Shown here one piece after another: positions 1-64,000 of a stretch of 64,000 nucleotides of DNA; position 1 is the stretch's first letter; each line of letters begins with the position of its first letter. A program made the position numbers and the translations under genes. Under the pieces are notes generated by a model. That model searched no databases and had not been told where the DNA came from. It saw nothing but the letters and a program-made list of their open reading frames with translations. The stretch is from Aureimonas sp. OT7. Its GTDB lineage: Bacteria > Pseudomonadota > Alphaproteobacteria > Rhizobiales > Rhizobiaceae. Location of the stretch: the NCBI RefSeq assembly GCF_014844055.1, contig NZ_CP062167.1, positions 3,199,501 through 3,263,500 on the forward strand, written 5' to 3'.

Positions 1-192
1 GGGGCAGCGTCCATCCTGGCGGCGGCATCCGCGGCCGGCGTGCCGGCACGTCTGATCGGCGAGGCCGGCGGCGCCACGCTGGAGGTATCCGGCATCCTGC
101 AGGTTTCCGTGGCGGCGCTGAAAAGCCGGCACGAAGGCTGGTTCCCGGCCTACATGGCCGGCGAACTGCCATCCCTGCAGGCCGCCGAATAG
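1..192 (+). CDS. purL: Phosphoribosylformylglycinamidine synthase II, C-terminal end (partial)
   Basis: The window opens inside this gene; 63 codons and a TAG stop remain. The visible protein has the pattern of the PurL C-terminus: a small-residue helix, then RLIGEAGG, a beta strand (LEVSGILQVSVAAL) and the closing HEGWFPAYM. PurL makes formylglycinamidine ribonucleotide from FGAR, ATP and glutamine-derived ammonia in purine synthesis, in the cytoplasm. The ATP and substrate sites lie upstream of the window, so the call rests on the C-terminal signature only. The bolA and grxD genes follow on the same strand after about 75 bases, an order I recall from related alphaproteobacteria. Confidence 0.82.
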   Translation, partial: GAASILAAASAAGVPARLIGEAGGATLEVSGILQVSVAALKSRHEGWFPAYMAGELPSLQAAE

Positions 193-267
193 ACAGGCCT
201 CATTGCGGTCGCGACGCACAGACCCTATCCTTTGGTCCTACGGTGCCGTGACAAGGAGTTGCACTTC

Positions 268-528
268 ATGCCAATGAACGCCCAAGACATCGAACGGATG
301 ATCAAGGACGGCATTCCCGACGCGGTCGTAACGATCCGCGATCTGGCTGGCGACGGCGACCACTATGCCGCCGAAGTGGTGGCGGAGAGTTTCAGGGGCA
401 AGACACGGGTGCAGCAGCACCAGATGGTCTACCAGGCCCTTCAAGGAAATATGGGCGGCATCCTCCATGCGCTCGCATTGCAGACGAGCGCGCCCGCCCA
501 CGACCAGGAACAGCGGAGTTTGACATGA
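268..528 (+). CDS. bolA: BolA family protein
   Basis: An 86-residue BolA/IbaG-type protein. It shows the family core [20 protein letters not shown] followed by a conserved His in [10 protein letters not shown]. BolA proteins pair with CGFS monothiol glutaredoxins to bind and pass on [2Fe-2S] clusters, and the next gene is such a glutaredoxin, overlapping this one by the four bases ATGA. I start at 268 because AAGGAG at 253-258 sits 9 bases upstream; a frame open from 232 has no such site and would add 12 residues unlike the family. A second ATG lies at 274. The pairing suggests a joint role in Fe-S trafficking or iron sensing; the direct partner relation is inferred from the operon. Confidence 0.9.
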
Positions 529-872
529 GCGGAATTCAGGACTGGATCGACAACGAAGTGAAGACGAACGACGTGATCGTCTTCATGAAGGGCACACCGG
601 CCTTTCCGCAATGCGGTTTTTCCGGCCAGGTGGTGCAGATCCTCGATTATCTTGGCGTGGACTACAAGGGCGTTAATGTCCTTTCATCCGACGATCTGCG
701 CAACGGCATCAAAGAGTATGGCTCCTGGCCGACGATTCCGCAGGTCTATGTAAAGGGTGAATTCGTCGGCGGCTGCGACATCCTGCGGGAAATGTTCCAG
801 GCCGGCGAATTGCAGCAGTTCTTTGCCGACAAGGGCATCGCCACAGAGGACCGGAGCGCGGCCACCGCCTGA
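525..872 (+). CDS. grxD: Monothiol glutaredoxin, Grx4 family
   Basis: A 115-residue single-domain glutaredoxin. The active site is C30-G-F-S, the monothiol type. TIP (70-72) carries the cis-proline and GG (82-83) belongs to the glutathione-binding loop. Proteins of this class bind a glutathione-ligated [2Fe-2S] cluster, as homodimers or with BolA, and deliver it to Fe-S proteins. The start codon overlaps the stop of bolA (ATGA), so the two are probably translationally coupled. The last ten or so residues are a polar tail, slightly longer than in minimal family members. A strong hairpin terminator follows at 904-935. Confidence 0.95.
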
Positions 873-903
873 CGGAACGGCTGACGAAACGACCGAAGAC
901 ACA

Positions 904-935
904 GGGCGGGGCGCCGGCGCCCCGCCCATTTTTTT
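904..935 (+). terminator. Rho-independent terminator after grxD
   Basis: A perfect 12-bp arm GGGCGGGGCGCC is followed at once by its complement (904-927), then a run of T (929-935). It ends the purL/bolA/grxD side and separates it from the convergent gene that stops at 944. Confidence 0.9.
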
Positions 936-943
936 ATCTGCCG

Positions 944-1774
944 TCAGCCGATGACAGTCCGCAGATCGTGCCAGCCTGCCTCGTCCGGCGCCACCAGCAG
1001 GCCGCCTGCAACGTGGCCGGGCCGGTAGACCGACCCGTCGAGACGGCGCACAAAGGCACCCGCCTCCTGGCACATCATGGCACCGGCCAGATGATCCCAC
1101 GGCATCAGCTTGACGTAATAGAGGTAATGCAGCGCGCCGGACAGCGCCAGGCGATATTCCTGCGCGGCGCTGCGGAAGCTGGACAGGATGCGCGTTTCGC
1201 CAAAACCGGCAAGCGTACGCCTGCGCTGCTCCAACGGCAGTTGGCTCGTCGCCGCGGCGCCGACCATGTCCGCCAGTGGCACCGGCTCTGCGTACCGCAG
1301 GCGTTTCGCCGCCTCGTCACCGCTTTTGAAGAAGACGCCTCCACCCTTCTCGCCCACCATCGCATCGTCGCCGAGCGGGTCGTAGATCACGCCGGCAATC
1401 GTTTCGCCCTTGCGCACGACGGCCGCCATGACGCCGAACATCGGCGCGCCACTGGCGAAATTGGCCGTCCCGTCGATGGGATCGACGACGATGGCAAGGT
1501 CTGCGCCGGCCACTCTGTCGAGGAGGGCGGCGTTCGCAGCCACGCCCTCTTCCCCGACAAAGGCCGCATCCGGAAATGCCTGCCGGCATGCGGCCTCTAT
1601 GGCACGCTCCGCGGCTTCGTCGGCCTCGGTGACAAGGTCGACAGCGGATGTCTTCTCACGAATGTCGCCGGCGGACAGCCGGCGAAAGCGCGGCATGATC
1701 TCGGAGCGGGCCGCCTGCCGGAGAATGTCCGCGAGCCTGTCCGTATCGAATTGCGTCACGAGCGTTCCTTTCAT
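944..1774 (-). CDS. Inositol monophosphatase family protein
   Basis: A 276-residue Mg-dependent sugar-phosphate phosphatase of the IMPase/HisN/CysQ superfamily. Metal and catalytic motifs are in place: GEE (74-76), DPIDGT (98-103) followed by NF, and PWD (225-227) preceding HLAG. The substrate cannot be told from sequence; in alphaproteobacteria such proteins include histidinol-phosphatase and inositol-phosphatase. The ATG at 1774 overlaps the ttcA stop as ATGA, which favours it. A GTG at 1759 has AAAGGA six bases upstream and is a credible alternative giving a protein five residues shorter. The frame stays open far upstream, but that part is out-of-frame ttcA. Confidence 0.85.
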
Positions 1775-2631
1775 GATTCTTTTGGCATGAGGGATGCGAA
1801 ATCGAACAGGCGCGCGTCGTGCAAATGGCTTGGGCTGACGTTGCCGAGGGCCCGGGCGATCACGTCCTTGCGTCCAGGGTTGGTGCGTTCCAGGTCGGCA
1901 AGGAACGCCTTGATCACGTTGCGCTGCAGCCCATCCTGGCTGCCGCACAGGTCGCAGGGAATGATCGGGAAGCGCATGGCGGCGGCAAAGCGCGCGATGT
2001 CGCCTTCGCAGGAGGTGATCAGCGGCCGCAGGACGAGCAGGTCACCATCGTCGTTGAGGAGCTTGGCCGGCATGGCCGCCAGTTTGCCGCCATGGAACAT
2101 GTTGAGAAAGAAGGTTTCGAGGCTGTCGTCCCGGTGGTGGCCAAGAACCAGGGCCTCGCACCCCTCCTCCCGGGCGATCCGGTAGAGGTTGCCGCGTCGC
2201 AGCCGCGAGCAGAGGGCGCAATAGGTTCCCCCGGCGGGGACCTTCGCCTTCACCACCGAGTAGGTATCGCGATACTCGATGCGGTGGACGATGCCGTTGG
2301 ATGACAGGAAATCCGGCAGGACATGCTTCGGGAAGCCCGGCTGCCCCTGGTCGAGATTGCAGGCGAGAATGTCGACGGGCAGCAGCCCGCGCCACTGCAG
2401 GTCGACCAGGAGGGACAGCAGGGTATAGGAGTCCTTGCCGCCGGAGATGCCGACGAGCCACCGCGCGCCCGGCCGCACCATGGCATGCGCACTCATCGTT
2501 TCACGGACCTCGCGCAGCAGGCGCTTGCGAAGCTTGCGGAAGGAAACGCTGTCGGGCGCATCTGCGAACAGCTTGTGCGCGCCCTCACCTTCCTGTGCCA
2601 GGTCCTGCGTTTCGGCAGCCTCGTCCAGCAT
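1771..2631 (-). CDS. ttcA: tRNA 2-thiocytidine(32) synthetase TtcA
   Basis: TtcA uses ATP and a [4Fe-4S] cluster to put sulfur on C32 of tRNA. The 286-residue protein has the PP-loop SGGKDS (63-68), the GHHRDD segment (164-169) and both conserved CxxC pairs, C138-A-L-C141 and C226-D-L-C229, which with the cluster make the thiolation site. I start at 2631, where GAGGG lies about 8 bases upstream; an ATG at 2664 has no ribosome site and would add 11 residues. It overlaps the following phosphatase gene by ATGA, so the two form an operon. Confidence 0.93.
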
Positions 2632-2668
2632 ATTCGGCCCTCGTCCGGGATCATGCCAAGGCAATACG

Positions 2669-4636
2669 TCAGGCCGTGTCGGAACGGAACCCCGGCCCCG
2701 TATCGAAGGGCAGTTTCATGATGGCACCGGCCGTCATCGGACGCGACAGGTAGTAACCTTGCAGATAATCGCAGCCGATATCCGCGAGCGTGCGGGCGGC
2801 CTCGGCGCTTTCCACCCCTTCGGCGACGACCTCCATATCCAGCGCGTGGCCGAGCCCGACGAGCGCGCGCAGCAGGCGCACCACGCTCTCGCCCTTCCCC
2901 AGGTCGGCGGCAAAGCTGCGGTCGATCTTCAGGCGGCTGACACGCACGTAGCGGATGGATTGAAGCGATGAATAGCCCTCGCCGAAATCGTCGATGACGA
3001 TCCGCACGCCGGCCTGGGACAACGGCATCAGCCGACTCCGGATCACGTTCAGGTCGAGCGCGGTTTCCTCGGTGATCTCGACCTCGATTCGATCGGGCGC
3101 CACCCCCCTGAGCGCGCAACGCCCCAGAAGGATCTCGTCGGCTGGGATCTTCGCCGCCTCACGCGGGGACAGGTTGACGGCCACCCGGACAGTGTCCGCG
3201 CCCACCCGGTCCAGTTGAAGCAGCATCGACAAGGCATCGTCGACCACCCGGCGGAACAGGTTTTCCGCCTGCCCGACGCGGCCCGCCGTCCGGACGATCA
3301 ACTCGGGATTGATCGGCCCGTGCACCGGGTGCGTCCAGCGCAACAGGGCTTCAAGCGTGTCGAGACGACCCGAACGATGGTAGATGGGCTGGAACCAGAC
3401 TTCCACCGCCTGCCTGTCCAGCGCATCACCCAGATCGCGCTCCAGGTCCCGTTCCAGTTCGATACGCTCCTGGAGGGCACCGTCGAACACGGAATGGCTG
3501 TTTTTACCCGCGGACTTGGCGGCGTAGAGCGCCGCATCGGCCCGTGCGAGCAGTTCCCCGACACTGCCCTCGGCGGCGATGCAAATGCCGACGCTGCCGC
3601 TGACGGGGCTGGACTCGAACGTCTCGAAGGGGGCGGATATGGTGGCCAGGATGCGGGAGGCCAACCTCTCGACAGGTTCCGGCCTGTCGTCGTCCAGTTC
3701 CAGCAGCAAGGCGAATTCATCTCCGCCCAGCCGGGCAATGGATGTTCCGCTGGGTGTCGCTTCGTTAAGCCGCCGCGCCACCTTCTGCAGCACGCGGTCG
3801 CCTGTTGCATGGCCGAAGATGTCGTTGACGGCCTTGAAGTCGTCCAGGTCCAGCAGCATCAGGCACAATGGCCGATTCCCCGCCTGTAGCGCGACCTCAA
3901 GGCTGCGCAGGATGCCGCTGCGGTTCAATAGCCCGGTCAGCGCATCGTGCGTGGCGCGATGCAGCATCTCGCGGGCGGTGGCATCGGAACTTGCATTGGC
4001 GATCTCAAGCGACTGCGCCATCTCGCGCGCCTCGTGCGTCAACCTTGAAAAATCGCGAAACGCAAGATCGCTTTCACGCGCCGAAAGCAGCAGCGCAATC
4101 AGGTAGATCGTCACGGTGCTGCCCAGCAGGACGGAATTGAAATCGCCCTGCCACAGGAGGCATCCGATCATCACCAGGAGTGGCGGGGTAATGAAGAAGG
4201 TCGGCACCGGAGAATAGGACGCACCATGCGTCACCGCACCGGCGGTGATGCCGCACAGGACGGTCAGGTAGAAGATCGAGTCCGGGGTCGTGAAGCCGGA
4301 AGAGAGGATCGCGACCAGCGCCCACACGATTCCGGACGAGAATGCAGCGAAACGGTGCATCATCAGGTGCCAGGCAACGGACCCCGGCTCATTGGCGTCG
4401 ACGGGCAGGACCGGCATGCGGCACAAGGTATAACGCGCGACATTGACGCTCAGCGAGGCGGCAAACCACGCCAGGCCCAGCCCCGGCAGACCGCCCCGGT
4501 AGGCCACGGTAAGAACGGCAAGACCGAGAATGCCGTTGACCGGGATGGCGCGCCGCAGGCTGCGCCGGACCGCGGCAAGGCGATCGGCCTGTATCATGTC
4601 GTGGAGAGCGAGATTACGGCCGGAGAGACTGGACAA
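2669..4636 (-). CDS. Membrane-anchored GGDEF-EAL protein (cyclic-di-GMP turnover)
   Basis: A 655-residue signalling protein. Residues about 30-185 hold several hydrophobic segments and form a membrane sensor region I do not recognise. A short linker leads to a GGDEF domain with intact GGDEF (304-308) and then an EAL domain with EALLRW (429-434), NLS (488-490), [15 protein letters not shown] (549-557), KIDRSF and LQGYY (625-629). Both domains keep their catalytic signatures, so the protein could make and break c-di-GMP. The usual DDFGTGYSSL loop has Glu for Thr. I see no RxxD inhibitory site before GGDEF. It is the only obvious c-di-GMP gene here. An ATG at 4597 is an alternative start. Confidence 0.88.
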
Positions 4637-4740
4637 AGGAACGAGGGCTTCGGTCGTGGTGGCTTAGGATGCCAACCTACATCCAAAGTTGTGCGATTGA
4701 TACCACAACCCTCGATCCGTGACAGGATAACTTCAAAGGA

Positions 4741-4770
4741 AAAAGGGCCGCCCCGAAGGACGGCCCTTTT
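4741..4770 (-). terminator. Rho-independent terminator after rpsD
   Basis: On the minus strand a 13-bp stem with one G-T pair closes on a TTCG loop and runs into TTTTTCC. It lies just past the rpsD stop and before the GGDEF-EAL gene, so the two are probably separate transcription units. Confidence 0.88.
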
Positions 4771-4792
4771 CTGTTTGGCGATGGCCGATCGG

Positions 4793-5410
4793 TTAGCGCG
4801 AGTAGAACTCGACCACCAGGTTCGGCTCCATCTGAACCGGGTACGGCACATCGCCGAGGCCTGGTACGCGAGTGAAGGTCGCGACCAATTTGTTGTGATC
4901 GACCTCGATGTAGTCCGGTACGTCACGCTCTGCGAGCTGAACCGACTCGAGGACGACGACGAGCTGCTTGGACTTCTGGCGCACTTCGATGACATCGCCC
5001 GGCTTGCAGCGGTACGAGCCGATATTGGTGCGTACGCCATTGACGCTGACGTGGCCGTGGTTGACGAACTGCCGTGCGGCAAAGATCGTCGGCACAAACT
5101 TCGAGCGATAGACGATGGCGTCCAGACGGGACTCCAGAAGGCCGATCAGGTTTTCCGAGGTGTCGCCACGACGGCGGGCGGCCTCTTCATAGATGCGGCG
5201 GAACTGCTTCTCGGAGACGTCGCCGTAATAGCCCTTCAGCTTCTGCTTGGCGCGCAGCTGCGTGCCGAAGTCGGAAAGCTTGGACTTGCGGCGCTGGCCA
5301 TGCTGGCCCGGGCCGTACTGGCGGCGGTTGACCGGAGACTTCGGACGACCCCAGATGTTTTCACCAAGGCGTCGGTCGATTTTGTATTTCGCGGATTCGC
5401 GCTTGCTCAT
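4793..5410 (-). CDS. rpsD: 30S ribosomal protein S4
   Basis: A 205-residue S4, the usual length in this group. The N-terminus [20 protein letters not shown] and the S4 RNA-binding segment ([14 protein letters not shown], then [13 protein letters not shown]) are clear. S4 binds 16S rRNA early in assembly of the small subunit. The gene stands alone on the minus strand, as is common in alphaproteobacteria where rpsD has left the alpha operon. The upstream leader (5411-5525) contains a CCCGC/GCGGG hairpin that might serve autoregulation, but nothing here proves that. Confidence 0.97.
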
Positions 5411-5525
5411 CGCATTTCCCTAGAGCGTTCGCCCGGACGAACCATTCGCCGGGCTCAGGAAACGCGCCCTCCTTTGCCCGCATTGCGGGCCGACAGAGCG
5501 GCCCAGGGCCGTTCACGGGACACGT

Positions 5526-5555
5526 AAAAAAACCGGCGGACCTTGCGGCCCGCCG
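5526..5555 (-). terminator. Rho-independent terminator after the Pmp3-like gene
   Basis: On the minus strand a CGGCGG/CCGCCG stem with a short imperfect inner stem is followed by seven T (complement of 5526-5532). It ends the transcript of the 60-residue membrane peptide at 5590-5772. Confidence 0.85.
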
Positions 5556-5589
5556 ATGAACGCTTCCTTAAACGAGCAGGGCCGAAGCG

Positions 5590-5772
5590 TCAACCCAGGT
5601 GCTGACGCTCGCCGGACCGGCGCGAGATGAACCAGACTGCATGGACGACGCCCGGAATGTAGCCGAGCAGAGTGAGTATCAGGTTCACCCAGAAATGCTT
5701 TCCGAGACCGGTGGTGAGGAAGACGGCGAGAGGGGGAATGAAGATTGCGATGATGATGCGCAGGAGATCCAT
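5590..5772 (-). CDS. YqaE/Pmp3 family membrane peptide
   Basis: A 60-residue, very hydrophobic peptide with two membrane segments: IIIAIFIPPLAVFL and a second one from about residue 28 (WVNLILTLLGYIPGVVHAVW). This is the Pmp3/stress-induced hydrophobic peptide family, known in yeast and plants for effects on membrane potential and salt tolerance; the bacterial role is unclear. It sits in the inner membrane. The gene is monocistronic, with its own terminator at 5526-5555. Confidence 0.9.
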   Translation of the reverse strand: MDLLRIIIAIFIPPLAVFLTTGLGKHFWVNLILTLLGYIPGVVHAVWFISRRSGERQHLG

Positions 5773-5871
5773 GGACCGTTTTCCACATTGATACGTTCAT
5801 TGATGCAACCGAAACGCCGGGGCATCCCTTCCGTTCCCGTAAGGGAAACCCGCCACGACGAGGGAAGCGCC

Positions 5872-6372
5872 ATGCATCGAACCCTGGTGACACTGTACGT
5901 GTGGGCGATCGCCGCCGGCCCGGCGTTGGCCGATGCGGCCTTCCTCCAGCGTTTCGAGGGGCGTTTCAATGGCGGCGGCACGATCCAGCGCGACGTCGAT
6001 CCGCAGCCACGCAAGGTCACGTGCAGGCTCACCGGCTCGCTTTCAGGCCCGAACGCATTGTCCATCAAGGGCAGTTGCCGCGCCGCCGTGATCTTTACCC
6101 GTCCGGTTGCCGCAACCATCCGCTACGACCCGGCGACCGACCGTTTCTCCGGAACATATGACGCGTCCACCACAGGCCCGGCGCAATTGTCCAACGGGCG
6201 GCTGAGTGGCAATGCCCTCACCCTTGCCGTCACGTACGCAAAGCCGATCTACGGCGACCGCAATGCCACGATGACCATCACCAATGCCGGCGATGGCGGC
6301 CTGTCCATGGTGGTCACCGACCGGATCGACGGGCGATCCGCCCAGACATCGGCGATCAGCCTGCGGCGGTGA
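5872..6372 (+). CDS. Secreted protein of unknown function
   Basis: A 166-residue protein with a probable signal peptide ([20 protein letters not shown], cut before DAAF). The mature part is beta-rich, with repeated FxGxxGGG, RLTGSL and [12 protein letters not shown] patterns, which suggests a small periplasmic beta-barrel or lipocalin-like fold; that is inference. Two Cys (in VTCRL and GSCRA) could form a disulfide. I chose the ATG at 5872 because GAGGG lies 8 bases upstream; the frame is open from 5599 but the extra part overlaps the Pmp3 gene on the other strand. It overlaps murI by 17 bases tail to tail. I do not recognise a named family. Confidence 0.72.
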
Positions 6373-7141
6373 GCCCGAAGCCGTGGACAAGCCGGCGTAC
6401 GGCATAGACCGGCTGTCCCGCCGTGAAGACGGCGCGGTCGAACCCTTCCGGCAGGGTGGATGGCGTGTCGGCCATCAGCCGCTCGGCCTGCCGCGCGATG
6501 GCCTCGGCAGGGTCGAGCCAGTCGACCGGCCAGGGAGCCACCTTGCGGAACGCACCCACCAGGAACGGGTAATGCGTACAGGCCAGGACGACGATGTCGG
6601 TTTTCCGCGCGCCGCGCTCGACGAAGCATGGCGATATCTCGGATAGAAGCATTTCGGGCCGGGCCCGGTCGCCGCGCATATGTGCTTCGGCCATGGCGGC
6701 CAGCCGGGGCGATCCCACCAGTTGCACCTCGCAGTCGCGCGCGAAACTGTCGATGAGGCCGCGCGTGTAGTCGCGCCGCACGGTGCCGGGCGTCGCCAGG
6801 ACGCTTATGAGACCGGAGCGCGTCTGTTCGGCGGCGGGCTTGATGGCAGGGACCGTCCCCACGAACGGAACGTCGAAGCGCGCCCGCAACTCAGGCAACA
6901 CCAGCGTCGAGGCGGTGCCGCACGCAATGACGACCAAGGCCGGATCATGCGTGGCCAGAAGGCCGCCGAACATGCCGACGATGCGCTCCAGCAATGCCGT
7001 CTCTTCCCAGTCGCCATACGGAAACCCGGCGTCGTCGGCAATATAGACATAGCGCCTGTCGGGCATGCGCGCACGCAACTCCCGCAGGACCGACAGCCCG
7101 CCGATGCCGCTGTCGAAGACGAGGATGGGCTTTTCGCTCAT
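6356..7141 (-). CDS. murI: Glutamate racemase
   Basis: MurI converts L- to D-glutamate for peptidoglycan. The 261-residue protein has FDSGIGG near the N-terminus (Asp10, Ser11) and the two catalytic cysteines: Cys74 in ACGTAST, where CNTAS is more usual, and Cys188 in ACTHYPFL. It is cytoplasmic. The start overlaps the stop of the trmJ-like gene by ATGA, so the pair is one operon. It converges with the secreted-protein gene, overlapping it by 17 bases. Confidence 0.95.
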
Positions 7142-7875
7142 GCTGTCGGAGCGCCTTTCTGCAGGGCGCGGATGACGCCGCGCAGCGCCCGGATCTCCGG
7201 TTCGGTAAAGGCGGCACGGGTCAGCATGGTGCGCAGATTATGCACCATCACCTCGCGCTTCTCGGGCGGGAAGAAGTAGCCCGTCGTCTCCAGCGCATCT
7301 TCCAGATGGTCGAACAGGCGATAGAGATCGTCCTTGGAGGCCGGCGTCAGGTCCGGTGCGAAGAAGCGCGGCCGCCCCTCGAACGGATTGCCCGAGCGCA
7401 TCCACTCGTAGCTCATCAGCAGGACCGCCTGGGCGATGTTCAGCGAGGCGAAGGCCGGGTTGACGGGAAAGGTGACGATCTCGTCCGCCAGATCGACTTC
7501 TTCGTTGGAGAGACCGAAGCGCTCCCGGCCGAAGAGGATGCCACAGCCCTGCCCAGCTTCGACCCGCAGGCGCATCTGCGCGGACGCCTCGTCCGGCCCG
7601 CGCACGATCTTGGTGGAGTAACGAGGCCGCGCCGTGGTGGCGGCGACGTAGGTGAGATCGGCGACCGCCTCCTGCACCGTCGCAAAGACGCGCGCCGCCT
7701 CGATGACGTGATCGGCCCTGGAGGCGGCGGCAACCGCCTTTTCGTTGGGCCATCCGTCGCGGGGGTTGACGATCCGCAGGTCCGACAACCCGAAATTGGC
7801 CATGGCCCGCGCGACCATGCCGATATTCTCGCCCAGTTGCGGCTCCACCAGCACGATCGCCGGCCCGCCGCTCAT
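7138..7875 (-). CDS. trmJ: SpoU-type RNA 2'-O-methyltransferase, TrmJ-like
   Basis: A 245-residue SPOUT methyltransferase. Motif 1 is [20 protein letters not shown], motif 2 is [15 protein letters not shown] and motif 3 is [19 protein letters not shown]; together these match the TrmJ group that methylates the ribose at position 32 of tRNA. The C-terminus is the usual helical extension. The start is not certain: ATG 7875 begins the conserved part ([10 protein letters not shown]); a GTG at 7905 has AGAGG five bases upstream and would add ten residues. It overlaps murI by ATGA. A role on rRNA cannot be excluded. Confidence 0.85.
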
Positions 7876-8057
7876 CGTCTCGACCGTCCTGTCGGTTCCA
7901 GCCACATCGACCTCTTCAAAACTCCACGACGCCGCCTGATAGCCTGTCGCGACGCGACGGAAAAGCGTCGCCTTGCTTTGCACATGCGAAGCTTCTTGCT
8001 ATAGCCGCCCCGACGCTTCCCGGCCGCCCGCCGCACAAGGCACGGCCGCATCCAACC

Positions 8058-8063
8058 GGAGGA
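8058..8063 (+). promoter_or_regulatory. Shine-Dalgarno site that decides the icd start
   Basis: GGAGGA abuts an in-frame ATG at 8064 with no spacing and lies 9 bases before the next ATG at 8073, so translation should begin at 8073. Confidence 0.8.
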
Positions 8064-8072
8064 ATGGCATCG

Positions 8073-9287
8073 ATGGCGAAAATCAAGGTTGCGAACCCGG
8101 TCGTCGAACTCGACGGCGACGAGATGACACGGATCATCTGGCACTTCATCAAGGACAAGTTGATCCACCCCTATCTCGATATCGACCTGGAGTATTACGA
8201 TCTCTCGGTCGAGAACCGCGACGCCACCAGCGATCAGGTCACCATCGACGCCGCCAACGCCATCAAGAAGCATGGTGTCGGCGTGAAATGCGCCACGATC
8301 ACGCCGGACGAAGCCCGTGTGGAAGAGTTCAGCCTGAAGAAGATGTGGCGTTCGCCCAACGGCACGATCCGCAACATCCTGGGCGGCGTGATCTTCCGCG
8401 AGCCGATCATCATGAAGAACGTGCCCCGTCTGGTTCCGGGCTGGACGCAGCCGATCGTCGTCGGCCGCCATGCCTATGGCGACCAGTACCGCGCCACCGA
8501 CTTCAAGTTCCCCGGCTCGGGCACGCTGACCATCAAGTTCGTCGGCGACGACGGCGAGACGATCGAGCACGAGGTGTTCAAGGCGCCCTCCTCCGGCGTC
8601 GCGATGGCCATGTACAATCTGGACGATTCGATCCGCGATTTCGCACGCGCCTCGCTGAACTACGGCCTGATGCGCAACTATCCGGTCTACCTGTCCACCA
8701 AGAACACCATCCTGAAGGCCTATGACGGGCGCTTCAAGGACATCTTCCAGGAAGTCTACGAAGCCGAGTTCCAGGCCGAGTTCGAGAAGCGGAAGATCTG
8801 GTACGAGCATCGCCTGATCGACGACATGGTCGCCTCGGCGCTCAAATGGTCGGGCGGCTATGTGTGGGCCTGCAAGAACTACGATGGCGACGTGCAGTCC
8901 GACATCGTGGCGCAGGGCTTCGGCTCGCTCGGCCTGATGACCTCGGTACTGATGACGCCGGACGGCAAGACGGTGGAAGCCGAGGCCGCGCACGGCACGG
9001 TCACGCGCCACTATCGCCAGCACCAGAAGGGCCAGGAGACGTCGACCAACTCGATCGCATCGATCTTCGCCTGGACGCGCGGCCTCGCGCATCGCGCCAA
9101 GCTGGACGACAATGCCGAATTGAAGACCTTTGCCGAAACGCTCGAGCGCGTCTGCGTCCAGACGGTGGAAGCCGGCCACATGACCAAGGACCTGGCGCTG
9201 CTGATCGGTCCGGATCAGCCGTGGCTGTCGACAACCGGCTTCCTCGACAAGATCGACGAAAACCTCGCCAAGGCGATGGCTGCCTGA
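8073..9287 (+). CDS. icd: Isocitrate dehydrogenase (NADP-dependent)
   Basis: A 404-residue enzyme of the eukaryote-like, homodimeric NADP class common in alphaproteobacteria. It oxidises isocitrate to 2-oxoglutarate in the TCA cycle. Visible marks are [20 protein letters not shown] at the start, [19 protein letters not shown] for substrate binding, [13 protein letters not shown] with the catalytic Tyr/Lys region, and [14 protein letters not shown] for the cofactor. The start at 8073 follows from the ribosome site at 8058-8063; 8064 would add three residues. The gene stands alone, divergent from trmJ, with a strong terminator at 9309-9345. Confidence 0.97.
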
Positions 9288-9308
9288 CGAAAGGCCGCCG
9301 GATACGAC

Positions 9309-9345
9309 AAGGGGCGCCGCGGCCAGGCCGCGGCGCCCCTTTTTT
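9309..9345 (+). terminator. Rho-independent terminator after icd
   Basis: A perfect 16-bp stem beginning AAGGGGCGCCGCGGCC closes on a single A and is followed by six T. The convergent mmsA gene ends 16 bases further on; the minus-strand side has only a short T run, so the signal works mainly for icd. Confidence 0.92.
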
Positions 9346-9360
9346 GTTTCCACGCCAACA

Positions 9361-10857
9361 TTACCGCATGACGGGCATGGAGAATTCCGCGCCGGACTTG
9401 ATGCCCGACGGCCAACGTGTCGTCACCGTCTTGGTACGGGTCCAGAACTTGATGGAATCCGGCCCGTGCTGGTTCAGGTCGCCGAAGGAGGACCGCTTCC
9501 AGCCGCCGAAGGAATGGTAGGCCAGCGGCGTGGGGATCGGCACGTTGACGCCGATCATCCCGACATTGACGCGCGCCGCGAAATCCCGGGCGGCATCGCC
9601 GTCACGGGTGAAGATCGCGACGCCGTTGCCGTATTCGTGCTTCATCGGCAGGGCCAGCGCGGACTCGTAGTCCGGCGCACGGACGACCGACAGCACCGGA
9701 CCGAAGATTTCCTGCTTGTATATATCCATCTCGGGCGTCACCTCGTCGAAGAGGCAGGCGCCGACATAGAAACCGTCTTCATACCCCTGGAGCCTGAAGC
9801 CGCGCCCGTCGACACGCAACTTCGCGCCTTCCTCGACGCCCTTGTCGATCAACTTCAGGATCTTCTCCTGCGACGCCTTGGTCACGACGGGCCCGAAATC
9901 GGCGGTGGCGTCGGTATAGGGGGCGATCTTCAACTGCTCGACGCGCGGGATCAGCCGCTCCATCAACGCATCCGCCGTTGCCTGGCCCACCGGAACGGCG
10001 ACGGAGATCGCCATGCAGCGCTCTCCGGCGGAGCCGTAGCCCGCGCCGATCAAGGCGTCGGCCGCCTGGTCGAGATCGGCGTCGGGCATGACGATCATAT
10101 GGTTCTTGGCGCCGCCGAAGGTCTGCGCCCGCTTGCCGTGGCGCGCGGCCTCGCCATAGACATAGGCCGCGATCGGCGTGGAGCCGACGAAAGATACCGC
10201 GCCGATATCGGGATGCTGGAGGATGAGGTCCACCGCTTCCTTGTCACCGTTGACGACATTGAGAATCCCCTTGGGAAGCCCCGCCTCGATCATCAGTTCG
10301 GCAAGGCGCATCGGCACCGAGGGATCGCGCTCGGACGGCTTCAGGATGAAGGCGTTGCCCGCGGCAATGGCCGGCGCGAACATCCACATCGGGATCATGG
10401 CCGGAAAGTTGAACGGCGTGATGCCGGCGCCGATGCCCACCGGCTGGCGCATGGAGAACATGTCGATGCCCGGGCCGGCGCCCTCGGTATATTCGCCCTT
10501 CTGGAGGTGCGGAATGCCGATCACGAATTCGCATACTTCCAGCCCGCGCTGGATGTCGCCCTTGGAATCCTCGACGGTCTTGCCGTGCTCCGCCGACAGA
10601 AGCTCCGCCAGTTCCTGCATGTTGTCGTTGAGAAGCTGGACATATTTCATGAAAACACGGGCGCGGCGCTGCGGATTGGTCGCGGCCCAGGCCGGCTGCG
10701 CGGCCTTGGCAGCGTCCACGGCGGCCTGAAGGTCCGCGGCATTGGCCAGCGACAGCTGCGCGCTCGCCTGCCCCGTCGACGGGTTGAACACATCGGCGCT
10801 GCGACCGGATGTACCGGCCACGCGGGCGCCGTCGATGAAATGGCCGATGCTGCTCAT
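9361..10857 (-). CDS. mmsA: Methylmalonate-semialdehyde dehydrogenase (CoA-acylating)
   Basis: A 498-residue aldehyde dehydrogenase. The catalytic cysteine is Cys281 in SAGERCMA. FGGAKNHMIVMPDAD and the PFNFPAMIPMW segment are typical of MmsA rather than general aldehyde dehydrogenases. MmsA turns methylmalonate semialdehyde into propionyl-CoA, or malonate semialdehyde into acetyl-CoA, in valine, thymine and myo-inositol breakdown. A divergent LysR-type gene starts 104 bases away and probably controls it. No other valine or inositol catabolic genes are nearby, but a branched-chain amino acid transporter lies 3.5 kb further on. Confidence 0.94.
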   Translation of the reverse strand: MSSIGHFIDGARVAGTSGRSADVFNPSTGQASAQLSLANAADLQAAVDAAKAAQPAWAATNPQRRARVFMKYVQLLNDNMQELAELLSAEHGKTVEDSKGDIQRGLEVCEFVIGIPHLQKGEYTEGAGPGIDMFSMRQPVGIGAGITPFNFPAMIPMWMFAPAIAAGNAFILKPSERDPSVPMRLAELMIEAGLPKGILNVVNGDKEAVDLILQHPDIGAVSFVGSTPIAAYVYGEAARHGKRAQTFGGAKNHMIVMPDADLDQAADALIGAGYGSAGERCMAISVAVPVGQATADALMERLIPRVEQLKIAPYTDATADFGPVVTKASQEKILKLIDKGVEEGAKLRVDGRGFRLQGYEDGFYVGACLFDEVTPEMDIYKQEIFGPVLSVVRAPDYESALALPMKHEYGNGVAIFTRDGDAARDFAARVNVGMIGVNVPIPTPLAYHSFGGWKRSSFGDLNQHGPDSIKFWTRTKTVTTRWPSGIKSGAEFSMPVMR

Positions 10858-10902
10858 GCGGGAAGACTCCTCCGTTCCTGTCGCCGCGCAGCGTATCGGC
10901 TC

Positions 10903-10923
10903 CTGACTTTATTTCAATGTCAG
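10903..10923. promoter_or_regulatory. Candidate LysR-type operator between mmsA and its regulator
   Basis: A perfect interrupted palindrome, CTGAC, 11 bases, GTCAG, in the 104-base divergent intergenic region. The size and spacing fit the LysR T-N11-A operator pattern, and the site lies 38 bases upstream of the regulator's start, where an autoregulated divergent operator would be. Confidence 0.5.
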
Positions 10924-10961
10924 CACTCGCAGAACCGTTGTGCGGATTCTATAGTCGCGCC

Positions 10962-11843
10962 ATGGACTGGGACGACCTCAAGATATTTCTAGCGATCGCC
11001 CGCGACGGCCAGATTCTCGGCGCGGCGCGTCGGCTGGCCCTCAACCACGCGACCGTCGCACGACGTCTCGACCGGCTTGAGCTGACGCTCGGAGAGCGTC
11101 TGTTCCTGCGCCGTTCGGGCGGCTGCGAGCTGACGGCCGCCGGTACCGCCCTTCTGCCGCGCGCGGAGCGGGTCGAGGCCGAGTTGCTGGCTGCCGAGGC
11201 CAGCGCGCGCAGCGCGGGCGGCCAGTTGTCGGGAACGGTGCGCATCGGGGCCCCGGACGGGTTCGGCACGGCCTTCCTGGCGCCGCGGCTTTGGCGGCTG
11301 CTCGACGGGCAGCCGCGCCTGACCCTGCAACTCGTGCCGGTGGCGCGCGCCTTCTCCCTGTCGCGGCGCGAGGCCGATCTGGCGATCACCGTGGAGAAGC
11401 CCGATCAGGGGCGGCTGGTATCCCGCAAGCTCGTCACCTATGGCCTCGGCCTCTATGCCGCACGCGCCTATCTTGCCTCCCATGGGGAGCCCTCGGATGC
11501 CGAGGCACTGGCGCGGCATCGGCTGATCGGCCATGTCGAAGACCTCGTCTACAGCCGGTCGCTGCACTATGCCGAGGATGCCGGCCTGCGCTGGCAGGCC
11601 GATTACGAGATTTCCTCCGCCGTCGGCCAGGTCGAGGCCGTCGCGGCGGGCGGCGGCATCGGCATCCTGCACCATTTTATGGCGCGCGGCAGAGCCGACC
11701 TGCAGCGGTTGCTGCCGGAGATCGGGATCACCCGGACCTATTGGCTGGTGTCGCACCAGAGCACCGCCAACCCCGCCGCCGTCCGCCATGTGGCCGACGG
11801 CATCCGCGATCTGGTCAACGATGAACGGGCGGTCTTCGCCTGA
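10962..11843 (+). CDS. LysR family transcriptional regulator
   Basis: A 293-residue LysR protein. The N-terminal winged helix-turn-helix is MDWDDLKIFLAIARDG followed by ARRLALNHATVARRLDRLE; a substrate-binding domain follows (GTVRIGAPDGFG onward). I start at ATG 10962, which gives the canonical N-terminus; the frame is open from 10917 without support. It is divergent from mmsA and the LysR-type palindrome at 10903-10923 lies between them, so mmsA is the likely target. The inducer is unknown; an intermediate of valine breakdown is a guess from context. Confidence 0.9.
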   Translation: MDWDDLKIFLAIARDGQILGAARRLALNHATVARRLDRLELTLGERLFLRRSGGCELTAAGTALLPRAERVEAELLAAEASARSAGGQLSGTVRIGAPDGFGTAFLAPRLWRLLDGQPRLTLQLVPVARAFSLSRREADLAITVEKPDQGRLVSRKLVTYGLGLYAARAYLASHGEPSDAEALARHRLIGHVEDLVYSRSLHYAEDAGLRWQADYEISSAVGQVEAVAAGGGIGILHHFMARGRADLQRLLPEIGITRTYWLVSHQSTANPAAVRHVADGIRDLVNDERAVFA

Positions 11844-11852
11844 CCGGGCTGA

Positions 11853-12713
11853 TCAGGCGGCGGCTGAGGTGACGACCTGCGACTCGGCGGGCTTCTGCAT
11901 TCCCGACAGGCGATCATCGACGATACGCCACCGGTCCATGGCGCCCGCACACAGGGCCGGAAACAACCAGGCCGGATCTCCGGACTCGACCTTCACACGC
12001 GGCAACGTCAACGCCTCGCGTCGCGTGGCTCCGGCCACGACCGGCCCGTGAAGGCTCGAGAATGCCAGGGTGTAGCCCGCCTCCTCCGCGCAGGCGACGA
12101 CGTCGGGCGTCATGTCGTTCCGGGTGCCGAACGGATAGGCGAAGGAGCGGATCTCGCGGCCCATCTCGTCTTCCAGGCGTCGGCGCGAATCCTTCAGTTC
12201 CGCCAGGACCTCGCGGCGCGGCAGTCCGCCGAGCGACCGGTGCGAAATCGAGTGCGAGCCGATGGTAATGCCGCCATCCTGGACCTGCCGCACCTCGTCG
12301 AAGGTCATCAGCTCGAAACCGGCCGGGCGGCCGGCAAGGATATAGGCCACGGATGGCACCCGATGCTTCTGCAGGATCGGCATGGCGACCGTGCGCACCG
12401 ACGGATCGCCATCGTCGAACGTCACCAGAACCGAGCCGTCGGCCAAGCTTTTCCGTCCGGCCACGAATGCCTCGATATCGGCCAGCGAAACGGCTTTTCC
12501 GGTGCTGGCCAGATAGCCCATCTCGCGATCGAACTGGGCGGCCGAGACAGTGAAGGGCGCGTGATGGTCGTCGCCGAAGCGGTGATAGGTCAGGACGCGG
12601 ATTTCAACTCCGGCGACTCGCCTGGAAGGCAAGACGCGGCCAAGTCCACCGACGAGGCCTCGGGCACCCTTCTTGGCGATCCATCGGCTGGTTGCAATGC
12701 TGTGGCCTGGCAT
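11853..12713 (-). CDS. Polysaccharide deacetylase (NodB homology domain)
   Basis: A 286-residue carbohydrate esterase family 4 protein. The metal and catalytic motifs are VTFDDGDPS (98-105) and SHSISH (153-158), with SFAYPFG further on. No clear signal peptide is seen, so it may act in the cytoplasm or be anchored by its basic N-terminus. The start at 12713 has GAGAGG seven bases upstream, but this makes it overlap the end of the wecG-like gene by 124 bases in another frame. The pairing with a WecG-type glycosyltransferase points to an exopolysaccharide or surface glycan; the substrate is unknown. Confidence 0.85.
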   Translation of the reverse strand: MPGHSIATSRWIAKKGARGLVGGLGRVLPSRRVAGVEIRVLTYHRFGDDHHAPFTVSAAQFDREMGYLASTGKAVSLADIEAFVAGRKSLADGSVLVTFDDGDPSVRTVAMPILQKHRVPSVAYILAGRPAGFELMTFDEVRQVQDGGITIGSHSISHRSLGGLPRREVLAELKDSRRRLEDEMGREIRSFAYPFGTRNDMTPDVVACAEEAGYTLAFSSLHGPVVAGATRREALTLPRVKVESGDPAWLFPALCAGAMDRWRIVDDRLSGMQKPAESQVVTSAAA

Positions 12714-13471
12714 GAGGCGCCTCTCTCGAAAACGGCTCCGGCGCGCCGTTCTGCCGCCGCGGTCCGAAACATGCGATACATAAAAACCGGGTTGCCGATC
12801 AGATAACGGCGTGCCTTCCAGGGCTGCCGCAGCATCAGATGCACCCATTCGATGCCCAAGCTGCGCATCCAGCGCGGCGCACGGACGAGGCCGCCGCCCC
12901 AGTATTCGAACAGCCCCCCGACCGCGACCGTCAAGGCCGCCGGCAGGGCGGCGCGGTGCCGGTCGATCCACTTCTCCTGCAACGGGTTGCCCATGCCCAC
13001 CAGCACGAGATTTGCCCCGCAACGGCGGATGTCGTCCAATACGGCCTCGCTGGCCGCCGCGTCGATGTAGCCATGATGGGCGCCGACGAAGTCGACCCCG
13101 GGAAACATGACCTGCGCGTTGGCGCGAATGGTCTCGATGCGTTCGGGTGCACTGCCGACGAGATAGCATTTGATGCCGCTGCCGCGGCTGAGCAGCATCG
13201 GCACGAGGTCGGTGCCGTTGACGTTGTCGAGAAGCGTCACACCGCGTCCGCGCGCGGCCCAGCGAACGCCGGTACCGTCTCCGTAGACGACGTCGGCGCG
13301 GTTGAGAATCGCCCGGTAGGCAGAGTCCTCGCAGGCATTGTTGAGCGTGTGCGCGTTGACGAAATAAAGCGAACGTGGGCCCTCGCCGTCGATCAGGGCG
13401 GCGATACGCTGGAAGGCGGCCTCGATCGTCTCGTTCGCGATGGTGACGCCCAGGATCTGGCAGCGGTCCAC
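12590..13471 (-). CDS. WecG/TagA/CpsF family glycosyltransferase
   Basis: About 293 residues. Family marks are the start QILGVTIANETIEAAFQRI, YFVNAHTLNNA, VYGDGTGVRWAA, NGTDLVPMLL and GMGNPLQEKWI. The family transfers HexNAc or ManNAc-type sugars to lipid-linked carriers. Members usually end near YLIGNPVFMYRMF; here about 50 more residues follow and run into the deacetylase gene. No ATG is near: a GTG at 13471 has GGAG eight bases upstream and gives the usual N-terminus; a GTG at 13531 would add 20 residues. The acceptor sugar is not predictable from sequence. Confidence 0.86.
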   Translation of the reverse strand: MDRCQILGVTIANETIEAAFQRIAALIDGEGPRSLYFVNAHTLNNACEDSAYRAILNRADVVYGDGTGVRWAARGRGVTLLDNVNGTDLVPMLLSRGSGIKCYLVGSAPERIETIRANAQVMFPGVDFVGAHHGYIDAAASEAVLDDIRRCGANLVLVGMGNPLQEKWIDRHRAALPAALTVAVGGLFEYWGGGLVRAPRWMRSLGIEWVHLMLRQPWKARRYLIGNPVFMYRMFRTAAAERRAGAVFERGASCQATALQPADGSPRRVPEASSVDLAASCLPGESPELKSAS

Positions 13472-13629
13472 GATCACATCTCCGGAAAGGCCGAGGGCCG
13501 GAAGGCCTCGGAACCGGACGAAGTTTCGCACTCGCGGTGCTAGAGCATCAAGAAGCCTTCAACCACTTCGGGTTTAGGGCCGCATCCACCTTTGGTGGAA
13601 GATTTACAGCCGTCCTTCGAGCACCGTCC

Positions 13630-14112
13630 TCAACCGGCCAGCGTCGCCACGTCGGCCCGCCGTACGGGAGGCGGAAGATCGGTGATGCCGAGGCGATGGC
13701 GGATGGCGCCCTTGTCGCCCACCAGGGTCTCGATCGAATGCTTCTCGAGCGCCCCGAGAAAGGCGTTCAACGCCTCGCGGAGTGCGGAATTGAGCGCGCA
13801 ACTGTCCACCAGGGGACAATCGACCGCGCCGGTCTCGAAGCATTCGGCAAGCGAAAAGCTCTCTTCCGTCACGACGACCACGGCCTTGAGCGAAATCTCC
13901 GATGCGGGCCGCGCCAGACGTATGCCGCCATTGCGACCGCGAATCGTCTCGATGAAGCCGGCTTCCACCAGCGGCTGCAAAATCTTGAACAGAAAGAGTT
14001 CGGAGACGGAGTATGCCGCGGCGATTTCGCCCACCCGGCTCAACTTACCGGAGTTGGCCGCGCAGTACATGAGCATCCGGATCGCATAGTTCGTCTGACG
14101 CGTAAGGCGCAT
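13630..14112 (-). CDS. rirA: Iron-responsive regulator RirA (Rrf2 family)
   Basis: A 160-residue Rrf2 protein that matches rhizobial RirA closely: it begins MRLTRQTNYAIRMLMYCAAN, has the recognition-helix region SVSELFLFKILQPLVEAGF and a wing with RGRNGG. The three cluster cysteines lie in AECFETGAVDCPLVDSCALN (about residues 90, 98 and 104). RirA with a [4Fe-4S] cluster represses iron-uptake genes when iron is plentiful and is largely restricted to Rhizobiales and relatives, which makes it a taxonomic marker. It is divergent from the liv operon across a 289-base AT-richer spacer. No iron-uptake gene is in the window. Confidence 0.93.
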   Translation of the reverse strand: MRLTRQTNYAIRMLMYCAANSGKLSRVGEIAAAYSVSELFLFKILQPLVEAGFIETIRGRNGGIRLARPASEISLKAVVVVTEESFSLAECFETGAVDCPLVDSCALNSALREALNAFLGALEKHSIETLVGDKGAIRHRLGITDLPPPVRRADVATLAG

Positions 14113-14401
14113 CGGTTTCCTCCGAAAGCGGGGCGGCTTAAGGGCCGCTCGATACTGTTAGAACAATTCCAATCTGAATTAAAGACCGCCAAACCATACC
14201 GGACCATAAAATTGGAGTTTTCAACTCAATTTTCAACGCCGCCTATTTTAAACTTTAGATGATATTGCAAAGTCCATAAATCCAGTTGATCATCCCCATA
14301 AAAAATGATGCTACTTCAATCGTGCCTTTTTTTGAGGCGGATGGGATGCTGTAGCCAACCGGGAAGCGGGCGCCATGCGCCCGAGGGGGACTAACAATAA
14401 T
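14113..14401. promoter_or_regulatory. Divergent rirA/livH promoter region
   Basis: 289 bases without a gene, clearly richer in A and T than its surroundings. It must hold the promoters of rirA (leftward) and of the liv operon (rightward). It contains an imperfect AT-rich inverted repeat at 14208-14233 (arms AAAATTG-AGTT and AACT-CAATTTT, with one bulged G) and a GGGCG/CGCCC hairpin at 14368-14382 just before the livH ribosome site. I cannot assign exact -35 and -10 boxes. Confidence 0.6.
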
Positions 14402-15304
14402 ATGGAATACTTCCTTCAACAATTGATCAACGGGATCACCCTCGGGTCGATCTACGGGCTGATCGCCATCGGATACACGATGGTTTACGGTATTATCGGC
14501 ATGATCAACTTTGCCCACGGCGAAGTGTTCATGATCGGCTCATTCATCGCGCTTACGACATTTCTCGTCCTTATATCTTTCGGTTTGACGTTCCTGCCGC
14601 TCATCCTGCTGCTGATCGTCATCGTGGCGATGGTGTTCACCTCGCTCTGGGGCTGGACGATCGAACGCATCGCCTATCGGCCGCTGCGTGGCTCGTTCCG
14701 GCTGGCGCCGCTGATCACCGCCATCGGCATGTCGATCTTCCTGCAGAACTTCGTGCAGGTGACGCAGGGCGCGCGCGTCAAGCCGTTGCCGCCCCAGATC
14801 CAGGGCAGCATCCAGCTGATTCCGGGCGTGCAGATCTCATACATGCAGATCACCATCATCGTGCTGACGCTGGTGTTGATGACGGTCTTCTCGCTCATCA
14901 TCTCCCGCACATCGCTGGGCCGCCAGCAGCGCGCCTGCGAGCAGGACGCCAAGATGGCCTCGCTGCTCGGGGTCAACGTCGACCGGACGATCTCGCTCAC
15001 CTTCATCATGGGTGCGGCACTCGCCTCGGTCGCGGGCCTGATGTACCTCCTCTATTACGGCGTCATCGACTTCTATATCGGCTTCCTGGCAGGCGTTAAG
15101 GCCTTCACGGCCGCGGTCCTCGGCGGCATCGGGTCGCTTCCCGGCGCAATGCTGGGCGGATTGCTGATCGGCCTCATAGAGACATTCTGGTCGGGATATT
15201 TCTCCGTCGAGTACAAGGACGTCGCCGCCTTCTCCATCCTGGCGATCGTGCTGATCTTCCTGCCCTCGGGCCTGCTTGGCCGCCCCGCCGTCGAGAAGGT
15301 CTGA
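14402..15304 (+). CDS. livH: Branched-chain amino acid ABC transporter permease LivH
   Basis: A 300-residue inner-membrane permease with about eight hydrophobic segments. It carries the LivH marks [20 protein letters not shown] near the N-terminus, the helix from about 135 on, and [13 protein letters not shown], the cytoplasmic coupling loop that meets the ATPase. With livM it forms the channel for leucine, isoleucine, valine or related amino acids. I start at 14402, after GAGGGGG; an ATG at 14375 would add nine residues and lies inside a hairpin. It is the first gene of a compact operon. Confidence 0.95.
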
Positions 15305-15309
15305 CCGTC

Positions 15310-16764
<1,455 letters not shown>

Positions 16765-16766
16765 GC

Positions 16767-17768
16767 ATGATCGCCAATACGGAACAGACAAGAATGGCAT
16801 CCAGCGAGCGCTGGACGGCAGACCCCGTCCTGACGGTCGAGCATCTGACGATGCGCTTCGGTGGCCTCACGGCCATCGATGACCTCTCCTTCGACGTCGG
16901 ACGCGGCGACATCACCGCGCTCATCGGCCCCAACGGCGCCGGCAAGACGACCGTGTTCAACTGCGTCACCGGTTTCTACAAGCCGACCGAAGGGCGCATC
17001 ACCCTGCGGCGTGGGCGCGGCATACCCGCGCGCGCGGTCGAGGACCTGACGCGCAGCGGCCGCCAGTATATGAAGGCCGAGGGCGGCGAGCTCTTCCTGC
17101 TCGAACGCATGGCCGACTTCAGGATCACCCACACCGCCGGCGTCGCCCGCACCTTCCAGAACATCCGCCTGTTCGGCGGCATGACGGTCTTCGAAAACCT
17201 GCTCGTCGCACAGCACAACCGGCTGATGGTGGCTTCCGGCTTCACCTTCGCCGGACTGGTCGGCCTGCCCTCATACCGCCGTGCGCGGGAAGCGGCGCAG
17301 GACCTGGCGATCGACTGGTTGAAACGGACGGCTCTCCTGGACCGGGCCGACGACCCTGCCGCCGATCTTTCCTACGGCGACCAGCGCCGGCTGGAGATCG
17401 CCCGCGCCATGTGCACGCAGCCGGCGCTCCTGTGCCTCGACGAGCCCGCCGCCGGCCTCAACCCCCGCGAATCCGCCGAGCTCAACGACCTGCTGCGCTC
17501 GATCCGCGACGATGACGGCGTGTCCATCCTGTTGATCGAGCACGACATGGGCGTCGTCATGGAGATTTCGGACCACATCGTGGTTCTGGACTACGGCAGG
17601 AAAATCTCGGACGGCACGCCCGATAGCGTCCGCAACGACCCGAACGTCATCGCCGCCTATCTGGGCGTCGACGACGAAGAGGTCGAGGCCGTCGAGGAGA
17701 AGCTCGAGCAGGGCGACGTCGACGCGGCCATCGCAGAAGCCAACCTAGACCAGGGAACCGCCCGATGA
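16767..17768 (+). CDS. livG: Branched-chain amino acid ABC transporter ATPase LivG
   Basis: A 333-residue ABC ATPase. Walker A is GPNGAGKT (54-61), the Q-loop region is ARTFQNIRLF, the signature is LSYGDQRRLEIAR and Walker B is LLCLDEPAAGLN. It is longer than the usual 250-260 residues for two reasons: an insert of about 40 residues between Walker A and the Q loop (from RRGRGIPARAVEDL to about ERMADFRI), and an acidic C-terminal tail (VDDEEVEAVEEKLEQGD). Both may fit the enlarged LivM. It starts with GAAGGG upstream, three bases after livM, and overlaps livF by ATGA. Confidence 0.94.
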   Translation: MIANTEQTRMASSERWTADPVLTVEHLTMRFGGLTAIDDLSFDVGRGDITALIGPNGAGKTTVFNCVTGFYKPTEGRITLRRGRGIPARAVEDLTRSGRQYMKAEGGELFLLERMADFRITHTAGVARTFQNIRLFGGMTVFENLLVAQHNRLMVASGFTFAGLVGLPSYRRAREAAQDLAIDWLKRTALLDRADDPAADLSYGDQRRLEIARAMCTQPALLCLDEPAAGLNPRESAELNDLLRSIRDDDGVSILLIEHDMGVVMEISDHIVVLDYGRKISDGTPDSVRNDPNVIAAYLGVDDEEVEAVEEKLEQGDVDAAIAEANLDQGTAR

Positions 17769-18520
17769 GCGCCGTCAATCCCAACGCCGCGGCGGCCACG
17801 GCGCCGCTTCTGTCCATTCGCGGGGTCGAGACGTTCTACGGCAAGATCCAGGCGCTCCGGGGCGTCGACGTGGACGTCCACGAGGGCGAGATCGTAACGC
17901 TGATCGGCGCCAACGGCGCCGGCAAATCCACCCTCATGATGACGGTGTGCGGCAACCCGCGCGCCCGTTCCGGGCAGATCGTCTATCGCGGCGAAGACAT
18001 CACCCATCTGCCGACGCACGACATCATGAAGCGTCAGATTGCCCAATCGCCGGAAGGCCGCCGCATCTTCGGCCGCATGACGGTGATGGAAAACCTGCAG
18101 ATGGGCACCACCCTGATCGGGCAGGATCACTTCGACGAGGATCTGCAGCGCATCTTCACCCTCTTCCCGAGGCTGAAGGAGCGTATCGACCAGCGGGCCG
18201 GAACATTGTCGGGCGGCGAGCAACAGATGCTCGCCATCGCCCGCGCCCTGATGAGCCGTCCGAAGCTGCTGCTTCTGGACGAACCGTCGCTGGGTCTGGC
18301 GCCGATCATCGTGAAGCAGATTTTCGAAGCGATCCGCGAGCTGAACCGCACCGAAGGACTGACCGTCTTCCTGGTGGAACAGAACGCCTTCCATGCCCTG
18401 CGCCTCGCGCATCGCGGCTACGTGATGGTCAACGGTTCGATAACGATGTCCGGCACCGGACGCGAACTTCTGGCGCGTGAAGAGATCCGCAGCGCCTATC
18501 TCGAAGGCGGGAGGCACTGA
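17765..18520 (+). CDS. livF: Branched-chain amino acid ABC transporter ATPase LivF
   Basis: A 251-residue ABC ATPase of normal length for LivF. Walker A is GANGAGKST, the Q-loop region is IAQSPEGRRIFGRMTVMENL, the signature is LSGGEQQMLAIARAL and Walker B is LLLLDEPSLGLAP. It pairs with LivG as the ATP-hydrolysing dimer. It overlaps livG by ATGA and the next small gene by one base, so the three are translated as a coupled block. Confidence 0.95.
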   Translation: MSAVNPNAAAATAPLLSIRGVETFYGKIQALRGVDVDVHEGEIVTLIGANGAGKSTLMMTVCGNPRARSGQIVYRGEDITHLPTHDIMKRQIAQSPEGRRIFGRMTVMENLQMGTTLIGQDHFDEDLQRIFTLFPRLKERIDQRAGTLSGGEQQMLAIARALMSRPKLLLLDEPSLGLAPIIVKQIFEAIRELNRTEGLTVFLVEQNAFHALRLAHRGYVMVNGSITMSGTGRELLAREEIRSAYLEGGRH

Positions 18521-18870
18521 TGCAGCCGGAAATGACGCTTCTCTGGGAAGTCACCCTCTTCGAGTTCCTGCTGGTGACCGCGATCATCGGCGGCGGCATG
18601 GCCTACATGATCGGCCGGTCTACCGCCCTCACCTGGAGCGGGTGGGGGCTGATGGCCTTCTATGTCCTGCTGCTGACGATCGCCGTCCGCTTCATCCACT
18701 TCAGCCTGTTCCACGGAACGTTCTTCCTTCCGTTCGAAACGCTGCCGATCGCACTGCACTATGCGGCGATCGACTACGTCGTTCTGTTCCTGCTCGCCGC
18801 CACAGGTCGCTGGCGTACCCGCGCGTCGCAGATGGCGCGCCAGTACCGCTTCCTCGACCAGCAAGCTTGA
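18520..18870 (+). CDS. Small membrane protein of the liv operon
   Basis: A 116-residue protein with three or four hydrophobic segments (about residues 10-30, 40-60, 66-80 and 83-95) and a basic C-terminal tail (GRWRTRASQMARQYRF). Its ATG shares one base with the livF stop, so it is translated directly after the ATPase and before livK. I believe this is the uncharacterised family (possibly DUF6867) found beside liv genes in related bacteria, but I cannot check that. A transporter accessory or assembly subunit is the simplest guess. Confidence 0.82.
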   Translation: MQPEMTLLWEVTLFEFLLVTAIIGGGMAYMIGRSTALTWSGWGLMAFYVLLLTIAVRFIHFSLFHGTFFLPFETLPIALHYAAIDYVVLFLLAATGRWRTRASQMARQYRFLDQQA

Positions 18871-18935
18871 ACTGGGCACGGATTGACGCCGCACAAGAAT
18901 TAATCTTCCGGCGGCGTCTTTCCCATTTCATAATC

Positions 18936-18964
18936 CCCTGGACTGGTCTTTAATCCATCCAGGG
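18936..18964 (+). other. Hairpin between the liv membrane genes and livK
   Basis: Seven-base perfect arms CCCTGGA and TCCAGGG enclose a 15-base loop. There is no T run after it. Its place, before the highly expressed binding-protein gene, suggests a partial terminator or an mRNA stabiliser between livF and livK; that is inference. Confidence 0.5.
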
Positions 18965-19029
18965 CACCGCGCGGCACCAGCATCAGAGAGCCTGCCGGGG
19001 TGGATCGTCAACAACATGGGAAGGTCATG

Positions 19030-20142
19030 ATGAAGAAAGCACTTTTGGCCGGTGTGGCCCTCAATCTCGTTCTGTCCGGCGCGGCTCTCGCCGACATCAC
19101 GATCGGTGTTGCCGGTCCGATGACGGGTCAGTACGCCACGTTCGGCCAGCAGCTTCGCGTCGGCGCCGAGCAGGCCGTAAAGGACATCAACGCGGCCGGC
19201 GGCATCAATGGCGAGCAGCTGAAGCTGTCGATCGGCGACGACGCCTGCGATCCGAAGCAGGCGGTGGCGGTCGCCAACCAGTACGCGTCGGAAGGCGTCG
19301 TCTTCGTGGCCGGTCACTTCTGCTCGGGCTCGTCCATCCCGGCCAGCCAGGTGTACGCCGAGGAAGGAATCGTCATGATTTCGCCCGCGTCGACCAACCC
19401 GGATTTCACCGACAAGCGTCCGGCTGACGGCATCTACCGCGTCTGCGGCCGCGACGACCAGCAGGGCGAAGTCGCCGGCGCCTATATCGCCGAGCATTTC
19501 GGCGACAAGAACGTCGCGATCCTCAACGACAAGTCGGCCTACGGCAAGGGCCTGGCCGACGAGACGCAGGCGTCCCTTGAGGCGGCCGGCAAGAAGCCTT
19601 CGCTGGTTGAAGCTTACACCGCCGGTGAGAAGGACTACACCGCGCTGGTTTCGAAGATGAAGCAGGCTGACATCGGCCTCGTCTACATCGGCGGCTATCA
19701 CACCGAAGCCGGCCTGATCGCCCGCCAGATGAAGGAACAGGGCGTCAGCGCCGTGATCATGTCGGGCGACGCCATCGTGACCGACGAGTACTGGGCGATC
19801 ACCGGCGACGCCGGCGAAGGCACCCTGATGACCTTCTCGCCGGATCCGCGCAAGAACCCGGTCGCCGAGCCGGTCGTCAAGGAGATCGAAGCCGAGGGCA
19901 AGTCCGCGGAAGGTTACGCGCTCTACACCTATGCGGCGATCCAGGCCTGGGCCGATGCGGTGAAGGCTGCCGGCTCGACAGACTACGAGCCCGTCGTCGA
20001 GGCGCTCGACTCCGGTGATTTCTCCACCGTCATCGGCGACCTGAAGTTCGACGACAAGGGTGACGTCACGCTGCCCGGCTATGTCGTCTACGAGTGGAAG
20101 AACGGCAAGTACGACTACGTCGAGACCGCATCCGCGCAGTAA
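19030..20142 (+). CDS. livK: Branched-chain amino acid ABC transporter substrate-binding protein LivK
   Basis: A 370-residue periplasmic binding protein. The signal peptide is MKKALLAGVALNLVLSGAALA, cut before DITIGVAGPM. The mature protein has the LIV-binding fold: GPMTGQYATFGQQ, AVKDINAAGGING, DDACDPKQAV, GHFCSGSSIPAS (substrate loop) and ISPASTNPDFTD. Cys pairs (DACD and HFCSG) fit the family disulfide. Two ATGs are adjacent (19027, 19030); GGGAAGG ends at 19024, which suits 19030 better. It is the last gene of the operon and is followed by a strong terminator. Confidence 0.95.
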   Translation: MKKALLAGVALNLVLSGAALADITIGVAGPMTGQYATFGQQLRVGAEQAVKDINAAGGINGEQLKLSIGDDACDPKQAVAVANQYASEGVVFVAGHFCSGSSIPASQVYAEEGIVMISPASTNPDFTDKRPADGIYRVCGRDDQQGEVAGAYIAEHFGDKNVAILNDKSAYGKGLADETQASLEAAGKKPSLVEAYTAGEKDYTALVSKMKQADIGLVYIGGYHTEAGLIARQMKEQGVSAVIMSGDAIVTDEYWAITGDAGEGTLMTFSPDPRKNPVAEPVVKEIEAEGKSAEGYALYTYAAIQAWADAVKAAGSTDYEPVVEALDSGDFSTVIGDLKFDDKGDVTLPGYVVYEWKNGKYDYVETASAQ

Positions 20143-20167
20143 GCGGACGTCCTCGCTCGCAGTATCC

Positions 20168-20204
20168 GGACCGGGGCGGCCCTGCCGCCCCGGTCCATTT
20201 TTTT
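20168..20204 (+). terminator. Rho-independent terminator after livK
   Basis: A 13-bp perfect stem (GGACCGGGGCGGC and its complement) with a three-base loop is followed by seven T that reach the stop codon of the convergent xylB gene. Confidence 0.93.
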
Positions 20205-21658
20205 CAGACCATCAGGCTGCGTACGATCGGGTAGGCAAGCCGATATCGGCGGTAGGCCGCTTCGAAGGAGCTTGCCGGCCCCTCACGCGGGGAGAAGCGG
20301 CTAGCCACGGGCGGCATCGTCATCACATCCTCCGGCGAAGCGCTTTCGGCCGCGCAGAGCCCGAGACGCGCGGCCCCGAAGGCCGCACCGAAATCGCCGG
20401 ACGCCGGCAGCACGATATCGCGCCCAAGCACATCCGCCAGGATCTGCAGCCACACGGCCGAGCGGGACCCTGCGCCGACCGCGATCAACGGTCCCTCGCC
20501 CTTGACGCCGCCCCCCGCCTCCTGGCAGCCGCGCATCGAAAAGGCCACGCCTTCCATCACCGACCGGGTCATGTCCGACCGGGTCGTCTCGGCCGACAGG
20601 CCGACGAAGGCGCCCCGGACGACCGCGTCGTTATGGGGTGTCCGTTCTCCTGCCAGATACGGCAGGAACAGAAGGCGTGACGCCTCGTCCGGCGCCTGCG
20701 CGATCTCCCCGGCCAGGGCCTGCGGGGTCTGGCCCACGACACCTGCCAGCCACTCCAGCGAGCCGGCCGCCGACAGCGTCACGCCCATATGGTGCCATAG
20801 GCCCGGAATGGCATGGCAAAAGGTGTGGAGGGCGGTTTCCGGCGCCGGCTCGTAGCCGTGCGAAGGGGTAAACAGCACGCCGGAGGTGCCCAGCGATACG
20901 AAGCCCGTTCCCGACCGGGTCACGCCGACCCCGCATGCGGATGCTGCGTTATCGCCCGCACCGCCCGCAACGACGATTCCGGCAGGCAGGCCAAGGTCAC
21001 GCGCAAGGTCGTCCCGCAGCCGGCCGGCCGGCTCGGTGCCCTCGACGAGGCCCGGCATTACGCTCCCATCGAGGCCGGTCTTTTCCAGCATGCGGGCAGA
21101 CCAGCGCCGCGCGCCGGTATCGAGCCACGACGTTCCGGCGGAATCCGACAGGTCGGACAGCATTTCGCCCGTCAACCACAGGCGCAGATAATCCTTCGGC
21201 AACAGGACATGCGCAAGGCGCTCGCGCAGCTGCGGCTCATGACGCGCCACCCAGACCAGCTTGGGGGCGGTAAAGCCCGGAAACACGATATTGCCGGTGA
21301 TCGCGCGCGACTCATCGTCGTCGAGGGCTTGCGCTTCCTCGTCGGCACGGCTGTCGTTCCACAGGATGCAGGGCCGCAGCACCGCATGATCGGCGTCCAG
21401 AAGGGTGGCGCCATGCATCTGGCCGGACAGGCCGATACCCCTCACCTGCGCCATCGCCTCCGGGGCCTGCCGGGCCAGTTCGACGATCGCGCCGCGCGCC
21501 GCCTCTATCCAGCTCGCCGGGTCCTGTTCCGACCAGCCGTAGCGTGGCCGCTGCACGGACAACGGCGCGTGTGCGGTGGCCACCGCCGTCTGCCGCTCGT
21601 CGATCAGCAGGGCCTTGAGGGACGAGGTACCGAGATCGAGCCCGAGATAATATGCCAA
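20204..21658 (-). CDS. xylB: Xylulokinase
   Basis: A 484-residue FGGY-family sugar kinase that phosphorylates D-xylulose. Marks are GLDLGTSSLKALLID at the N-terminus, SGQMHGATLLD, LPKDYLRLWLTGE, the catalytic Asp in GAGDNAASACG, and FLPYLAGERTPHND. No ATG fits: translation must start at TTG 21658, where GGGAGG lies five bases upstream and the protein begins (M)AYYLGLDLG. The frame remains open for another 313 codons upstream, but that is antisense to the aminotransferase gene. No xylose transporter or isomerase is nearby. Its final base abuts the livK terminator tail. Confidence 0.93.
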   Translation of the reverse strand: MAYYLGLDLGTSSLKALLIDERQTAVATAHAPLSVQRPRYGWSEQDPASWIEAARGAIVELARQAPEAMAQVRGIGLSGQMHGATLLDADHAVLRPCILWNDSRADEEAQALDDDESRAITGNIVFPGFTAPKLVWVARHEPQLRERLAHVLLPKDYLRLWLTGEMLSDLSDSAGTSWLDTGARRWSARMLEKTGLDGSVMPGLVEGTEPAGRLRDDLARDLGLPAGIVVAGGAGDNAASACGVGVTRSGTGFVSLGTSGVLFTPSHGYEPAPETALHTFCHAIPGLWHHMGVTLSAAGSLEWLAGVVGQTPQALAGEIAQAPDEASRLLFLPYLAGERTPHNDAVVRGAFVGLSAETTRSDMTRSVMEGVAFSMRGCQEAGGGVKGEGPLIAVGAGSRSAVWLQILADVLGRDIVLPASGDFGAAFGAARLGLCAAESASPEDVMTMPPVASRFSPREGPASSFEAAYRRYRLAYPIVRSLMV

Positions 21659-21663
21659 CAGCG

Positions 21664-21669
21664 CCTCCC
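21664..21669 (-). promoter_or_regulatory. Shine-Dalgarno site that marks the TTG start of xylB
   Basis: GGGAGG on the minus strand, five bases before TTG 21658. This is the only well-placed ribosome site near the conserved N-terminus of the kinase. Confidence 0.75.
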
Positions 21670-21727
21670 TTGATGCGGCTTCATCGTTTATAGGCTGGCG
21701 AGCCGAAGGCAAGCTCAAGGGTTCATC

Positions 21728-22585
21728 ATGAGTCGCATCGTATACACCAACGGTATCTATGTGCCCGAGGACGAAGCCCGTGTTTCCGTCTTCGATCGTG
21801 GCTTCCTTTTCGGCGACGCGGTGTATGAGGTGACCAGCGTCCTCGAGGGCCGGCTGATCGATTTTGCCGGCCACATGCGCCGCCTGCGCCGTTCGCTCGC
21901 CGAGCTTTCCCTTGCCTCGCCGGCGGACGACCAGGCCCTGCTCGAGATTCATCGCGAGCTTCTGCGTCGCAACGGCCTGAGCGAAGGCGGTGTCTACATG
22001 ATGGTGTCGCGCGGGGTCGCCGACCGCGACTTCGTCTTTCCGCCCGAAACAACCCGGCCGACGCTGGTTGCCTTCACGCAGAGCTGGAACGAGGCGAAAT
22101 CGCCCGAGATCGAGACCGGGTTGAAGGTGGCCTTCGTCCCCGACCTCAGATGGGGACGCCGCGATATCAAGACGGTGCAACTTCTCTGGCCGTCCATGGC
22201 CAAGATGGAAGCCCGGCGGCAGGGCAAGGACGATGCCTGGCTGGTCGAGGACGGCATGGTCACCGAGGGCACGTCCAACAATGCCTTCATCATCGGCGCG
22301 GACGGGCACATCGTGACGCGGGCGCTGTCCAACAGCATCCTGCATGGCACGACACGGGCGAGCCTGCTGCGCCTTGCCGCGGAAAAGGGCCTGACGGTCG
22401 AGGAGCGCCCCTTCTCCACCGACGAGGCCCGCAACGCGGCGGAAGCGTTTATCACCTCGGCAGGTGCCTTCGTCATGCCCGTCACGGAGATCGACGGGGC
22501 CACCATCGGCGACGGCAGGCCAGGGCCCGTTACCCGCGCCCTGCGCCGCATCTACATGGAAGAAGCCCTGCGCACCGCGATTTGA
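21728..22585 (+). CDS. dat: D-amino acid aminotransferase
   Basis: A 285-residue fold-type IV PLP enzyme. The PLP lysine is K148 in GRRDIKTVQLL; the phosphate region is TEGTSNNAF, and SNSILHGTTR contributes to substrate binding. The RRDIK form is typical of D-alanine/D-amino acid aminotransferases rather than branched-chain ones, which have other residues there. It would make D-glutamate or D-alanine from the matching 2-oxo acids, for cell-wall precursors. It is divergent from xylB, and bioYMN follow on the same strand. Branched-chain or 4-amino-4-deoxychorismate activity is less likely. Confidence 0.88.
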   Translation: MSRIVYTNGIYVPEDEARVSVFDRGFLFGDAVYEVTSVLEGRLIDFAGHMRRLRRSLAELSLASPADDQALLEIHRELLRRNGLSEGGVYMMVSRGVADRDFVFPPETTRPTLVAFTQSWNEAKSPEIETGLKVAFVPDLRWGRRDIKTVQLLWPSMAKMEARRQGKDDAWLVEDGMVTEGTSNNAFIIGADGHIVTRALSNSILHGTTRASLLRLAAEKGLTVEERPFSTDEARNAAEAFITSAGAFVMPVTEIDGATIGDGRPGPVTRALRRIYMEEALRTAI

Positions 22586-22597
22586 CTCTGCAGTCAA
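22582..22597. promoter_or_regulatory. Inverted repeat upstream of bioY
   Basis: TTGACT and AGTCAA flank the four bases CTGC. The repeat starts on the stop codon of dat and lies 79 bases before bioY, where a promoter or operator for the biotin transporter would be. It does not resemble the BioR box (TTATCTATAA), so the assignment is open. Confidence 0.35.
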
Positions 22598-22675
22598 TCA
22601 GCGGTGACTGGCGGCGGGACCAGACGCATGCAAGATCACGGCCTGATAATCCGGTAAAAGGGGAGCCCCATCCGA

Positions 22676-23239
22676 ATGGAAACGCGTGATATCGTTCAGA
22701 TCGCCCTGTTCGCGGCCATCATGGCCGTTCTTGGGTTGTTTCCGCCGCTGACCGTACCGTTGATCGGCATCCCCATCACCGCGCAATCCATGGGCCCGAT
22801 GCTGATGGGCGGCGTGCTCGGCGCCCGCAAGGGCGGGCTGACGATGCTGCTGTTCATTCTGCTGGTCGCCGCCGGCCTCCCGCTCCTGTCCGGGGGACGC
22901 GGGGGCCTCGGCTATCTCATGGGTCCGTGGTCGGGCTTCATCTATGGCTGGCTGGCGGCCGCCATCGCGGCGGGCTGGCTCACCGAACGCGCCTGGAGCA
23001 GGCTCAACTTCGTTTCCTCCTTCCTCATCTCCGCGGTGGCCGGCATCGGCATCGTCTACGCGATCGGCGTGCCATGGTACGCGGCAGCATCCGGGATGGA
23101 TCTCCTGTCCGCGTTCACGACATCGGTTCTGGCGTTCATCCCCGGCGACCTCATCAAGGCGGGCATCGCCGCCGCCGTCATCGTGCTGGTGAAACGGTCC
23201 TACCCGCTGATCCGGGGCCGTGTCGCCACAAGCCATTGA
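22676..23239 (+). CDS. bioY: Biotin ECF transporter S component BioY
   Basis: A 187-residue membrane protein with about six helices. It has the BioY pattern: an N-terminal helix, GIPITAQSMGPMLMGGVLGARKGGL, the glycine-rich GLPLLSGGRGGLGYLMGPWSGFIYGW and FIPGDLIKAGIAA near the end. BioY binds biotin in the membrane and works alone or with the BioMN energy module, which follows directly. The next gene begins on its last bases (TTGA overlap). A ribosome site (GGGGAG) precedes the ATG. Confidence 0.94.
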   Translation: METRDIVQIALFAAIMAVLGLFPPLTVPLIGIPITAQSMGPMLMGGVLGARKGGLTMLLFILLVAAGLPLLSGGRGGLGYLMGPWSGFIYGWLAAAIAAGWLTERAWSRLNFVSSFLISAVAGIGIVYAIGVPWYAAASGMDLLSAFTTSVLAFIPGDLIKAGIAAAVIVLVKRSYPLIRGRVATSH

Positions 23240-23910
23240 TCGTCTTCGACAACGTAACGCTGACGCGCGGCGGGGCGACCGTCCTGTCGCATGTCAGCCT
23301 GCGGTTGACGGAAAGGCGGATCGGCATCGTCGGCGCCAACGGGTCGGGCAAAAGCAGCCTGTGCCGCCTGATCAACGGGCTGCTCCTGCCGACGACGGGC
23401 CAGGTCCGTGTTTTCGACCTCGACACGCGCGCAGACGCCAAGGCCATACGGCGGGAGGTCGGCTTCGTCTTCCAGAACCCGGACAATCAGATCGTCTATC
23501 CCACCGTCGGGGAGGACCTTGCCTTCGGGCTGAAAAACCGGGGCATTCCGAAAGCGGAGATGCAGCCGCGCATTGCCGCCGCCCTGGCCGAACGCGGGCT
23601 TGGCGGCTTCGAAGACCGTCTGGTGCATGAATTGTCGGGTGGCCAGCGCCAGCTCGTCGCCCTGGCCGGCGTGCTCGTGCTGCGCCCGCGCATCCTCGTT
23701 CTGGACGAACCCACCACCCTTCTGGACCTGCGCAATACGCGGATGCTGATGCGGGCGCTGGACACGGTTCCGGCCCAGGTGGTGATGGCGACCCATGACC
23801 TTTCCCTTCTGTCCGGCTTCGACCGGGTCATCTGCTTCGACGGCGGCGTCGTCGTCCAGGATGGCCGGCCGGATGCGGTCCTGGCGGCTTATTGGGACAT
23901 GCAGGCATGA
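23236..23910 (+). CDS. bioM: Biotin ECF transporter ATPase BioM
   Basis: A 224-residue ABC ATPase of the CbiO/EcfA type: Walker A GANGSGKSS (33-41), FVFQNPDNQIVYPTVGEDLAFG (Q-loop region), signature LSGGQRQL and Walker B ILVLDEPTT. The conserved protein begins IVFDNVTL, and the only start that fits is TTG 23236, overlapping the bioY stop (TTGA); translation is probably coupled to bioY. The frame is open further upstream inside bioY, but that sequence is out of frame with it. It overlaps bioN by ATGA. Confidence 0.93.
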   Translation: MIVFDNVTLTRGGATVLSHVSLRLTERRIGIVGANGSGKSSLCRLINGLLLPTTGQVRVFDLDTRADAKAIRREVGFVFQNPDNQIVYPTVGEDLAFGLKNRGIPKAEMQPRIAAALAERGLGGFEDRLVHELSGGQRQLVALAGVLVLRPRILVLDEPTTLLDLRNTRMLMRALDTVPAQVVMATHDLSLLSGFDRVICFDGGVVVQDGRPDAVLAAYWDMQA

Positions 23911-24494
23911 TCGCGGGGCTCTACATGGCCGGGGACAGCCCCGTCCATCGGACGGCCGCCGGCCCCAAGCTGGCCGTCCTGGCGGTCGGCAGCACATTGC
24001 TGTTCCTTGTCGGCGGCTGGATCAGCGCGACGGTCGGCCTGGGCGCGGCGCTTTTGGCCTATGCCGTGGCCGGCCTCGGGCCACAAACGATCTGGCGGCA
24101 GTTTCGCGGGCTGCTTCCCATCCTGCTGTTGATCGGGCTGACACATGTCGTGCTGGGCGAGTGGCGATCCGCCTTCGTTCCGCTGCTGCGGCTGACGGCG
24201 GTGGTCCTGGCCGCGAACCTCGTCACCCTGACGACGCGCAGCATGGACATCACATCCGCGATAGAGCGCGCCCTCGTGCCGTTTGCGCGTATCGTACCCC
24301 CCGCCAAGGTGGCCCTTGCGATATCCCTGACACTGCGTTTCATACCCGTTCTCGCAGCCATCAAGGACGAGATCCGAGAGGCGCAACGCGCCCGCGGCCT
24401 GGAGCGCAGCGTGGTGGCCCTTGCCGTGCCGTTGATCGTGCGGAGCCTCCGGATGACCGACGAGGTGGCCGAGGCCATAGAAGCGCGAAGCTGA
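23907..24494 (+). CDS. bioN: Biotin ECF transporter T component BioN
   Basis: A 195-residue membrane protein with about five helices and the EcfT signature: two cytoplasmic coupling motifs near the C-terminus, of the A-R-G form, seen here as REAQRARGLE and the RSLRMTDEVAEAIEAR tail. It links BioM to BioY. The ATG at 23907 overlaps the bioM stop (ATGA); an ATG at 23892 would add five residues. Confidence 0.92.
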   Translation: MIAGLYMAGDSPVHRTAAGPKLAVLAVGSTLLFLVGGWISATVGLGAALLAYAVAGLGPQTIWRQFRGLLPILLLIGLTHVVLGEWRSAFVPLLRLTAVVLAANLVTLTTRSMDITSAIERALVPFARIVPPAKVALAISLTLRFIPVLAAIKDEIREAQRARGLERSVVALAVPLIVRSLRMTDEVAEAIEARS

Positions 24495-24559
24495 CCGGAT
24501 CATGCCGCACTGCAAAACCACGCTTGACTTGCAGGCCCGCCACGGCGGAACCTGCCGGC

Positions 24560-25165
24560 ATGACAAAGATTCGATCCCTATGCGTCTATTGCGGCTCTTC
24601 CGCTGGTAACGCGCCTCACTATCTCGAAGCAGCATACGCCCTCGGCGAGGCCATGGGCCGATCCGGCATCCGCCTGGTCTATGGCGGCGGCACGCGCGGT
24701 ATCATGGGCGCGGTGTCGGATGGCGTCATCCGCGCCGGCGGACAGGTCACCGGCATCATTCCACGCTTCCTGATCGACATGGAAGCGACGGAACGCGAAT
24801 TGAAGCGGCTGGATGAGCTGATCGTCACCGAGGACATGCACGAGCGCAAGCACACGATGTTCGAACGCTCTGACGCCTTCGTCGCCCTGCCCGGCGGCAT
24901 CGGTACGCTGGAAGAGCTCGTCGAGATCATGACCTGGGGGCAGCTCGGCCGTCACCGCAAGCCGATCGTCATCGCCAATATCGGCGATTTCTGGCGTCCG
25001 CTGGCCTCCCTTCTCGACCATATGAGCGCAGAAGGCTTCATCCACACCGCGCATCAGGTGCGCCCATTGGTCATCGACCGGGTGGAGGATATCCTCCCGT
25101 CCATCGAAGCCGCCGCGACGCCGACATCGGACATCGGCCGCGAGGAGATCATCGAGCGCCTCTGA
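24560..25165 (+). CDS. LOG family protein (cytokinin riboside 5'-monophosphate phosphoribohydrolase type)
   Basis: A 201-residue Rossmann-fold protein. It has SLCVYCGSSAG, YGGGTRGIMGAVSD and the family signature LPGGIGTLEELVEIM with the catalytic Glu. LOG proteins cleave nucleoside monophosphates such as N6-modified AMP to base and ribose phosphate; in bacteria many act on AMP-like compounds and the true substrate is often unknown. The ATG at 24560 gives the standard N-terminus. It ends four bases from the convergent rarD gene. Confidence 0.88.
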   Translation: MTKIRSLCVYCGSSAGNAPHYLEAAYALGEAMGRSGIRLVYGGGTRGIMGAVSDGVIRAGGQVTGIIPRFLIDMEATERELKRLDELIVTEDMHERKHTMFERSDAFVALPGGIGTLEELVEIMTWGQLGRHRKPIVIANIGDFWRPLASLLDHMSAEGFIHTAHQVRPLVIDRVEDILPSIEAAATPTSDIGREEIIERL

Positions 25166-25169
25166 GGCG

Positions 25170-26114
25170 TCAGCAGCCGGGCACGGCGTCCGCCTTGCGT
25201 GTTCGCCGGCGACGCCGTCCATCGGCGACGAGCGACCAGGTGTAGATCGCCAGCGCGACCCATATGAAGGCGAAGGCCACGAGCCTCCACGGCCCGAAGG
25301 GCTCTCCGAACAGATAGACCGCCGTGAGGACCAGCAGCGTCGGCACCATGTACTGCAGGATGCCGATGGTGGACAGTTTCAGCATGCGGGCGCCGGCTGC
25401 GAACAGGATCAACGGTATTGCGGTGGTGGGTCCCGAGCCGATCAGAAGCAGCGTCTCGCCGGTGCTGGTGCCGAACTGCGCCTCGCCGTGGGCAACCAGC
25501 CAGATGCAGACGGCCAGCGCCGGCAGCAGCAGAATCAGCACTTCCAGGAAGAAGCCCTCGGCCGCACCGATGGGAATGAGCTTGCGCAGCAGGCCATAGC
25601 TGCCGAAGGACAGCGCCAGGATCAGCGATACGATCGGCAGGCCACCCGCCATCACCGTCATCACCAGCACGCCGATCGCCGCAAGCACTATGGCGACGCA
25701 TTGCAGCCGCGTAGGGCGCTCTCCCAGGAATGCCGCGCCCAGCAGAATGCTAACCAGGGGGTTGATGTAGTAGCCGAGCGCCGCCTCCACGGCCTGTCCG
25801 TTGATGACGGCGTAGACATAGGTGCCCCAGTTGAGCGTGATGACCGACGCGGTCAGCGCGGCAAGGCCCAGATAGGTGGGCGTCAGAAACGCGCGCATTC
25901 CCGCAAGGCGCCCGCGCCAGGCGAGCAGGATCGCCACGAAGGGGACCGCCCAGGCGATGCGGTGGGCCACGATCTCGGCCGTCGGGACATGCGAAAGGGA
26001 TTTGAAATAGAGCGGAACCACCAGGCCCCAGATCAGATAGGCGCTGATTGCGGCGGCGTATCCACGACTGGATTCCGCCTCCGCGATGTTCGGAGCCGGG
26101 CTTCTTTGTTCCAT
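25170..26114 (-). CDS. rarD: EamA/RarD family transporter
   Basis: A 314-residue inner-membrane protein with ten predicted helices. The N-terminus after a short polar lead, SAYLIWGLVVPLYFKSLSHV, the segment HRIAWAVPFV, and LNWGTYVYAVINGQAVEAALGYYINPL are typical of RarD (drug/metabolite transporter superfamily). The solute is unknown. The C-terminus is basic (GRRRRRTRK). It is transcribed alone toward the LOG gene. Confidence 0.88.
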   Translation of the reverse strand: MEQRSPAPNIAEAESSRGYAAAISAYLIWGLVVPLYFKSLSHVPTAEIVAHRIAWAVPFVAILLAWRGRLAGMRAFLTPTYLGLAALTASVITLNWGTYVYAVINGQAVEAALGYYINPLVSILLGAAFLGERPTRLQCVAIVLAAIGVLVMTVMAGGLPIVSLILALSFGSYGLLRKLIPIGAAEGFFLEVLILLLPALAVCIWLVAHGEAQFGTSTGETLLLIGSGPTTAIPLILFAAGARMLKLSTIGILQYMVPTLLVLTAVYLFGEPFGPWRLVAFAFIWVALAIYTWSLVADGRRRRRTRKADAVPGC

Positions 26115-26229
26115 CGGGCCGCCGCCTTCTCAATCGTTCAGGGTGGCAGCTCTACCACTTATGCCGGGCGCGCGATCAAGCATTCTCGTCATGGCTGCGA
26201 TCAGGCCCGATGATGAATCGAGCCTGACG

Positions 26230-26691
26230 TCAGTCGTGGTCCGGATGCTGGTAGGACCGGATATCCGCCAGCCAGCCAAGGCCTTCGTGGTCGTCCGCCG
26301 TCGGCCGGCCGGGAAGCTTCGGCAGGTCGTCCGTATAGGGGAGCTTTCCTTCGGTGCCGTACTGCACCACGGGCCGCAGCGCGGCAGGGTCGTCGAAAGC
26401 GCCGATGGCCAGGGCAACGCCGTCCGGCGCCTCATAGGTGAGCGGCGTTCCGCAGCGCGGGCAGAAGCCGCGCATGACATGGTTGGACGATTGGAAGCGG
26501 CTGGGTTCGGCCCCGGTCCATGTCAGGCGCGCCGAGCCGACCGACACAAGGGGAGCGAAGACATTGCCGAAAGCCTTCTGGCACATGCGGCAATGACAGA
26601 TGGAAGCATCGCCGGGGGCGCCCTCCAGAGTGAAACGGACTGCGCCGCATTGGCACCCGCCCTTCAACACAGGCTTGTTGTCCAACGTCAT
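26230..26691 (-). CDS. GFA (CENP-V/GFA domain) family protein
   Basis: A 153-residue zinc-binding protein of the glutathione-dependent formaldehyde-activating enzyme family. Zinc ligands are GGCQCGAVRF, ICHCRMCQKAFG and FCPRCGTPL. Members bind glutathione or act on small aldehydes, but many have no proven activity. Its start overlaps the stop of pip by ATGA, so it is the third gene of a cysS-pip-GFA run. Confidence 0.9.
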   Translation of the reverse strand: MTLDNKPVLKGGCQCGAVRFTLEGAPGDASICHCRMCQKAFGNVFAPLVSVGSARLTWTGAEPSRFQSSNHVMRGFCPRCGTPLTYEAPDGVALAIGAFDDPAALRPVVQYGTEGKLPYTDDLPKLPGRPTADDHEGLGWLADIRSYQHPDHD

Positions 26692-27662
26692 CCGGCTTCC
26701 CCCTCCCCGGCGGCAAAAATATTCGTAGCCTCGACCAGGCTCGCCAGCGTGCCCGGTTCAGAGAAGGCATGCCCGGCATCTTCAACGATCCGCAACACGG
26801 ATCGCGGCCATGCCTTATGCAGATCCCACGCCGTTACTGGCGGCGTCACCACATCGTATCGCCCCTGCACGATCGTGCCGGGAATGTTCTCGAGGGCGCC
26901 GGCATTGGCGATGAGCTGTCCCTCCTCCAGCCACAGATGGTGGACGAAGAAGTGGTTCTCGATCCGGGCGAAGGCGATGGTTGCCTCGCCGGCCTGGCCG
27001 TCGACGCCGGAAGGCTGCGGCATGGAGCGCATCGACACGGTCTTGGCTTCCCAGTCCGTCCAGCTGCGTGCTGCCCGCGCGCGCACGGCGCGATCCTCGG
27101 ATGTCAGCATGCGGCGATAGGCGGCTATCGGATCGTCGCGCTCTTCCACGTCCAGCGGCGCTATGAACCGCTCCCAGGCATCGGGAAACAGTCTGCTTGC
27201 GCCCTCGCGGTAGAACCAGTCCAGCTCGCTGCGACGACCGGTGAATACACCGCGCAGGATGAGGCCCGACACATTCTGCGGATGCGCCTGCGCATAGGCC
27301 AAGGCAAGCGTCGCGCCCCACGATCCACCGAAGACGAGCCAGCGTTCCGCGCCCGTCAGAAGGCGCAGCCGCTCGATGTCGGCGACGAGGTCGTGCGTGG
27401 TGTTGTCCTCCAGCCGCCCCAGCGGCGTCGAGCGGCCGCAGCCGCGCTGGTCGAACAGCAGGATGCGGTACCGTCGCGGATCGAAGAGCCTGCGATGCAC
27501 GGGGCCGCACCCGCTGCCTGGCCCGCCATGCAGGAAAACCACCGGTATGCCGTCCGGATTTCCGCAGAGTTCCCAGTAGAGCTGGTGGCCTCCGCCGACA
27601 TCGAGACGCCCCTGCCGGTATGGCTCGATCGCCGGGAACAGCAGTGTCGCTCCGTCCTTCAT
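26688..27662 (-). CDS. pip: Proline iminopeptidase
   Basis: A 324-residue alpha/beta-hydrolase that removes N-terminal proline. Marks: HGGPGSGCG (oxyanion hole), FDQRGCGRS, the nucleophile elbow [25 protein letters not shown] (Asp) and [11 protein letters not shown] (His). A cap domain lies between. The ATG at 27662 overlaps the cysS stop as ATGA; an ATG at 27677 would add five residues and overlap cysS more. Cytoplasmic. The tight link to cysteinyl-tRNA synthetase looks like genome packing rather than a shared pathway. Confidence 0.93.
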
Positions 27663-29089
27663 CTGCGTCTTTCCCAACTGGTCGTCCGCTCGCCCGTGGC
27701 CGCGTCGCGCCCATCCTTGAGGAGGATGCCTTCGACGGCAAGGGCATCGCGGATGGCATCGGCCGCCGCAAATTCCTTGCGCTTCAACAGATCGAGACGC
27801 TCTGCGATCCGTTCAAGGGATGCGACGTCGAGAGCGTCGGCGCGCAGCGGCTCGATGCCGATCAGGCGCAGGCTGGCAAGCGCCGCCCCCGCCTCGCCGC
27901 CGTCGAACAGCTCATGCACCCGCGCAAGGGCCGCCGACAGCGCCAGATCGTCCTTCAACGCATCCAGGAAACGCGCATCCGGCTCGGCGTCCGCAGGGGT
28001 GGCCGACAGGCCGGCCGCACGGGCCATCCGCTCCCATCGATCCAGTTCGCGCAGGGCCTCCTCCAGGCGGGCGTGGGTGAAGTCGAGGGGCTCGCGATAG
28101 TGCGTCTTCAAGAGCGCCAGCCGCACGACCTCGCCGGGCCAGGAACGGCCGCCGATCTTCCGGGTCGCCAGGATATCGTTGATGGTGACGAAATTGCCTT
28201 CCGACTTCGACATCTTGCGCCCTTCGACCTGCACGAAGCCGTTGTGCAGCCAGACCTGCGCCATGCGGTCGGTGCCGTGCGCGCAGCAGGACTGGGCGAT
28301 CTCGTTTTCATGATGCGGGAAGATCAGGTCCAGGCCCCCGCCATGGATGTCGAAGACGGGGCCGAGGTGCACCTCGCTCATGGCAGAGCATTCGATATGC
28401 CATCCCGGCCGCCCCCGCCCGCCGATCCCGGCAGGCGACGACCACCCCGGCTCCTCCATGGTGGAGGGCTTCCACAGCACGAAATCGGTCGGGTCTTTCT
28501 TGTACGATGCCACCTCGACCCGCGCGCCGGCGATCATCTCGTCCAGGCTTCGGCCGGACAAGGCGCCGTATTCCGGCATGGACGGCGTATGGAACAGGAC
28601 GTGACGGTCGGCGACATAGGCGTTGCCCTTGTCGACCAGGGTTTCGATCATGGCCTTCATGGCGTCGATGTGGTCGGTGGCACGCGGCTCGACATCCGGC
28701 GGCAGCGCCCCGAGCGCGGCGATGTCGGCATGAAACTGCCGCGTCGTGCCGGCCGTCACCCGGGCGATGGCCTCGTTCAACGGCAGATCCGGATGCTCGC
28801 TTGCCGCCCGCGCGTTGATCTTGTCGTCGACGTCGGTGATGTTGCGGACGTAGCGCACATGCGCCTCGCCATAGAGGTGGCGCAGCAGGCGGTACAGCGT
28901 GTCGAAGACGATGACCGGGCGCGCATTCCCGATATGGGCGAAATCGTAGACGGTGGGCCCGCAGACATACATGCGCACCTGCCTTGCATCGGTCGTGCGG
29001 CCGGCATCCGCCCAATCCAGCGGACGGAATTCCTCCTTGCGGCGCGTCAGCGTGTTGGTCAGCGAAAGCCCGCGAAACCCGTCGTCCAT
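27659..29089 (-). CDS. cysS: Cysteinyl-tRNA synthetase
   Basis: A 476-residue class I aminoacyl-tRNA synthetase. Marks are [18 protein letters not shown] (HIGH-type motif HIGN and the first zinc Cys), WHIECSAMS and HHENEIAQS (further zinc ligands), and KMSKSEGNF (KMSKS). The length and order are normal. It charges tRNA-Cys. Two overlapping genes follow (pip, GFA). Confidence 0.96.
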
Positions 29090-29243
29090 GATGCATCATA
29101 CCCCGTCATGACAGGTGGCGATTGCTAACCGGATTTCCCCGTAATGACAATTCGCGGGTGCCGGGCCTGAAGCCCTCGGGGCCGCAGCAACACGAAACCG
29201 TGTCTTCTTGTGGCGACGCCCGCAGGATTCGGCGTTCACGCTT

Positions 29244-29278
29244 CGTTACAGATCTTTTACTTTTTGTTAGCTGTAACG
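29244..29278. promoter_or_regulatory. Inverted repeat in the cysS/29365 spacer
   Basis: Perfect eight-base arms CGTTACAG and CTGTAACG flank a 19-base AT-rich spacer. The region lies between divergent cysS (start 29089) and the small gene at 29365 and is markedly AT-rich, so it probably contains promoter elements. Whether the repeat is a protein site or an RNA hairpin is not clear. Confidence 0.4.
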
Positions 29279-29364
29279 CGCAATATTACTGAGATACTCG
29301 CCGTTATCCGGTCGCAATTGTTCAGTTTAACGAAGGCCGGGACGAACAGATAACGAGACCGACG

Positions 29365-29556
29365 ATGAAGACGCAGAACCAGACCCATGACCCATTCCGC
29401 TCCAGGCGCGAGCGCGAAAGCGAAGTAAAGCTGGTGCAGAAGTACCGGGGAATCGGGATCGCGGCAGTGGCTGCCGCGGGTTCGCGGATGGGCCGCGTGT
29501 CGGCGGTCGTTCAGCCGGCACCGCACGCCGGACATCTCGTCGAAGCCGTCGACTGA
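29365..29556 (+). CDS. Small protein of unknown function
   Basis: A 63-residue open frame. The N-terminal half is polar and charged (MKTQNQTHDPFRSRRERESE); then comes KLVQKYRGIGIAAVAAAGS and a short tail. Third codon positions are mostly G or C, as in real genes here, and an AT-rich promoter-like region lies upstream, but the ribosome site is weak and I know of no family. It converges with the SRAP gene. A frame on the other strand (29257-29535) is less convincing. Confidence 0.42.
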   Translation: MKTQNQTHDPFRSRRERESEVKLVQKYRGIGIAAVAAAGSRMGRVSAVVQPAPHAGHLVEAVD

Positions 29557-29566
29557 GCTTTACGCG

Positions 29567-30294
29567 TCAGAATGCCAGTCGCCCCTGCGCGGGCGGCTCC
29601 GGCGTCGGGCGCGGCCGCTGGATATCCGGCGACATGTCCGCAGCCGAGTTGACGCGATCGGAGATCGCGTCGATCTGCCAATCCATGCCCTGGGCGTCTT
29701 CGAATACGCGCTGCAGCGCATCCGGCGCCACGTGGCGGCAATCCAGCCAGAGCTGCTCGGTATTGCGCCTCAGCGTTACGGGCTCGCGCGGGTGGATATC
29801 GGCCAACGGCCCCGCGGCGGCACGCGTCAGGATGGCAACGGTGTCGATTTCGCTGCCATCGGGGGCGAGGTAGGTTTCCATGATGGCGGCGAAGCCGAAG
29901 ACCTGCCGGTCGGTCGGCCGGACGAAATAGGGGATCGACTTTCCGGTCCCCTGCTTGTGCCACTCGTAGAAGCCGCTTGCCGGCACGATGCACCGCCGGT
30001 GAGTCAATGCCGGCCGGAAGGCATTCCGAACGGCGGCCGTTTCCGAGCGCGCGTTGAACAGAAGCGGCATGGAGGCAACGTCGCGCGTCCAGGCAGGAAT
30101 GAGGCCCCAGCGCGCCAGCAGCGCCTGCCGGCCGCCTGCCAGGCCTCCGGCCTGTCCTCGCTGCCGCCGATCACCACAAGGACGGGTTGCGACGGCGCGA
30201 TATTGTATCGCGCCGGAAACTCTTCCGGCAGCGCGACATCGAAGCGTTGGCTCACCTCTTCAGGCGCATGGGTCAGGCAAAAGCGTCCGCACAT
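29567..30294 (-). pseudogene. SRAP (YedK-type) protein gene, frameshifted
   Basis: Two overlapping frames on the same strand make up one SOS-response-associated peptidase/DNA-protein crosslink protein. The N-terminal frame (from 30294) has the catalytic MCGRF with Cys2 and RYNIAPSQPVLVV. The C-terminal frame has ALLARWGLIPAWTRD, LLFNARSETA, RRCIVPASGFYEWHK, FGFAAIMETY and ADIHPREPVTL. The reading frame must change near 30115-30130 (complement of the GC-rich GGCGGCCGGC stretch), where one base appears to be missing. All known active-site parts are otherwise present. Either the gene is freshly broken or the base is a sequencing error. SRAP proteins bind abasic sites in single-stranded DNA. Confidence 0.85.
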
Positions 30295-30359
30295 ATCTGG
30301 CAGATGGCGGCCCCGCGGCCATCCGTCAAGCGAACCGGCCAGTCGTGAAAGGAAGATGC

Positions 30360-30797
30360 ATGACGCCGCGCCTTGCCGTATCCGCCTGTCTCTTCGACCG
30401 AGAGGGCCGCGTTCTCCTGGTAAAACGCCGCAACGAACCCTATGCCGGGCGCTGGAGCCTGCCGGGTGGACGCGTCGAGGCCGGCGAGACCCTGGCCGGG
30501 GCGGTCCACCGCGAAGTGCTGGAGGAAACGGGGATCGTTGCCGGCTCCCTGACCCTTTTGTGCAAAATCACGGCGGGCGAAGGGCAACGGACGTTCGAGA
30601 TTTCGGTATTCTTCGGAACGGTCGATCGGCCGGCCCAGGCGGGCGGGGATGCAGTGGCAACCGCGTTCGTGCAACGGGCCGCCCTCGCCCGGCTGGCCGA
30701 AACTGAGGACACGACACCGGATCTGATCAAGATCGTAACCATGGCGCAACAAAGACATCGGGAGGCTGACGGCACGCTTGCCAGCGGCGGGTCGTAA
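30360..30797 (+). CDS. NUDIX hydrolase
   Basis: A 145-residue Nudix protein. The Nudix box is complete: G, five residues, E, seven residues, REVLEETGI, seen in GGRVEAGETLAG followed by AVHREVLEETGI. The N-terminal ACLFDREGRVLLVKRR strand is typical. The substrate is not predictable; such short proteins often hydrolyse ADP-ribose or oxidised nucleotides. The ATG at 30360 has GGAAG close upstream; upstream extension would run antisense into the SRAP gene. Confidence 0.9.
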   Translation: MTPRLAVSACLFDREGRVLLVKRRNEPYAGRWSLPGGRVEAGETLAGAVHREVLEETGIVAGSLTLLCKITAGEGQRTFEISVFFGTVDRPAQAGGDAVATAFVQRAALARLAETEDTTPDLIKIVTMAQQRHREADGTLASGGS

Positions 30798-30813
30798 GGG
30801 CCATTGTTCAGCC

Positions 30814-31215
30814 ATGATGAAAAGCCTACGCGATGCCCTCCCCGTCCTCTTCGTCGTGCTTGCGCTTGCGGGTCCGGGCGAGGCGCAGGAAGCCGCACCA
30901 GCGCCGGCCGCGCCGGCCCCCTACATGAAGCCGCTGGAGCGGCTGTCGACCATCCTGGGCTCGGTCCACTATCTGCGCAGCCTGTGCGGCGCCGACGACG
31001 CCGAAAGCTGGCGTGAGCGCATGAACGCCCTCCTGGAGACGCAGAAGCCGAGCGAAAGCGAACGGCGGATCCTCGTCGCTCATTTCAACGGCGGCTATCG
31101 TGCCTTCGAATCCACCTATCGGCGGTGCACGCCCTCCGCGGAACTGGCCGTCGACCGCTACCTCAAAGAGGGAGCGAAGCTTTCGACGGAGATCGCATCG
31201 CGCTACGGCACATGA
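30814..31215 (+). CDS. TIGR02301 family secreted protein
   Basis: A 133-residue protein with a signal peptide (MMKSLRDALPVLFVVLALAG, cut near AQEAAP). The mature part has YLRSLCGADDAESWRERMNALL, FNGGYRAFESTYRRCTP and YLKEGAKLSTEIASRYG, which I recognise as the alphaproteobacterial TIGR02301 family. Two Cys could form a disulfide in the periplasm. No function is known. In related genomes it lies beside a Nudix gene, as it does here. ATG 30814 or 30817; the frame is open from 30778. Confidence 0.8.
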   Translation: MMKSLRDALPVLFVVLALAGPGEAQEAAPAPAAPAPYMKPLERLSTILGSVHYLRSLCGADDAESWRERMNALLETQKPSESERRILVAHFNGGYRAFESTYRRCTPSAELAVDRYLKEGAKLSTEIASRYGT

Positions 31216-31342
31216 CCGCAATCGCGCCGGCTACGCCAAAAAGCTTAACATTAATGGCAGCTTGTGTCCTTCGGGCCCTTTCCTTCCAAAAGCAAAGAGG
31301 CTTAAACGGGGTGTTCGCATCGAAACGCAAGGGGTTTGGTAC

Positions 31343-31603
31343 ATGATCGATCTGCATGGGGCCGAACTGGACGAAGCGGTGGCCGCCGAAAAGAAGCAGG
31401 TCGCCTTCGAGTACCATAACGAAGCCTGGGCCGACGGCATGTCGGACGGAATCGAAGCCGAGATCCTTGCCGAGACAGCCATTTCCACGGCCTTGACGGA
31501 GCTTGTCCGCCGTCATGGGGAAACCGAAGTGCTGGAGCTGATGGACACATTGCGCACCCGGATCGAGCACGGCGAGTTCCGTGGTGAACGCAATCTTCAA
31601 TAA
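31343..31603 (+). CDS. Small conserved-type protein of unknown function
   Basis: An 86-residue acidic, helical protein (MIDLHGAELDEAVAAEKKQV, then a stretch rich in Ala, Glu and Leu). AAGGGG lies eight bases before ATG 31343. No signal peptide or membrane segment is seen. It overlaps the next gene by 23 bases in a different frame, so the two are probably coupled. The frame is open from 31100 but there it overlaps the previous gene. I cannot name a family. Confidence 0.72.
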   Translation: MIDLHGAELDEAVAAEKKQVAFEYHNEAWADGMSDGIEAEILAETAISTALTELVRRHGETEVLELMDTLRTRIEHGEFRGERNLQ

Positions 31604-32429
31604 GTCTTTCGTCCTCGCACTGCTCGCAGCCGCCAGCGCAGCGCCGCCGATTCTATCCGCCATCGCGGCGCCCGCGGCGGCCTTTTCGCAGATCCAGCCC
31701 GAGGAAGGCATATTCCAGCGCCGGGAAGGCATCGTGACGGTGCCGCTGCCGCCGCTGGACGATGCCCGACCGACGATCGTCGAACCCTCCCGGCGCGATT
31801 TCGAAGAACCATCCGACATGCCGCCCGCCCCGCCCGGCGGTCCGGCCCATACGCCGGACGGCTCCATCCGCGATCAGGACGCGCCGCCGGGCCGGCCAGC
31901 CGTCGATGACGATGTGTCCGGCGCCCCCGACGCACTGCCGCTGGCGGACGACGATACCAGCCCCCTTCCCGTCTTTTACGGCGACGATGCATTGCCAAAG
32001 CCGGTCCGCGACCTGCGGGAACGGCTTGTCGATGCCGCACGGAGCGGCGACATCGAGAAGCTGAGACCCTATCTGGAGCCGGGCGAAGACGGGACGGCGC
32101 TGTCGGTCTTTCCGCTGGACGGCGACCCGGTCGAATTCCTGAAGGCGAATTCAGGCGACGGCGACGGCGTCGAGCTGATGGCGATCCTGCTGGAGGTGCT
32201 GGAAAGCGGCCATGTTCGCGTCGATGCCGGCCGCGACAGCGAAATCTACGTCTGGCCCTACTTCACGCAGGTTCCGCTGGAAACACTCGACAAGCCGAAG
32301 CTCGTCGAGCTGTTCGAACTGGTCACCGCAGGCGACTATCAGCGTATGCTCGAAAACGGCGCCTATGATTTCTACCGCGTCGGCATTTCGCCGGAAGGGC
32401 GGCTGGAATTCTTCCTGATGGCGGACTGA
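31581..32429 (+). CDS. Secreted protein of unknown function
   Basis: A 282-residue protein starting at GTG 31581 (another GTG at 31584). It begins with a signal peptide (about 35 residues to AAPAAAFS). Residues about 50-130 are a low-complexity Pro/Asp/Ala linker. The C-terminal 150 residues are a compact domain (LPKPVRDLRERLVDAARSGD, FPLDGDPVEFLKANSGDGDG, YVWPYFTQVPLETL, FYRVGISPEGRLEFFLMAD). Similar proteins occur in other Rhizobiales as far as I recall, with no assigned role. It probably acts in the periplasm, the linker tying the domain to a membrane or wall partner. Confidence 0.75.
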   Translation: MVNAIFNKSFVLALLAAASAAPPILSAIAAPAAAFSQIQPEEGIFQRREGIVTVPLPPLDDARPTIVEPSRRDFEEPSDMPPAPPGGPAHTPDGSIRDQDAPPGRPAVDDDVSGAPDALPLADDDTSPLPVFYGDDALPKPVRDLRERLVDAARSGDIEKLRPYLEPGEDGTALSVFPLDGDPVEFLKANSGDGDGVELMAILLEVLESGHVRVDAGRDSEIYVWPYFTQVPLETLDKPKLVELFELVTAGDYQRMLENGAYDFYRVGISPEGRLEFFLMAD

Positions 32430-32455
32430 CGTGGCGTAGCGGAACACAACGCCCG

Positions 32456-33790
32456 TCAGGCCTGCAACGCCTCGGCGAAGCGGGCGACCTCGCCCCGCGA
32501 CGGTGTGGCCACCTCGCCCTCCCACATCACCCGCTGGCCGCGAACGATGGTGCCCACCGGCCAGCCGGTCACCTCGACGCCGTCATACGGCGTCCACTGC
32601 GCCCGGGAGCCGATCCACGAATTGCGAATCGTCTCGCGCCGCTTGAGGTCGGCGATGGTGAAATCGGCGTCATAGCCGACGGCGATGCGCCCCTTGCCCG
32701 CCAGCCCGAAGATGCGCTGCGGCCCGGCCGATGTCAGGTCCACGAAACGGGCCAGGCTGAGCCGGCCCTTCGCCACGTGGTCCAGCATGATGGGCACCAG
32801 AGTCTGCACGCCGGTCATGCCGGAGGGCGATGCCGGGTAGGGTCTGGCCTTTTCCTCCAGCGTGTGCGGCGCATGGTCCGAGCCGAGCACGTCGACGATG
32901 CCCTGCGCGATGCCATGCCAGATGCCGCTGCGATGCGCGTCGGAGCGGACCGGCGGGTTCATCTGCAAAAGAGTGCCGAGGCGGGCGTAATCCGCGTCAC
33001 ACCTGGTCAGGTGATGCGGCGTCGCCTCGCAGGTTGCATGCTCCTTGTGATCCGCAAGGAAGAGGATCTCTTCGGCCGTCGAGATGTGCAGGACATGTAT
33101 CCGCGCACCGGTTTCCCGCGCGATCCGGACAAGCCGCCGCGTGCATTCCATGGCGGCGACGGCATCGCGCCAGACGGGATGCGATGACGGGTCGCCCTCG
33201 ACACGCTCGGACATGCGCTCGCGGAGCCGATACTCGTCCTCCGAATGGAAGGCCGCGCGGCGGCGCGTATTGCGCAGGATCTCCCGCACGCCTTGATCGT
33301 CCTCCACCAGCAGCGAGCCCGTGGAGGAGCCCATGAACACCTTGATGCCGGCAGCGCCGGGAAGCCGCTCCAGTTCTGCAACGTCGTGGGCGTTTTCACG
33401 CGTGCCGCCGACCCAGAAGGCGAAGTCGCAGTGCATGCGATGATGGCCGCGCGCCACCTTGTCGGCCAGGGCCGCCTCGCTTGTCGTCAGCGGATCGGTG
33501 TTGGGCATCTCGAAGACGGTCGTGACGCCGCCCAGCACGGCCGCCCGCGATCCCGTTTGCAGATCTTCCTTGTGGGTGGGGCCCGGCTCGCGGAAGTGGA
33601 CCTGGCTGTCGATGACGCCGGGCAGGATATGCAGCCCGGTGCAGTCGACGACCTCGCCGGCGGCCTCCGCCGCGATGCTTCCGATATGGGCGATGCGTCC
33701 GTCGCGGATACCGATATCGCGCGGGCCCTCGCCATCCTGATTGACGACCGTGCCGCCCTTCAACACCGTTTCGAACCGCTCGGCCATCAT
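32456..33790 (-). CDS. pyrC: Dihydroorotase (rhizobial type I)
   Basis: A 444-residue amidohydrolase for the third step of pyrimidine synthesis. Marks are VIDSQVHFREPGPTHKEDL, FEMPNTDPLT, the carboxylated Lys K150 in GIKVFMGSS, HVLHISTAEE, CEATPHHLT and LGSDHAPHTLEEK. The usual HxH metal pair reads Q63-V-H65; I recall this Gln in rhizobial relatives, so it is probably a subgroup trait, perhaps with altered metal use. Two ATGs lie at 33790 and 33787 with GAGGG upstream. It is divergent from ygfZ; a second classical PyrC may exist elsewhere in the genome. Confidence 0.88.
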   Translation of the reverse strand: MMAERFETVLKGGTVVNQDGEGPRDIGIRDGRIAHIGSIAAEAAGEVVDCTGLHILPGVIDSQVHFREPGPTHKEDLQTGSRAAVLGGVTTVFEMPNTDPLTTSEAALADKVARGHHRMHCDFAFWVGGTRENAHDVAELERLPGAAGIKVFMGSSTGSLLVEDDQGVREILRNTRRRAAFHSEDEYRLRERMSERVEGDPSSHPVWRDAVAAMECTRRLVRIARETGARIHVLHISTAEEILFLADHKEHATCEATPHHLTRCDADYARLGTLLQMNPPVRSDAHRSGIWHGIAQGIVDVLGSDHAPHTLEEKARPYPASPSGMTGVQTLVPIMLDHVAKGRLSLARFVDLTSAGPQRIFGLAGKGRIAVGYDADFTIADLKRRETIRNSWIGSRAQWTPYDGVEVTGWPVGTIVRGQRVMWEGEVATPSRGEVARFAEALQA

Positions 33791-33833
33791 CGTGCCCTCA
33801 CTCCTGCGTCCAACCACGATCTGGGCGATACAG

Positions 33834-33879
33834 GGCCCGGAGCGGTTGCGCAACCGCTCCGGGCCGGCCATATCTGGCC
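33834..33879. repeat. Perfect 32-bp palindrome plus a second short palindrome
   Basis: The arm GGCCCGGAGCGGTTGC (33834-33849) is followed at once by its exact complement (33850-33865). A second repeat, GGCCA-TATC-TGGCC, follows at 33866-33879. Both sit in the 114-base spacer between divergent pyrC and ygfZ. There is no T run, so a terminator is unlikely; an operator, a cruciform or a REP-like element are possible. Confidence 0.75.
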
Positions 33880-33904
33880 GACGAACCAGCCCCTGGATGC
33901 CGCC

Positions 33905-34738
33905 ATGCCCTCTGCCCGCCAGCCCGACCGAGCGACCCTTCATGTAACCGGTCCCGATGCCCGGCACTTCCTGCAGAACCTGATCACGACCGAGTTGGAC
34001 GGCATGCCCGACACCGAGGCGCGTCCGGGCGCGCTGCTGACCCCGCAGGGCAAGATCCTGTTCGACTTCCTGGTATCCAGTCTGTCCGACGGCATCCGGC
34101 TGGACCTGGCCGCCTCGGCGCGCGATGCGCTTGCCAAGCGGCTGCACTTGTATCGCCTGCGCGCCAAGGTCGAGATTGCCCCCTCCGACGAGGCAATTGC
34201 CGCCGCCTGGGATCTGGATGTCCCCGGCCTGCGCGACATGCGCTTTCCGGACAGGACCGTTCTGCGGCTCTACGGGCCGGAAGCCGAAGGGGCGGACGAC
34301 GAGGTGGTCGCCTACCGCGCCATTCGCATCGCCGACGGGGTCGCGGAAGCGGAGGTCGATTTTCCGTCCGGCGATGTGTTCCCCCATGACGTTCTGATGG
34401 ACCAGAACGGTGGCGTCTCGTTTCGAAAGGGATGCTTCGTCGGGCAGGAGGTCGTCTCGCGGATTCAGCATCGCGGCACGGCGCGACGGCGCGTCATGGT
34501 GTTGCGGGCCGAGTCGCACATCACCCCCGGCGCCAATGTGGAAGCCGGCGGCAAGACGATCGGCACGGTGCTCTCGTCCGCCGATACGGTGGCCATGGCC
34601 ATGATCCGCATCGACCGTCTGGCCGATGCCCTGCGCGCCGACCTGCAGCCGAGCGTGGACGGGGTTGCGGTGAGCGCGGAGGTTCCCGCCTGGGCCGGCT
34701 ACGCACTGCCGGAAGCGGGCGGGGGCGAGGACGCGTGA
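33905..34738 (+). CDS. ygfZ: YgfZ-type folate-binding protein
   Basis: A 277-residue GcvT-like protein. The signature KGCFVGQE (175-182) is complete, and HFLQNLITTELD is the typical N-terminal segment. YgfZ/IBA57 proteins help Fe-S enzymes such as MiaB and act with folate in [4Fe-4S] assembly or repair. The start at 33905 gives the normal length; the frame is open for 220 more codons upstream antisense to pyrC. The following HD gene starts at the overlap GTGA. Confidence 0.92.
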   Translation: MPSARQPDRATLHVTGPDARHFLQNLITTELDGMPDTEARPGALLTPQGKILFDFLVSSLSDGIRLDLAASARDALAKRLHLYRLRAKVEIAPSDEAIAAAWDLDVPGLRDMRFPDRTVLRLYGPEAEGADDEVVAYRAIRIADGVAEAEVDFPSGDVFPHDVLMDQNGGVSFRKGCFVGQEVVSRIQHRGTARRRVMVLRAESHITPGANVEAGGKTIGTVLSSADTVAMAMIRIDRLADALRADLQPSVDGVAVSAEVPAWAGYALPEAGGGEDA

Positions 34739-35352
34739 GCCGCCGCGCACCCCGCGTCTGGCAGCGCATGCTGTCGGGCCGGCGTCTGGATCTGATGGAC
34801 CCCTCGCCCCTCGATATCGAGTTGGCCGACATCGCGCATGGTCTGGCGCGGGTCGCCCGCTGGAACGGGCAGACCACCGGCGAACATGCCTTCTCCGTGG
34901 CCCAGCATTCCCTTGTGGTGGAGCAACTGGTTGCAGCCACCAGCAAGGATGCGCGATGGCAATTGGCCGCGCTGCTGCATGACGCCCCCGAATACGTCAT
35001 CGGCGATATGATCTCGCCGTTCAAAAGCGTCCTCGGGGCCGGGTACAAGGCGATCGAAAGCCGTTTGCAACGGGCGATCCACCTGCGGTTCGGCCTGCCG
35101 GCAGACCTGCCGGCCGCGACGGCAAGGCTGGTGAAGCGGGCGGACAAGCTGTCGGCCTATTTCGAGGCGACACTTCTGGCGGGTTTCACCGTGCAGGAAG
35201 CGGAAACGCTGTTCTGCCGGCCCGACGGTGCCACTGTGGATCCGTATCTGTTGCGACCGCTTCCGGCGGGCGAGGTGGAAGCCCTGTATATCGAACGCTT
35301 TTCAACCCTCGACACCTTGGCGAAGGGCGCTGCTGTTCCAGTTTCCGGCTGA
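34735..35352 (+). CDS. HD-domain hydrolase (YfbR-like)
   Basis: A 205-residue HD-domain phosphohydrolase. Metal ligands are GEHAFSVAQHS, LLHDAPEYVIGD and RADKLSAYFEA, in the order H, HD, D. The fold is close to YfbR, which removes phosphate from deoxynucleoside monophosphates, but that activity is unproven for this group. The start is GTG 34735, overlapping the ygfZ stop as GTGA, so the pair is translationally coupled. Confidence 0.87.
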   Translation: MSRRAPRVWQRMLSGRRLDLMDPSPLDIELADIAHGLARVARWNGQTTGEHAFSVAQHSLVVEQLVAATSKDARWQLAALLHDAPEYVIGDMISPFKSVLGAGYKAIESRLQRAIHLRFGLPADLPAATARLVKRADKLSAYFEATLLAGFTVQEAETLFCRPDGATVDPYLLRPLPAGEVEALYIERFSTLDTLAKGAAVPVSG

Positions 35353-35381
35353 CACCGGAACACCGCCGAAAGTAAAGGCCG

Positions 35382-35921
35382 ATGTCCTATCTCGTCGTAT
35401 CCTCTCTCCGGGACCTGCCCGCCACAGTCGCGGAACATGGCGCGCTCGATCTCGTCACGCTGATCAACGCGGACACCGATGTAACGCGCCCCGCCGAAAT
35501 CGCTCCCGAGCGCCATCTGTTTCTGGGGATGAACGATATCGCGGCGCCACTGGACGGCATGATCCTGCCGGGAGACGACCATCTCGACGCCCTGCTGGAG
35601 TTCGGTCATCGGTGGGACAGGCACAAGCCGCTGGCCGTCCATTGCTGGGCGGGAATCTCTCGATCCACCGCCGCCGCCTACATCCTTGCGATTGCCATCA
35701 ACGAGGAGCTCGACGAGGAAGCCCTGGCCCTGGAACTGCGGCGTCGGGCACCCTCCGCGACACCGAACGCGCTGCTGATCGCGCTGGCCGACCGCAAGCT
35801 CGGCCGTCAGGGCCGCATGGTAGAGGCCATCCGCAGGATCGGTCGCGGCGCGGACGCCTTTTCCGGTACGCCCTTCATTCTGCCACTGCAGCTCGAAGCG
35901 CACGCTCCAGCGCTGCAATGA
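35382..35921 (+). CDS. Tyrosine-phosphatase-like protein
   Basis: A 179-residue protein with the PTP signature HCWAGISRS: Cys88 is the nucleophile and Arg94 binds phosphate. The rest fits a small dual-specificity phosphatase fold. I do not know its substrate; proteins of this type are found in many rhizobia. It starts 29 bases after the HD gene and so may share its operon. Its last 47 bases overlap the convergent recO. Confidence 0.83.
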   Translation: MSYLVVSSLRDLPATVAEHGALDLVTLINADTDVTRPAEIAPERHLFLGMNDIAAPLDGMILPGDDHLDALLEFGHRWDRHKPLAVHCWAGISRSTAAAYILAIAINEELDEEALALELRRRAPSATPNALLIALADRKLGRQGRMVEAIRRIGRGADAFSGTPFILPLQLEAHAPALQ

Positions 35922-36612
35922 ATGCCCCCCGCGATTGCGGCTCGCCTTGGCCGCGGGGCATCCAGATATTGCGCGCCAGGAAATGGCCGGTCAGCGCAAA
36001 CCCGTCGACCAGGTCGCTCCAGCCCGGCGCTTCGCCGGTGAAAAGGCAACGCGGCAGCGGCAGCAGCCGGTCTGCCCACGGCGCGCCCGCGGCTTGCGTC
36101 ACCGCCCGGCCGGTGCGCGGCGATACATAGGCAAGGCCCTCGACGGCCCCGGTCAACGCACAGGCCGAGAGATCGAGCCCAAGCCCGAGTTCGTCCAGCA
36201 AGGCCAGTTCGAACCCCAGCATCATGCCACCGGCAAGACGGCAATCCTGGAGGTTCGGAAGCATTGTCAGACATGCCTCGTACAGGCGCTCGTGCGGATC
36301 GCGCTCCGCAAGCAGGCGGATGTGAGCGGCAAGCAGTTGCACGCCCTGCAGCGCCAGCGCGCTTTCCATGAAGGCGGCGGCGCGCATCTCGATTGGCTCG
36401 ACGGTCAGCGTGCCCAGATGCTCGTCCAGCCGGGCACGCCAGTTGGCCTCCACCCGGTTGCCCGGTTGCAGCACCGGTTGCTGGCGCCGGGACCGGCCGC
36501 CGCGGACCAGGCCTAGATGCCGGCCCCGCGTACGCGTCATCACTTCGGCGACCACGCTGGTTTCGCCGTGGCGGCGCACCCCCAGTATGATCGCCTCTTC
36601 GCGCCATTCCAT
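35875..36612 (-). CDS. recO: DNA repair protein RecO
   Basis: A 245-residue RecO. The N-terminal OB-fold begins MEWREEAIILGVRRHGETSV and GRHLGLVRGG; the middle has ESALALQGVQLLAAHIRLLAERDPHERLY and FELALLDELGLGLDLSACALTG. RecO loads RecA onto SSB-coated DNA with RecR. It starts 31 bases after era, as the last gene of the long cluster, and overlaps the convergent phosphatase gene by 47 bases. Confidence 0.92.
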   Translation of the reverse strand: MEWREEAIILGVRRHGETSVVAEVMTRTRGRHLGLVRGGRSRRQQPVLQPGNRVEANWRARLDEHLGTLTVEPIEMRAAAFMESALALQGVQLLAAHIRLLAERDPHERLYEACLTMLPNLQDCRLAGGMMLGFELALLDELGLGLDLSACALTGAVEGLAYVSPRTGRAVTQAAGAPWADRLLPLPRCLFTGEAPGWSDLVDGFALTGHFLARNIWMPRGQGEPQSRGAFIAALERALRAAVAE

Positions 36613-36643
36613 GAGCGTTCGGTCCGATGGACGGATGGATGGC

Positions 36644-37582
36644 TCAGGACGAGAAGTCCAGCCCCATCTCACGGTAGCGCTCCGGATCGTCGCTCCAGTG
36701 CTCGCGCACCTTGACGAACAGGAACAGGTGGATTTTCTGGTCGGCCGCCTCGGCGATCTCGGTACGGGCCGCCTGCCCGATCGCCTTGATCGTCTCGCCC
36801 TTGCGGCCCAGCACGATGGCCTTCTGACTATCGCGCTCGACGTAGATGGTCTGCTCGATCCGCACCGAGCCATCCGGCCGCTGCTCCCACAATTCCGTCT
36901 CCACCGTCGAGGCGTAGGGGATTTCCTGATGCAGGCGCAGGAACAGCTTCTCGCGCGTGATCTCGGCGGCAAGCTGGCGCAACGGCAGGTCGGAGATCTG
37001 GTCTTCCGGATAGTACCAGGGCCCTTCCGGCAGCCGGTCCGCAAGCCAGTTCATCAGGTCGTCGCAGCCCGAGCCGGTCAACGCCGAGATCATGAAGACG
37101 CGCTCGAACGCGACGCGGGAGCTGAGATCCTGCGTCAGCGCCAGCAGGTTCTCGCGCTTGATGCGATCCACCTTGTTGAGCAGAAGCACGACCGGGCGCC
37201 GGCTGTCCTTGAGGCGCTCGACGATCGTCTCGACGTCGGGCGAAACGCCACGCTCCGCATCGACGATGGCAAGCACCAGATCGGCATCCTTGGCGCCGCC
37301 CCATGCCGTGCGCACCATGGCCCTGTCCAGCCGCCGACGCGGCTGGAACACGCCCGGCGTATCCACGAAGACGATCTGGGTGCGGTTGCGGATGGCGATG
37401 CCGCGCACGAGAGCGCGCGTCGTCTGGACCTTGTGGGTGACGATCGACACCTTGGTGCCGACGAGCTGGTTCACGAGGGTCGACTTGCCGGCGTTCGGGG
37501 CGCCGATCAGCGCCACGAAGCCCGAGCGCGTGGGCGCCGTTTCGATTGTGGCGTCGCCGCCCGAGGTCTGTTCCTCAGTCAA
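36644..37582 (-). CDS. era: GTPase Era
   Basis: A 312-residue Era with G1 GAPNAGKST (27-35), G3 DTPG, G4 NKVD and a C-terminal KH domain (AIVLGRKGETIKAIGQAAR). Era binds the 3' end of 16S rRNA in 30S maturation. The first 20 residues are a polar extension not present in the shortest family members. It lies between rnc and recO, the common rnc-era-recO order. Confidence 0.97.
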   Translation of the reverse strand: MTEEQTSGGDATIETAPTRSGFVALIGAPNAGKSTLVNQLVGTKVSIVTHKVQTTRALVRGIAIRNRTQIVFVDTPGVFQPRRRLDRAMVRTAWGGAKDADLVLAIVDAERGVSPDVETIVERLKDSRRPVVLLLNKVDRIKRENLLALTQDLSSRVAFERVFMISALTGSGCDDLMNWLADRLPEGPWYYPEDQISDLPLRQLAAEITREKLFLRLHQEIPYASTVETELWEQRPDGSVRIEQTIYVERDSQKAIVLGRKGETIKAIGQAARTEIAEAADQKIHLFLFVKVREHWSDDPERYREMGLDFSS

Positions 37583-37657
37583 TTCAGGAGTTCTCTTTCG
37601 ATCGATCTGTGTTCGGGAAGGATATCCCGCTTCGTCATGTCGGCATAGGGGCTGCCG

Positions 37658-38356
37658 TCAGCCCTTCGGCCAGATGCCTTCGCGGCGCAGGATCGTTTCG
37701 GCAGCCGCCGTTTCGGCCTGCCGCTTCGACCGCCCCTTGCCGGTCGCCGGGGCAATACCGTCGATGCTGGCCGATACCGTGAAAAGCGGTTCGTGGTCCG
37801 GCCCGCTCCGGTCGATCAGCGCGTAGACCGGCGGTCGGCCGACCTTCTGGTGCGCCCATTCCTGCAATTCGGTCTTTGGATCGCGCCGCGCCGAAGCTGG
37901 CGCCGTGACGCGGCTGCTCCAGTGCTTCATCACGAAGTCCCGCGCCGCGCCATAGCCATGCTCCAGATAGATGGCGGCGATCAACGCCTCCACCACGTCG
38001 GCACGGATGTTCCGCGTGCGTTGCGCCGCCAGTTTGGTCAACTCGCCCCCGTGGCGGATATACCGCCCCAGGCCGAGTTCGTCGGCGATGGCCGCGCATG
38101 TTTCCGCGGAGACGAGGAGGTTCAGGCGCAGCGAAAGCTCGCCCTCCGACGCCGTCGGAAATTCGTCGAAGAGGCGCTCCGCGATGGCGAGACCGAGCAC
38201 CCTGTCGCCCAGGAACTCCATACGCTCGTAATTGGCGTCGTCCCGCCCCTGCTTGAGGCTCGAATGCGTCAGGGCGAGCTCCAGCCGATGGCGATCCTTG
38301 AAGGACAGGCCGATCAGCTTTTCCAACCCGTCGAGGCCCTTGGTCAGCTCAACCAT
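37658..38356 (-). CDS. rnc: Ribonuclease III
   Basis: A 232-residue RNase III. The catalytic signature NYERMEFLGDRVLGL (42-56) and the second acidic cluster ADVVEALIAAIYLEHG are intact, followed by a double-strand RNA-binding domain ending GIAPATGKGRSKRQAETAAA. It processes rRNA and cuts structured mRNAs. It overlaps lepB by 13 bases. Confidence 0.97.
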   Translation of the reverse strand: MVELTKGLDGLEKLIGLSFKDRHRLELALTHSSLKQGRDDANYERMEFLGDRVLGLAIAERLFDEFPTASEGELSLRLNLLVSAETCAAIADELGLGRYIRHGGELTKLAAQRTRNIRADVVEALIAAIYLEHGYGAARDFVMKHWSSRVTAPASARRDPKTELQEWAHQKVGRPPVYALIDRSGPDHEPLFTVSASIDGIAPATGKGRSKRQAETAAAETILRREGIWPKG

Positions 38357-39072
38357 GTGAAGAAACGTTCGATCCGCAGGTCGGACGGCCAGCGCCAGAA
38401 CTTCAGGGCCCAGTCGCCATCGAGCGAGAAGAAGATGATCTGCGCCTTGCCGACGAGGTTTTCGAAGGGCACGTAACCGACGCTGCCACGGCTGTCGTCG
38501 GAGTTGTCCCGATTATCGCCCATCATGAAGTAATGGCCGGCAGGCACCACGAATTCGCGGGTGTTGTCCGCCATCGTCGTGGTCTTGTCGAGCGTCATGT
38601 AGCTGACGCCGTTGGGCAGCGTCTCGCGATACTGGGGCACCTCGATGCCGTTCGCCTCGACGAAGAAGCCCGCGGGCTCCTTCGGTACGGCGGTGCCGTT
38701 GATATAGAGCACACCGTCGCGCATCTGCACCGTATCGCCCGGCAGGCCGATCAGCCGCTTGATGAAGTCGACATCCGTGTCGGACGGCTTGCGGAACACG
38801 ATGACGTCGCCGCGCTCCGGCTCCGACCCCAGGATACGGCCGTCGAACAGGTCGGGCGAGAATGGTAGCGAATATTTCGAGTAGCCGTAGCTCCATTTGG
38901 TGACGAGCACGTAGTCGCCCACCAGGAGTGTCGGGATCATGGAACCGGATGGAATCGAGAATGGCTGCAGCAGCACCGTGCGGATGACGAGCGCCAGCGC
39001 CACCGCCTGGACCACGGCGATGACCACCTCGACGAAGCTGGACGATTCCTTTTTTGCGGCCCGTTCAGCCAT
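38344..39072 (-). CDS. lepB: Signal peptidase I
   Basis: A 242-residue inner-membrane protease. One N-terminal membrane segment (VEVVIAVVQAVALALVIRTVLL), then the catalytic Ser44 in IPSGSMIPTLL and Lys105 in FIKRLIGLPGD; MGDNRDNSDDSRGSVGYVP completes the site. It removes signal peptides from exported proteins, such as the porins and LivK in this window. It overlaps rnc by 13 bases. Confidence 0.96.
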   Translation of the reverse strand: MAERAAKKESSSFVEVVIAVVQAVALALVIRTVLLQPFSIPSGSMIPTLLVGDYVLVTKWSYGYSKYSLPFSPDLFDGRILGSEPERGDVIVFRKPSDTDVDFIKRLIGLPGDTVQMRDGVLYINGTAVPKEPAGFFVEANGIEVPQYRETLPNGVSYMTLDKTTTMADNTREFVVPAGHYFMMGDNRDNSDDSRGSVGYVPFENLVGKAQIIFFSLDGDWALKFWRWPSDLRIERFFTWLS

Positions 39073-39177
39073 CTCGGTTTACCTCGATACATCGTGTGCA
39101 GGGGCGGAAACCTCCGCCATGTCGCAGAATTTCCCATGGTCTAAAGTGTTGTCGGTTTCAGGGCAATCGGCTGGCGG

Positions 39178-39579
39178 TCATCGCGTCGGCAGCGCCTCGA
39201 TGATGACGAAGGCCTGCGCCAGCGGATAATCGTCCGTTATGGTCAAGTGGATGGCTGCTTCCATGCCGTCCGGCAGAAGCTTCGCCAGGCGTTCGGCCGC
39301 CCCGCCCGTCAACTGCATCGTCGGCTTGCCGGACGGCGCATTGACGACGCCCATGTCGCGCCAGAAGACACCCTGGGACAGCCCCGTGCCCAGCGCCTTT
39401 GCACAGGCCTCCTTGGCGGCGAATCGCTTGGCGTAGGAGGCCGCCCTCAGGGTGCGCCCGTTGGACTTGCGCCGTTCGACGTCGGTGAAGACGCGCGCTT
39501 CGAATCGGGTGCCGTGGCGCGCCAGCGTCGCCTCCACGCGGCGGATATCGATCAGGTCGCTGCCGATGCCGATGATCAT
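39178..39579 (-). CDS. acpS: Holo-[acyl-carrier-protein] synthase
   Basis: A 133-residue AcpS that transfers phosphopantetheine from CoA to acyl carrier protein. [13 protein letters not shown] with the metal Asp and [16 protein letters not shown] with the metal Glu are complete. The ATG at 39579 overlaps the DUF2062 stop as ATGA. The frame is open for 156 more codons upstream but only as an out-of-frame reading of DUF2062. Confidence 0.95.
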
Positions 39580-40118
39580 GCCTGCCTCGGTCCTCCCTTG
39601 CGACGGTTCGCCTGATAGCCTTTCACGGCAGTGTAGAGAATGAAGTAGGCCAGTACCGCGAAAAGCGCGCCGAGGATCAGCGACCCGATCAGCATGGGTT
39701 CGAGATAGGGCTTCCATATGGCCGCGACGTCCATCGAGGACAGGGCTTCGCCGATGCCCTTGCGGCCCCCCTCCGCGCCTTGCGTCCCGATCAGCAGCCG
39801 GCCGACCTCGTAGGTGCCGGCCCAGATCATGGGGAAGGTCAGCGGATTGGCGACTGCCGTGCCCAACGCCGCCGCCGCCATGTTGCCGGAGATGCAGTAG
39901 GCGATGGCCAGCGCCATCAGGATATGTCCGCCGAGAATCGGGCTGAACGCCGCGAAGACGCCGGCCGAGAAGCCGGCCGCGATGGCGTGCGGCGTCGCCT
40001 TGAGCCGCAGCACGCGCTTCTTGAAATAGCGCATCGACCGCCCCCACGAGCGCCGGGGCCAGAGGAAGAGCCTCAGCCTGCCCCGGAACGTTTCGGGTTT
40101 ACGGCGGCGGAACAGCAT
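39576..40118 (-). CDS. DUF2062 domain protein
   Basis: A 180-residue protein with a basic N-terminus and the DUF2062 core: [20 protein letters not shown], a second hydrophobic stretch, [17 protein letters not shown] and a last membrane segment ([19 protein letters not shown]). It is an inner-membrane protein of unknown function. It lies 11 bases after pyrE and overlaps acpS by ATGA. Confidence 0.88.
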
Positions 40119-40129
40119 GGAGCGGCGAC

Positions 40130-40708
40130 CTAGAGAGACCGGCTGCCGGGCTTGACCGGCGGGATCGCGGCAAGCTCGGGCGGCAGGGCGTCGACCGGAT
40201 AGGCCGGCACCTCGTATTGCGCCAGCGCGATCAACGGTACGCCCACATCCACCTTGCCGGCCGACCGATCGATGACGCAGGCGGCGGCGACCACCTCGAC
40301 GCCGATGTCCTGCAGCGCCTCGATCGTCTCGCGGATCGACAGCCCGGTCGAGACGATGTCCTCCACGATGACGACGCGGGCGCCGGGAGCCACCTCGAAG
40401 CGGCGCAGGCGGAAACGGCCGTTCTCGCGCTCGACATAGATGGCTGGCGGGCCGAGATGGCGCGACGTCTCGTAGGCGGGAATCAGGCCGCCGACGGCGG
40501 GCCCGACAATATAGTCGATCTGCCCGGGCACCGCCGCGCGTATCTTGTCGGCCAGCGCCCGGCAGAGACGCTCCGTCAGGTCGGGATGCATGAAGACGCG
40601 CGCCTTCTGCAGGAAGATCGGGCTCCGCAAGCCGGAGGTCAGGATGAAATGTCCCTCCAGATAGGCGCCCGCCTTGCGGAAGATTTCGATGACTTCGGAC
40701 TGGTCCAC
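40130..40708 (-). CDS. pyrE: Orotate phosphoribosyltransferase
   Basis: A 192-residue PyrE. The PRPP motif is [21 protein letters not shown], and the N-terminal helix [26 protein letters not shown] is that of the alphaproteobacterial type. The start is GTG 40708 (MDQSEV...), with AGGA about eight bases upstream; the frame is open for 38 codons more, without an ATG supported by a ribosome site. It makes orotidine 5'-phosphate. It follows rsh by 29 bases. Confidence 0.95.
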
Positions 40709-40737
40709 GGGAGTTCCTGCCTGTTCCTGTTGCCGTC

Positions 40738-42954
40738 TCACCCGTTCACGCGGACGACATCCGTCACGCAGGCCTTGCCGCGCAACTGGTTCAGCGTACG
40801 GTTGAGATGCTGGAGGTTCCATACCTCAAGGTCGATCAGCATGACAGCGATATCCGGAGCGGAGGATACCGTTTCTAGCCCGCTGATATTGGCGTCGTTC
40901 AACGCCGTCGTCTCGGCGATCTCGGCGAGTGCCCCGGGCTCGTTCAAGGCCGATATCCGGATGCGGGCCGGAAAGCGCATGGTCATCTCGGCGTCGAGGT
41001 CCCAGCGGATGTCCACCCAGCGCTCCGGCTCGTCCTCGAAGGCGGCCAGCGCGGGAGACTGGATGGGATAGATGGTGATGCCCTTGCCCGGCTCCATGAT
41101 GCCGATGATGCGGTCTCCCGGCACGGCCCCATCCGGACCGAAATGCACGGGCATGTCGTCCCCCACGCCGCGAATGGGAAGGGCTCCGCCATTGGCCTCG
41201 CCCTCGCCGCCTTCGCCGGGAATGCGGAAGATCATGCCGGTGGCGCTGCGCAGGCTGAACCATCCCCGCTCGTCGGACTTGAGGCCGTGGCGCGCGGCGC
41301 GGGTATCCTGAAAATCGGGATGCACCGCGCGCAGCACGTCCGCCGAGGCGATCTCGCCGCGTCCCACCGCCGCAAGCGCATCCTCGACGTCCTTGTGCCC
41401 CAGCTTGCCGAGATAGGGTTTCAGCCCATCGCGGGAGAAACTCTTGCCGGCGCGCTGGAAGCTGCGTTCCAGGATCTGCTGGCCGAGGCCGGAATATTGC
41501 TTGCGGATCGCCAGCCGGGTCGCGCGGCGGATGGCAGCGCGCGCCTTGCCGGTGACGGCGATGGATTCCCAGGCCTGAGGCGGCGTCGCGGCCTTGGAGC
41601 GGATGATCTCCACCTCGTCGCCATTGGCCAGTTCGGTGACGAGCGGCATGATGCGGCCGTCGATCTTGCAGCCGACGCAGGTATCCCCGACATCGGTATG
41701 CACGGCATAAGCGAAATCGATGGGCGTCGCGCCGCGCGGCAGCGAGATGAGCCGGCCCTTCGGAGTGAAGCAGAAGACCTGGTCCTGGAAGAGTTCCAGC
41801 TTGGTGTTTTCCAGGAATTCTTCCGGCGTGTCGCCCTGATTGAGAAGCTCGATCGTGCGGCGCAGCCAGGCATAGGCGCTGGACTCGTTCGACAGCCGCA
41901 TATCCTGCTCGTCGCCGTCGATTCCGTCCTTGTAGAGCTCGTGCGCGGCGATTCCGTATTCGGCAATGTCGTGCATCGCGCGCGTGCGGATCTGAAGCTC
42001 CACGCGCTGGCGCGACGGGCCGACGATGGTCGTATGCAGGGAGCGGTAGCCATTCTGCTTGGGTATCGAGATGTAGTCCTTGAAGCGGCCGGGCACCATC
42101 GGCCAGGTCCGATGGACGATACCGAGGGTGCGGTAGCAATCCTCTTCCGTCTCGACCAGCACGCGGAAGCCGAAAATGTCCGACAACTGCTCCAGCGACA
42201 GGGCCTTGCGCTGCATCTTGGAGAAGACGGAATAGGGCTTCTTCTGCCGGCCGGAGACATCGGCCTCGATGCCGTTCTCCGCCAGCTTGTCGGACAGGAC
42301 GCGCTCGATCTCGTCGATGGTCCCGGCATGCTTTTCCTTCAGCTCTTCGAGCCGTGCGGTCACCGTCTCGTAGGCTTCGAGATTGAGATGGCGGAAGGAC
42401 AGGTTCTCGAGTTCCTCGCGCATGTCCTGCATGCCCATGCGGCCGGCCAGCGGCGCATAGATATCCATCGTCTCCTGCGCGATGCGGGCTCGCTTCTCGG
42501 GCCGCATGACGCCCAGCGTACGCATGTTGTGGAGGCGATCGGCGAGCTTGACGAGCAGCACGCGGATATCGTCCGCGATGGCCAGCAGCAGCTTGCGCAG
42601 GTTCTCGGCCTGCTCGGCCTTCTTGCTGACGAGTTCCAGCCGCTTGAGCTTGGTCAGCCCCTCGACGAGCTGGCCGATCTTGGAGCCGAAAAGCTGGTCG
42701 ATCTCCTTGCGGGTGGCGTCGGTATCCTCAATCGTGTCGTGCAGCAGGGCCACGGCGATGGTGGCCTCGTCGAGGTGCAGATCGGTCAGGATCGCCGCCA
42801 CTTCCAGCGGATGCGAGAAATACGGGTCGCCGCTGGCGCGCTTCTGCGATCCATGCTTCTGCATGGCATAGACATAGGCCCTGTTCAGCAACGCCTCGTC
42901 GAGATCCGGCTTGTAGGCCGCGACACGTTCGACGAGTTCATACTGACGCATCAT
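40738..42954 (-). CDS. rsh: Bifunctional (p)ppGpp synthetase/hydrolase (RSH)
   Basis: A 738-residue RelA/SpoT homologue, the only one in the window. The hydrolase part has the HD motif in ALLHDTIED; the synthetase region has [22 protein letters not shown]. Then come the TGS domain ([28 protein letters not shown]) and a C-terminal ACT domain. Keeping both the HD and synthetase motifs fits the single bifunctional Rel common in alphaproteobacteria. Start ATG at 42954 or 42951. rpoZ precedes it by 135 bases. Confidence 0.96.
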
Positions 42955-43089
42955 GGCAGGCGCATTTCCGTGAAGCTGACGACGACAAAGAGGGCGCGCC
43001 GAACGTGCCGGCCGCGCCCTCTTTCATATAGGTTCTCCAAGGGGTGCACCGAAAGCCCCAATCGAGCGTAATCCGGCGCCGGAACCCTA

Positions 43090-43488
43090 TCAGTAGTCGT
43101 CGTTCTTCTCGGGTGGGACGAGACCTTCGATACCGGCCAGGAGATCGTCCTCGGACATGCGGTCGAAGGTGATCGTCTCGACTTCGTCGGCATCGGCCTC
43201 GGCGATGACCGGCTGGGCCTGCGTGCCCGGCGCCGGAGCTGCCGTCTCGGGCTCGTCCACCTCGACATGCTTCTGCAGCGAGTGGATGAGGTCTTCCTTC
43301 AGGTCGCCGGGCGACAAGGTCTCGTCGGCGATCTCGCGCAGGGCGACAACCGGGTTCTTGTCGTTGTCGCGGTCGACCGTGATCGGCTGACCCTGCGAAA
43401 TCTGGCGAGCGCGGTGACTGGCAAGCAGGACGAGTTCGAAGCGGTTCTCGACCTTGTCGACGCAATCTTCTACGGTGACGCGGGCCAT
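43090..43488 (-). CDS. rpoZ: RNA polymerase omega subunit
   Basis: A 132-residue omega. The core [20 protein letters not shown] and [15 protein letters not shown] is canonical, followed by an acidic C-terminal tail. The start at 43488 is preceded by GAGGAGACAG, a good ribosome site; a frame open from 43506 would add six residues. It comes before rsh, as in many proteobacteria. Confidence 0.96.
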
Positions 43489-43605
43489 GCCTGTCTCCTC
43501 GATCAAGGGGATTTACGGGTTGAAGCTGCACCCTTTAACGACTTGACAAAGGCAATACAAGGGCATGCCGCCGCAGTGCACGAAAACCCTCGCCAATCCT
43601 TGCTT

Positions 43606-43619
43606 GTTGACAAGTCAAC
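43606..43619. promoter_or_regulatory. Short palindrome in the rpoZ/NYN divergent spacer
   Basis: GTTGAC and GTCAAC flank two A. It overlaps a TTGACA that looks like a -35 box for the NYN gene, but no good -10 lies at 17 bases. The 250-base spacer (43489-43738) holds no other feature that I see. Confidence 0.35.
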
Positions 43620-43738
43620 GATGCAGTTGGCAAGCCACGGATTAACGGCTATCGTTCAGGCGCTTCCGGCAAGTCATGTGCGCATGGCACCGGATGCAGC
43701 AAAGATTTCAACCAAGACATTTTCATGACGAAGGACTT

Positions 43739-44338
43739 ATGCACGTATTCGACTCCCGCGAAAAGATCGCTCTTTTCATCGATGGCGCCAACCTTTACGC
43801 CACATCGCGCAACCTCGGCTTCGACATCGATTACAAGAAGCTTCTGGTCGCGTTCCAGAAGCGGGGATACCTGCTCCGCGCCTACTACTACACGGCGCTT
43901 GTGGAAGATCAGGAATATTCATCCATCCGGCCGCTGGTCGACTGGCTCGACTATAACGGCTACAAGGTCGTAACCAAGCCGGCGCGCGAATTCACCGATT
44001 CTACGGGTCGTCGCAAGATCAAGGGCAACATGGACATCGAGCTTGCGCTCAATGCCATGGAGCTGGTGGAGACGGTGGATCATTTCGTGCTGTTTTCCGG
44101 CGACGGGGACTTCCGTTCCCTGGTGGCGGCGTTGCAGCGCAAGGGGCGCAAGGTCTCTGTCGTCTCCACGCTGGTCTCCAATCCGCCGATGGTCTCGGAC
44201 GATCTGCGCCGCCACGCCGACCACTTCATCGACCTGAATTCCCTCCGCGCCGAAGTCGGCCGCAATCCCGCCGAGCGCGAAGCGCGGCTGGCGCGCCGCG
44301 CCGAGGCGGAAGCCGATCTCGACGACGACGCCGACTGA
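43739..44338 (+). CDS. NYN domain protein (LabA/DUF88 family)
   Basis: A 199-residue PIN-like nuclease domain protein. Acidic metal residues sit in ALFIDGANLYATSRN, GNMDIELALNAM and LFSGDGDFRSLVAALQ. The family comprises predicted RNases. The C-terminus is rich in Ala, Arg and Glu and ends in Asp repeats. The ATG at 43739 has AAGGA just upstream. It lies divergent to rpoZ and 7 bases before the uracil-DNA glycosylase gene. Confidence 0.9.
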   Translation: MHVFDSREKIALFIDGANLYATSRNLGFDIDYKKLLVAFQKRGYLLRAYYYTALVEDQEYSSIRPLVDWLDYNGYKVVTKPAREFTDSTGRRKIKGNMDIELALNAMELVETVDHFVLFSGDGDFRSLVAALQRKGRKVSVVSTLVSNPPMVSDDLRRHADHFIDLNSLRAEVGRNPAEREARLARRAEAEADLDDDAD

Positions 44339-44345
44339 GCGCTTC

Positions 44346-45080
44346 ATGCAGCTGGACGACCTGCCCGCCGCCGCGCATCCGGCGCCGGACTGCCCCATCT
44401 GCCCGCGTCTCGCCGCCTTCCGGCACGAGTGGCAGGCGCGCGAGCCGACATGGTTCAACGCGCCTGTTCCCCCTTTCATGCCGGTGAACGGGGCGGCGTC
44501 GGTCCGCCTGCTGATCTCCGGCCTTGCGCCGGGCCTTCGGGGCGCGAACCGAACCGGGCGCCCCTTCACCGGCGACTACGCCGGCGACCTGCTCTATTCC
44601 ACGTTGAAGTCATTCGGTTTCGCCCAGGGCACCTTCGAGGCGCGGCCGGACGACACCCTGGAGCTGGTGGAAACCGCAATCGCGAACGGCGTGCGCTGCG
44701 TTCCGCCGCAGAACAAGCCGACCGGGCCGGAGATCAACAACTGCCGCCGCTTCCTGATGCCGGTGGTGGCGGCGATGCCCAATCTGCGAGTCATCGTGAC
44801 GCTGGGCCGAATCGCGCACGAGACGACGCTTCGGGCCCTCGGCGCGCGGATGGCCGATGCGCCATTCTCGCATGGGGGATCAGCGGACGTGGGCGGCTAT
44901 ACGATCATATCGAGCTATCATTGCTCCCGCTACAACACCAATACCGGGCGCCTGACGGAAGAGATGTTCCACGCCGTCTTTGCCCGGGCGCGGTCCGCGC
45001 TCGACTCTGTTCCCAAGGTCAATCCGCGCGTGCCTGCTTCATCAGGCGCTGCTTCTGGCGGTTCCAGTCGCGCTCCTTGA
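44346..45080 (+). CDS. Uracil-DNA glycosylase, family 5 (UdgB type)
   Basis: A 244-residue Fe-S uracil-DNA glycosylase. It has the cluster cysteines DCPICPRL (C16, C19) and, later, [19 protein letters not shown]; the active site is [20 protein letters not shown], and a late [15 protein letters not shown] segment is typical. This fits family 5 (UdgB), which lacks the usual polar catalytic residue and removes uracil, hypoxanthine or ethenocytosine. Its last 62 bases overlap the convergent smpB, and the final 20 residues are variable. Confidence 0.87.
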
Positions 45081-45498
45081 TGGTCTCGCGCTTGTCGGGC
45101 GCGTTCTTGCCCCGGGCCACGGCCAGCTCCAACTTCGCCATACCGCGGTCGTTGAAGTAGAGCCGCAGGGGCACCAGCGTCATGCCATCGCGCTGGACAG
45201 CGCCGGCCAACCGGTTGCGCTGAGTCTTGTGGACGAGCAGCTTGCGGCGTCGCTTCGGCTCATGGTTGAAGCGGTTGGCCTGCAGATATTCGGGCACGAA
45301 GGAATTGATGAGCCATATCTCACCGCCCTCCTCCGTCGCGTAGGACTCCGCGATGGTGGCCTTGCCCAGACGCAGCGACTTGACCTCCGTTCCCGTCAGG
45401 ACGAGTCCGGCCTCGAGCGTATCCATGATCTCGTAGTGAAACCGAGCCTTGCGGTTTTCGGCCACGGTATTCGATTTCTGTTCCTTCGCCTTGGCCAT
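45019..45498 (-). CDS. smpB: SsrA-binding protein SmpB
   Basis: A 159-residue SmpB. It carries [49 protein letters not shown] and the basic C-terminal tail [20 protein letters not shown]. SmpB brings tmRNA to stalled ribosomes. The ATG at 45498 gives the usual N-terminus; 16 further codons are open upstream without support. It follows dapA and overlaps the glycosylase gene by 62 bases tail to tail. Confidence 0.96.
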
Positions 45499-45517
45499 AT
45501 CTCGCTTCAGTCTCGAA

Positions 45518-45538
45518 AGGGCCGGCAATGCCGGCCCT
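45518..45538 (-). terminator. Terminator-like hairpin between dapA and smpB
   Basis: Arms AGGGCCGGCA and TGCCGGCCCT lie almost back to back; on the minus strand the stem runs into CCCTTTC. The T run is short, so it may only partly end dapA transcription before smpB. Confidence 0.6.
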
Positions 45539-45589
45539 GTGTCCATCTGGTCTGGTATCTAAATGGGGTTCCGGCCCGGGCGGGTCAAA

Positions 45590-46471
45590 TCAGTTGATCA
45601 GCCCGGCATGGCGCAGGGCCGCGTCGATGGCCTCTTCCGTCTGCCGCTCGATCGGCAGCAGCGGCGAACGCAGATGGTTGCGGATCTTGCCAAGACGCTC
45701 CAGCGCATATTTCGGGCCACCGGGATTCGGCTCGATGAACATCGCCTTGTGCAGCGGCATCAGCTTGTCCTGGTAGGTCAGAGCCGCGGCGAAATCTCCC
45801 GCCAGGCATGCGTTCTGGAACTCGGCGCAGAGCCGTGGCGCGACATTGGCCGTGACCGAGATACAGCCATGGCCGCCATGGGCGTTGAAGCCGAGCGCCG
45901 TTGCATCCTCGCCCGAGAGCTGGATGAAGTCCGGGCCCATCGCGTGCCGCTGCTCGGAGACGCGATCGATCTTCGCCGTTGCGTCCTTGACGCCGACGAT
46001 GTTGGAAAAATCCTTGGCCAGGCGCGCCATCGTCTCGACGCTCATGTCGATGACGGAGCGCGGCGGAATGTTGTAGATGACGATGGGCAGGTCGACGGCC
46101 CGGGCGATCGCGGCATAATGGGCATAGAGCCCGCGTTGGTTTGGCTTGTTGTAATAGGGCGTCACGACGAGCACGCCATCGGCCCCGGCTCCTTGCGCGA
46201 AGCGCGCGAGATCGACTGCCTCGACCGTATTGTTGGAGCCCGCGCCGGCCATCACCGGCACCCGGCCGGCGGCCACCTCGACACAGATTTCCACGACGCG
46301 CTTGTGTTCGGCATGGGTCAGCGTGGGGCTTTCGCCGGTCGTGCCGACAGGCACCAGCCCGTGGCTACCCTCGGCGATCTGCCATTCGACGAGCGTGCGA
46401 AAGCCCGCCTCGTCGAGGCTTCCATCTTCGTTGAACGGCGTTACGAGCGCCGTCATTGACCCCTTGAACAT
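45590..46471 (-). CDS. dapA: 4-hydroxy-tetrahydrodipicolinate synthase
   Basis: A 293-residue DapA for lysine and diaminopimelate synthesis. It has [41 protein letters not shown], the catalytic Tyr in IYNIPPRS and the Schiff-base Lys in [11 protein letters not shown]. The start is ATG 46471: GAGGAA at 46481-46486 is nine bases before it, but too close to the ATG at 46480. It is divergent from the lytic transglycosylase gene. Confidence 0.95.
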
Positions 46472-46596
46472 GACTGTCATTTCCTCTGCCGGCTCGCCCG
46501 GCAGCGGGCGCCGGCGCAGGGCGGAAACCGGCGGTCCCAAGCCCTATGCGTTGCGATTGGGCGCACCATAGTAAAGGGCAACTGGCTAAACAAGCG

Positions 46597-46634
46597 TCAC
46601 GCCCGGCGTGATTGGGGCGTGATGCCATCGTGAT
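46597..46634. promoter_or_regulatory. Palindrome and phased repeats upstream of slt
   Basis: TCACGCC, one C, GGCGTGA (46597-46611) is a perfect palindrome. CGTGAT recurs at 46607, 46618 and 46629, that is, exactly every 11 bases, one helical turn. The cluster lies in the 266-base divergent spacer between dapA and the transglycosylase gene and looks like a protein-binding site. Confidence 0.5.
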
Positions 46635-46737
46635 GCCAAGCTTTACTCTCTTTTCACCTTGTCATGAGAGTTTTCAGGCGCTTAACCATTATCAGTCTGC
46701 GCGGCGACAAGCCCCGTAGCCGACCCGAAAGGTTCCG

Positions 46738-48921
46738 ATGAGCGCGCATTCCCGTGTCCGCCAGCTAGCCCTTCAAACCGCGCTTGCCGGCCTGCTGGCC
46801 ACCGGGGCGGCGGCCCAGTCGGCCATGCCCTCCGGCGTGCCGATGCCGACGCTGCGCTCGGCGCCGTCAGCGCCGGTGCCTTCTGCGCCGGTGGATGCGA
46901 GCCGTTTCGGCACCCCGGCGCCACGGCCGGCGCCAAGCTTTCCGGGAACGGCGCCGAAAGCGCCGGCTGCTTCCGCGCAGGCCGCCGCCGCCTTCACCTC
47001 GTCCATTGCGGCGACATCGCGAAGCGCATCCGTGCGCCCGGCCAGCGGCAGCCTCAAGGAGGGGCTGGATGCGACGCACAACAACATGGCGCGCGCCCGC
47101 GCCATCCGTGCGGGGATGGCGCCGAACTCGCTCGACCACAAGATCATGACATGGGCGATCGCGCTGAAGGGCGGCGGTGACGTGCCGGCAGCCGATATCG
47201 CCGCCGCGATGCAGGAATTGTCTGGCTGGCCGGGCATGGAGACCCTGCGGCAGAATTCGGAACGGGCGCTCTACCGTGAGAACCGACCCGCCCGCGATAT
47301 ACTGGCCGCCTTCGGCAGCAGCACGCCGCAGACACCCGAAGGAACGATGGCCCTTGCACGGGCGAATATCGAGACCGGGCAGGCCGGGCGCGCGAAACAA
47401 CTGATCCAGACCCTGTGGCGCACCGAGACGCTGGATCGCGGCACCGAGCAAAAGATTCTCGGTACGTTCGGGACGCTGCTGACCAAGGCAGACCACAAGC
47501 ACCGCATGGACATGCTGCTCTATGCCAACCGGGTCAATGACGCGCAACGCGTGGCCGGGCTTGCAAACTCGGAAACCCTGTTCCGCGCGCGCGCGGCGTC
47601 CATCCGGGGCGAGGCGAATGCGGACCGCCTGCTGGCGGCAGTGCCGCAAAACCAGCACTCCGACCCCAGCTACATGTTCACCCTCGCCGAGAACCTGCGC
47701 AAGCAGAACAAGGTGCGCGAGGCGGCGCGCATCATGATGAACGCGCCGCGCGATCCGGTGCAGCTTGTCGATCCGGACAGCTGGTGGAACGAGCAGCGAA
47801 TCATTTCCCGCATGTTGCTGGAGCAAGGCGCCCGAAAGGAAGCCTATCAGTTGGCGGCGCGCCACTCCGCGCAGGGCGTCGTCGCACGCGTCGAGGCGGA
47901 CTTCCATGCCGGGTGGTACGCATTGCGGGCTCTCGGCGACCCGGCAACCGCCAGTCGCCATTTCGCCCGGGTGGCCGAGGTTTCGAGCCGCCCCCTCACC
48001 CAGTCCCGCGCCTATTACTGGCTCGGCCGCGCCGCCGAAGCGGGCGGCCCCGGCAACGCCCGCAATTACTATGCCCAGGCGGCCCGCTTCGGCGCCACCT
48101 ATTACGGCCAGCTCGCGGCGGCCAAGCTTGGCCGCTCGCCGGGCGACATCGCCTATCCGAGGCCAAGCAACGCCGACCGCCAGCGCTTCCAGAACCGCGA
48201 TGCGGTGCGCGCCCTCGTCCGCATGCACGAGATCGGCTCAGACTGGCGCGCGGCGCAATTGTACCGTTCTCTGGCGGACGAGCTGGACAGTCCGGGCGAG
48301 CTTGCAATGCTCGCATCGCTTGCCGAAAGACGCGGCGATCACTCGATGTCGCTCGATGTCGGCAAGCGGGCCTATTCTCGCGGCATCGATGCTCCGGCGC
48401 TGGCCTTCCCCGTGGGTGTGATTCCCGACAGCGCGCGCATCTCGGCCGCTGGAAAGGCGCTCGCCTACGCCATCGCCCGTCAGGAAAGCGCCTTCAACCC
48501 CGGTGCCCGCTCGCCGGCCGGCGCGCTGGGGCTGCTGCAGCTCATGCCGGCCACGGCCCGTTCGCTGGCACAGCAGAACGGGATGTCCTATTCCGAAGCG
48601 CGGCTTTTGAGCGACGTGTCCTACAATGCCCAGTTGGGCTCGCAGTATCTTGGCCAGCAGATCGATGCCTTCAATGGCTCCTACGTCCTGACATTTGCCG
48701 CGTACAATGCGGGGCCACGGCGGGCACGCGAGTGGATCCAGCGCTTCGGCGATCCGCGCGGCCAGCCCATCGACGAAGTGGTGGACTGGGTGGAAATGAT
48801 TCCCTTCACTGAAACCCGCAACTACGTGCAGCGCGTGATGGAGAATTATCAGGTCTACAAGATCAGGCTCGGCGCCGGCTTCTCCATCGAAAGCGACCTG
48901 ACCAACGGACGCCGGGGCTAG
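46738..48921 (+). CDS. slt: Soluble lytic murein transglycosylase
   Basis: A 727-residue periplasmic enzyme. A signal peptide (about residues 1-26, to GAAAQS) is followed by a Pro/Ala/Ser-rich linker to about 100, a long helical superhelix of the Slt70 U-domain type, and a C-terminal GH23 domain. The catalytic Glu583 lies in AIARQESAFNP, then PAGALGLLQLMPATARSLA and AYNAGPRRAREW. It cuts the glycan strand of peptidoglycan to 1,6-anhydro products. Its last codons (TNGRRG, stop 48919-48921) form the start of the first copy of the tandem array that follows. Family length and domains are normal. Confidence 0.93.
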   Translation: MSAHSRVRQLALQTALAGLLATGAAAQSAMPSGVPMPTLRSAPSAPVPSAPVDASRFGTPAPRPAPSFPGTAPKAPAASAQAAAAFTSSIAATSRSASVRPASGSLKEGLDATHNNMARARAIRAGMAPNSLDHKIMTWAIALKGGGDVPAADIAAAMQELSGWPGMETLRQNSERALYRENRPARDILAAFGSSTPQTPEGTMALARANIETGQAGRAKQLIQTLWRTETLDRGTEQKILGTFGTLLTKADHKHRMDMLLYANRVNDAQRVAGLANSETLFRARAASIRGEANADRLLAAVPQNQHSDPSYMFTLAENLRKQNKVREAARIMMNAPRDPVQLVDPDSWWNEQRIISRMLLEQGARKEAYQLAARHSAQGVVARVEADFHAGWYALRALGDPATASRHFARVAEVSSRPLTQSRAYYWLGRAAEAGGPGNARNYYAQAARFGATYYGQLAAAKLGRSPGDIAYPRPSNADRQRFQNRDAVRALVRMHEIGSDWRAAQLYRSLADELDSPGELAMLASLAERRGDHSMSLDVGKRAYSRGIDAPALAFPVGVIPDSARISAAGKALAYAIARQESAFNPGARSPAGALGLLQLMPATARSLAQQNGMSYSEARLLSDVSYNAQLGSQYLGQQIDAFNGSYVLTFAAYNAGPRRAREWIQRFGDPRGQPIDEVVDWVEMIPFTETRNYVQRVMENYQVYKIRLGAGFSIESDLTNGRRG

Positions 48922-49722
48922 TTCCCCGCCCTGAACCGAGAAGACCCAAAGCCCCTTCCACCGCTTGGCGGGAGGGGCTTTTTGTATGGCGGTCGCCCTT
49001 CCGCCGCCCGACGCGGCCTCACCGACGGACGCCGGCTCCCGTTCCCCGCCCTGAACCGAGACGACCCAAAGCCCCTTCCACCGCTTGGCCGAAGGGGCTT
49101 TTTGTATGGCGGTCGCCTTCCGCCGCCAGGCGCGACCTCACCGACGGACGCCGGGGCTTAGTTCCCGGTACTGGACCCGAGACGACCCAAAGCCCCTTCC
49201 ACCGCTTGGCCGAAGGGGCTTTTTGTATAGCGGTCGCCTTCCGCCGCCCGACGCGACCTCACCGACCGACGCCGGCGCTCGTTCCCCGCCCTGAACCGAG
49301 ACGACCAAAAGCCCGTTCCACCGCTTGGCCGAAGGGGCTTTTTGTATGGCGGTAGCCCTTCCGCCGCCCGACGCGGCCTCACCGACGGACGCTGGGGCTT
49401 AGTTCCCGGTACTGGACCCGAGAAGACCCAAAGCCCCTTCCACCGCTTGGCCGAAGGGGCTTTTTGTATAGCGGTCGCCTTCCGCCGCCCGACGCGGCCT
49501 CACCGACCGACGCCGGCGCTCGTTCCCCGCCCTGAACCGAGACGACCCAAAGCCCCTTCTACCACTTGGCCGAAGGGCTTTTTGTACGGCAGTGGCCCTT
49601 CCGCCGCCCGACACGGCCTCGCCAACGGACGCCGGCCCCCGTTCTCCGCCCCGACACGGGAAGACGAAAAGCCCCTTCCGCCGTTGGCTGGGGGCCTTTT
49701 GTATGGCGGTTGCCCTGCCAGG
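48901..49722 (+). repeat. Seven tandem 120-bp copies of the slt 3' end and terminator
   Basis: Units begin near 48901, 49021, 49141, 49261, 49381, 49501 and 49621. Unit 1 starts with the last seven codons of slt and includes its terminator; later units repeat that coding end (ACGGACGCC and so on) outside any gene, then the terminator, then a GC-rich stretch (CGGTCGCC...CCGCCGCCCGACGCGGCCTC). Units 1-5 are close to identical; 6 and 7 are more diverged and 7 is cut short near 49722. Units 3 and 5 share one variant of the middle (TAGTTCCCGGTACTGGACCC), units 4 and 6 another, so 240-bp pairs were duplicated too. No gene is credible in the region; open frames persist only because 120 is a multiple of three. 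Confidence 0.93.
48948..48985 (+). terminator. Rho-independent terminator of slt, repeated in the array
   Basis: AAAGCCCCT pairs with AGGGGCTTT across a 16-base loop and is followed by a T run. Equivalent hairpins recur at about 49068-49103, 49189-49224 and 49430-49465. The copy near 49308 has a C-to-G change that weakens the stem, and the copies near 49549 and 49668 are shortened. Confidence 0.85.
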
Positions 49723-49749
49723 GGCTGACGGTCACCGGCTGCCGGACGC

Positions 49750-49779
49750 AAAAAGGGGCCCGGCAAGGCCGGACCCCTT
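49750..49779 (-). terminator. Rho-independent terminator after the first porin gene
   Basis: On the minus strand AAGGGGTCCGGC pairs with GCCGGGCCCCTT (one G-T pair) over a three-base loop and runs into TTTTT. It lies 23 bases past the porin stop and faces the tandem array. Confidence 0.88.
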
Positions 49780-49802
49780 CACTTCGGATCGAGTGAACTC
49801 GA

Positions 49803-51044
49803 TTAGAAGTTGCGCTGGAAGCGGAGGAAGCCAGAGGTCTGGTCGTCGGAGGCAACGCCACCGAAGTCGATGTTCTGGTACTTCACTTCGGCCAGGACGT
49901 TCATGTTGGCGGTCAGGTCGTAACCGATGTCGCCGACGACGGCCCAGTAGTCAGCCGACGAGAACACGTAGCCGCCCGGAACTTCCGGAGCAACGAAGGC
50001 GTAGTCGAAGGTCTGGCCGTAGCGGCCCGAAACGCCGGCCGTTACGCGGTTGAACTTCTGCGAGTAACCAGCGCCGACCGACCATTCGAGGACGAGCGGG
50101 AAGGCACCCGGGGTCGGGTTCTCAAGCGTCGCGTTGCTCGGCAGGATGCCGCCGGCCGAGGTGAAGCCGCTGATGACGGCGTAGCTCGTCGGGTCGGAAG
50201 CCCAGTGACCGTCGACCTTGAGGGTCGAGTCGGCAACCAGGAGATCCTGCAGCGTCAGGCCGGCCTTGATGGCGAAGGCGTCGTTGCTGCCGTCGACATC
50301 GCGCTCGGGAATGAACGGGAAGAAGGCCGGCAGGTCGAGGTCGTCGATGCCGAACAGGTCGTTGACGTCTTCAGCGTTGAAGGTCTCGTCGTATACGGCG
50401 GAGAGGAACACGCCACCCCAGGCACCCGTGTAGGAGAGCTTGCCGTGGACGTCCGGAGCGATGTCACCCGTGCCGTCGTCTTCCAGGCCCAGCGTGGCAG
50501 CGAAGCCGCCCGTCGCGAAGGTGTAGGAGATCTGGTTGGTGTTGAAGTCGCCGATCGGGAGATCGTCGTCGGTCGGCAGACCGTCTTCGATGCCGCCGAT
50601 GTCCGAGGACCACAGCGTGTCGCGGTAACCAGCGAGGAAGCCGCCGAGCTGCAGGTAGCCCTGCTCCATCGCGAACTCGTCTTCCGGGTTTGCACCGTTG
50701 TTCTGAGCCTGCAGACGGAAGTAGGCGCGCAGGGTGCCGAGTTCGGTCTCTTCGCGAACGTCGAGGTTCAGACGGGCACGAACCGAGGACAGAGCCTGGT
50801 AGTCGTCACCCTCGGAGTTGCCAGCCGGGCTACCCGCGACGTTGTACTGGAAACGCAAGTAACCGCTGGTCTTGATGCAGGTTTCCGTTCCCGGGATGTA
50901 GTAGAAGCCCGTGCCGTAAACGTCGCAAACGCGGACGTATTCGACCGGCTCGGGCTCGACCATGACAATGGCGTCGGCAGCGCGCGCGCCGGATACTGCG
51001 ACGAGAGCCGCAGCGGAGCCGAGAAGAAGGCTCTTGATGTTCAT
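49803..51044 (-). CDS. Outer-membrane porin (Omp2-like)
   Basis: A 413-residue alphaproteobacterial porin. The signal peptide is MNIKSLLLGSAAALVAVSGARA, cut before ADAIV. The mature protein has VEYVRVCDVYGTGFYYIPGT and ETCIKTSGYLRFQYN, the two-Cys hallmark of the Omp2/RopA-type family, then a beta-barrel of alternating strands and acidic loops, and ends with phenylalanine (FLRFQRNF) as outer-membrane proteins do. Paralogous to the next porin. Start at 51044, with GAGG-TCAGGAA upstream; frames open further upstream lie in the leader. Confidence 0.93.
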   Translation of the reverse strand: MNIKSLLLGSAAALVAVSGARAADAIVMVEPEPVEYVRVCDVYGTGFYYIPGTETCIKTSGYLRFQYNVAGSPAGNSEGDDYQALSSVRARLNLDVREETELGTLRAYFRLQAQNNGANPEDEFAMEQGYLQLGGFLAGYRDTLWSSDIGGIEDGLPTDDDLPIGDFNTNQISYTFATGGFAATLGLEDDGTGDIAPDVHGKLSYTGAWGGVFLSAVYDETFNAEDVNDLFGIDDLDLPAFFPFIPERDVDGSNDAFAIKAGLTLQDLLVADSTLKVDGHWASDPTSYAVISGFTSAGGILPSNATLENPTPGAFPLVLEWSVGAGYSQKFNRVTAGVSGRYGQTFDYAFVAPEVPGGYVFSSADYWAVVGDIGYDLTANMNVLAEVKYQNIDFGGVASDDQTSGFLRFQRNF

Positions 51045-51424
51045 TTCCTGACCTCCAGTCAAGTTCACAGGTATAGGGAGGGCCTTGATACGAAGGACAG
51101 CCTTCCCTGCCCCTTCCCCTTGAAAGAGGCAGGTTCGTCCCCCCGCCGCTTTCGAATCCCAACATAGCTACCACTGGTTGGGACGCAATCTGTAAAACCT
51201 CTAGTTGTCCCTGCTGACGCCGGTTGGTCACACCTCTGTTGCCATTTCGCCACGATTGCGTTTACCGCCTGTTAATAATTCGGGCAGTTTGCGGGCGGGA
51301 TGAATTCGAAACGTCCAAATTCGGCGCAAGACTGGATAAGGCAAGCAAGCAAAAAGGCCCCCGGAGCGATCCGGAGGCCTTTCGATGATTGCAGAAGGTA
51401 CGGGGCCCGGAGGCCCCGCCCGAC
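51045..51424 (-). promoter_or_regulatory. Leader and promoter region of the first porin, with the second porin's terminator
   Basis: 380 bases without a gene. On the minus strand the last 100 bases before the start (51045-51150) are the mRNA leader shared with the other porin: hairpin GAAGG-CTGT-CCTTC (51092-51105) and stem CCTGCC/GGCAGG (51106-51133). 51150-51345 is AT-richer and should hold the promoter. 51351-51382 is the terminator of the second porin. Confidence 0.65.
51351..51382 (-). terminator. Rho-independent terminator after the second porin gene
   Basis: On the minus strand AAAGGCCTCCGGA pairs with TCCGGGGGCCTTT (one G-T pair), with loop TCGC between, and the T run continues for two bases. 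Confidence 0.87.
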
Positions 51425-52603
51425 TTAGAAGTTGCGCTGCAGACGGACGAAGCCGCCGAGCCTGTCTTCGGTGATCTTGGCAGAAGCCGGCGTGCCCTGG
51501 GCGGGCTGCTCGATGTTCTGGTAAGTCACCTCGGTCAGGAGGTTCAGGTTCTTGGTGATGTCGTAGCCGACGTTACCAACCAGGTCGAGGACGCCGAGCG
51601 CCTTGCCATCCGGGATGACGACGCTGTCGAACGTCTCGCCGTAGCGACCTGCGACTGCAACGCCGAGCTTGCCGAACTGTACGCTGTAGCCAGCACCGGC
51701 CGTCCACTGCAGCGGAATGCCTTCACGCGAGAGGTGATCAGTGTCGAGCGTGGCGAAGTCCGTCTTTTCCGGAGCGTAGTGACCCTCGACCTTGAATACC
51801 GAGTCGGCCAGCAGCAGGTCGTCGACCCAGGCGCCGAGCTTGACGGCATAGCCTTCCTCGGAGTCCGACGGAGCCAGGCCCGGAGCATAATAGACATCGG
51901 CGTCGGAGTCGTAGACGCCGGCGACGTATGCACCGCCCCAGCCTGCGCTGTAGGCGATCTTGGCGACGACGTCGAAGCTTTCGTCGGTGTCGGCGTCACG
52001 ATCTTCCTTCGAGAAGACCGGGTTTTCCAGGCTCAGCGTGCCGGTCAGGCCGTCCATCGCATAGGTGTAGGAAACCAGGTTCGCCGTACGATCGCCGACC
52101 GCCAGGTCCGAATCGGTGAGAAGGCCGTCTTCGGCTCCGCCGATATCCGACGTCCACAGCGAGTCGTACAGGCCGGCAGTCAGACCGCCGAGCTGCAGGT
52201 AGCCGAACTTCATCTGGTAGGTGGCGCCGTCGGAACCATTCGCGTTCTGGGCCTGGAGGCGGACGTAACCGCGCAGCGTGCCGAGCTCGGTCTCTTCGCG
52301 GACGTCGAAGTTCAGGCGGGCACGAACCTTGGACAGGCCCTCATAGCCGCCGCCCGTCTCGACGCCGCCCGTCTCGATCGTGGCGTTCTGGTTGAAATCA
52401 TACTGGTAGCGGACATAGCCGCCGACCTTCAAGCAGGTCTCGGTGCCCGGGATGTAGAAGAACCCCTTGCCGTAGACGTCGCAGACGCGGACATATTCAG
52501 CCGGCTCGGGCTCGGCGTTGACGATGGCGTCGGCCGCATGGGCGGCACCGGATACCGCGACCAGGGCCGCGGCGGAGCCGAGAAGTAGGCTCTTGATGTT
52601 CAT
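51425..52603 (-). CDS. Outer-membrane porin (Omp2-like), second copy
   Basis: A 392-residue porin, paralogous to the one at 49803-51044. The signal peptide is almost the same (MNIKSLLLGSAAALVAVSGA, cut after HA). EYVRVCDVYGKGFFYIPGT, ETCLKVGGYVRYQYDF and the ending GFVRLQRNF match the family. The middle strands differ more than the ends, as expected of surface loops. The start is 52603, with the same GAGG-TCAGGAA leader; a frame open to 52810 covers only the leader. The pair resembles the Omp2a/Omp2b duplication of Brucella in layout, though orthology is not implied. Confidence 0.93.
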   Translation of the reverse strand: MNIKSLLLGSAAALVAVSGAAHAADAIVNAEPEPAEYVRVCDVYGKGFFYIPGTETCLKVGGYVRYQYDFNQNATIETGGVETGGGYEGLSKVRARLNFDVREETELGTLRGYVRLQAQNANGSDGATYQMKFGYLQLGGLTAGLYDSLWTSDIGGAEDGLLTDSDLAVGDRTANLVSYTYAMDGLTGTLSLENPVFSKEDRDADTDESFDVVAKIAYSAGWGGAYVAGVYDSDADVYYAPGLAPSDSEEGYAVKLGAWVDDLLLADSVFKVEGHYAPEKTDFATLDTDHLSREGIPLQWTAGAGYSVQFGKLGVAVAGRYGETFDSVVIPDGKALGVLDLVGNVGYDITKNLNLLTEVTYQNIEQPAQGTPASAKITEDRLGGFVRLQRNF

Positions 52604-52960
52604 TTCCTGACCTCCAGTCAAGTTTACAGGTTGGGTTGGGCCTTGTTCTGAAGGACAGCCTTCCCTGCCCCATCCCCCTGAAAGTGGCAGGGTCATCCCG
52701 CCGTCTTTCATCCTGCAAACTATTACCTGCAGATCATTCCAACAACGCACTTGGACAGCGTATCGGAACAGCATCGTTCGCTTGTTGCGCAGCAAGCACG
52801 AAACAGCCACCTGTGGTGTCTCCAGGTGTTGCTAAACAATTAAATTGAAACGCAAGGTTTGGTCAGCAGCGAAGCGTCGGCCAGCCGCAGGCTAAACTGA
52901 CGGTTTATTGTTATCGATTTATTCCACCGACGATTGTGCCCTTGCCGGGCGCACCCGCTC
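52604..52960 (-). promoter_or_regulatory. Leader and promoter region of the second porin
   Basis: 357 bases without a gene. 52604-52700 repeats the leader of the first porin with hairpin GAAGG-CTGT-CCTTC (52650-52663) and stem CCCTGCC/GGCAGGG (52663-52692). 52700-52960 is AT-richer, with CACCTG/CAGGTG arms near 52810-52830 and a run of A and T near 52838-52850; promoter elements are probably here. No terminator of the upstream ATPase gene is evident. Confidence 0.6.
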
Positions 52961-55582
52961 TCAGATGCGATGCAGCGAAGCGCCGAGTCCGATGAAGTCC
53001 CGCTCCCGGCAGGTCAGCACGATCACCTGCATGGAGGCCGCGGCGCGCCCCAGCGCCAGGTGCATGCGCGCCAGACGCTTTTCGTCCGTGTTGACGAGGG
53101 CGTCGTCGAGAATGACGAAGGCCGGATGGCCGGCCTCGCGCAGGATTTCGGCGATGGCGAGCCGGGTAACCACCGCGACCTGCTCCCGCGCGCCATGGGA
53201 GAGCCGGTGGAACGGTTCCTCGATGCCGTTGCGCACGATGCTGCGGACGTCCATCGTGGCATCGTCGAATTCGACGATGCCACCCGGCTGAACGAGACGC
53301 AGATAGGGCGCGACTTTTTCCTTCAACGGGCCGAGCCACCGTTCACGCGCCTCGCTGCGGCATTCCTCCAATGTGGAGTAGAGAAGACGGGAGGCTTCCG
53401 CTTCCACCGACAGGCGCGCCACGCGGCGCTCCGCATGTTCGATCTCGCCTTCCAGCCGTGAAATGCGCTCTTCCAGCGCCGACGCCCCTTCGACCCGAAG
53501 CTCGCCTTCCAGCCCATGCACTTCCTGCGAAAGATCGCGCAGCGTACGAACCAGTTGCTCTCGTGCCCGTCCTGCGCGGTCCAGTTCCAGCCGTGCGACT
53601 TCCGGGTCGGACGTTGCAGCGTCCCGCGCCCGGGCCGCAAGGGCGGCCTCCGTGGCGATCACCTCCCGCTCGGCGGCGGCGACGTCGTCCTGCAGCTTTT
53701 CCAGCGGCTCGGCATCGGTGGCACTTTCGAGGCCGGCATGCGCCTGGGCTGCCCGTGCGACGGCATGTTCGTGCCGGACGTCCGCCCGCACCGCCTGCTC
53801 GGACAAGGCCGCAAGGAAGCCACGGGCGCGGGCCGATGCATCCTCGGCGCTGCGACGCGCAGCCGCGGCCTGCTCTCTCGAAAGCGGCGGCGCAGGCCGA
53901 TCGGACGCCATCTCTCCGCCAACTTGGCCGTGTCGCTTCTCCAGCGATGCGATCTCCAGCTCCAGTGCCGCAAGCCCGGCGGGCGCAAGGCGCGCAATCT
54001 CCGCCGCCGCCTGTCGTCGTTGCGCGGCTTGCTCCTGCGAGCGGTCGTATGATGCGCGGGCCTCGTCGAGGGTTTCGACACCATGGCGCCCGGCGAGCCG
54101 AAGCCAATTGCGCCGCGCCTCGTCCACGCGGCGGACGAATTCTTCCGTCTCACCACCGGCCTTGACGACGATGGCGCCAAATCCCTCGATGTCGAAATGC
54201 GCCGTGCCGGACACGGGCAGGTCCGCACCGAGGGCAACCGCATGGCCGGATGCATCGAGGATGCTCGCCGGCCCGGCCGGCTCGAAGCGGATATGTGCCG
54301 ACGCCGCCGAAAGGCGAATCTCGGCCTCCCGCAATGCGAGGAACGCCGCCTCGATCCGGTCCAGGGCAGCCTTGTCCATCGGCTCGCCATCGCCGGACGG
54401 CTCGCTGCCGGCCTGGATCGCCATGGCGCGCAGCACGGCCTCCCGCCGGCCCCGCAGGTCGGCCAGTGCCGCAGCCAGCCGCTGCACCTCCGCATCGCGG
54501 CTGCGGTGACGTTCGGCCTCTTCCGCCGCCTCTTCGGCGCGGCGAGCTTCCGCTACGGCTGCGTCCGCGGCCTCGACCTGCTCTTTGGCAAGGGATAGCT
54601 TGCCTCGACAGTCCTGCTGCTCCTGTGCCGCCGCCTGCACGGCTTCGATCGCCGCGTCGCGCTCGGCTCGAAGCGCCAGCCGGCGCTCGACCAGTTCCAC
54701 GGCCCGCAACAGGTTTTGTCGCGCCTGATCCACGGCACGCTCCGCCAGCCTGTGCGCCTCCTGCAGCCCGGCCACACGCCGTGCGGTGTTCTGCGCCACG
54801 GCGAGGTCCTTGTCGGCCTTGCCGACGACGTCTTCCAGCTCATAGCGGGCCAGAAGCCGCCTGCGGTCCCCCAGCCGTTCGAGCTTCGCCTCATAGCGCC
54901 GCTTCAGCTCCTCCAGCTCAGCAAGCGAGCGGCGCAGGGCGGCCAGTTCGTCCTCGGCCTGCCGCAGCGGCGAATCCGTACGGACCCGAAGCGTTGCCGT
55001 GAAGAACCTGTCCTGCAGGGCGCGGGCCGCGGCCAGCATGGCCTCGCCCTGACCGCCGCCGATGAAATGCCCCATCTCACCTTCGAGCGATGCCGCCAGC
55101 ATGTTCCGGGCGGCACCGACATCGACGCCCTCCGGCGCCCGCCCCTGCTGAATCCAGAGAAGACCGAAAGCGCCCTGATGCTCGGCCAGTTTTGGAGCCC
55201 CGCGCTGCGGGTGGGAAAAACCGATGAGTTCGGCCAGCCGATCCTCGACGGCGTCACCCTCCAGCCGGCCGCCCGGCCAGGCAAGCTGTGCCTGGGGCCG
55301 CGCCAGAAACGATTTCGTCAAAGTGTAGTCCACCGAGTCGAGGCGAAACTCCACCGCGACTTCCGGCCGTCCGATGCCGTCATAGGGCATGAATTCGCGG
55401 ACCGCGTCCGTCTGCGCCCTGTGGCGGTGGAAGAAGGCCGCGCGCAAGGCCGTGAGCACCGTGGATTTGCCGGCCTCGTTGTCCCCGACGACGATATTGA
55501 GGCCGGCCTCCAGGCCGGCAATCTCCATCTGGCGGATGGAGGCGAAGCTTTCGATGCGTATCGACCTGATCTGCATGGTCAT
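52961..55582 (-). CDS. AAA ATPase, SbcC/YhaN-like
   Basis: An 873-residue SMC-like ATPase. Walker A is GDNEAGKST (33-41) in the pattern LNIVVGDNEAGKSTVLTALR. A long coiled-coil middle rich in Ala, Arg and Glu follows, interrupted near residue 410-480 by a non-helical segment. At the end are the signature-like LSHGAREQVAVVTRLAIAEIL and Walker B FVILDDALVNTDE. This is the architecture of SbcC/Rad50 and of YhaN. Its start overlaps the stop of the phosphoesterase gene by ATGA, so the two proteins are made together and probably form a nuclease-ATPase complex on DNA ends. Confidence 0.88.
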   Translation of the reverse strand: MTMQIRSIRIESFASIRQMEIAGLEAGLNIVVGDNEAGKSTVLTALRAAFFHRHRAQTDAVREFMPYDGIGRPEVAVEFRLDSVDYTLTKSFLARPQAQLAWPGGRLEGDAVEDRLAELIGFSHPQRGAPKLAEHQGAFGLLWIQQGRAPEGVDVGAARNMLAASLEGEMGHFIGGGQGEAMLAAARALQDRFFTATLRVRTDSPLRQAEDELAALRRSLAELEELKRRYEAKLERLGDRRRLLARYELEDVVGKADKDLAVAQNTARRVAGLQEAHRLAERAVDQARQNLLRAVELVERRLALRAERDAAIEAVQAAAQEQQDCRGKLSLAKEQVEAADAAVAEARRAEEAAEEAERHRSRDAEVQRLAAALADLRGRREAVLRAMAIQAGSEPSGDGEPMDKAALDRIEAAFLALREAEIRLSAASAHIRFEPAGPASILDASGHAVALGADLPVSGTAHFDIEGFGAIVVKAGGETEEFVRRVDEARRNWLRLAGRHGVETLDEARASYDRSQEQAAQRRQAAAEIARLAPAGLAALELEIASLEKRHGQVGGEMASDRPAPPLSREQAAAARRSAEDASARARGFLAALSEQAVRADVRHEHAVARAAQAHAGLESATDAEPLEKLQDDVAAAEREVIATEAALAARARDAATSDPEVARLELDRAGRAREQLVRTLRDLSQEVHGLEGELRVEGASALEERISRLEGEIEHAERRVARLSVEAEASRLLYSTLEECRSEARERWLGPLKEKVAPYLRLVQPGGIVEFDDATMDVRSIVRNGIEEPFHRLSHGAREQVAVVTRLAIAEILREAGHPAFVILDDALVNTDEKRLARMHLALGRAAASMQVIVLTCRERDFIGLGASLHRI

Positions 55583-56703
55583 GCGCCGGCCTGCTGCCGG
55601 CGGTGTTCCACATAGGCCAGGCGCAACGCCAGCGCCGCAGCCTCACGCTGCGGGTCGGCCGCATCCTCGGCGCGGGCACGCAGGCGCTCCATGGCGGCGC
55701 GCACGAAACCGGTTATCTCCATCCGTTCGAAATCGGCGGCTTCCGGCCGATCGTAAAGGCCGGCATCGTCGGTGCGCAAGGCAAAGAGCCGCGAGCGCCA
55801 ATAAGACAGCCTGTCCTGCATCGCCATGCGTCCATGCAGGGAAACCGTGCCGGCCAGCTTCAGCGATACGAGACTGCGCAGCGGATCGGCCAGGCGGGCC
55901 ATGGCCTCGTCCAAGGCTTCTGTCGCGTTGTCCACGGAGACCTCTAGCGAGGCCCAGTGCAGCCGGCCGGTATCGAGGCGGCGAACCCTGGCCCCCTCGC
56001 CCGGCATGGCGATCTCCACCAAAGCGGCATGGCCCGGCGCATTGGAGCCGAAGCGATCGGCTTCCGGCGCGCCGCTATAGACGGTGCGCGGCGCGACTTC
56101 CAGGAAGCCGTGCCAGTCGCCGAGGGCCAGATAGTCGAGTTGGGCCGCCTCCGCCCGCCTGTCGGAAATCGGGTTGCCGCTTTCCGCAGCCTCCGGGAGC
56201 CGGTTGGCCACCGCGCCATGGGCCAGCCCGACGCGCGCCGCGCCGGCCGGCGTCTCGGCCTGGTCGAACCAGCCCGTCACATCCTGTCCCTCGTGCCGCC
56301 GGGTCAGGGGCGCGGCCAGAACCGCCAGACGGCCATCGGCCAGCATGGTGACATCCGGTGTATCGGCAATCCGCAGATCCACCGGCACCGCGCCACCGGC
56401 CCGTATCCGCGTCCATACGGACACCGGCAAGGCGGCATCGTGGTTGCCCGGCAGCATGACCCATGGGCCGGGAAAGCCGGCCATGGCGTCGAGCGTGCGG
56501 ACGATGTCTTTGTCGCCGATCGTGTTGTCGTCGAAAGCGTCACCGGCCACCAGTATGGCGGCGCAGCCTTCGTCGCGGGCCAGAGCCGCGATGCGCGCCA
56601 CCACGGCAAACCGCTCTGCCCGCAGTTCGGCCCGGACGTCCGGCTCGAAGCCGCCGAAGGGCTTGCCGATCTGCCAGTCTGCGGTGTGCAGAAACCGAAT
56701 CAT
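55579..56703 (-). CDS. Metallophosphoesterase, SbcD/YhaO-like
   Basis: A 374-residue calcineurin-like phosphoesterase. Motifs are HTADWQIGKPF (the D-x-H site reads D-W-Q), VAGDAFDDN, LPGNHDAA, AHGAV and LGDWHGF. Proteins of this branch often have Gln there, as far as I recall, so the change need not mean loss of activity. With the SbcC-like partner it would form a double-strand break nuclease. I start at ATG 56703 (AAGG six bases upstream); ATG 56733 would add ten residues. The divergent ligD begins 38 bases away. Confidence 0.87.
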   Translation of the reverse strand: MIRFLHTADWQIGKPFGGFEPDVRAELRAERFAVVARIAALARDEGCAAILVAGDAFDDNTIGDKDIVRTLDAMAGFPGPWVMLPGNHDAALPVSVWTRIRAGGAVPVDLRIADTPDVTMLADGRLAVLAAPLTRRHEGQDVTGWFDQAETPAGAARVGLAHGAVANRLPEAAESGNPISDRRAEAAQLDYLALGDWHGFLEVAPRTVYSGAPEADRFGSNAPGHAALVEIAMPGEGARVRRLDTGRLHWASLEVSVDNATEALDEAMARLADPLRSLVSLKLAGTVSLHGRMAMQDRLSYWRSRLFALRTDDAGLYDRPEAADFERMEITGFVRAAMERLRARAEDAADPQREAAALALRLAYVEHRRQQAGA

Positions 56704-56741
56704 GCGGAACCTTTTGGGGTTGCGGGACATCATGAGGGGTA

Positions 56742-59285
56742 ATGTCCGGACCTCTGCAGTTCAACCGGCCGATCGGATTTGAGGCGATGAACGACTCGCT
56801 GCTTTCCCCCTATCGCAAGAAGCGCGACTTCGAGCGCACCAGCGAGCCGACCGGCGGCTCCGCCTCGGCGGATGGCCTTCTCTTTGTGGTTCAGAAGCAT
56901 GACGCCACGCGGCTGCATTACGATTTCCGGGTGGAATGGGACGGCGTCCTGAAAAGCTGGGCGGTGACGCGCGGACCCAGCCTCGACCCTGCGGACAAGC
57001 GTCTGGCGGTCCAGACGGAAGACCATCCGATGGACTACGGGTCTTTCGAAGGCACCATACCCAAGGGCCAGTATGGCGGCGGAACGGTGATGCTGTGGGA
57101 TACCGGCACCTGGGAGCCGGTCGGTGACGCCGCCAGGGGTTTTGCCGACGGCCATATAAAGATGCAGCTTCACGGGACGAAGATGACGGGCCTGTGGGCC
57201 CTCGTCCGCATGAAGCGGCGGCCGGGCGAAAAGCGCGACAACTGGCTGCTGATCAAGGAAAAGGACGATGTCGCCAGCACCAGCCGCGATATCCTGCGCC
57301 TCGACCGAAGTGCGAAGACGGGCCGTACCCTGCACCAGATCGCATCGGGCGCCGCCGCCGGCACATCCTCTGCCGGCAAATCCTCTGCCAGGAAGCCTCC
57401 CGCCCGCAAGGAGAAGCCGGCTGCGTTGCCGGGATTTCGTCCTGTCCAGCTGGCGACGCTCTCCAGTAAGCCGCCGACGAGCGACGCATGGCTGCATGAG
57501 GTGAAATACGACGGCTACCGGATCCTGATCGCGCGGGGCGGAGACAAGGTCCGGCTTTATACGCGCAACGGCAAGGACTGGACCGACAAGTTCGGCGCGC
57601 TGCTACGGCATGTCGAGGCGCTGCCGGCGAAAAGCTTCCTTATCGACGGGGAGGTCGTTGCCTTCGATGGCGCGGGACGAACGGACTTCTCGGCCCTGCA
57701 GGAAGCGTTGACCGATGGCGGGGCGCTGTCGTGCTTCTGCTTCGACCTCCTCGAGCACGACGGAATGGACCTGACCGGCAAGCCGCTGACAGAGCGCAAG
57801 GCCGCTTTGGAAACCCTGATGGCGGGCACGCACGGATCTGCCCTTCACTACAGCCCGCATATCCTGGGCCATGGGGCGGATGTACTCGCCGAATTGTGCA
57901 GCAAGGGCCTGGAGGGTGTCGTCTCGAAGCGCGCCGACGCGCCTTATACCGCTGGCAGGTCCAAAGCGTGGCTGAAATCGAAATGCGGCCGCCGGCAGGA
58001 ATTCGTCATCGGCGGCTATTCCACCTCGGACAAGCCCGGCCGCCCATTCTCGTCCATCCTTGTGGGCGTGCATGAGGGAAAAAGGTTCGTCTATCGCGGC
58101 CGCGTCGGCTCCGGCTTCGACGGCAAGGCCCTCGACGATCTCGCGGAGCGCTTCGCATCCCTGGCGCGCAAGGACAGCCCGTTCGAAGCCGTGCCGGCCG
58201 ACATACGTCGCGGCGCGCATTACCTGGACCCCGCGCTGGTGGCGGAGATCGATTTCGCCGAGCTCACCCGCGAGGGCCATATCCGCCATGGTGTCTACAA
58301 GGGATTGCGCGACGACAAGCCGGCCGCGCGGGTGGTGGAGGAAAAGCCGATGGACGAGGTGAAGCCGCGCGCCAGGGGGCGCAGCAAGGCCGAGGGCAAG
58401 CCCGGCGACGTGGCCGGGGTCCGGCTGACATCGCCGGAGCGGATCGTCTTCGAGGGACAGGGCATCACCAAGCGCGATCTGGCCGAATACTACGTCCTGG
58501 TGGCCGAGCGCATGCTGGTCCATGCGGCCAGACGGCCGCTGTCACTGGTGCGCTGCCCGCAAGGCGGCCAGAAGGCCTGCTTTTTCCAGAAGCACGACAC
58601 GGGCGGATTTCCACCGCAGATGGGACATGTCGATATCCGCGAGAAGGATGGCGCACAGGCCGTCTACCTGTCTCTGGATGGGCTGGGCAGCGTGCTGGCC
58701 GCCGTACAGATGGGCACGATGGAATTTCACATCTGGGGCGCGCATAATGACGATGTGGACAAGCCGGACCGGCTTGTCTTCGACCTCGACCCCGATGAGT
58801 CCCTGGGCTTTTCCGATGTCCGTCAGGCGGCGCTGGATCTGCGCGACAGACTGGCCGATGGCGGGTTGACGAGCTTTCCGATGGTGACGGGCGGCAAGGG
58901 CATCCACCTCGTTCTTCCGCTGGTGCGGCGGCAGGACTGGCAGACGCTGAAGGATTTCGCGCGGGGTTTTGCCGAAGCCGCGGTTCGCGAGGAGCCGGAC
59001 CGCTTCGTGGCGACGATGTCCAAGGCGCGCCGTAAGGGACGCATCTTCATCGACTGGCTGCGCAACGAGCGCGGTTCGACCGCCATCGCCCCCTATTCCA
59101 CGCGCGCCCGCAAGGATGCCCCGGTTGCCACGCCCGTAAGCTGGGACGAACTCGGCGCGCTGACATCCGCAGCGGCGTTCCACCTCGGGGATATGGCCCG
59201 GCGTATCGAACAGGCCGACCCATGGGCCGATTACGCTCTCGTGCGCCAGTCGATTACGCGTCGCATGGTGCGGACATTGTCTTGA
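56742..59285 (+). CDS. ligD: ATP-dependent DNA ligase LigD (three-domain)
   Basis: An 847-residue multifunctional NHEJ ligase. The N-terminal 3'-phosphoesterase domain has VVQKHDATRLHYDFRVEWDG, WAVTRGPSLDP and PKGQYGGGTVMLWD. The ligase domain has the adenylated Lys255 in EVKYDGYRI and the usual motifs to about residue 530. The polymerase-primase domain has CPQGGQKACFFQKH, DLDPDE and the late FIDWLRN segment. The order PE-LIG-POL is that of Pseudomonas-type LigD. No ku gene is in the window. ATG 56787 is an alternative start. It faces the SbcCD-like pair. Confidence 0.93.
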   Translation: MSGPLQFNRPIGFEAMNDSLLSPYRKKRDFERTSEPTGGSASADGLLFVVQKHDATRLHYDFRVEWDGVLKSWAVTRGPSLDPADKRLAVQTEDHPMDYGSFEGTIPKGQYGGGTVMLWDTGTWEPVGDAARGFADGHIKMQLHGTKMTGLWALVRMKRRPGEKRDNWLLIKEKDDVASTSRDILRLDRSAKTGRTLHQIASGAAAGTSSAGKSSARKPPARKEKPAALPGFRPVQLATLSSKPPTSDAWLHEVKYDGYRILIARGGDKVRLYTRNGKDWTDKFGALLRHVEALPAKSFLIDGEVVAFDGAGRTDFSALQEALTDGGALSCFCFDLLEHDGMDLTGKPLTERKAALETLMAGTHGSALHYSPHILGHGADVLAELCSKGLEGVVSKRADAPYTAGRSKAWLKSKCGRRQEFVIGGYSTSDKPGRPFSSILVGVHEGKRFVYRGRVGSGFDGKALDDLAERFASLARKDSPFEAVPADIRRGAHYLDPALVAEIDFAELTREGHIRHGVYKGLRDDKPAARVVEEKPMDEVKPRARGRSKAEGKPGDVAGVRLTSPERIVFEGQGITKRDLAEYYVLVAERMLVHAARRPLSLVRCPQGGQKACFFQKHDTGGFPPQMGHVDIREKDGAQAVYLSLDGLGSVLAAVQMGTMEFHIWGAHNDDVDKPDRLVFDLDPDESLGFSDVRQAALDLRDRLADGGLTSFPMVTGGKGIHLVLPLVRRQDWQTLKDFARGFAEAAVREEPDRFVATMSKARRKGRIFIDWLRNERGSTAIAPYSTRARKDAPVATPVSWDELGALTSAAAFHLGDMARRIEQADPWADYALVRQSITRRMVRTLS

Positions 59286-59337
59286 TTCATCGCGCGTCGT
59301 GACGCACCTTCCCGCCCATGATGGGGAGGCTTCGAGC

Positions 59338-59871
59338 ATGACGATCTATGCCTTGGGCGGCCAGTCGCCCGAGTTGCCGCCGGCGGGCGCGTTCTGGATT
59401 GCGCCGGGCGCGCATGTCATCGGGCGGGTGCGCATAGGCGACGATGTCGGAATATGGTTCGGCAGCGTCCTGCGTGGCGATAATGAGTGGATCGAGGTCG
59501 GCGCCGGCAGCAATGTGCAGGAAAACTGCGTTCTTCATACCGATCCCGGGTTTGCGTTGACGATCGGCACGGGCTGCACCATCGGTCACGGTGCCGTCGT
59601 GCACGGCTGCACCATCGGCGACAATTGCCTGATCGGCATGGGTGCCACCATCCTGAACGGGGCGCGCATCGGCAACAACTGCATCGTCGGGGCCGGCGCG
59701 CTGGTGACCGAGAAGAAAGAGTTTCCGGACAACAGCCTCATCGTCGGTTCTCCGGCGAAGGTGATCCGCACCTTGGACGCCGCCGCTGAAGAAGCGTTGC
59801 GCATGTCCGCTCAGAAATATGTCCAGAACTGGCGGCGCTTTTCCCGCGATCTGCAGCCGGCCGAGGGTTGA
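59338..59871 (+). CDS. Gamma-carbonic-anhydrase-like hexapeptide protein
   Basis: A 177-residue left-handed beta-helix protein. It has repeated hexapeptides (IGRVRIGDDVGIWFGSVLRG, IGTGCTIGHGAVVHGCTIGD, IGMGATILNGARIGNNC) and a C-terminal helix. The three zinc histidines of gamma carbonic anhydrases are represented in VLHTD and GHGAVVHGC. It could be a carbonic anhydrase or a PaaY-like thioesterase. The ATG at 59338 has GGAGG about nine bases upstream. An aminotransferase gene follows three bases after its stop. Confidence 0.86.
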   Translation: MTIYALGGQSPELPPAGAFWIAPGAHVIGRVRIGDDVGIWFGSVLRGDNEWIEVGAGSNVQENCVLHTDPGFALTIGTGCTIGHGAVVHGCTIGDNCLIGMGATILNGARIGNNCIVGAGALVTEKKEFPDNSLIVGSPAKVIRTLDAAAEEALRMSAQKYVQNWRRFSRDLQPAEG

Positions 59872-59874
59872 TCG

Positions 59875-60987
59875 ATGCAGGATTTTCTTACCGACATCGC
59901 GCGCGGACTGCCCGCAACGGTACCTTTCGTCGGGCCGGAAGCACTGGAGCGGCGGCTTGGCCTGCGCTTCAAGGCCCGGATCGGCGCAAACGAAAGCACG
60001 TTCGGCCCGTCTCCGGCCGTCATCGAGGCGATGGGGCGGGCGGCGGCCGAAAGCTGGGCCTATGGCGACCCGGAGCAGTACGAGATCAAGGCCGCCATCG
60101 CCGCGCATCACGGCGTGGAGATCGGCAATGTGGCCGTGGGTGAAGGCGTCGACGGCCTGCTTGGCCTGACGGTGCAACTGACGATCGCGCCGGGCGACCG
60201 GGTGGTGACCTCGCTTGGGGCTTACCCGACCTTCAACTACCACGTTGCGGGGCATGGCGGTCAGCTCGACTTCGTTCCCTATGCGGACGACCGCGAAGAT
60301 CCGGCGGCGTTGCTGGAGCGCGCGCGCGCGGTGCGGCCCAAGCTGCTCTACTTCGCCAACCCCGACAATCCGACAGGCTCGTGGTGGAATGCGCAAACGG
60401 TCGAGCGGCTGATGGACGGCGTTCCGGCCGGAACGCTGCTCGTCCTCGACGAAGCCTATAGCGACCTTGCCCCCGCCGACGCGCTGCCCGCGCTCTTGCC
60501 CTTCCGGGACAATGTGTTGCGCTTCCGCACGTTCTCAAAGGCCTATGGAATGGCCGGCGTACGGGTCGGATACGTGCTCGGCCCGGCGACGCTGATCGCC
60601 GAATTCGACAAGGTGCGAAACCATTTCGGCGTGTCGCGCATGGCGCAGGCCGGGGCGGTGGCCGCATTGGCGGACCAGGCATACCTGCAAAGCACCGTCG
60701 GCAGGATCGTCGCGGCACGCCAGACCCTGTCGGATATCGCGCGGCGCAATGGGCTGACGCCGCTTCCCTCCGCCACCAACTTCGTTGCCATCGACTGCGG
60801 ACGCGACGGCAATTTCGCGCGGCTGATATTGCAGGGTGTGCTGGAACGCGGCATCTTCATCCGTATGCCGGGTGTCGCCCCGCTGGATCGGATGATCCGC
60901 GTGACGGTGGGCACGGAGGAAGAGCTGGCGCTGTTCGAGACCGCCCTTGCGGGCGCTCTCGCCGATGCCCGGGAAAAAGCGGCCTGA
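59875..60987 (+). CDS. HisC-like pyridoxal-phosphate aminotransferase
   Basis: A 370-residue fold-type I aminotransferase. Marks are ARIGANESTFGPSP, DNPTGSWW, LVLDEAYSDL and the PLP Lys in FSKAYGMAGVRVGY. It resembles histidinol-phosphate aminotransferase, but no other his gene is near, so it may act on another amino acid (phenylalanine or cobalamin-type threonine phosphate are known outliers of the group). It begins three bases after the carbonic-anhydrase-like gene. Confidence 0.85.
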   Translation: MQDFLTDIARGLPATVPFVGPEALERRLGLRFKARIGANESTFGPSPAVIEAMGRAAAESWAYGDPEQYEIKAAIAAHHGVEIGNVAVGEGVDGLLGLTVQLTIAPGDRVVTSLGAYPTFNYHVAGHGGQLDFVPYADDREDPAALLERARAVRPKLLYFANPDNPTGSWWNAQTVERLMDGVPAGTLLVLDEAYSDLAPADALPALLPFRDNVLRFRTFSKAYGMAGVRVGYVLGPATLIAEFDKVRNHFGVSRMAQAGAVAALADQAYLQSTVGRIVAARQTLSDIARRNGLTPLPSATNFVAIDCGRDGNFARLILQGVLERGIFIRMPGVAPLDRMIRVTVGTEEELALFETALAGALADAREKAA

Positions 60988-61009
60988 AGGCCCGGATTGG
61001 GAGAGCGCA

Positions 61010-61378
61010 ATGAACATTGTTTCCTCGGTTGCGACCGGTCGCAAACTCCGTATCTGGACGATGGCCCTGTGCCTTGCGTCGGCAGGCGGGGGTGCGTTGG
61101 CGGCCGAGCCGATCGTCGGCAACTGGAAGACGGAAAACGGAACCACCGTGGCGTTCCAGGACTGCGGCGGGGCCTTTTGCGCACGCATCCAGACGGGCGA
61201 GTTCAAGGGCCGCGAGATCGGCCGAATGAGCGGCAAAGGCAATGCCTACACCGGCACGGTCACCGATCCGCGCAGCAACAAAACCTATGAGGGCAGCGCC
61301 ACGATCGCCGGCAATGCGCTGGAACTGAAGGGTTGCGTCGCAAAGGTTTTCTGCCGGTCGCAGCACTGGACGCGCTGA
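61010..61378 (+). CDS. DUF2147 domain secreted protein
   Basis: A 122-residue protein with a signal-peptide-like N-terminus (to GALAAEP). The mature part has GNWKTENGTTVAFQDCGGAF, GREIGRMSGKGNAY and the final RSQHWTR, typical of DUF2147. Three Cys (DCGGAFC, GCVAKVFC) could form disulfides in the periplasm. The start has GGGAGAG six bases upstream; the frame is open from 60947, in the aminotransferase gene. Function unknown. Confidence 0.82.
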   Translation: MNIVSSVATGRKLRIWTMALCLASAGGGALAAEPIVGNWKTENGTTVAFQDCGGAFCARIQTGEFKGREIGRMSGKGNAYTGTVTDPRSNKTYEGSATIAGNALELKGCVAKVFCRSQHWTR

Positions 61379-61409
61379 AACGGACAACAACGGCAACAAC
61401 CTGTGGACG

Positions 61410-61425
61410 TTAACGGCGCGCTAAC
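61410..61425 (+). promoter_or_regulatory. CtrA-like site upstream of the 61513 peptide
   Basis: TTAA, seven bases, CTAAC. This is one base from the CtrA box TTAA-N7-TTAAC. It lies about 90 bases before the next start codon. One mismatch in such a short motif can occur by chance. Confidence 0.3.
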
Positions 61426-61512
61426 CCCGTTTGCCATCCAGGGTCAACAGAGGAGCCATCTCCGGTTAAGCTTGAAACCCTAAGGTAACGCCAACGCAGA
61501 AAGGAAACAGCC

Positions 61513-61677
61513 ATGGTGCTTCGTCTGGCCGTCCTGACCCTTCTTCTGGCCATCTTTGCTTTCGGGTTCTCGACGCTCGTACACAGCAACAACCAGGCAA
61601 AACGGCTCGCCTTCGCGCCGTTTTCAGGCTGCTACGACCAGGGCATGGTCTGCTCGCCGCAGACAGAGGTTCGCTAA
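61513..61677 (+). CDS. 54-residue membrane or secreted peptide
   Basis: This gene is short and easily missed. The product begins MVLRLAVLTLLLAIFAFGFS, a clear hydrophobic segment, then a short polar tail with two Cys (SGCYDQGMVC, six residues between) and ends TEVR. AAGGA lies eight bases before the ATG. It could be a membrane peptide with a disulfide-bonded periplasmic loop, or a secreted peptide. The AMP nucleosidase gene follows 43 bases on. I do not recognise a family. Confidence 0.6.
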   Translation: MVLRLAVLTLLLAIFAFGFSTLVHSNNQAKRLAFAPFSGCYDQGMVCSPQTEVR

Positions 61678-61720
61678 CGGCCGCTTTTCAGGAACGGCCG
61701 GCGCAGGTAAAGGCTTGCGC

Positions 61721-63223
61721 ATGAGCGACCGTTTTCTCCTTGCCGAACCCCTCCCCGTCGAGACGCCCCCCGTGGAGCAGGGCCGCCTGTTCCACAATGC
61801 CGACGATGCCGTCGCTGCGCTGACGCGGCTCTACGATGCCGCCGTCGACTTTCTGCTGCAAAGCTTCGACACCGTGCTGAAGTACGGCTCGGCCGACCGC
61901 CGCTACAGGGCCTTCTACCCAGAGATCGCCCTGACGACGACGGGGCATACCAGGATCGATTCGCGGTTGTCCTTCGGCTTTGTCTCCGGCCCGGGCCACT
62001 ATGCTACGACGATCACCCGGCCCGACCTGTTCGGAGACTATCTGCACAAGCAGATCGAGCAGCTGATCCACAATCACGGCCAGCCGCTGCGGATCGGCCA
62101 TTCGGACACGCCGATACCCCTGCACTTCGCATTTCCGGAAGGCACCTATGTCGATGGCAGCCAGGCCGAGCGGCTGGGCATGCCGTTGCGCGACATCTTC
62201 GACGTTCCGGACCTTGCGGCCACCGACGACCGGATCGTGAACGGCAATTTCGAGCCGGCGCCGGGCGAGGCATGGCCCCTGGCACCGTTTACCGCGCAAC
62301 GCGTCGACTATTCGCTCGCACGGCTGTCGCACTACACGGCAACCAGCCCGCGCCATTTCCAGAACTTCGTGATGTTCACCAATTACCAGTTCTATATCGA
62401 CGAATTCGCAGCCATGGCCAGACGCTTCATGGCCGAAGGCGGCCACGGCTACGAATCCTTCGTGGAACCCGGCAATGTCGTGACGCCGGCCGGCGAGACG
62501 AGTGCGGGAAGCGGCGTCTCCCCGGCCCGCCTGCCGCAGATGCCGGCCTACCATCTGACCCGCGCCGACGGCAGCGGCATCACCATGGTCAATATCGGCG
62601 TCGGCCCGTCCAACGCCAAGACGATCACCGACCATGTGGCGGTGCTGCGGCCGCATGCCTGGCTGATGCTGGGCCATTGCGCGGGGCTGCGCAACACGCA
62701 GGCGCTGGGCGACTATGTGCTGGCCCATGCCTATGTCCGCGAGGACCATGTGCTGGATGCCGACCTGCCCGTATGGGTGCCGGTGCCGCCGCTGGCGGAG
62801 GTGCAGGTGGCGCTGGAAAAGGCAGTGGCCGACGTGACGGGACTGGAGGGCTACGACCTCAAGCGCATCATGCGGACGGGAACGGTCGCCACGATCGACA
62901 ACCGCAACTGGGAACTCCGCGACCAGACGGAGCCGGTCGAACGGCTGTCGAAATCGCGCGCGATCGCACTCGATATGGAATCGGCCACCATCGCGGCCAA
63001 CGGCTACCGGTTCCGCGTGCCCTACGGCACCTTGCTGTGCGTCTCGGACAAGCCCCTGCACGGTGAACTGAAATTGCCGGGAATGGCGACCGCCTTCTAC
63101 AAGCGCCAGGTGGCCCAGCATCTGGAGATCGGCATCCGCGCCATGCAAAGCCTTGCCGAAATGCCGCACGAGAAGCTGCATTCGCGCAAGCTGCGCTCCT
63201 TCTTCGAGACGGCCTTTCAGTAG
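61721..63223 (+). CDS. amn: AMP nucleosidase
   Basis: A 500-residue AMP nucleosidase that splits AMP into adenine and ribose 5-phosphate. The N-terminal domain is followed by a nucleoside-phosphorylase-like catalytic domain: GITMVNIGVGPSNAKTITDH, LMLGHCAGLR, the late ALDMESATIAANGYRFRVPY and KPLHGELKLPGMA. Ribosome-site GGTAAAGG is upstream. The frame is open to 61556 but that overlaps the small peptide. Its stop is six bases from that of the convergent ETF-QO gene. Confidence 0.95.
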   Translation: MSDRFLLAEPLPVETPPVEQGRLFHNADDAVAALTRLYDAAVDFLLQSFDTVLKYGSADRRYRAFYPEIALTTTGHTRIDSRLSFGFVSGPGHYATTITRPDLFGDYLHKQIEQLIHNHGQPLRIGHSDTPIPLHFAFPEGTYVDGSQAERLGMPLRDIFDVPDLAATDDRIVNGNFEPAPGEAWPLAPFTAQRVDYSLARLSHYTATSPRHFQNFVMFTNYQFYIDEFAAMARRFMAEGGHGYESFVEPGNVVTPAGETSAGSGVSPARLPQMPAYHLTRADGSGITMVNIGVGPSNAKTITDHVAVLRPHAWLMLGHCAGLRNTQALGDYVLAHAYVREDHVLDADLPVWVPVPPLAEVQVALEKAVADVTGLEGYDLKRIMRTGTVATIDNRNWELRDQTEPVERLSKSRAIALDMESATIAANGYRFRVPYGTLLCVSDKPLHGELKLPGMATAFYKRQVAQHLEIGIRAMQSLAEMPHEKLHSRKLRSFFETAFQ

Positions 63224-63229
63224 GCCCGC

Positions 63230-64000
63230 CTACATCTCCTGGTAGACCGGGCCTTCGCCGCCCTGCGGCACGGTCCATCGGATGTTGCCATTGGGATCCT
63301 TGATATCGCACGTCTTGCAGTGGACGCAGTTCTGCGCGTTGATCTGGTAGCGCAGATACTCTCCCTCGCCGATCCATTCGTACACGGCCGCCGGGCAATA
63401 TCGCTCCGACAGGCCGGCATAGACATCGTGTTCGGACGTCTTCTGCAGCGCCATGTCCCGGACCCGCAGGTGGATCGGCTGGTCTTCCTCGTGATTGGTG
63501 TTCGACAGGAACACCGAGGACGTCTTGTCGAAGGTCAGCACGCCATCGGGCTTGGGATAGTCGATCGGCTTGTGGCGCGACGCGGGCTCCGTCGATTGCG
63601 CGTCCGTCTTGCCGTGGCCGAGCGTGCCGAACAACGAGAGGCGGAACAGCGAATTGGTCCACATGTCGAGCGCGCCCAGGGCGACGCCGATATAGGTGCC
63701 GAACCGCGACCAGAGCGGCTTGACGTTGCGCACGGGGGAAAGATCGCGTCCGATGGTCGATTGCCGCCAGCCATCTTCATAGGCGGATAACTCGTCCCGC
63801 GAGCGGCCGGCGGCCAAGGCTTCGGAAGCGGCCTCCGCCGCCAGCATTCCGGAAGCGATGGCGTTGTGAACGCCCTTGATGCGCGGCACGTTGACGAAGC
63901 CGGCCGAGCAGCCGAGCAGCGCGCCGCCCGGGAAGACGAGTTTCGGCACCGACTGGAAACCGCCCTCGCTGATGGCCCGGGCGCCATAGGAGAGGCGCTT
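63230..64000 (-). CDS. Electron transfer flavoprotein:ubiquinone oxidoreductase, C-terminal part (partial)
   Basis: The window ends inside this gene; about 256 codons of the C-terminal part are here and the true start is beyond 64000. The reading continues without a break to the edge. It shows GGFQSVPKLVFPGGALLGCSAG, IKGVHNAIASGMLAAEAASE and, near the end, the [4Fe-4S] ligand region NCVHCKTCDIKDPNGNIRW, all typical of ETF-QO. The enzyme passes electrons from ETF to ubiquinone in the inner membrane during fatty acid and amino acid breakdown. Confidence 0.93.
   Translation of the reverse strand, partial: KRLSYGARAISEGGFQSVPKLVFPGGALLGCSAGFVNVPRIKGVHNAIASGMLAAEAASEALAAGRSRDELSAYEDGWRQSTIGRDLSPVRNVKPLWSRFGTYIGVALGALDMWTNSLFRLSLFGTLGHGKTDAQSTEPASRHKPIDYPKPDGVLTFDKTSSVFLSNTNHEEDQPIHLRVRDMALQKTSEHDVYAGLSERYCPAAVYEWIGEGEYLRYQINAQNCVHCKTCDIKDPNGNIRWTVPQGGEGPVYQEM

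Follow-up and report, generated by a model that had tools for sequence, protein, structure and literature searches.

The 3′ end of slt and its repeat units

The window analysed here, a 64,000-nucleotide stretch of the Aureimonas sp. OT7 chromosome, contains a soluble lytic transglycosylase gene (slt) convergent with a porin gene; dapA-like and smpB genes lie upstream of slt, both on the minus strand (PF00701 and PF01668). TRF reports a tandem array 3′ of slt at 48893–49714 (period 119, 6.9 copies, 85% matches, score 1154), with a higher-order period of 241 bp besides. An earlier note on this DNA had described a seven-copy array at the slt end, and both the TRF copy number and the hairpin/T-tract anchors (n = 7, one per unit, ~120 bp apart) confirm it. 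The features are arranged as follows, with hairpin energies predicted by folding.

46738–48921, plus strand: slt, soluble lytic transglycosylase, 727 amino acids (open reading frame; PF01464, E 6.3e-26)
48901–49020, plus strand: unit 1, the real slt end with stop codon and terminator; hairpin 48948–48981, −25.1 kcal/mol
49021–49139, plus strand: unit 2 (type A); hairpin −20.6 kcal/mol
49140–49260, plus strand: unit 3 (type B); hairpin −20.6 kcal/mol; 97% identity with unit 5
49261–49380, plus strand: unit 4 (type A); hairpin −17.5 kcal/mol, one pair broken
49381–49501, plus strand: unit 5 (type B); hairpin −20.6 kcal/mol
49502–49620, plus strand: unit 6 (type A); hairpin −13.6 kcal/mol, stem base lost
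49621–49739, plus strand: unit 7, the most diverged; hairpin −17.6 kcal/mol; final ~25 bases past the TRF end, into the 3′ flank
49745–49785, minus strand: terminator of the porin gene; 49741–49790 folds at −28.6 kcal/mol with a T-tract, and is also found in the stock scan
49803–51068, minus strand: porin gene, convergent with slt (PF02530, E 2.6e-58)

A tandem porin pair spans 49803–52810, its members adjacent, both on the minus strand, both matching PF02530 and with very similar protein starts. No sigma-70-type promoter was found in 48700–49900, and no Rfam family reached its gathering threshold within the window.

The source of the repeat is the last codons of slt. Unit 1 holds six sense codons, the stop, a spacer and the hairpin; it is the real gene end, as had been claimed, although the count of seven codons given for it does not hold. 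The units do run head to tail, but their supposed exact phase fails because successive starts lie 117–122 bp apart. These spacings shift the reading frame, which rules out a coding repeat. Per-unit alignment recovers seven diverged units (62–97% identical): units 1–6 share 80–97% pairwise identity and unit 7 matches the others at 62–71%, values that take in the ~25 bases beyond the TRF end. For these identities unit 5 was cut one base shorter, and unit 6 one base earlier, than the coordinates listed above. When the slt end is aligned to the unit 1/2 junction, the match continues ~27 bases upstream of the unit 1 start listed above, with identity lower there; the shuffle z-score (7.2) is for the well-matched core and this extension together, and the shuffles used for all slt-end/unit alignments preserve base composition only, not dinucleotides.

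The array is real and locally unusual. Because the units diverge by 3–38%, it is very unlikely that one unit was falsely repeated, and the chromosome of OT7, a human skin isolate, was assembled from PacBio reads (SRX9198886) at 267.7x (20-kb library, read N50 15,790 bp; PMC7936629). An artefact, which the earlier note had offered as its own refutation, is contradicted by this divergence and by the long-read assembly. Two units are also present in the closest named relative; the array is known from one genome of this species, the collections searched having yielded no second strain, and we regard an assembly error as scarcely credible. PMC7936629 gives strain ON-56566 an ANIb of 97.46% to OT7.

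Rarity of the array and its counterparts in related genomes

In 464 kb of the OT7 genome (20 spaced 20-kb stretches plus the window), TRF found no other array with a period of at least 30 and at least 4 copies; the other arrays of such period in the sample have 2.0–2.8 copies only. Elsewhere in the genome, a 289-bp tandem duplication (L095:17780–18370) has 2.0 copies with 97% match. Of 32 candidate sites scored in the 4.18-Mb genome, one matches the array sequence at E ≤ 0.001, which rules out a dispersed element. REP/BIME-like is the name given to dispersed palindromic repeats, and the genome-scattered copies that define them are not seen for the OT7 array. A plasmid collection searched in distant mode held no match, and a family-wide DNA search, scoring up to 3 candidates per genome, returned weak 25–49 bp matches in 6 of 150 other genomes (E 9.1e-5 to 9.8e-4).

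We also scanned 900 bases past the slt stop in relatives (score ≥ 50, period ≥ 30). With 80 loci fetched, 77 had a reachable stop (L035, L057 and L065 were dropped), and no array among these 77 reached three copies; L023 had 2.2 and L049 had 1.9. Old pairs like that of A. altamirensis DSM 21988 would be missed elsewhere, because the scan does not detect that diverged pair. Titles and abstract openings of open-licence literature on terminator minisatellites, VNTR terminators and tandem or bidirectional terminators revealed no comparable array.

Unit number differs among three related genomes: 7 in OT7, 2 in A. altamirensis DSM 21988 (L001) and 1 in Aureimonas altamirensis A31 (L002), whose slt genes are 91.4% and 89.3% identical in DNA to that of OT7. 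This comparison bears out the earlier suggestion that copy number may change. DSM 21988 has a diverged second slt end and terminator 178 bp after the first (z 29 for the whole unit, z 11 for the slt part alone). No second slt-end copy was found in the 78 bases tested downstream in A31 (z 0.9), nor any second slt end in A. frigidaquae (L003; z 0.0) or A. fodinaquatilis (L004; z −1.5); in A. frigidaquae a porin end is likewise convergent with slt. A DNA search for the array in 21 genomes of the genus, OT7 included, matched OT7 itself, G001 in two places and G002 in one, with no match in the other 18. By contig position G001 and G002 are apparently the DSM 21988 and A31 genomes, so these matches are not independent of the comparison above.

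The OT7 array and the DSM 21988 pair probably arose by separate duplications, since the OT7 unit junction shows no clear match to that of DSM 21988 (z 2.4), and a tree of 10 short unit sequences sets the OT7 units apart from those of DSM 21988 and A31 (support 99) and pairs the two DSM 21988 units, weakly (74). Concerted evolution could give the same picture of junctions and tree.

Two further repeats were observed at these loci. The A31 porin region contains a perfect 144-bp two-copy tandem duplication (L002:7419–7705, 100% match in TRF), which could reflect either an in-frame repeat within a porin or a mistake in assembly. In A. fodinaquatilis two or three hairpin-like repeats of ~57 bp follow slt (L004:6181–6350); they were seen by eye with TRF silent, and are unrelated in sequence to the OT7 array.

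Terminator anatomy and the question of selection

On the slt strand, 7/7 units are predicted to form a GC-rich hairpin (−25.1 to −13.6 kcal/mol) with a T-tract behind it, and at least four T stand 3′ of the hairpin in each. The unit 1 hairpin has a 12-pair outer stem and then TTTTT. Units 2, 3 and 5 retain an 11-pair outer stem, an inner stem pair is absent from units 2–6, stem damage without compensation is present in units 4 and 6, and the stem of unit 7 differs from the others; in the hairpin alignment, the 3′ arm of one relative is shifted. The hairpin claim rests on these folds because the stock terminator scan of 48700–49900, which accepts loops up to 8 only, gave just two sites, one in unit 7 and the other the porin terminator, where shuffles averaged 1.5 (sd 1.7). 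Minus-strand folds are at least as stable as plus-strand folds in 6/7 units (−17.9 to −27.6 kcal/mol; unit 7 is weaker, −15.7). Units 4 and 7 have minus-strand tails of four T, the other five (1, 2, 3, 5 and 6) of three T before a G.

Predicted stability falls from unit 1 (−25.1 kcal/mol) to as low as −13.6 kcal/mol. Neutral simulation, in which hairpins were mutated at each unit's own outside rate (n = 3000), gave equal or greater stability in 26, 4, 53, 4, 75 and 24% of runs for units 2 to 7, respectively. The stability of four of the six extra units (2, 4, 6 and 7) is thus what neutral drift would produce; units 3 and 5, more stable than 96% of simulations, are marginal. These two count as about one marginal result, because each is nearly a copy of the other and a single clustered block of differences inflates their outside rate. 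Across units 2–6, variable columns make up 2/24 of stem and T-tract against 26/86 of the rest (Fisher p 0.034; loop columns, 2 and 3 of 12 variable, were excluded from the Fisher test). Adding unit 1 gives 3/24 against 27/86 (p 0.075), and with type A units only the contrast is gone (2/24 against 12/86, p 0.73). Similarity among the hairpins could also be maintained by gene conversion from unit to unit. The earlier proposal of an amplification frozen by selection is therefore not supported, given the stem damage in units 4 and 6, the inner pair gone from units 2–6 and the neutral-like behaviour of 4/6 extra units, although stem columns vary somewhat less in one comparison; selection may or may not act on the extra hairpins.

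Were the extra terminators kept because they stop slt read-through from becoming antisense RNA into the porin genes, the convergent arrangement of slt and porins and the T-tract on the slt strand after 7/7 hairpins would be expected, as would the somewhat lower variability of stem columns in units 2–6 (p 0.034). The main effect of such insulation would be to protect the porins from slt read-through, since the stronger T-tracts face slt transcripts. Extra hairpins might raise termination: according to PMC8355165, a tandem hairpin pair after M. smegmatis gyrA terminates better than single ones. Unit 1, however, has a strong predicted fold by itself, A31 has one unit, and A. frigidaquae shows no second slt end, its porin end being likewise convergent; stem damage stands unrepaired in units 4 and 6, and 4/6 extra units fit the neutral simulation. 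What speaks for insulation is thus the anatomy and one weak conservation contrast, and we consider selected insulation unlikely. An elaborated form, in which the number of units would set the slt antisense leak into the porins and the slt 3′ end would be a recurrent site of amplification in Aureimonas, is decidedly improbable. The minus-strand folds, at least as good in 6/7 units, might instead suggest a zone of bidirectional termination or collision between the convergent genes, with hairpins active on both strands; but the minus-strand tails (three T before a G in all units except 4 and 7, which have four T) argue against it, as does the porin gene's own terminator, which minus-strand transcripts meet before the array, and we hold this to be highly improbable.

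A gene end as a probable minisatellite

The array most likely reflects passive amplification of DNA and not a new device. We think it probable that the array is an intergenic minisatellite derived from a gene end, with units 2–7 passive and possibly terminating residual read-through. The order of units 2–6 is A B A B A, with units 3 and 5 sharing 97% identity and units 2, 4 and 6 87–92% mutually, and the longest exact repeat in the array is 72 bp at an offset of 241; order and repeat together fit unequal recombination that added two units at a late stage. Duplication and amplification of a gene end together with its terminator are supported by the A B A B A order, the 241-bp periodicity and the 7, 2 and 1 unit counts. 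A short stretch with the last slt codons and the terminator would have been tandemly duplicated, and the second copy, released from coding constraint, would have drifted. Later amplification would have proceeded by unequal recombination or replication slippage, with at least one two-unit (241-bp) step; recombination as the mechanism of growth we infer from the repeat pattern. Only unit 1 would be required as the slt 3′ end, with units 2–7 as passive, apparently near-neutral copies that may still stop residual read-through in the slt direction.

Bacterial intergenic minisatellites and VNTR loci consist of head-to-tail imperfect units, change by multi-unit steps and differ in copy number between relatives. 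The OT7 array is alike in its imperfect tandem units of tens to hundreds of base pairs (TRF), its multi-unit step and its difference in copy number between related genomes (7, 2 and 1), and differs in that its unit contains a gene stop region and an intrinsic terminator. It also resembles a partial tandem gene duplication, a slt 3′ fragment being duplicated beside the gene, except that the copies hold terminal codons only and are non-coding. Tandem terminators are exemplified by rrnB T1–T2. The terminator clusters of PMC8355165 share with OT7 several hairpins after one stop codon; the hairpins there are short and separated by less than 15 bases, whereas those of OT7 have 11–12 pairs, lie ~120 bp apart and arose from each other by duplication.

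Should the units have a function, the number of terminators would act as a dial, readily changed by mutation, that sets read-through between convergent genes. As passive copies, too, they would make the locus a record of how a gene end turns into a minisatellite: coding constrains unit 1, the spare copies are left to drift, and the arrays at this place differ between two related species.
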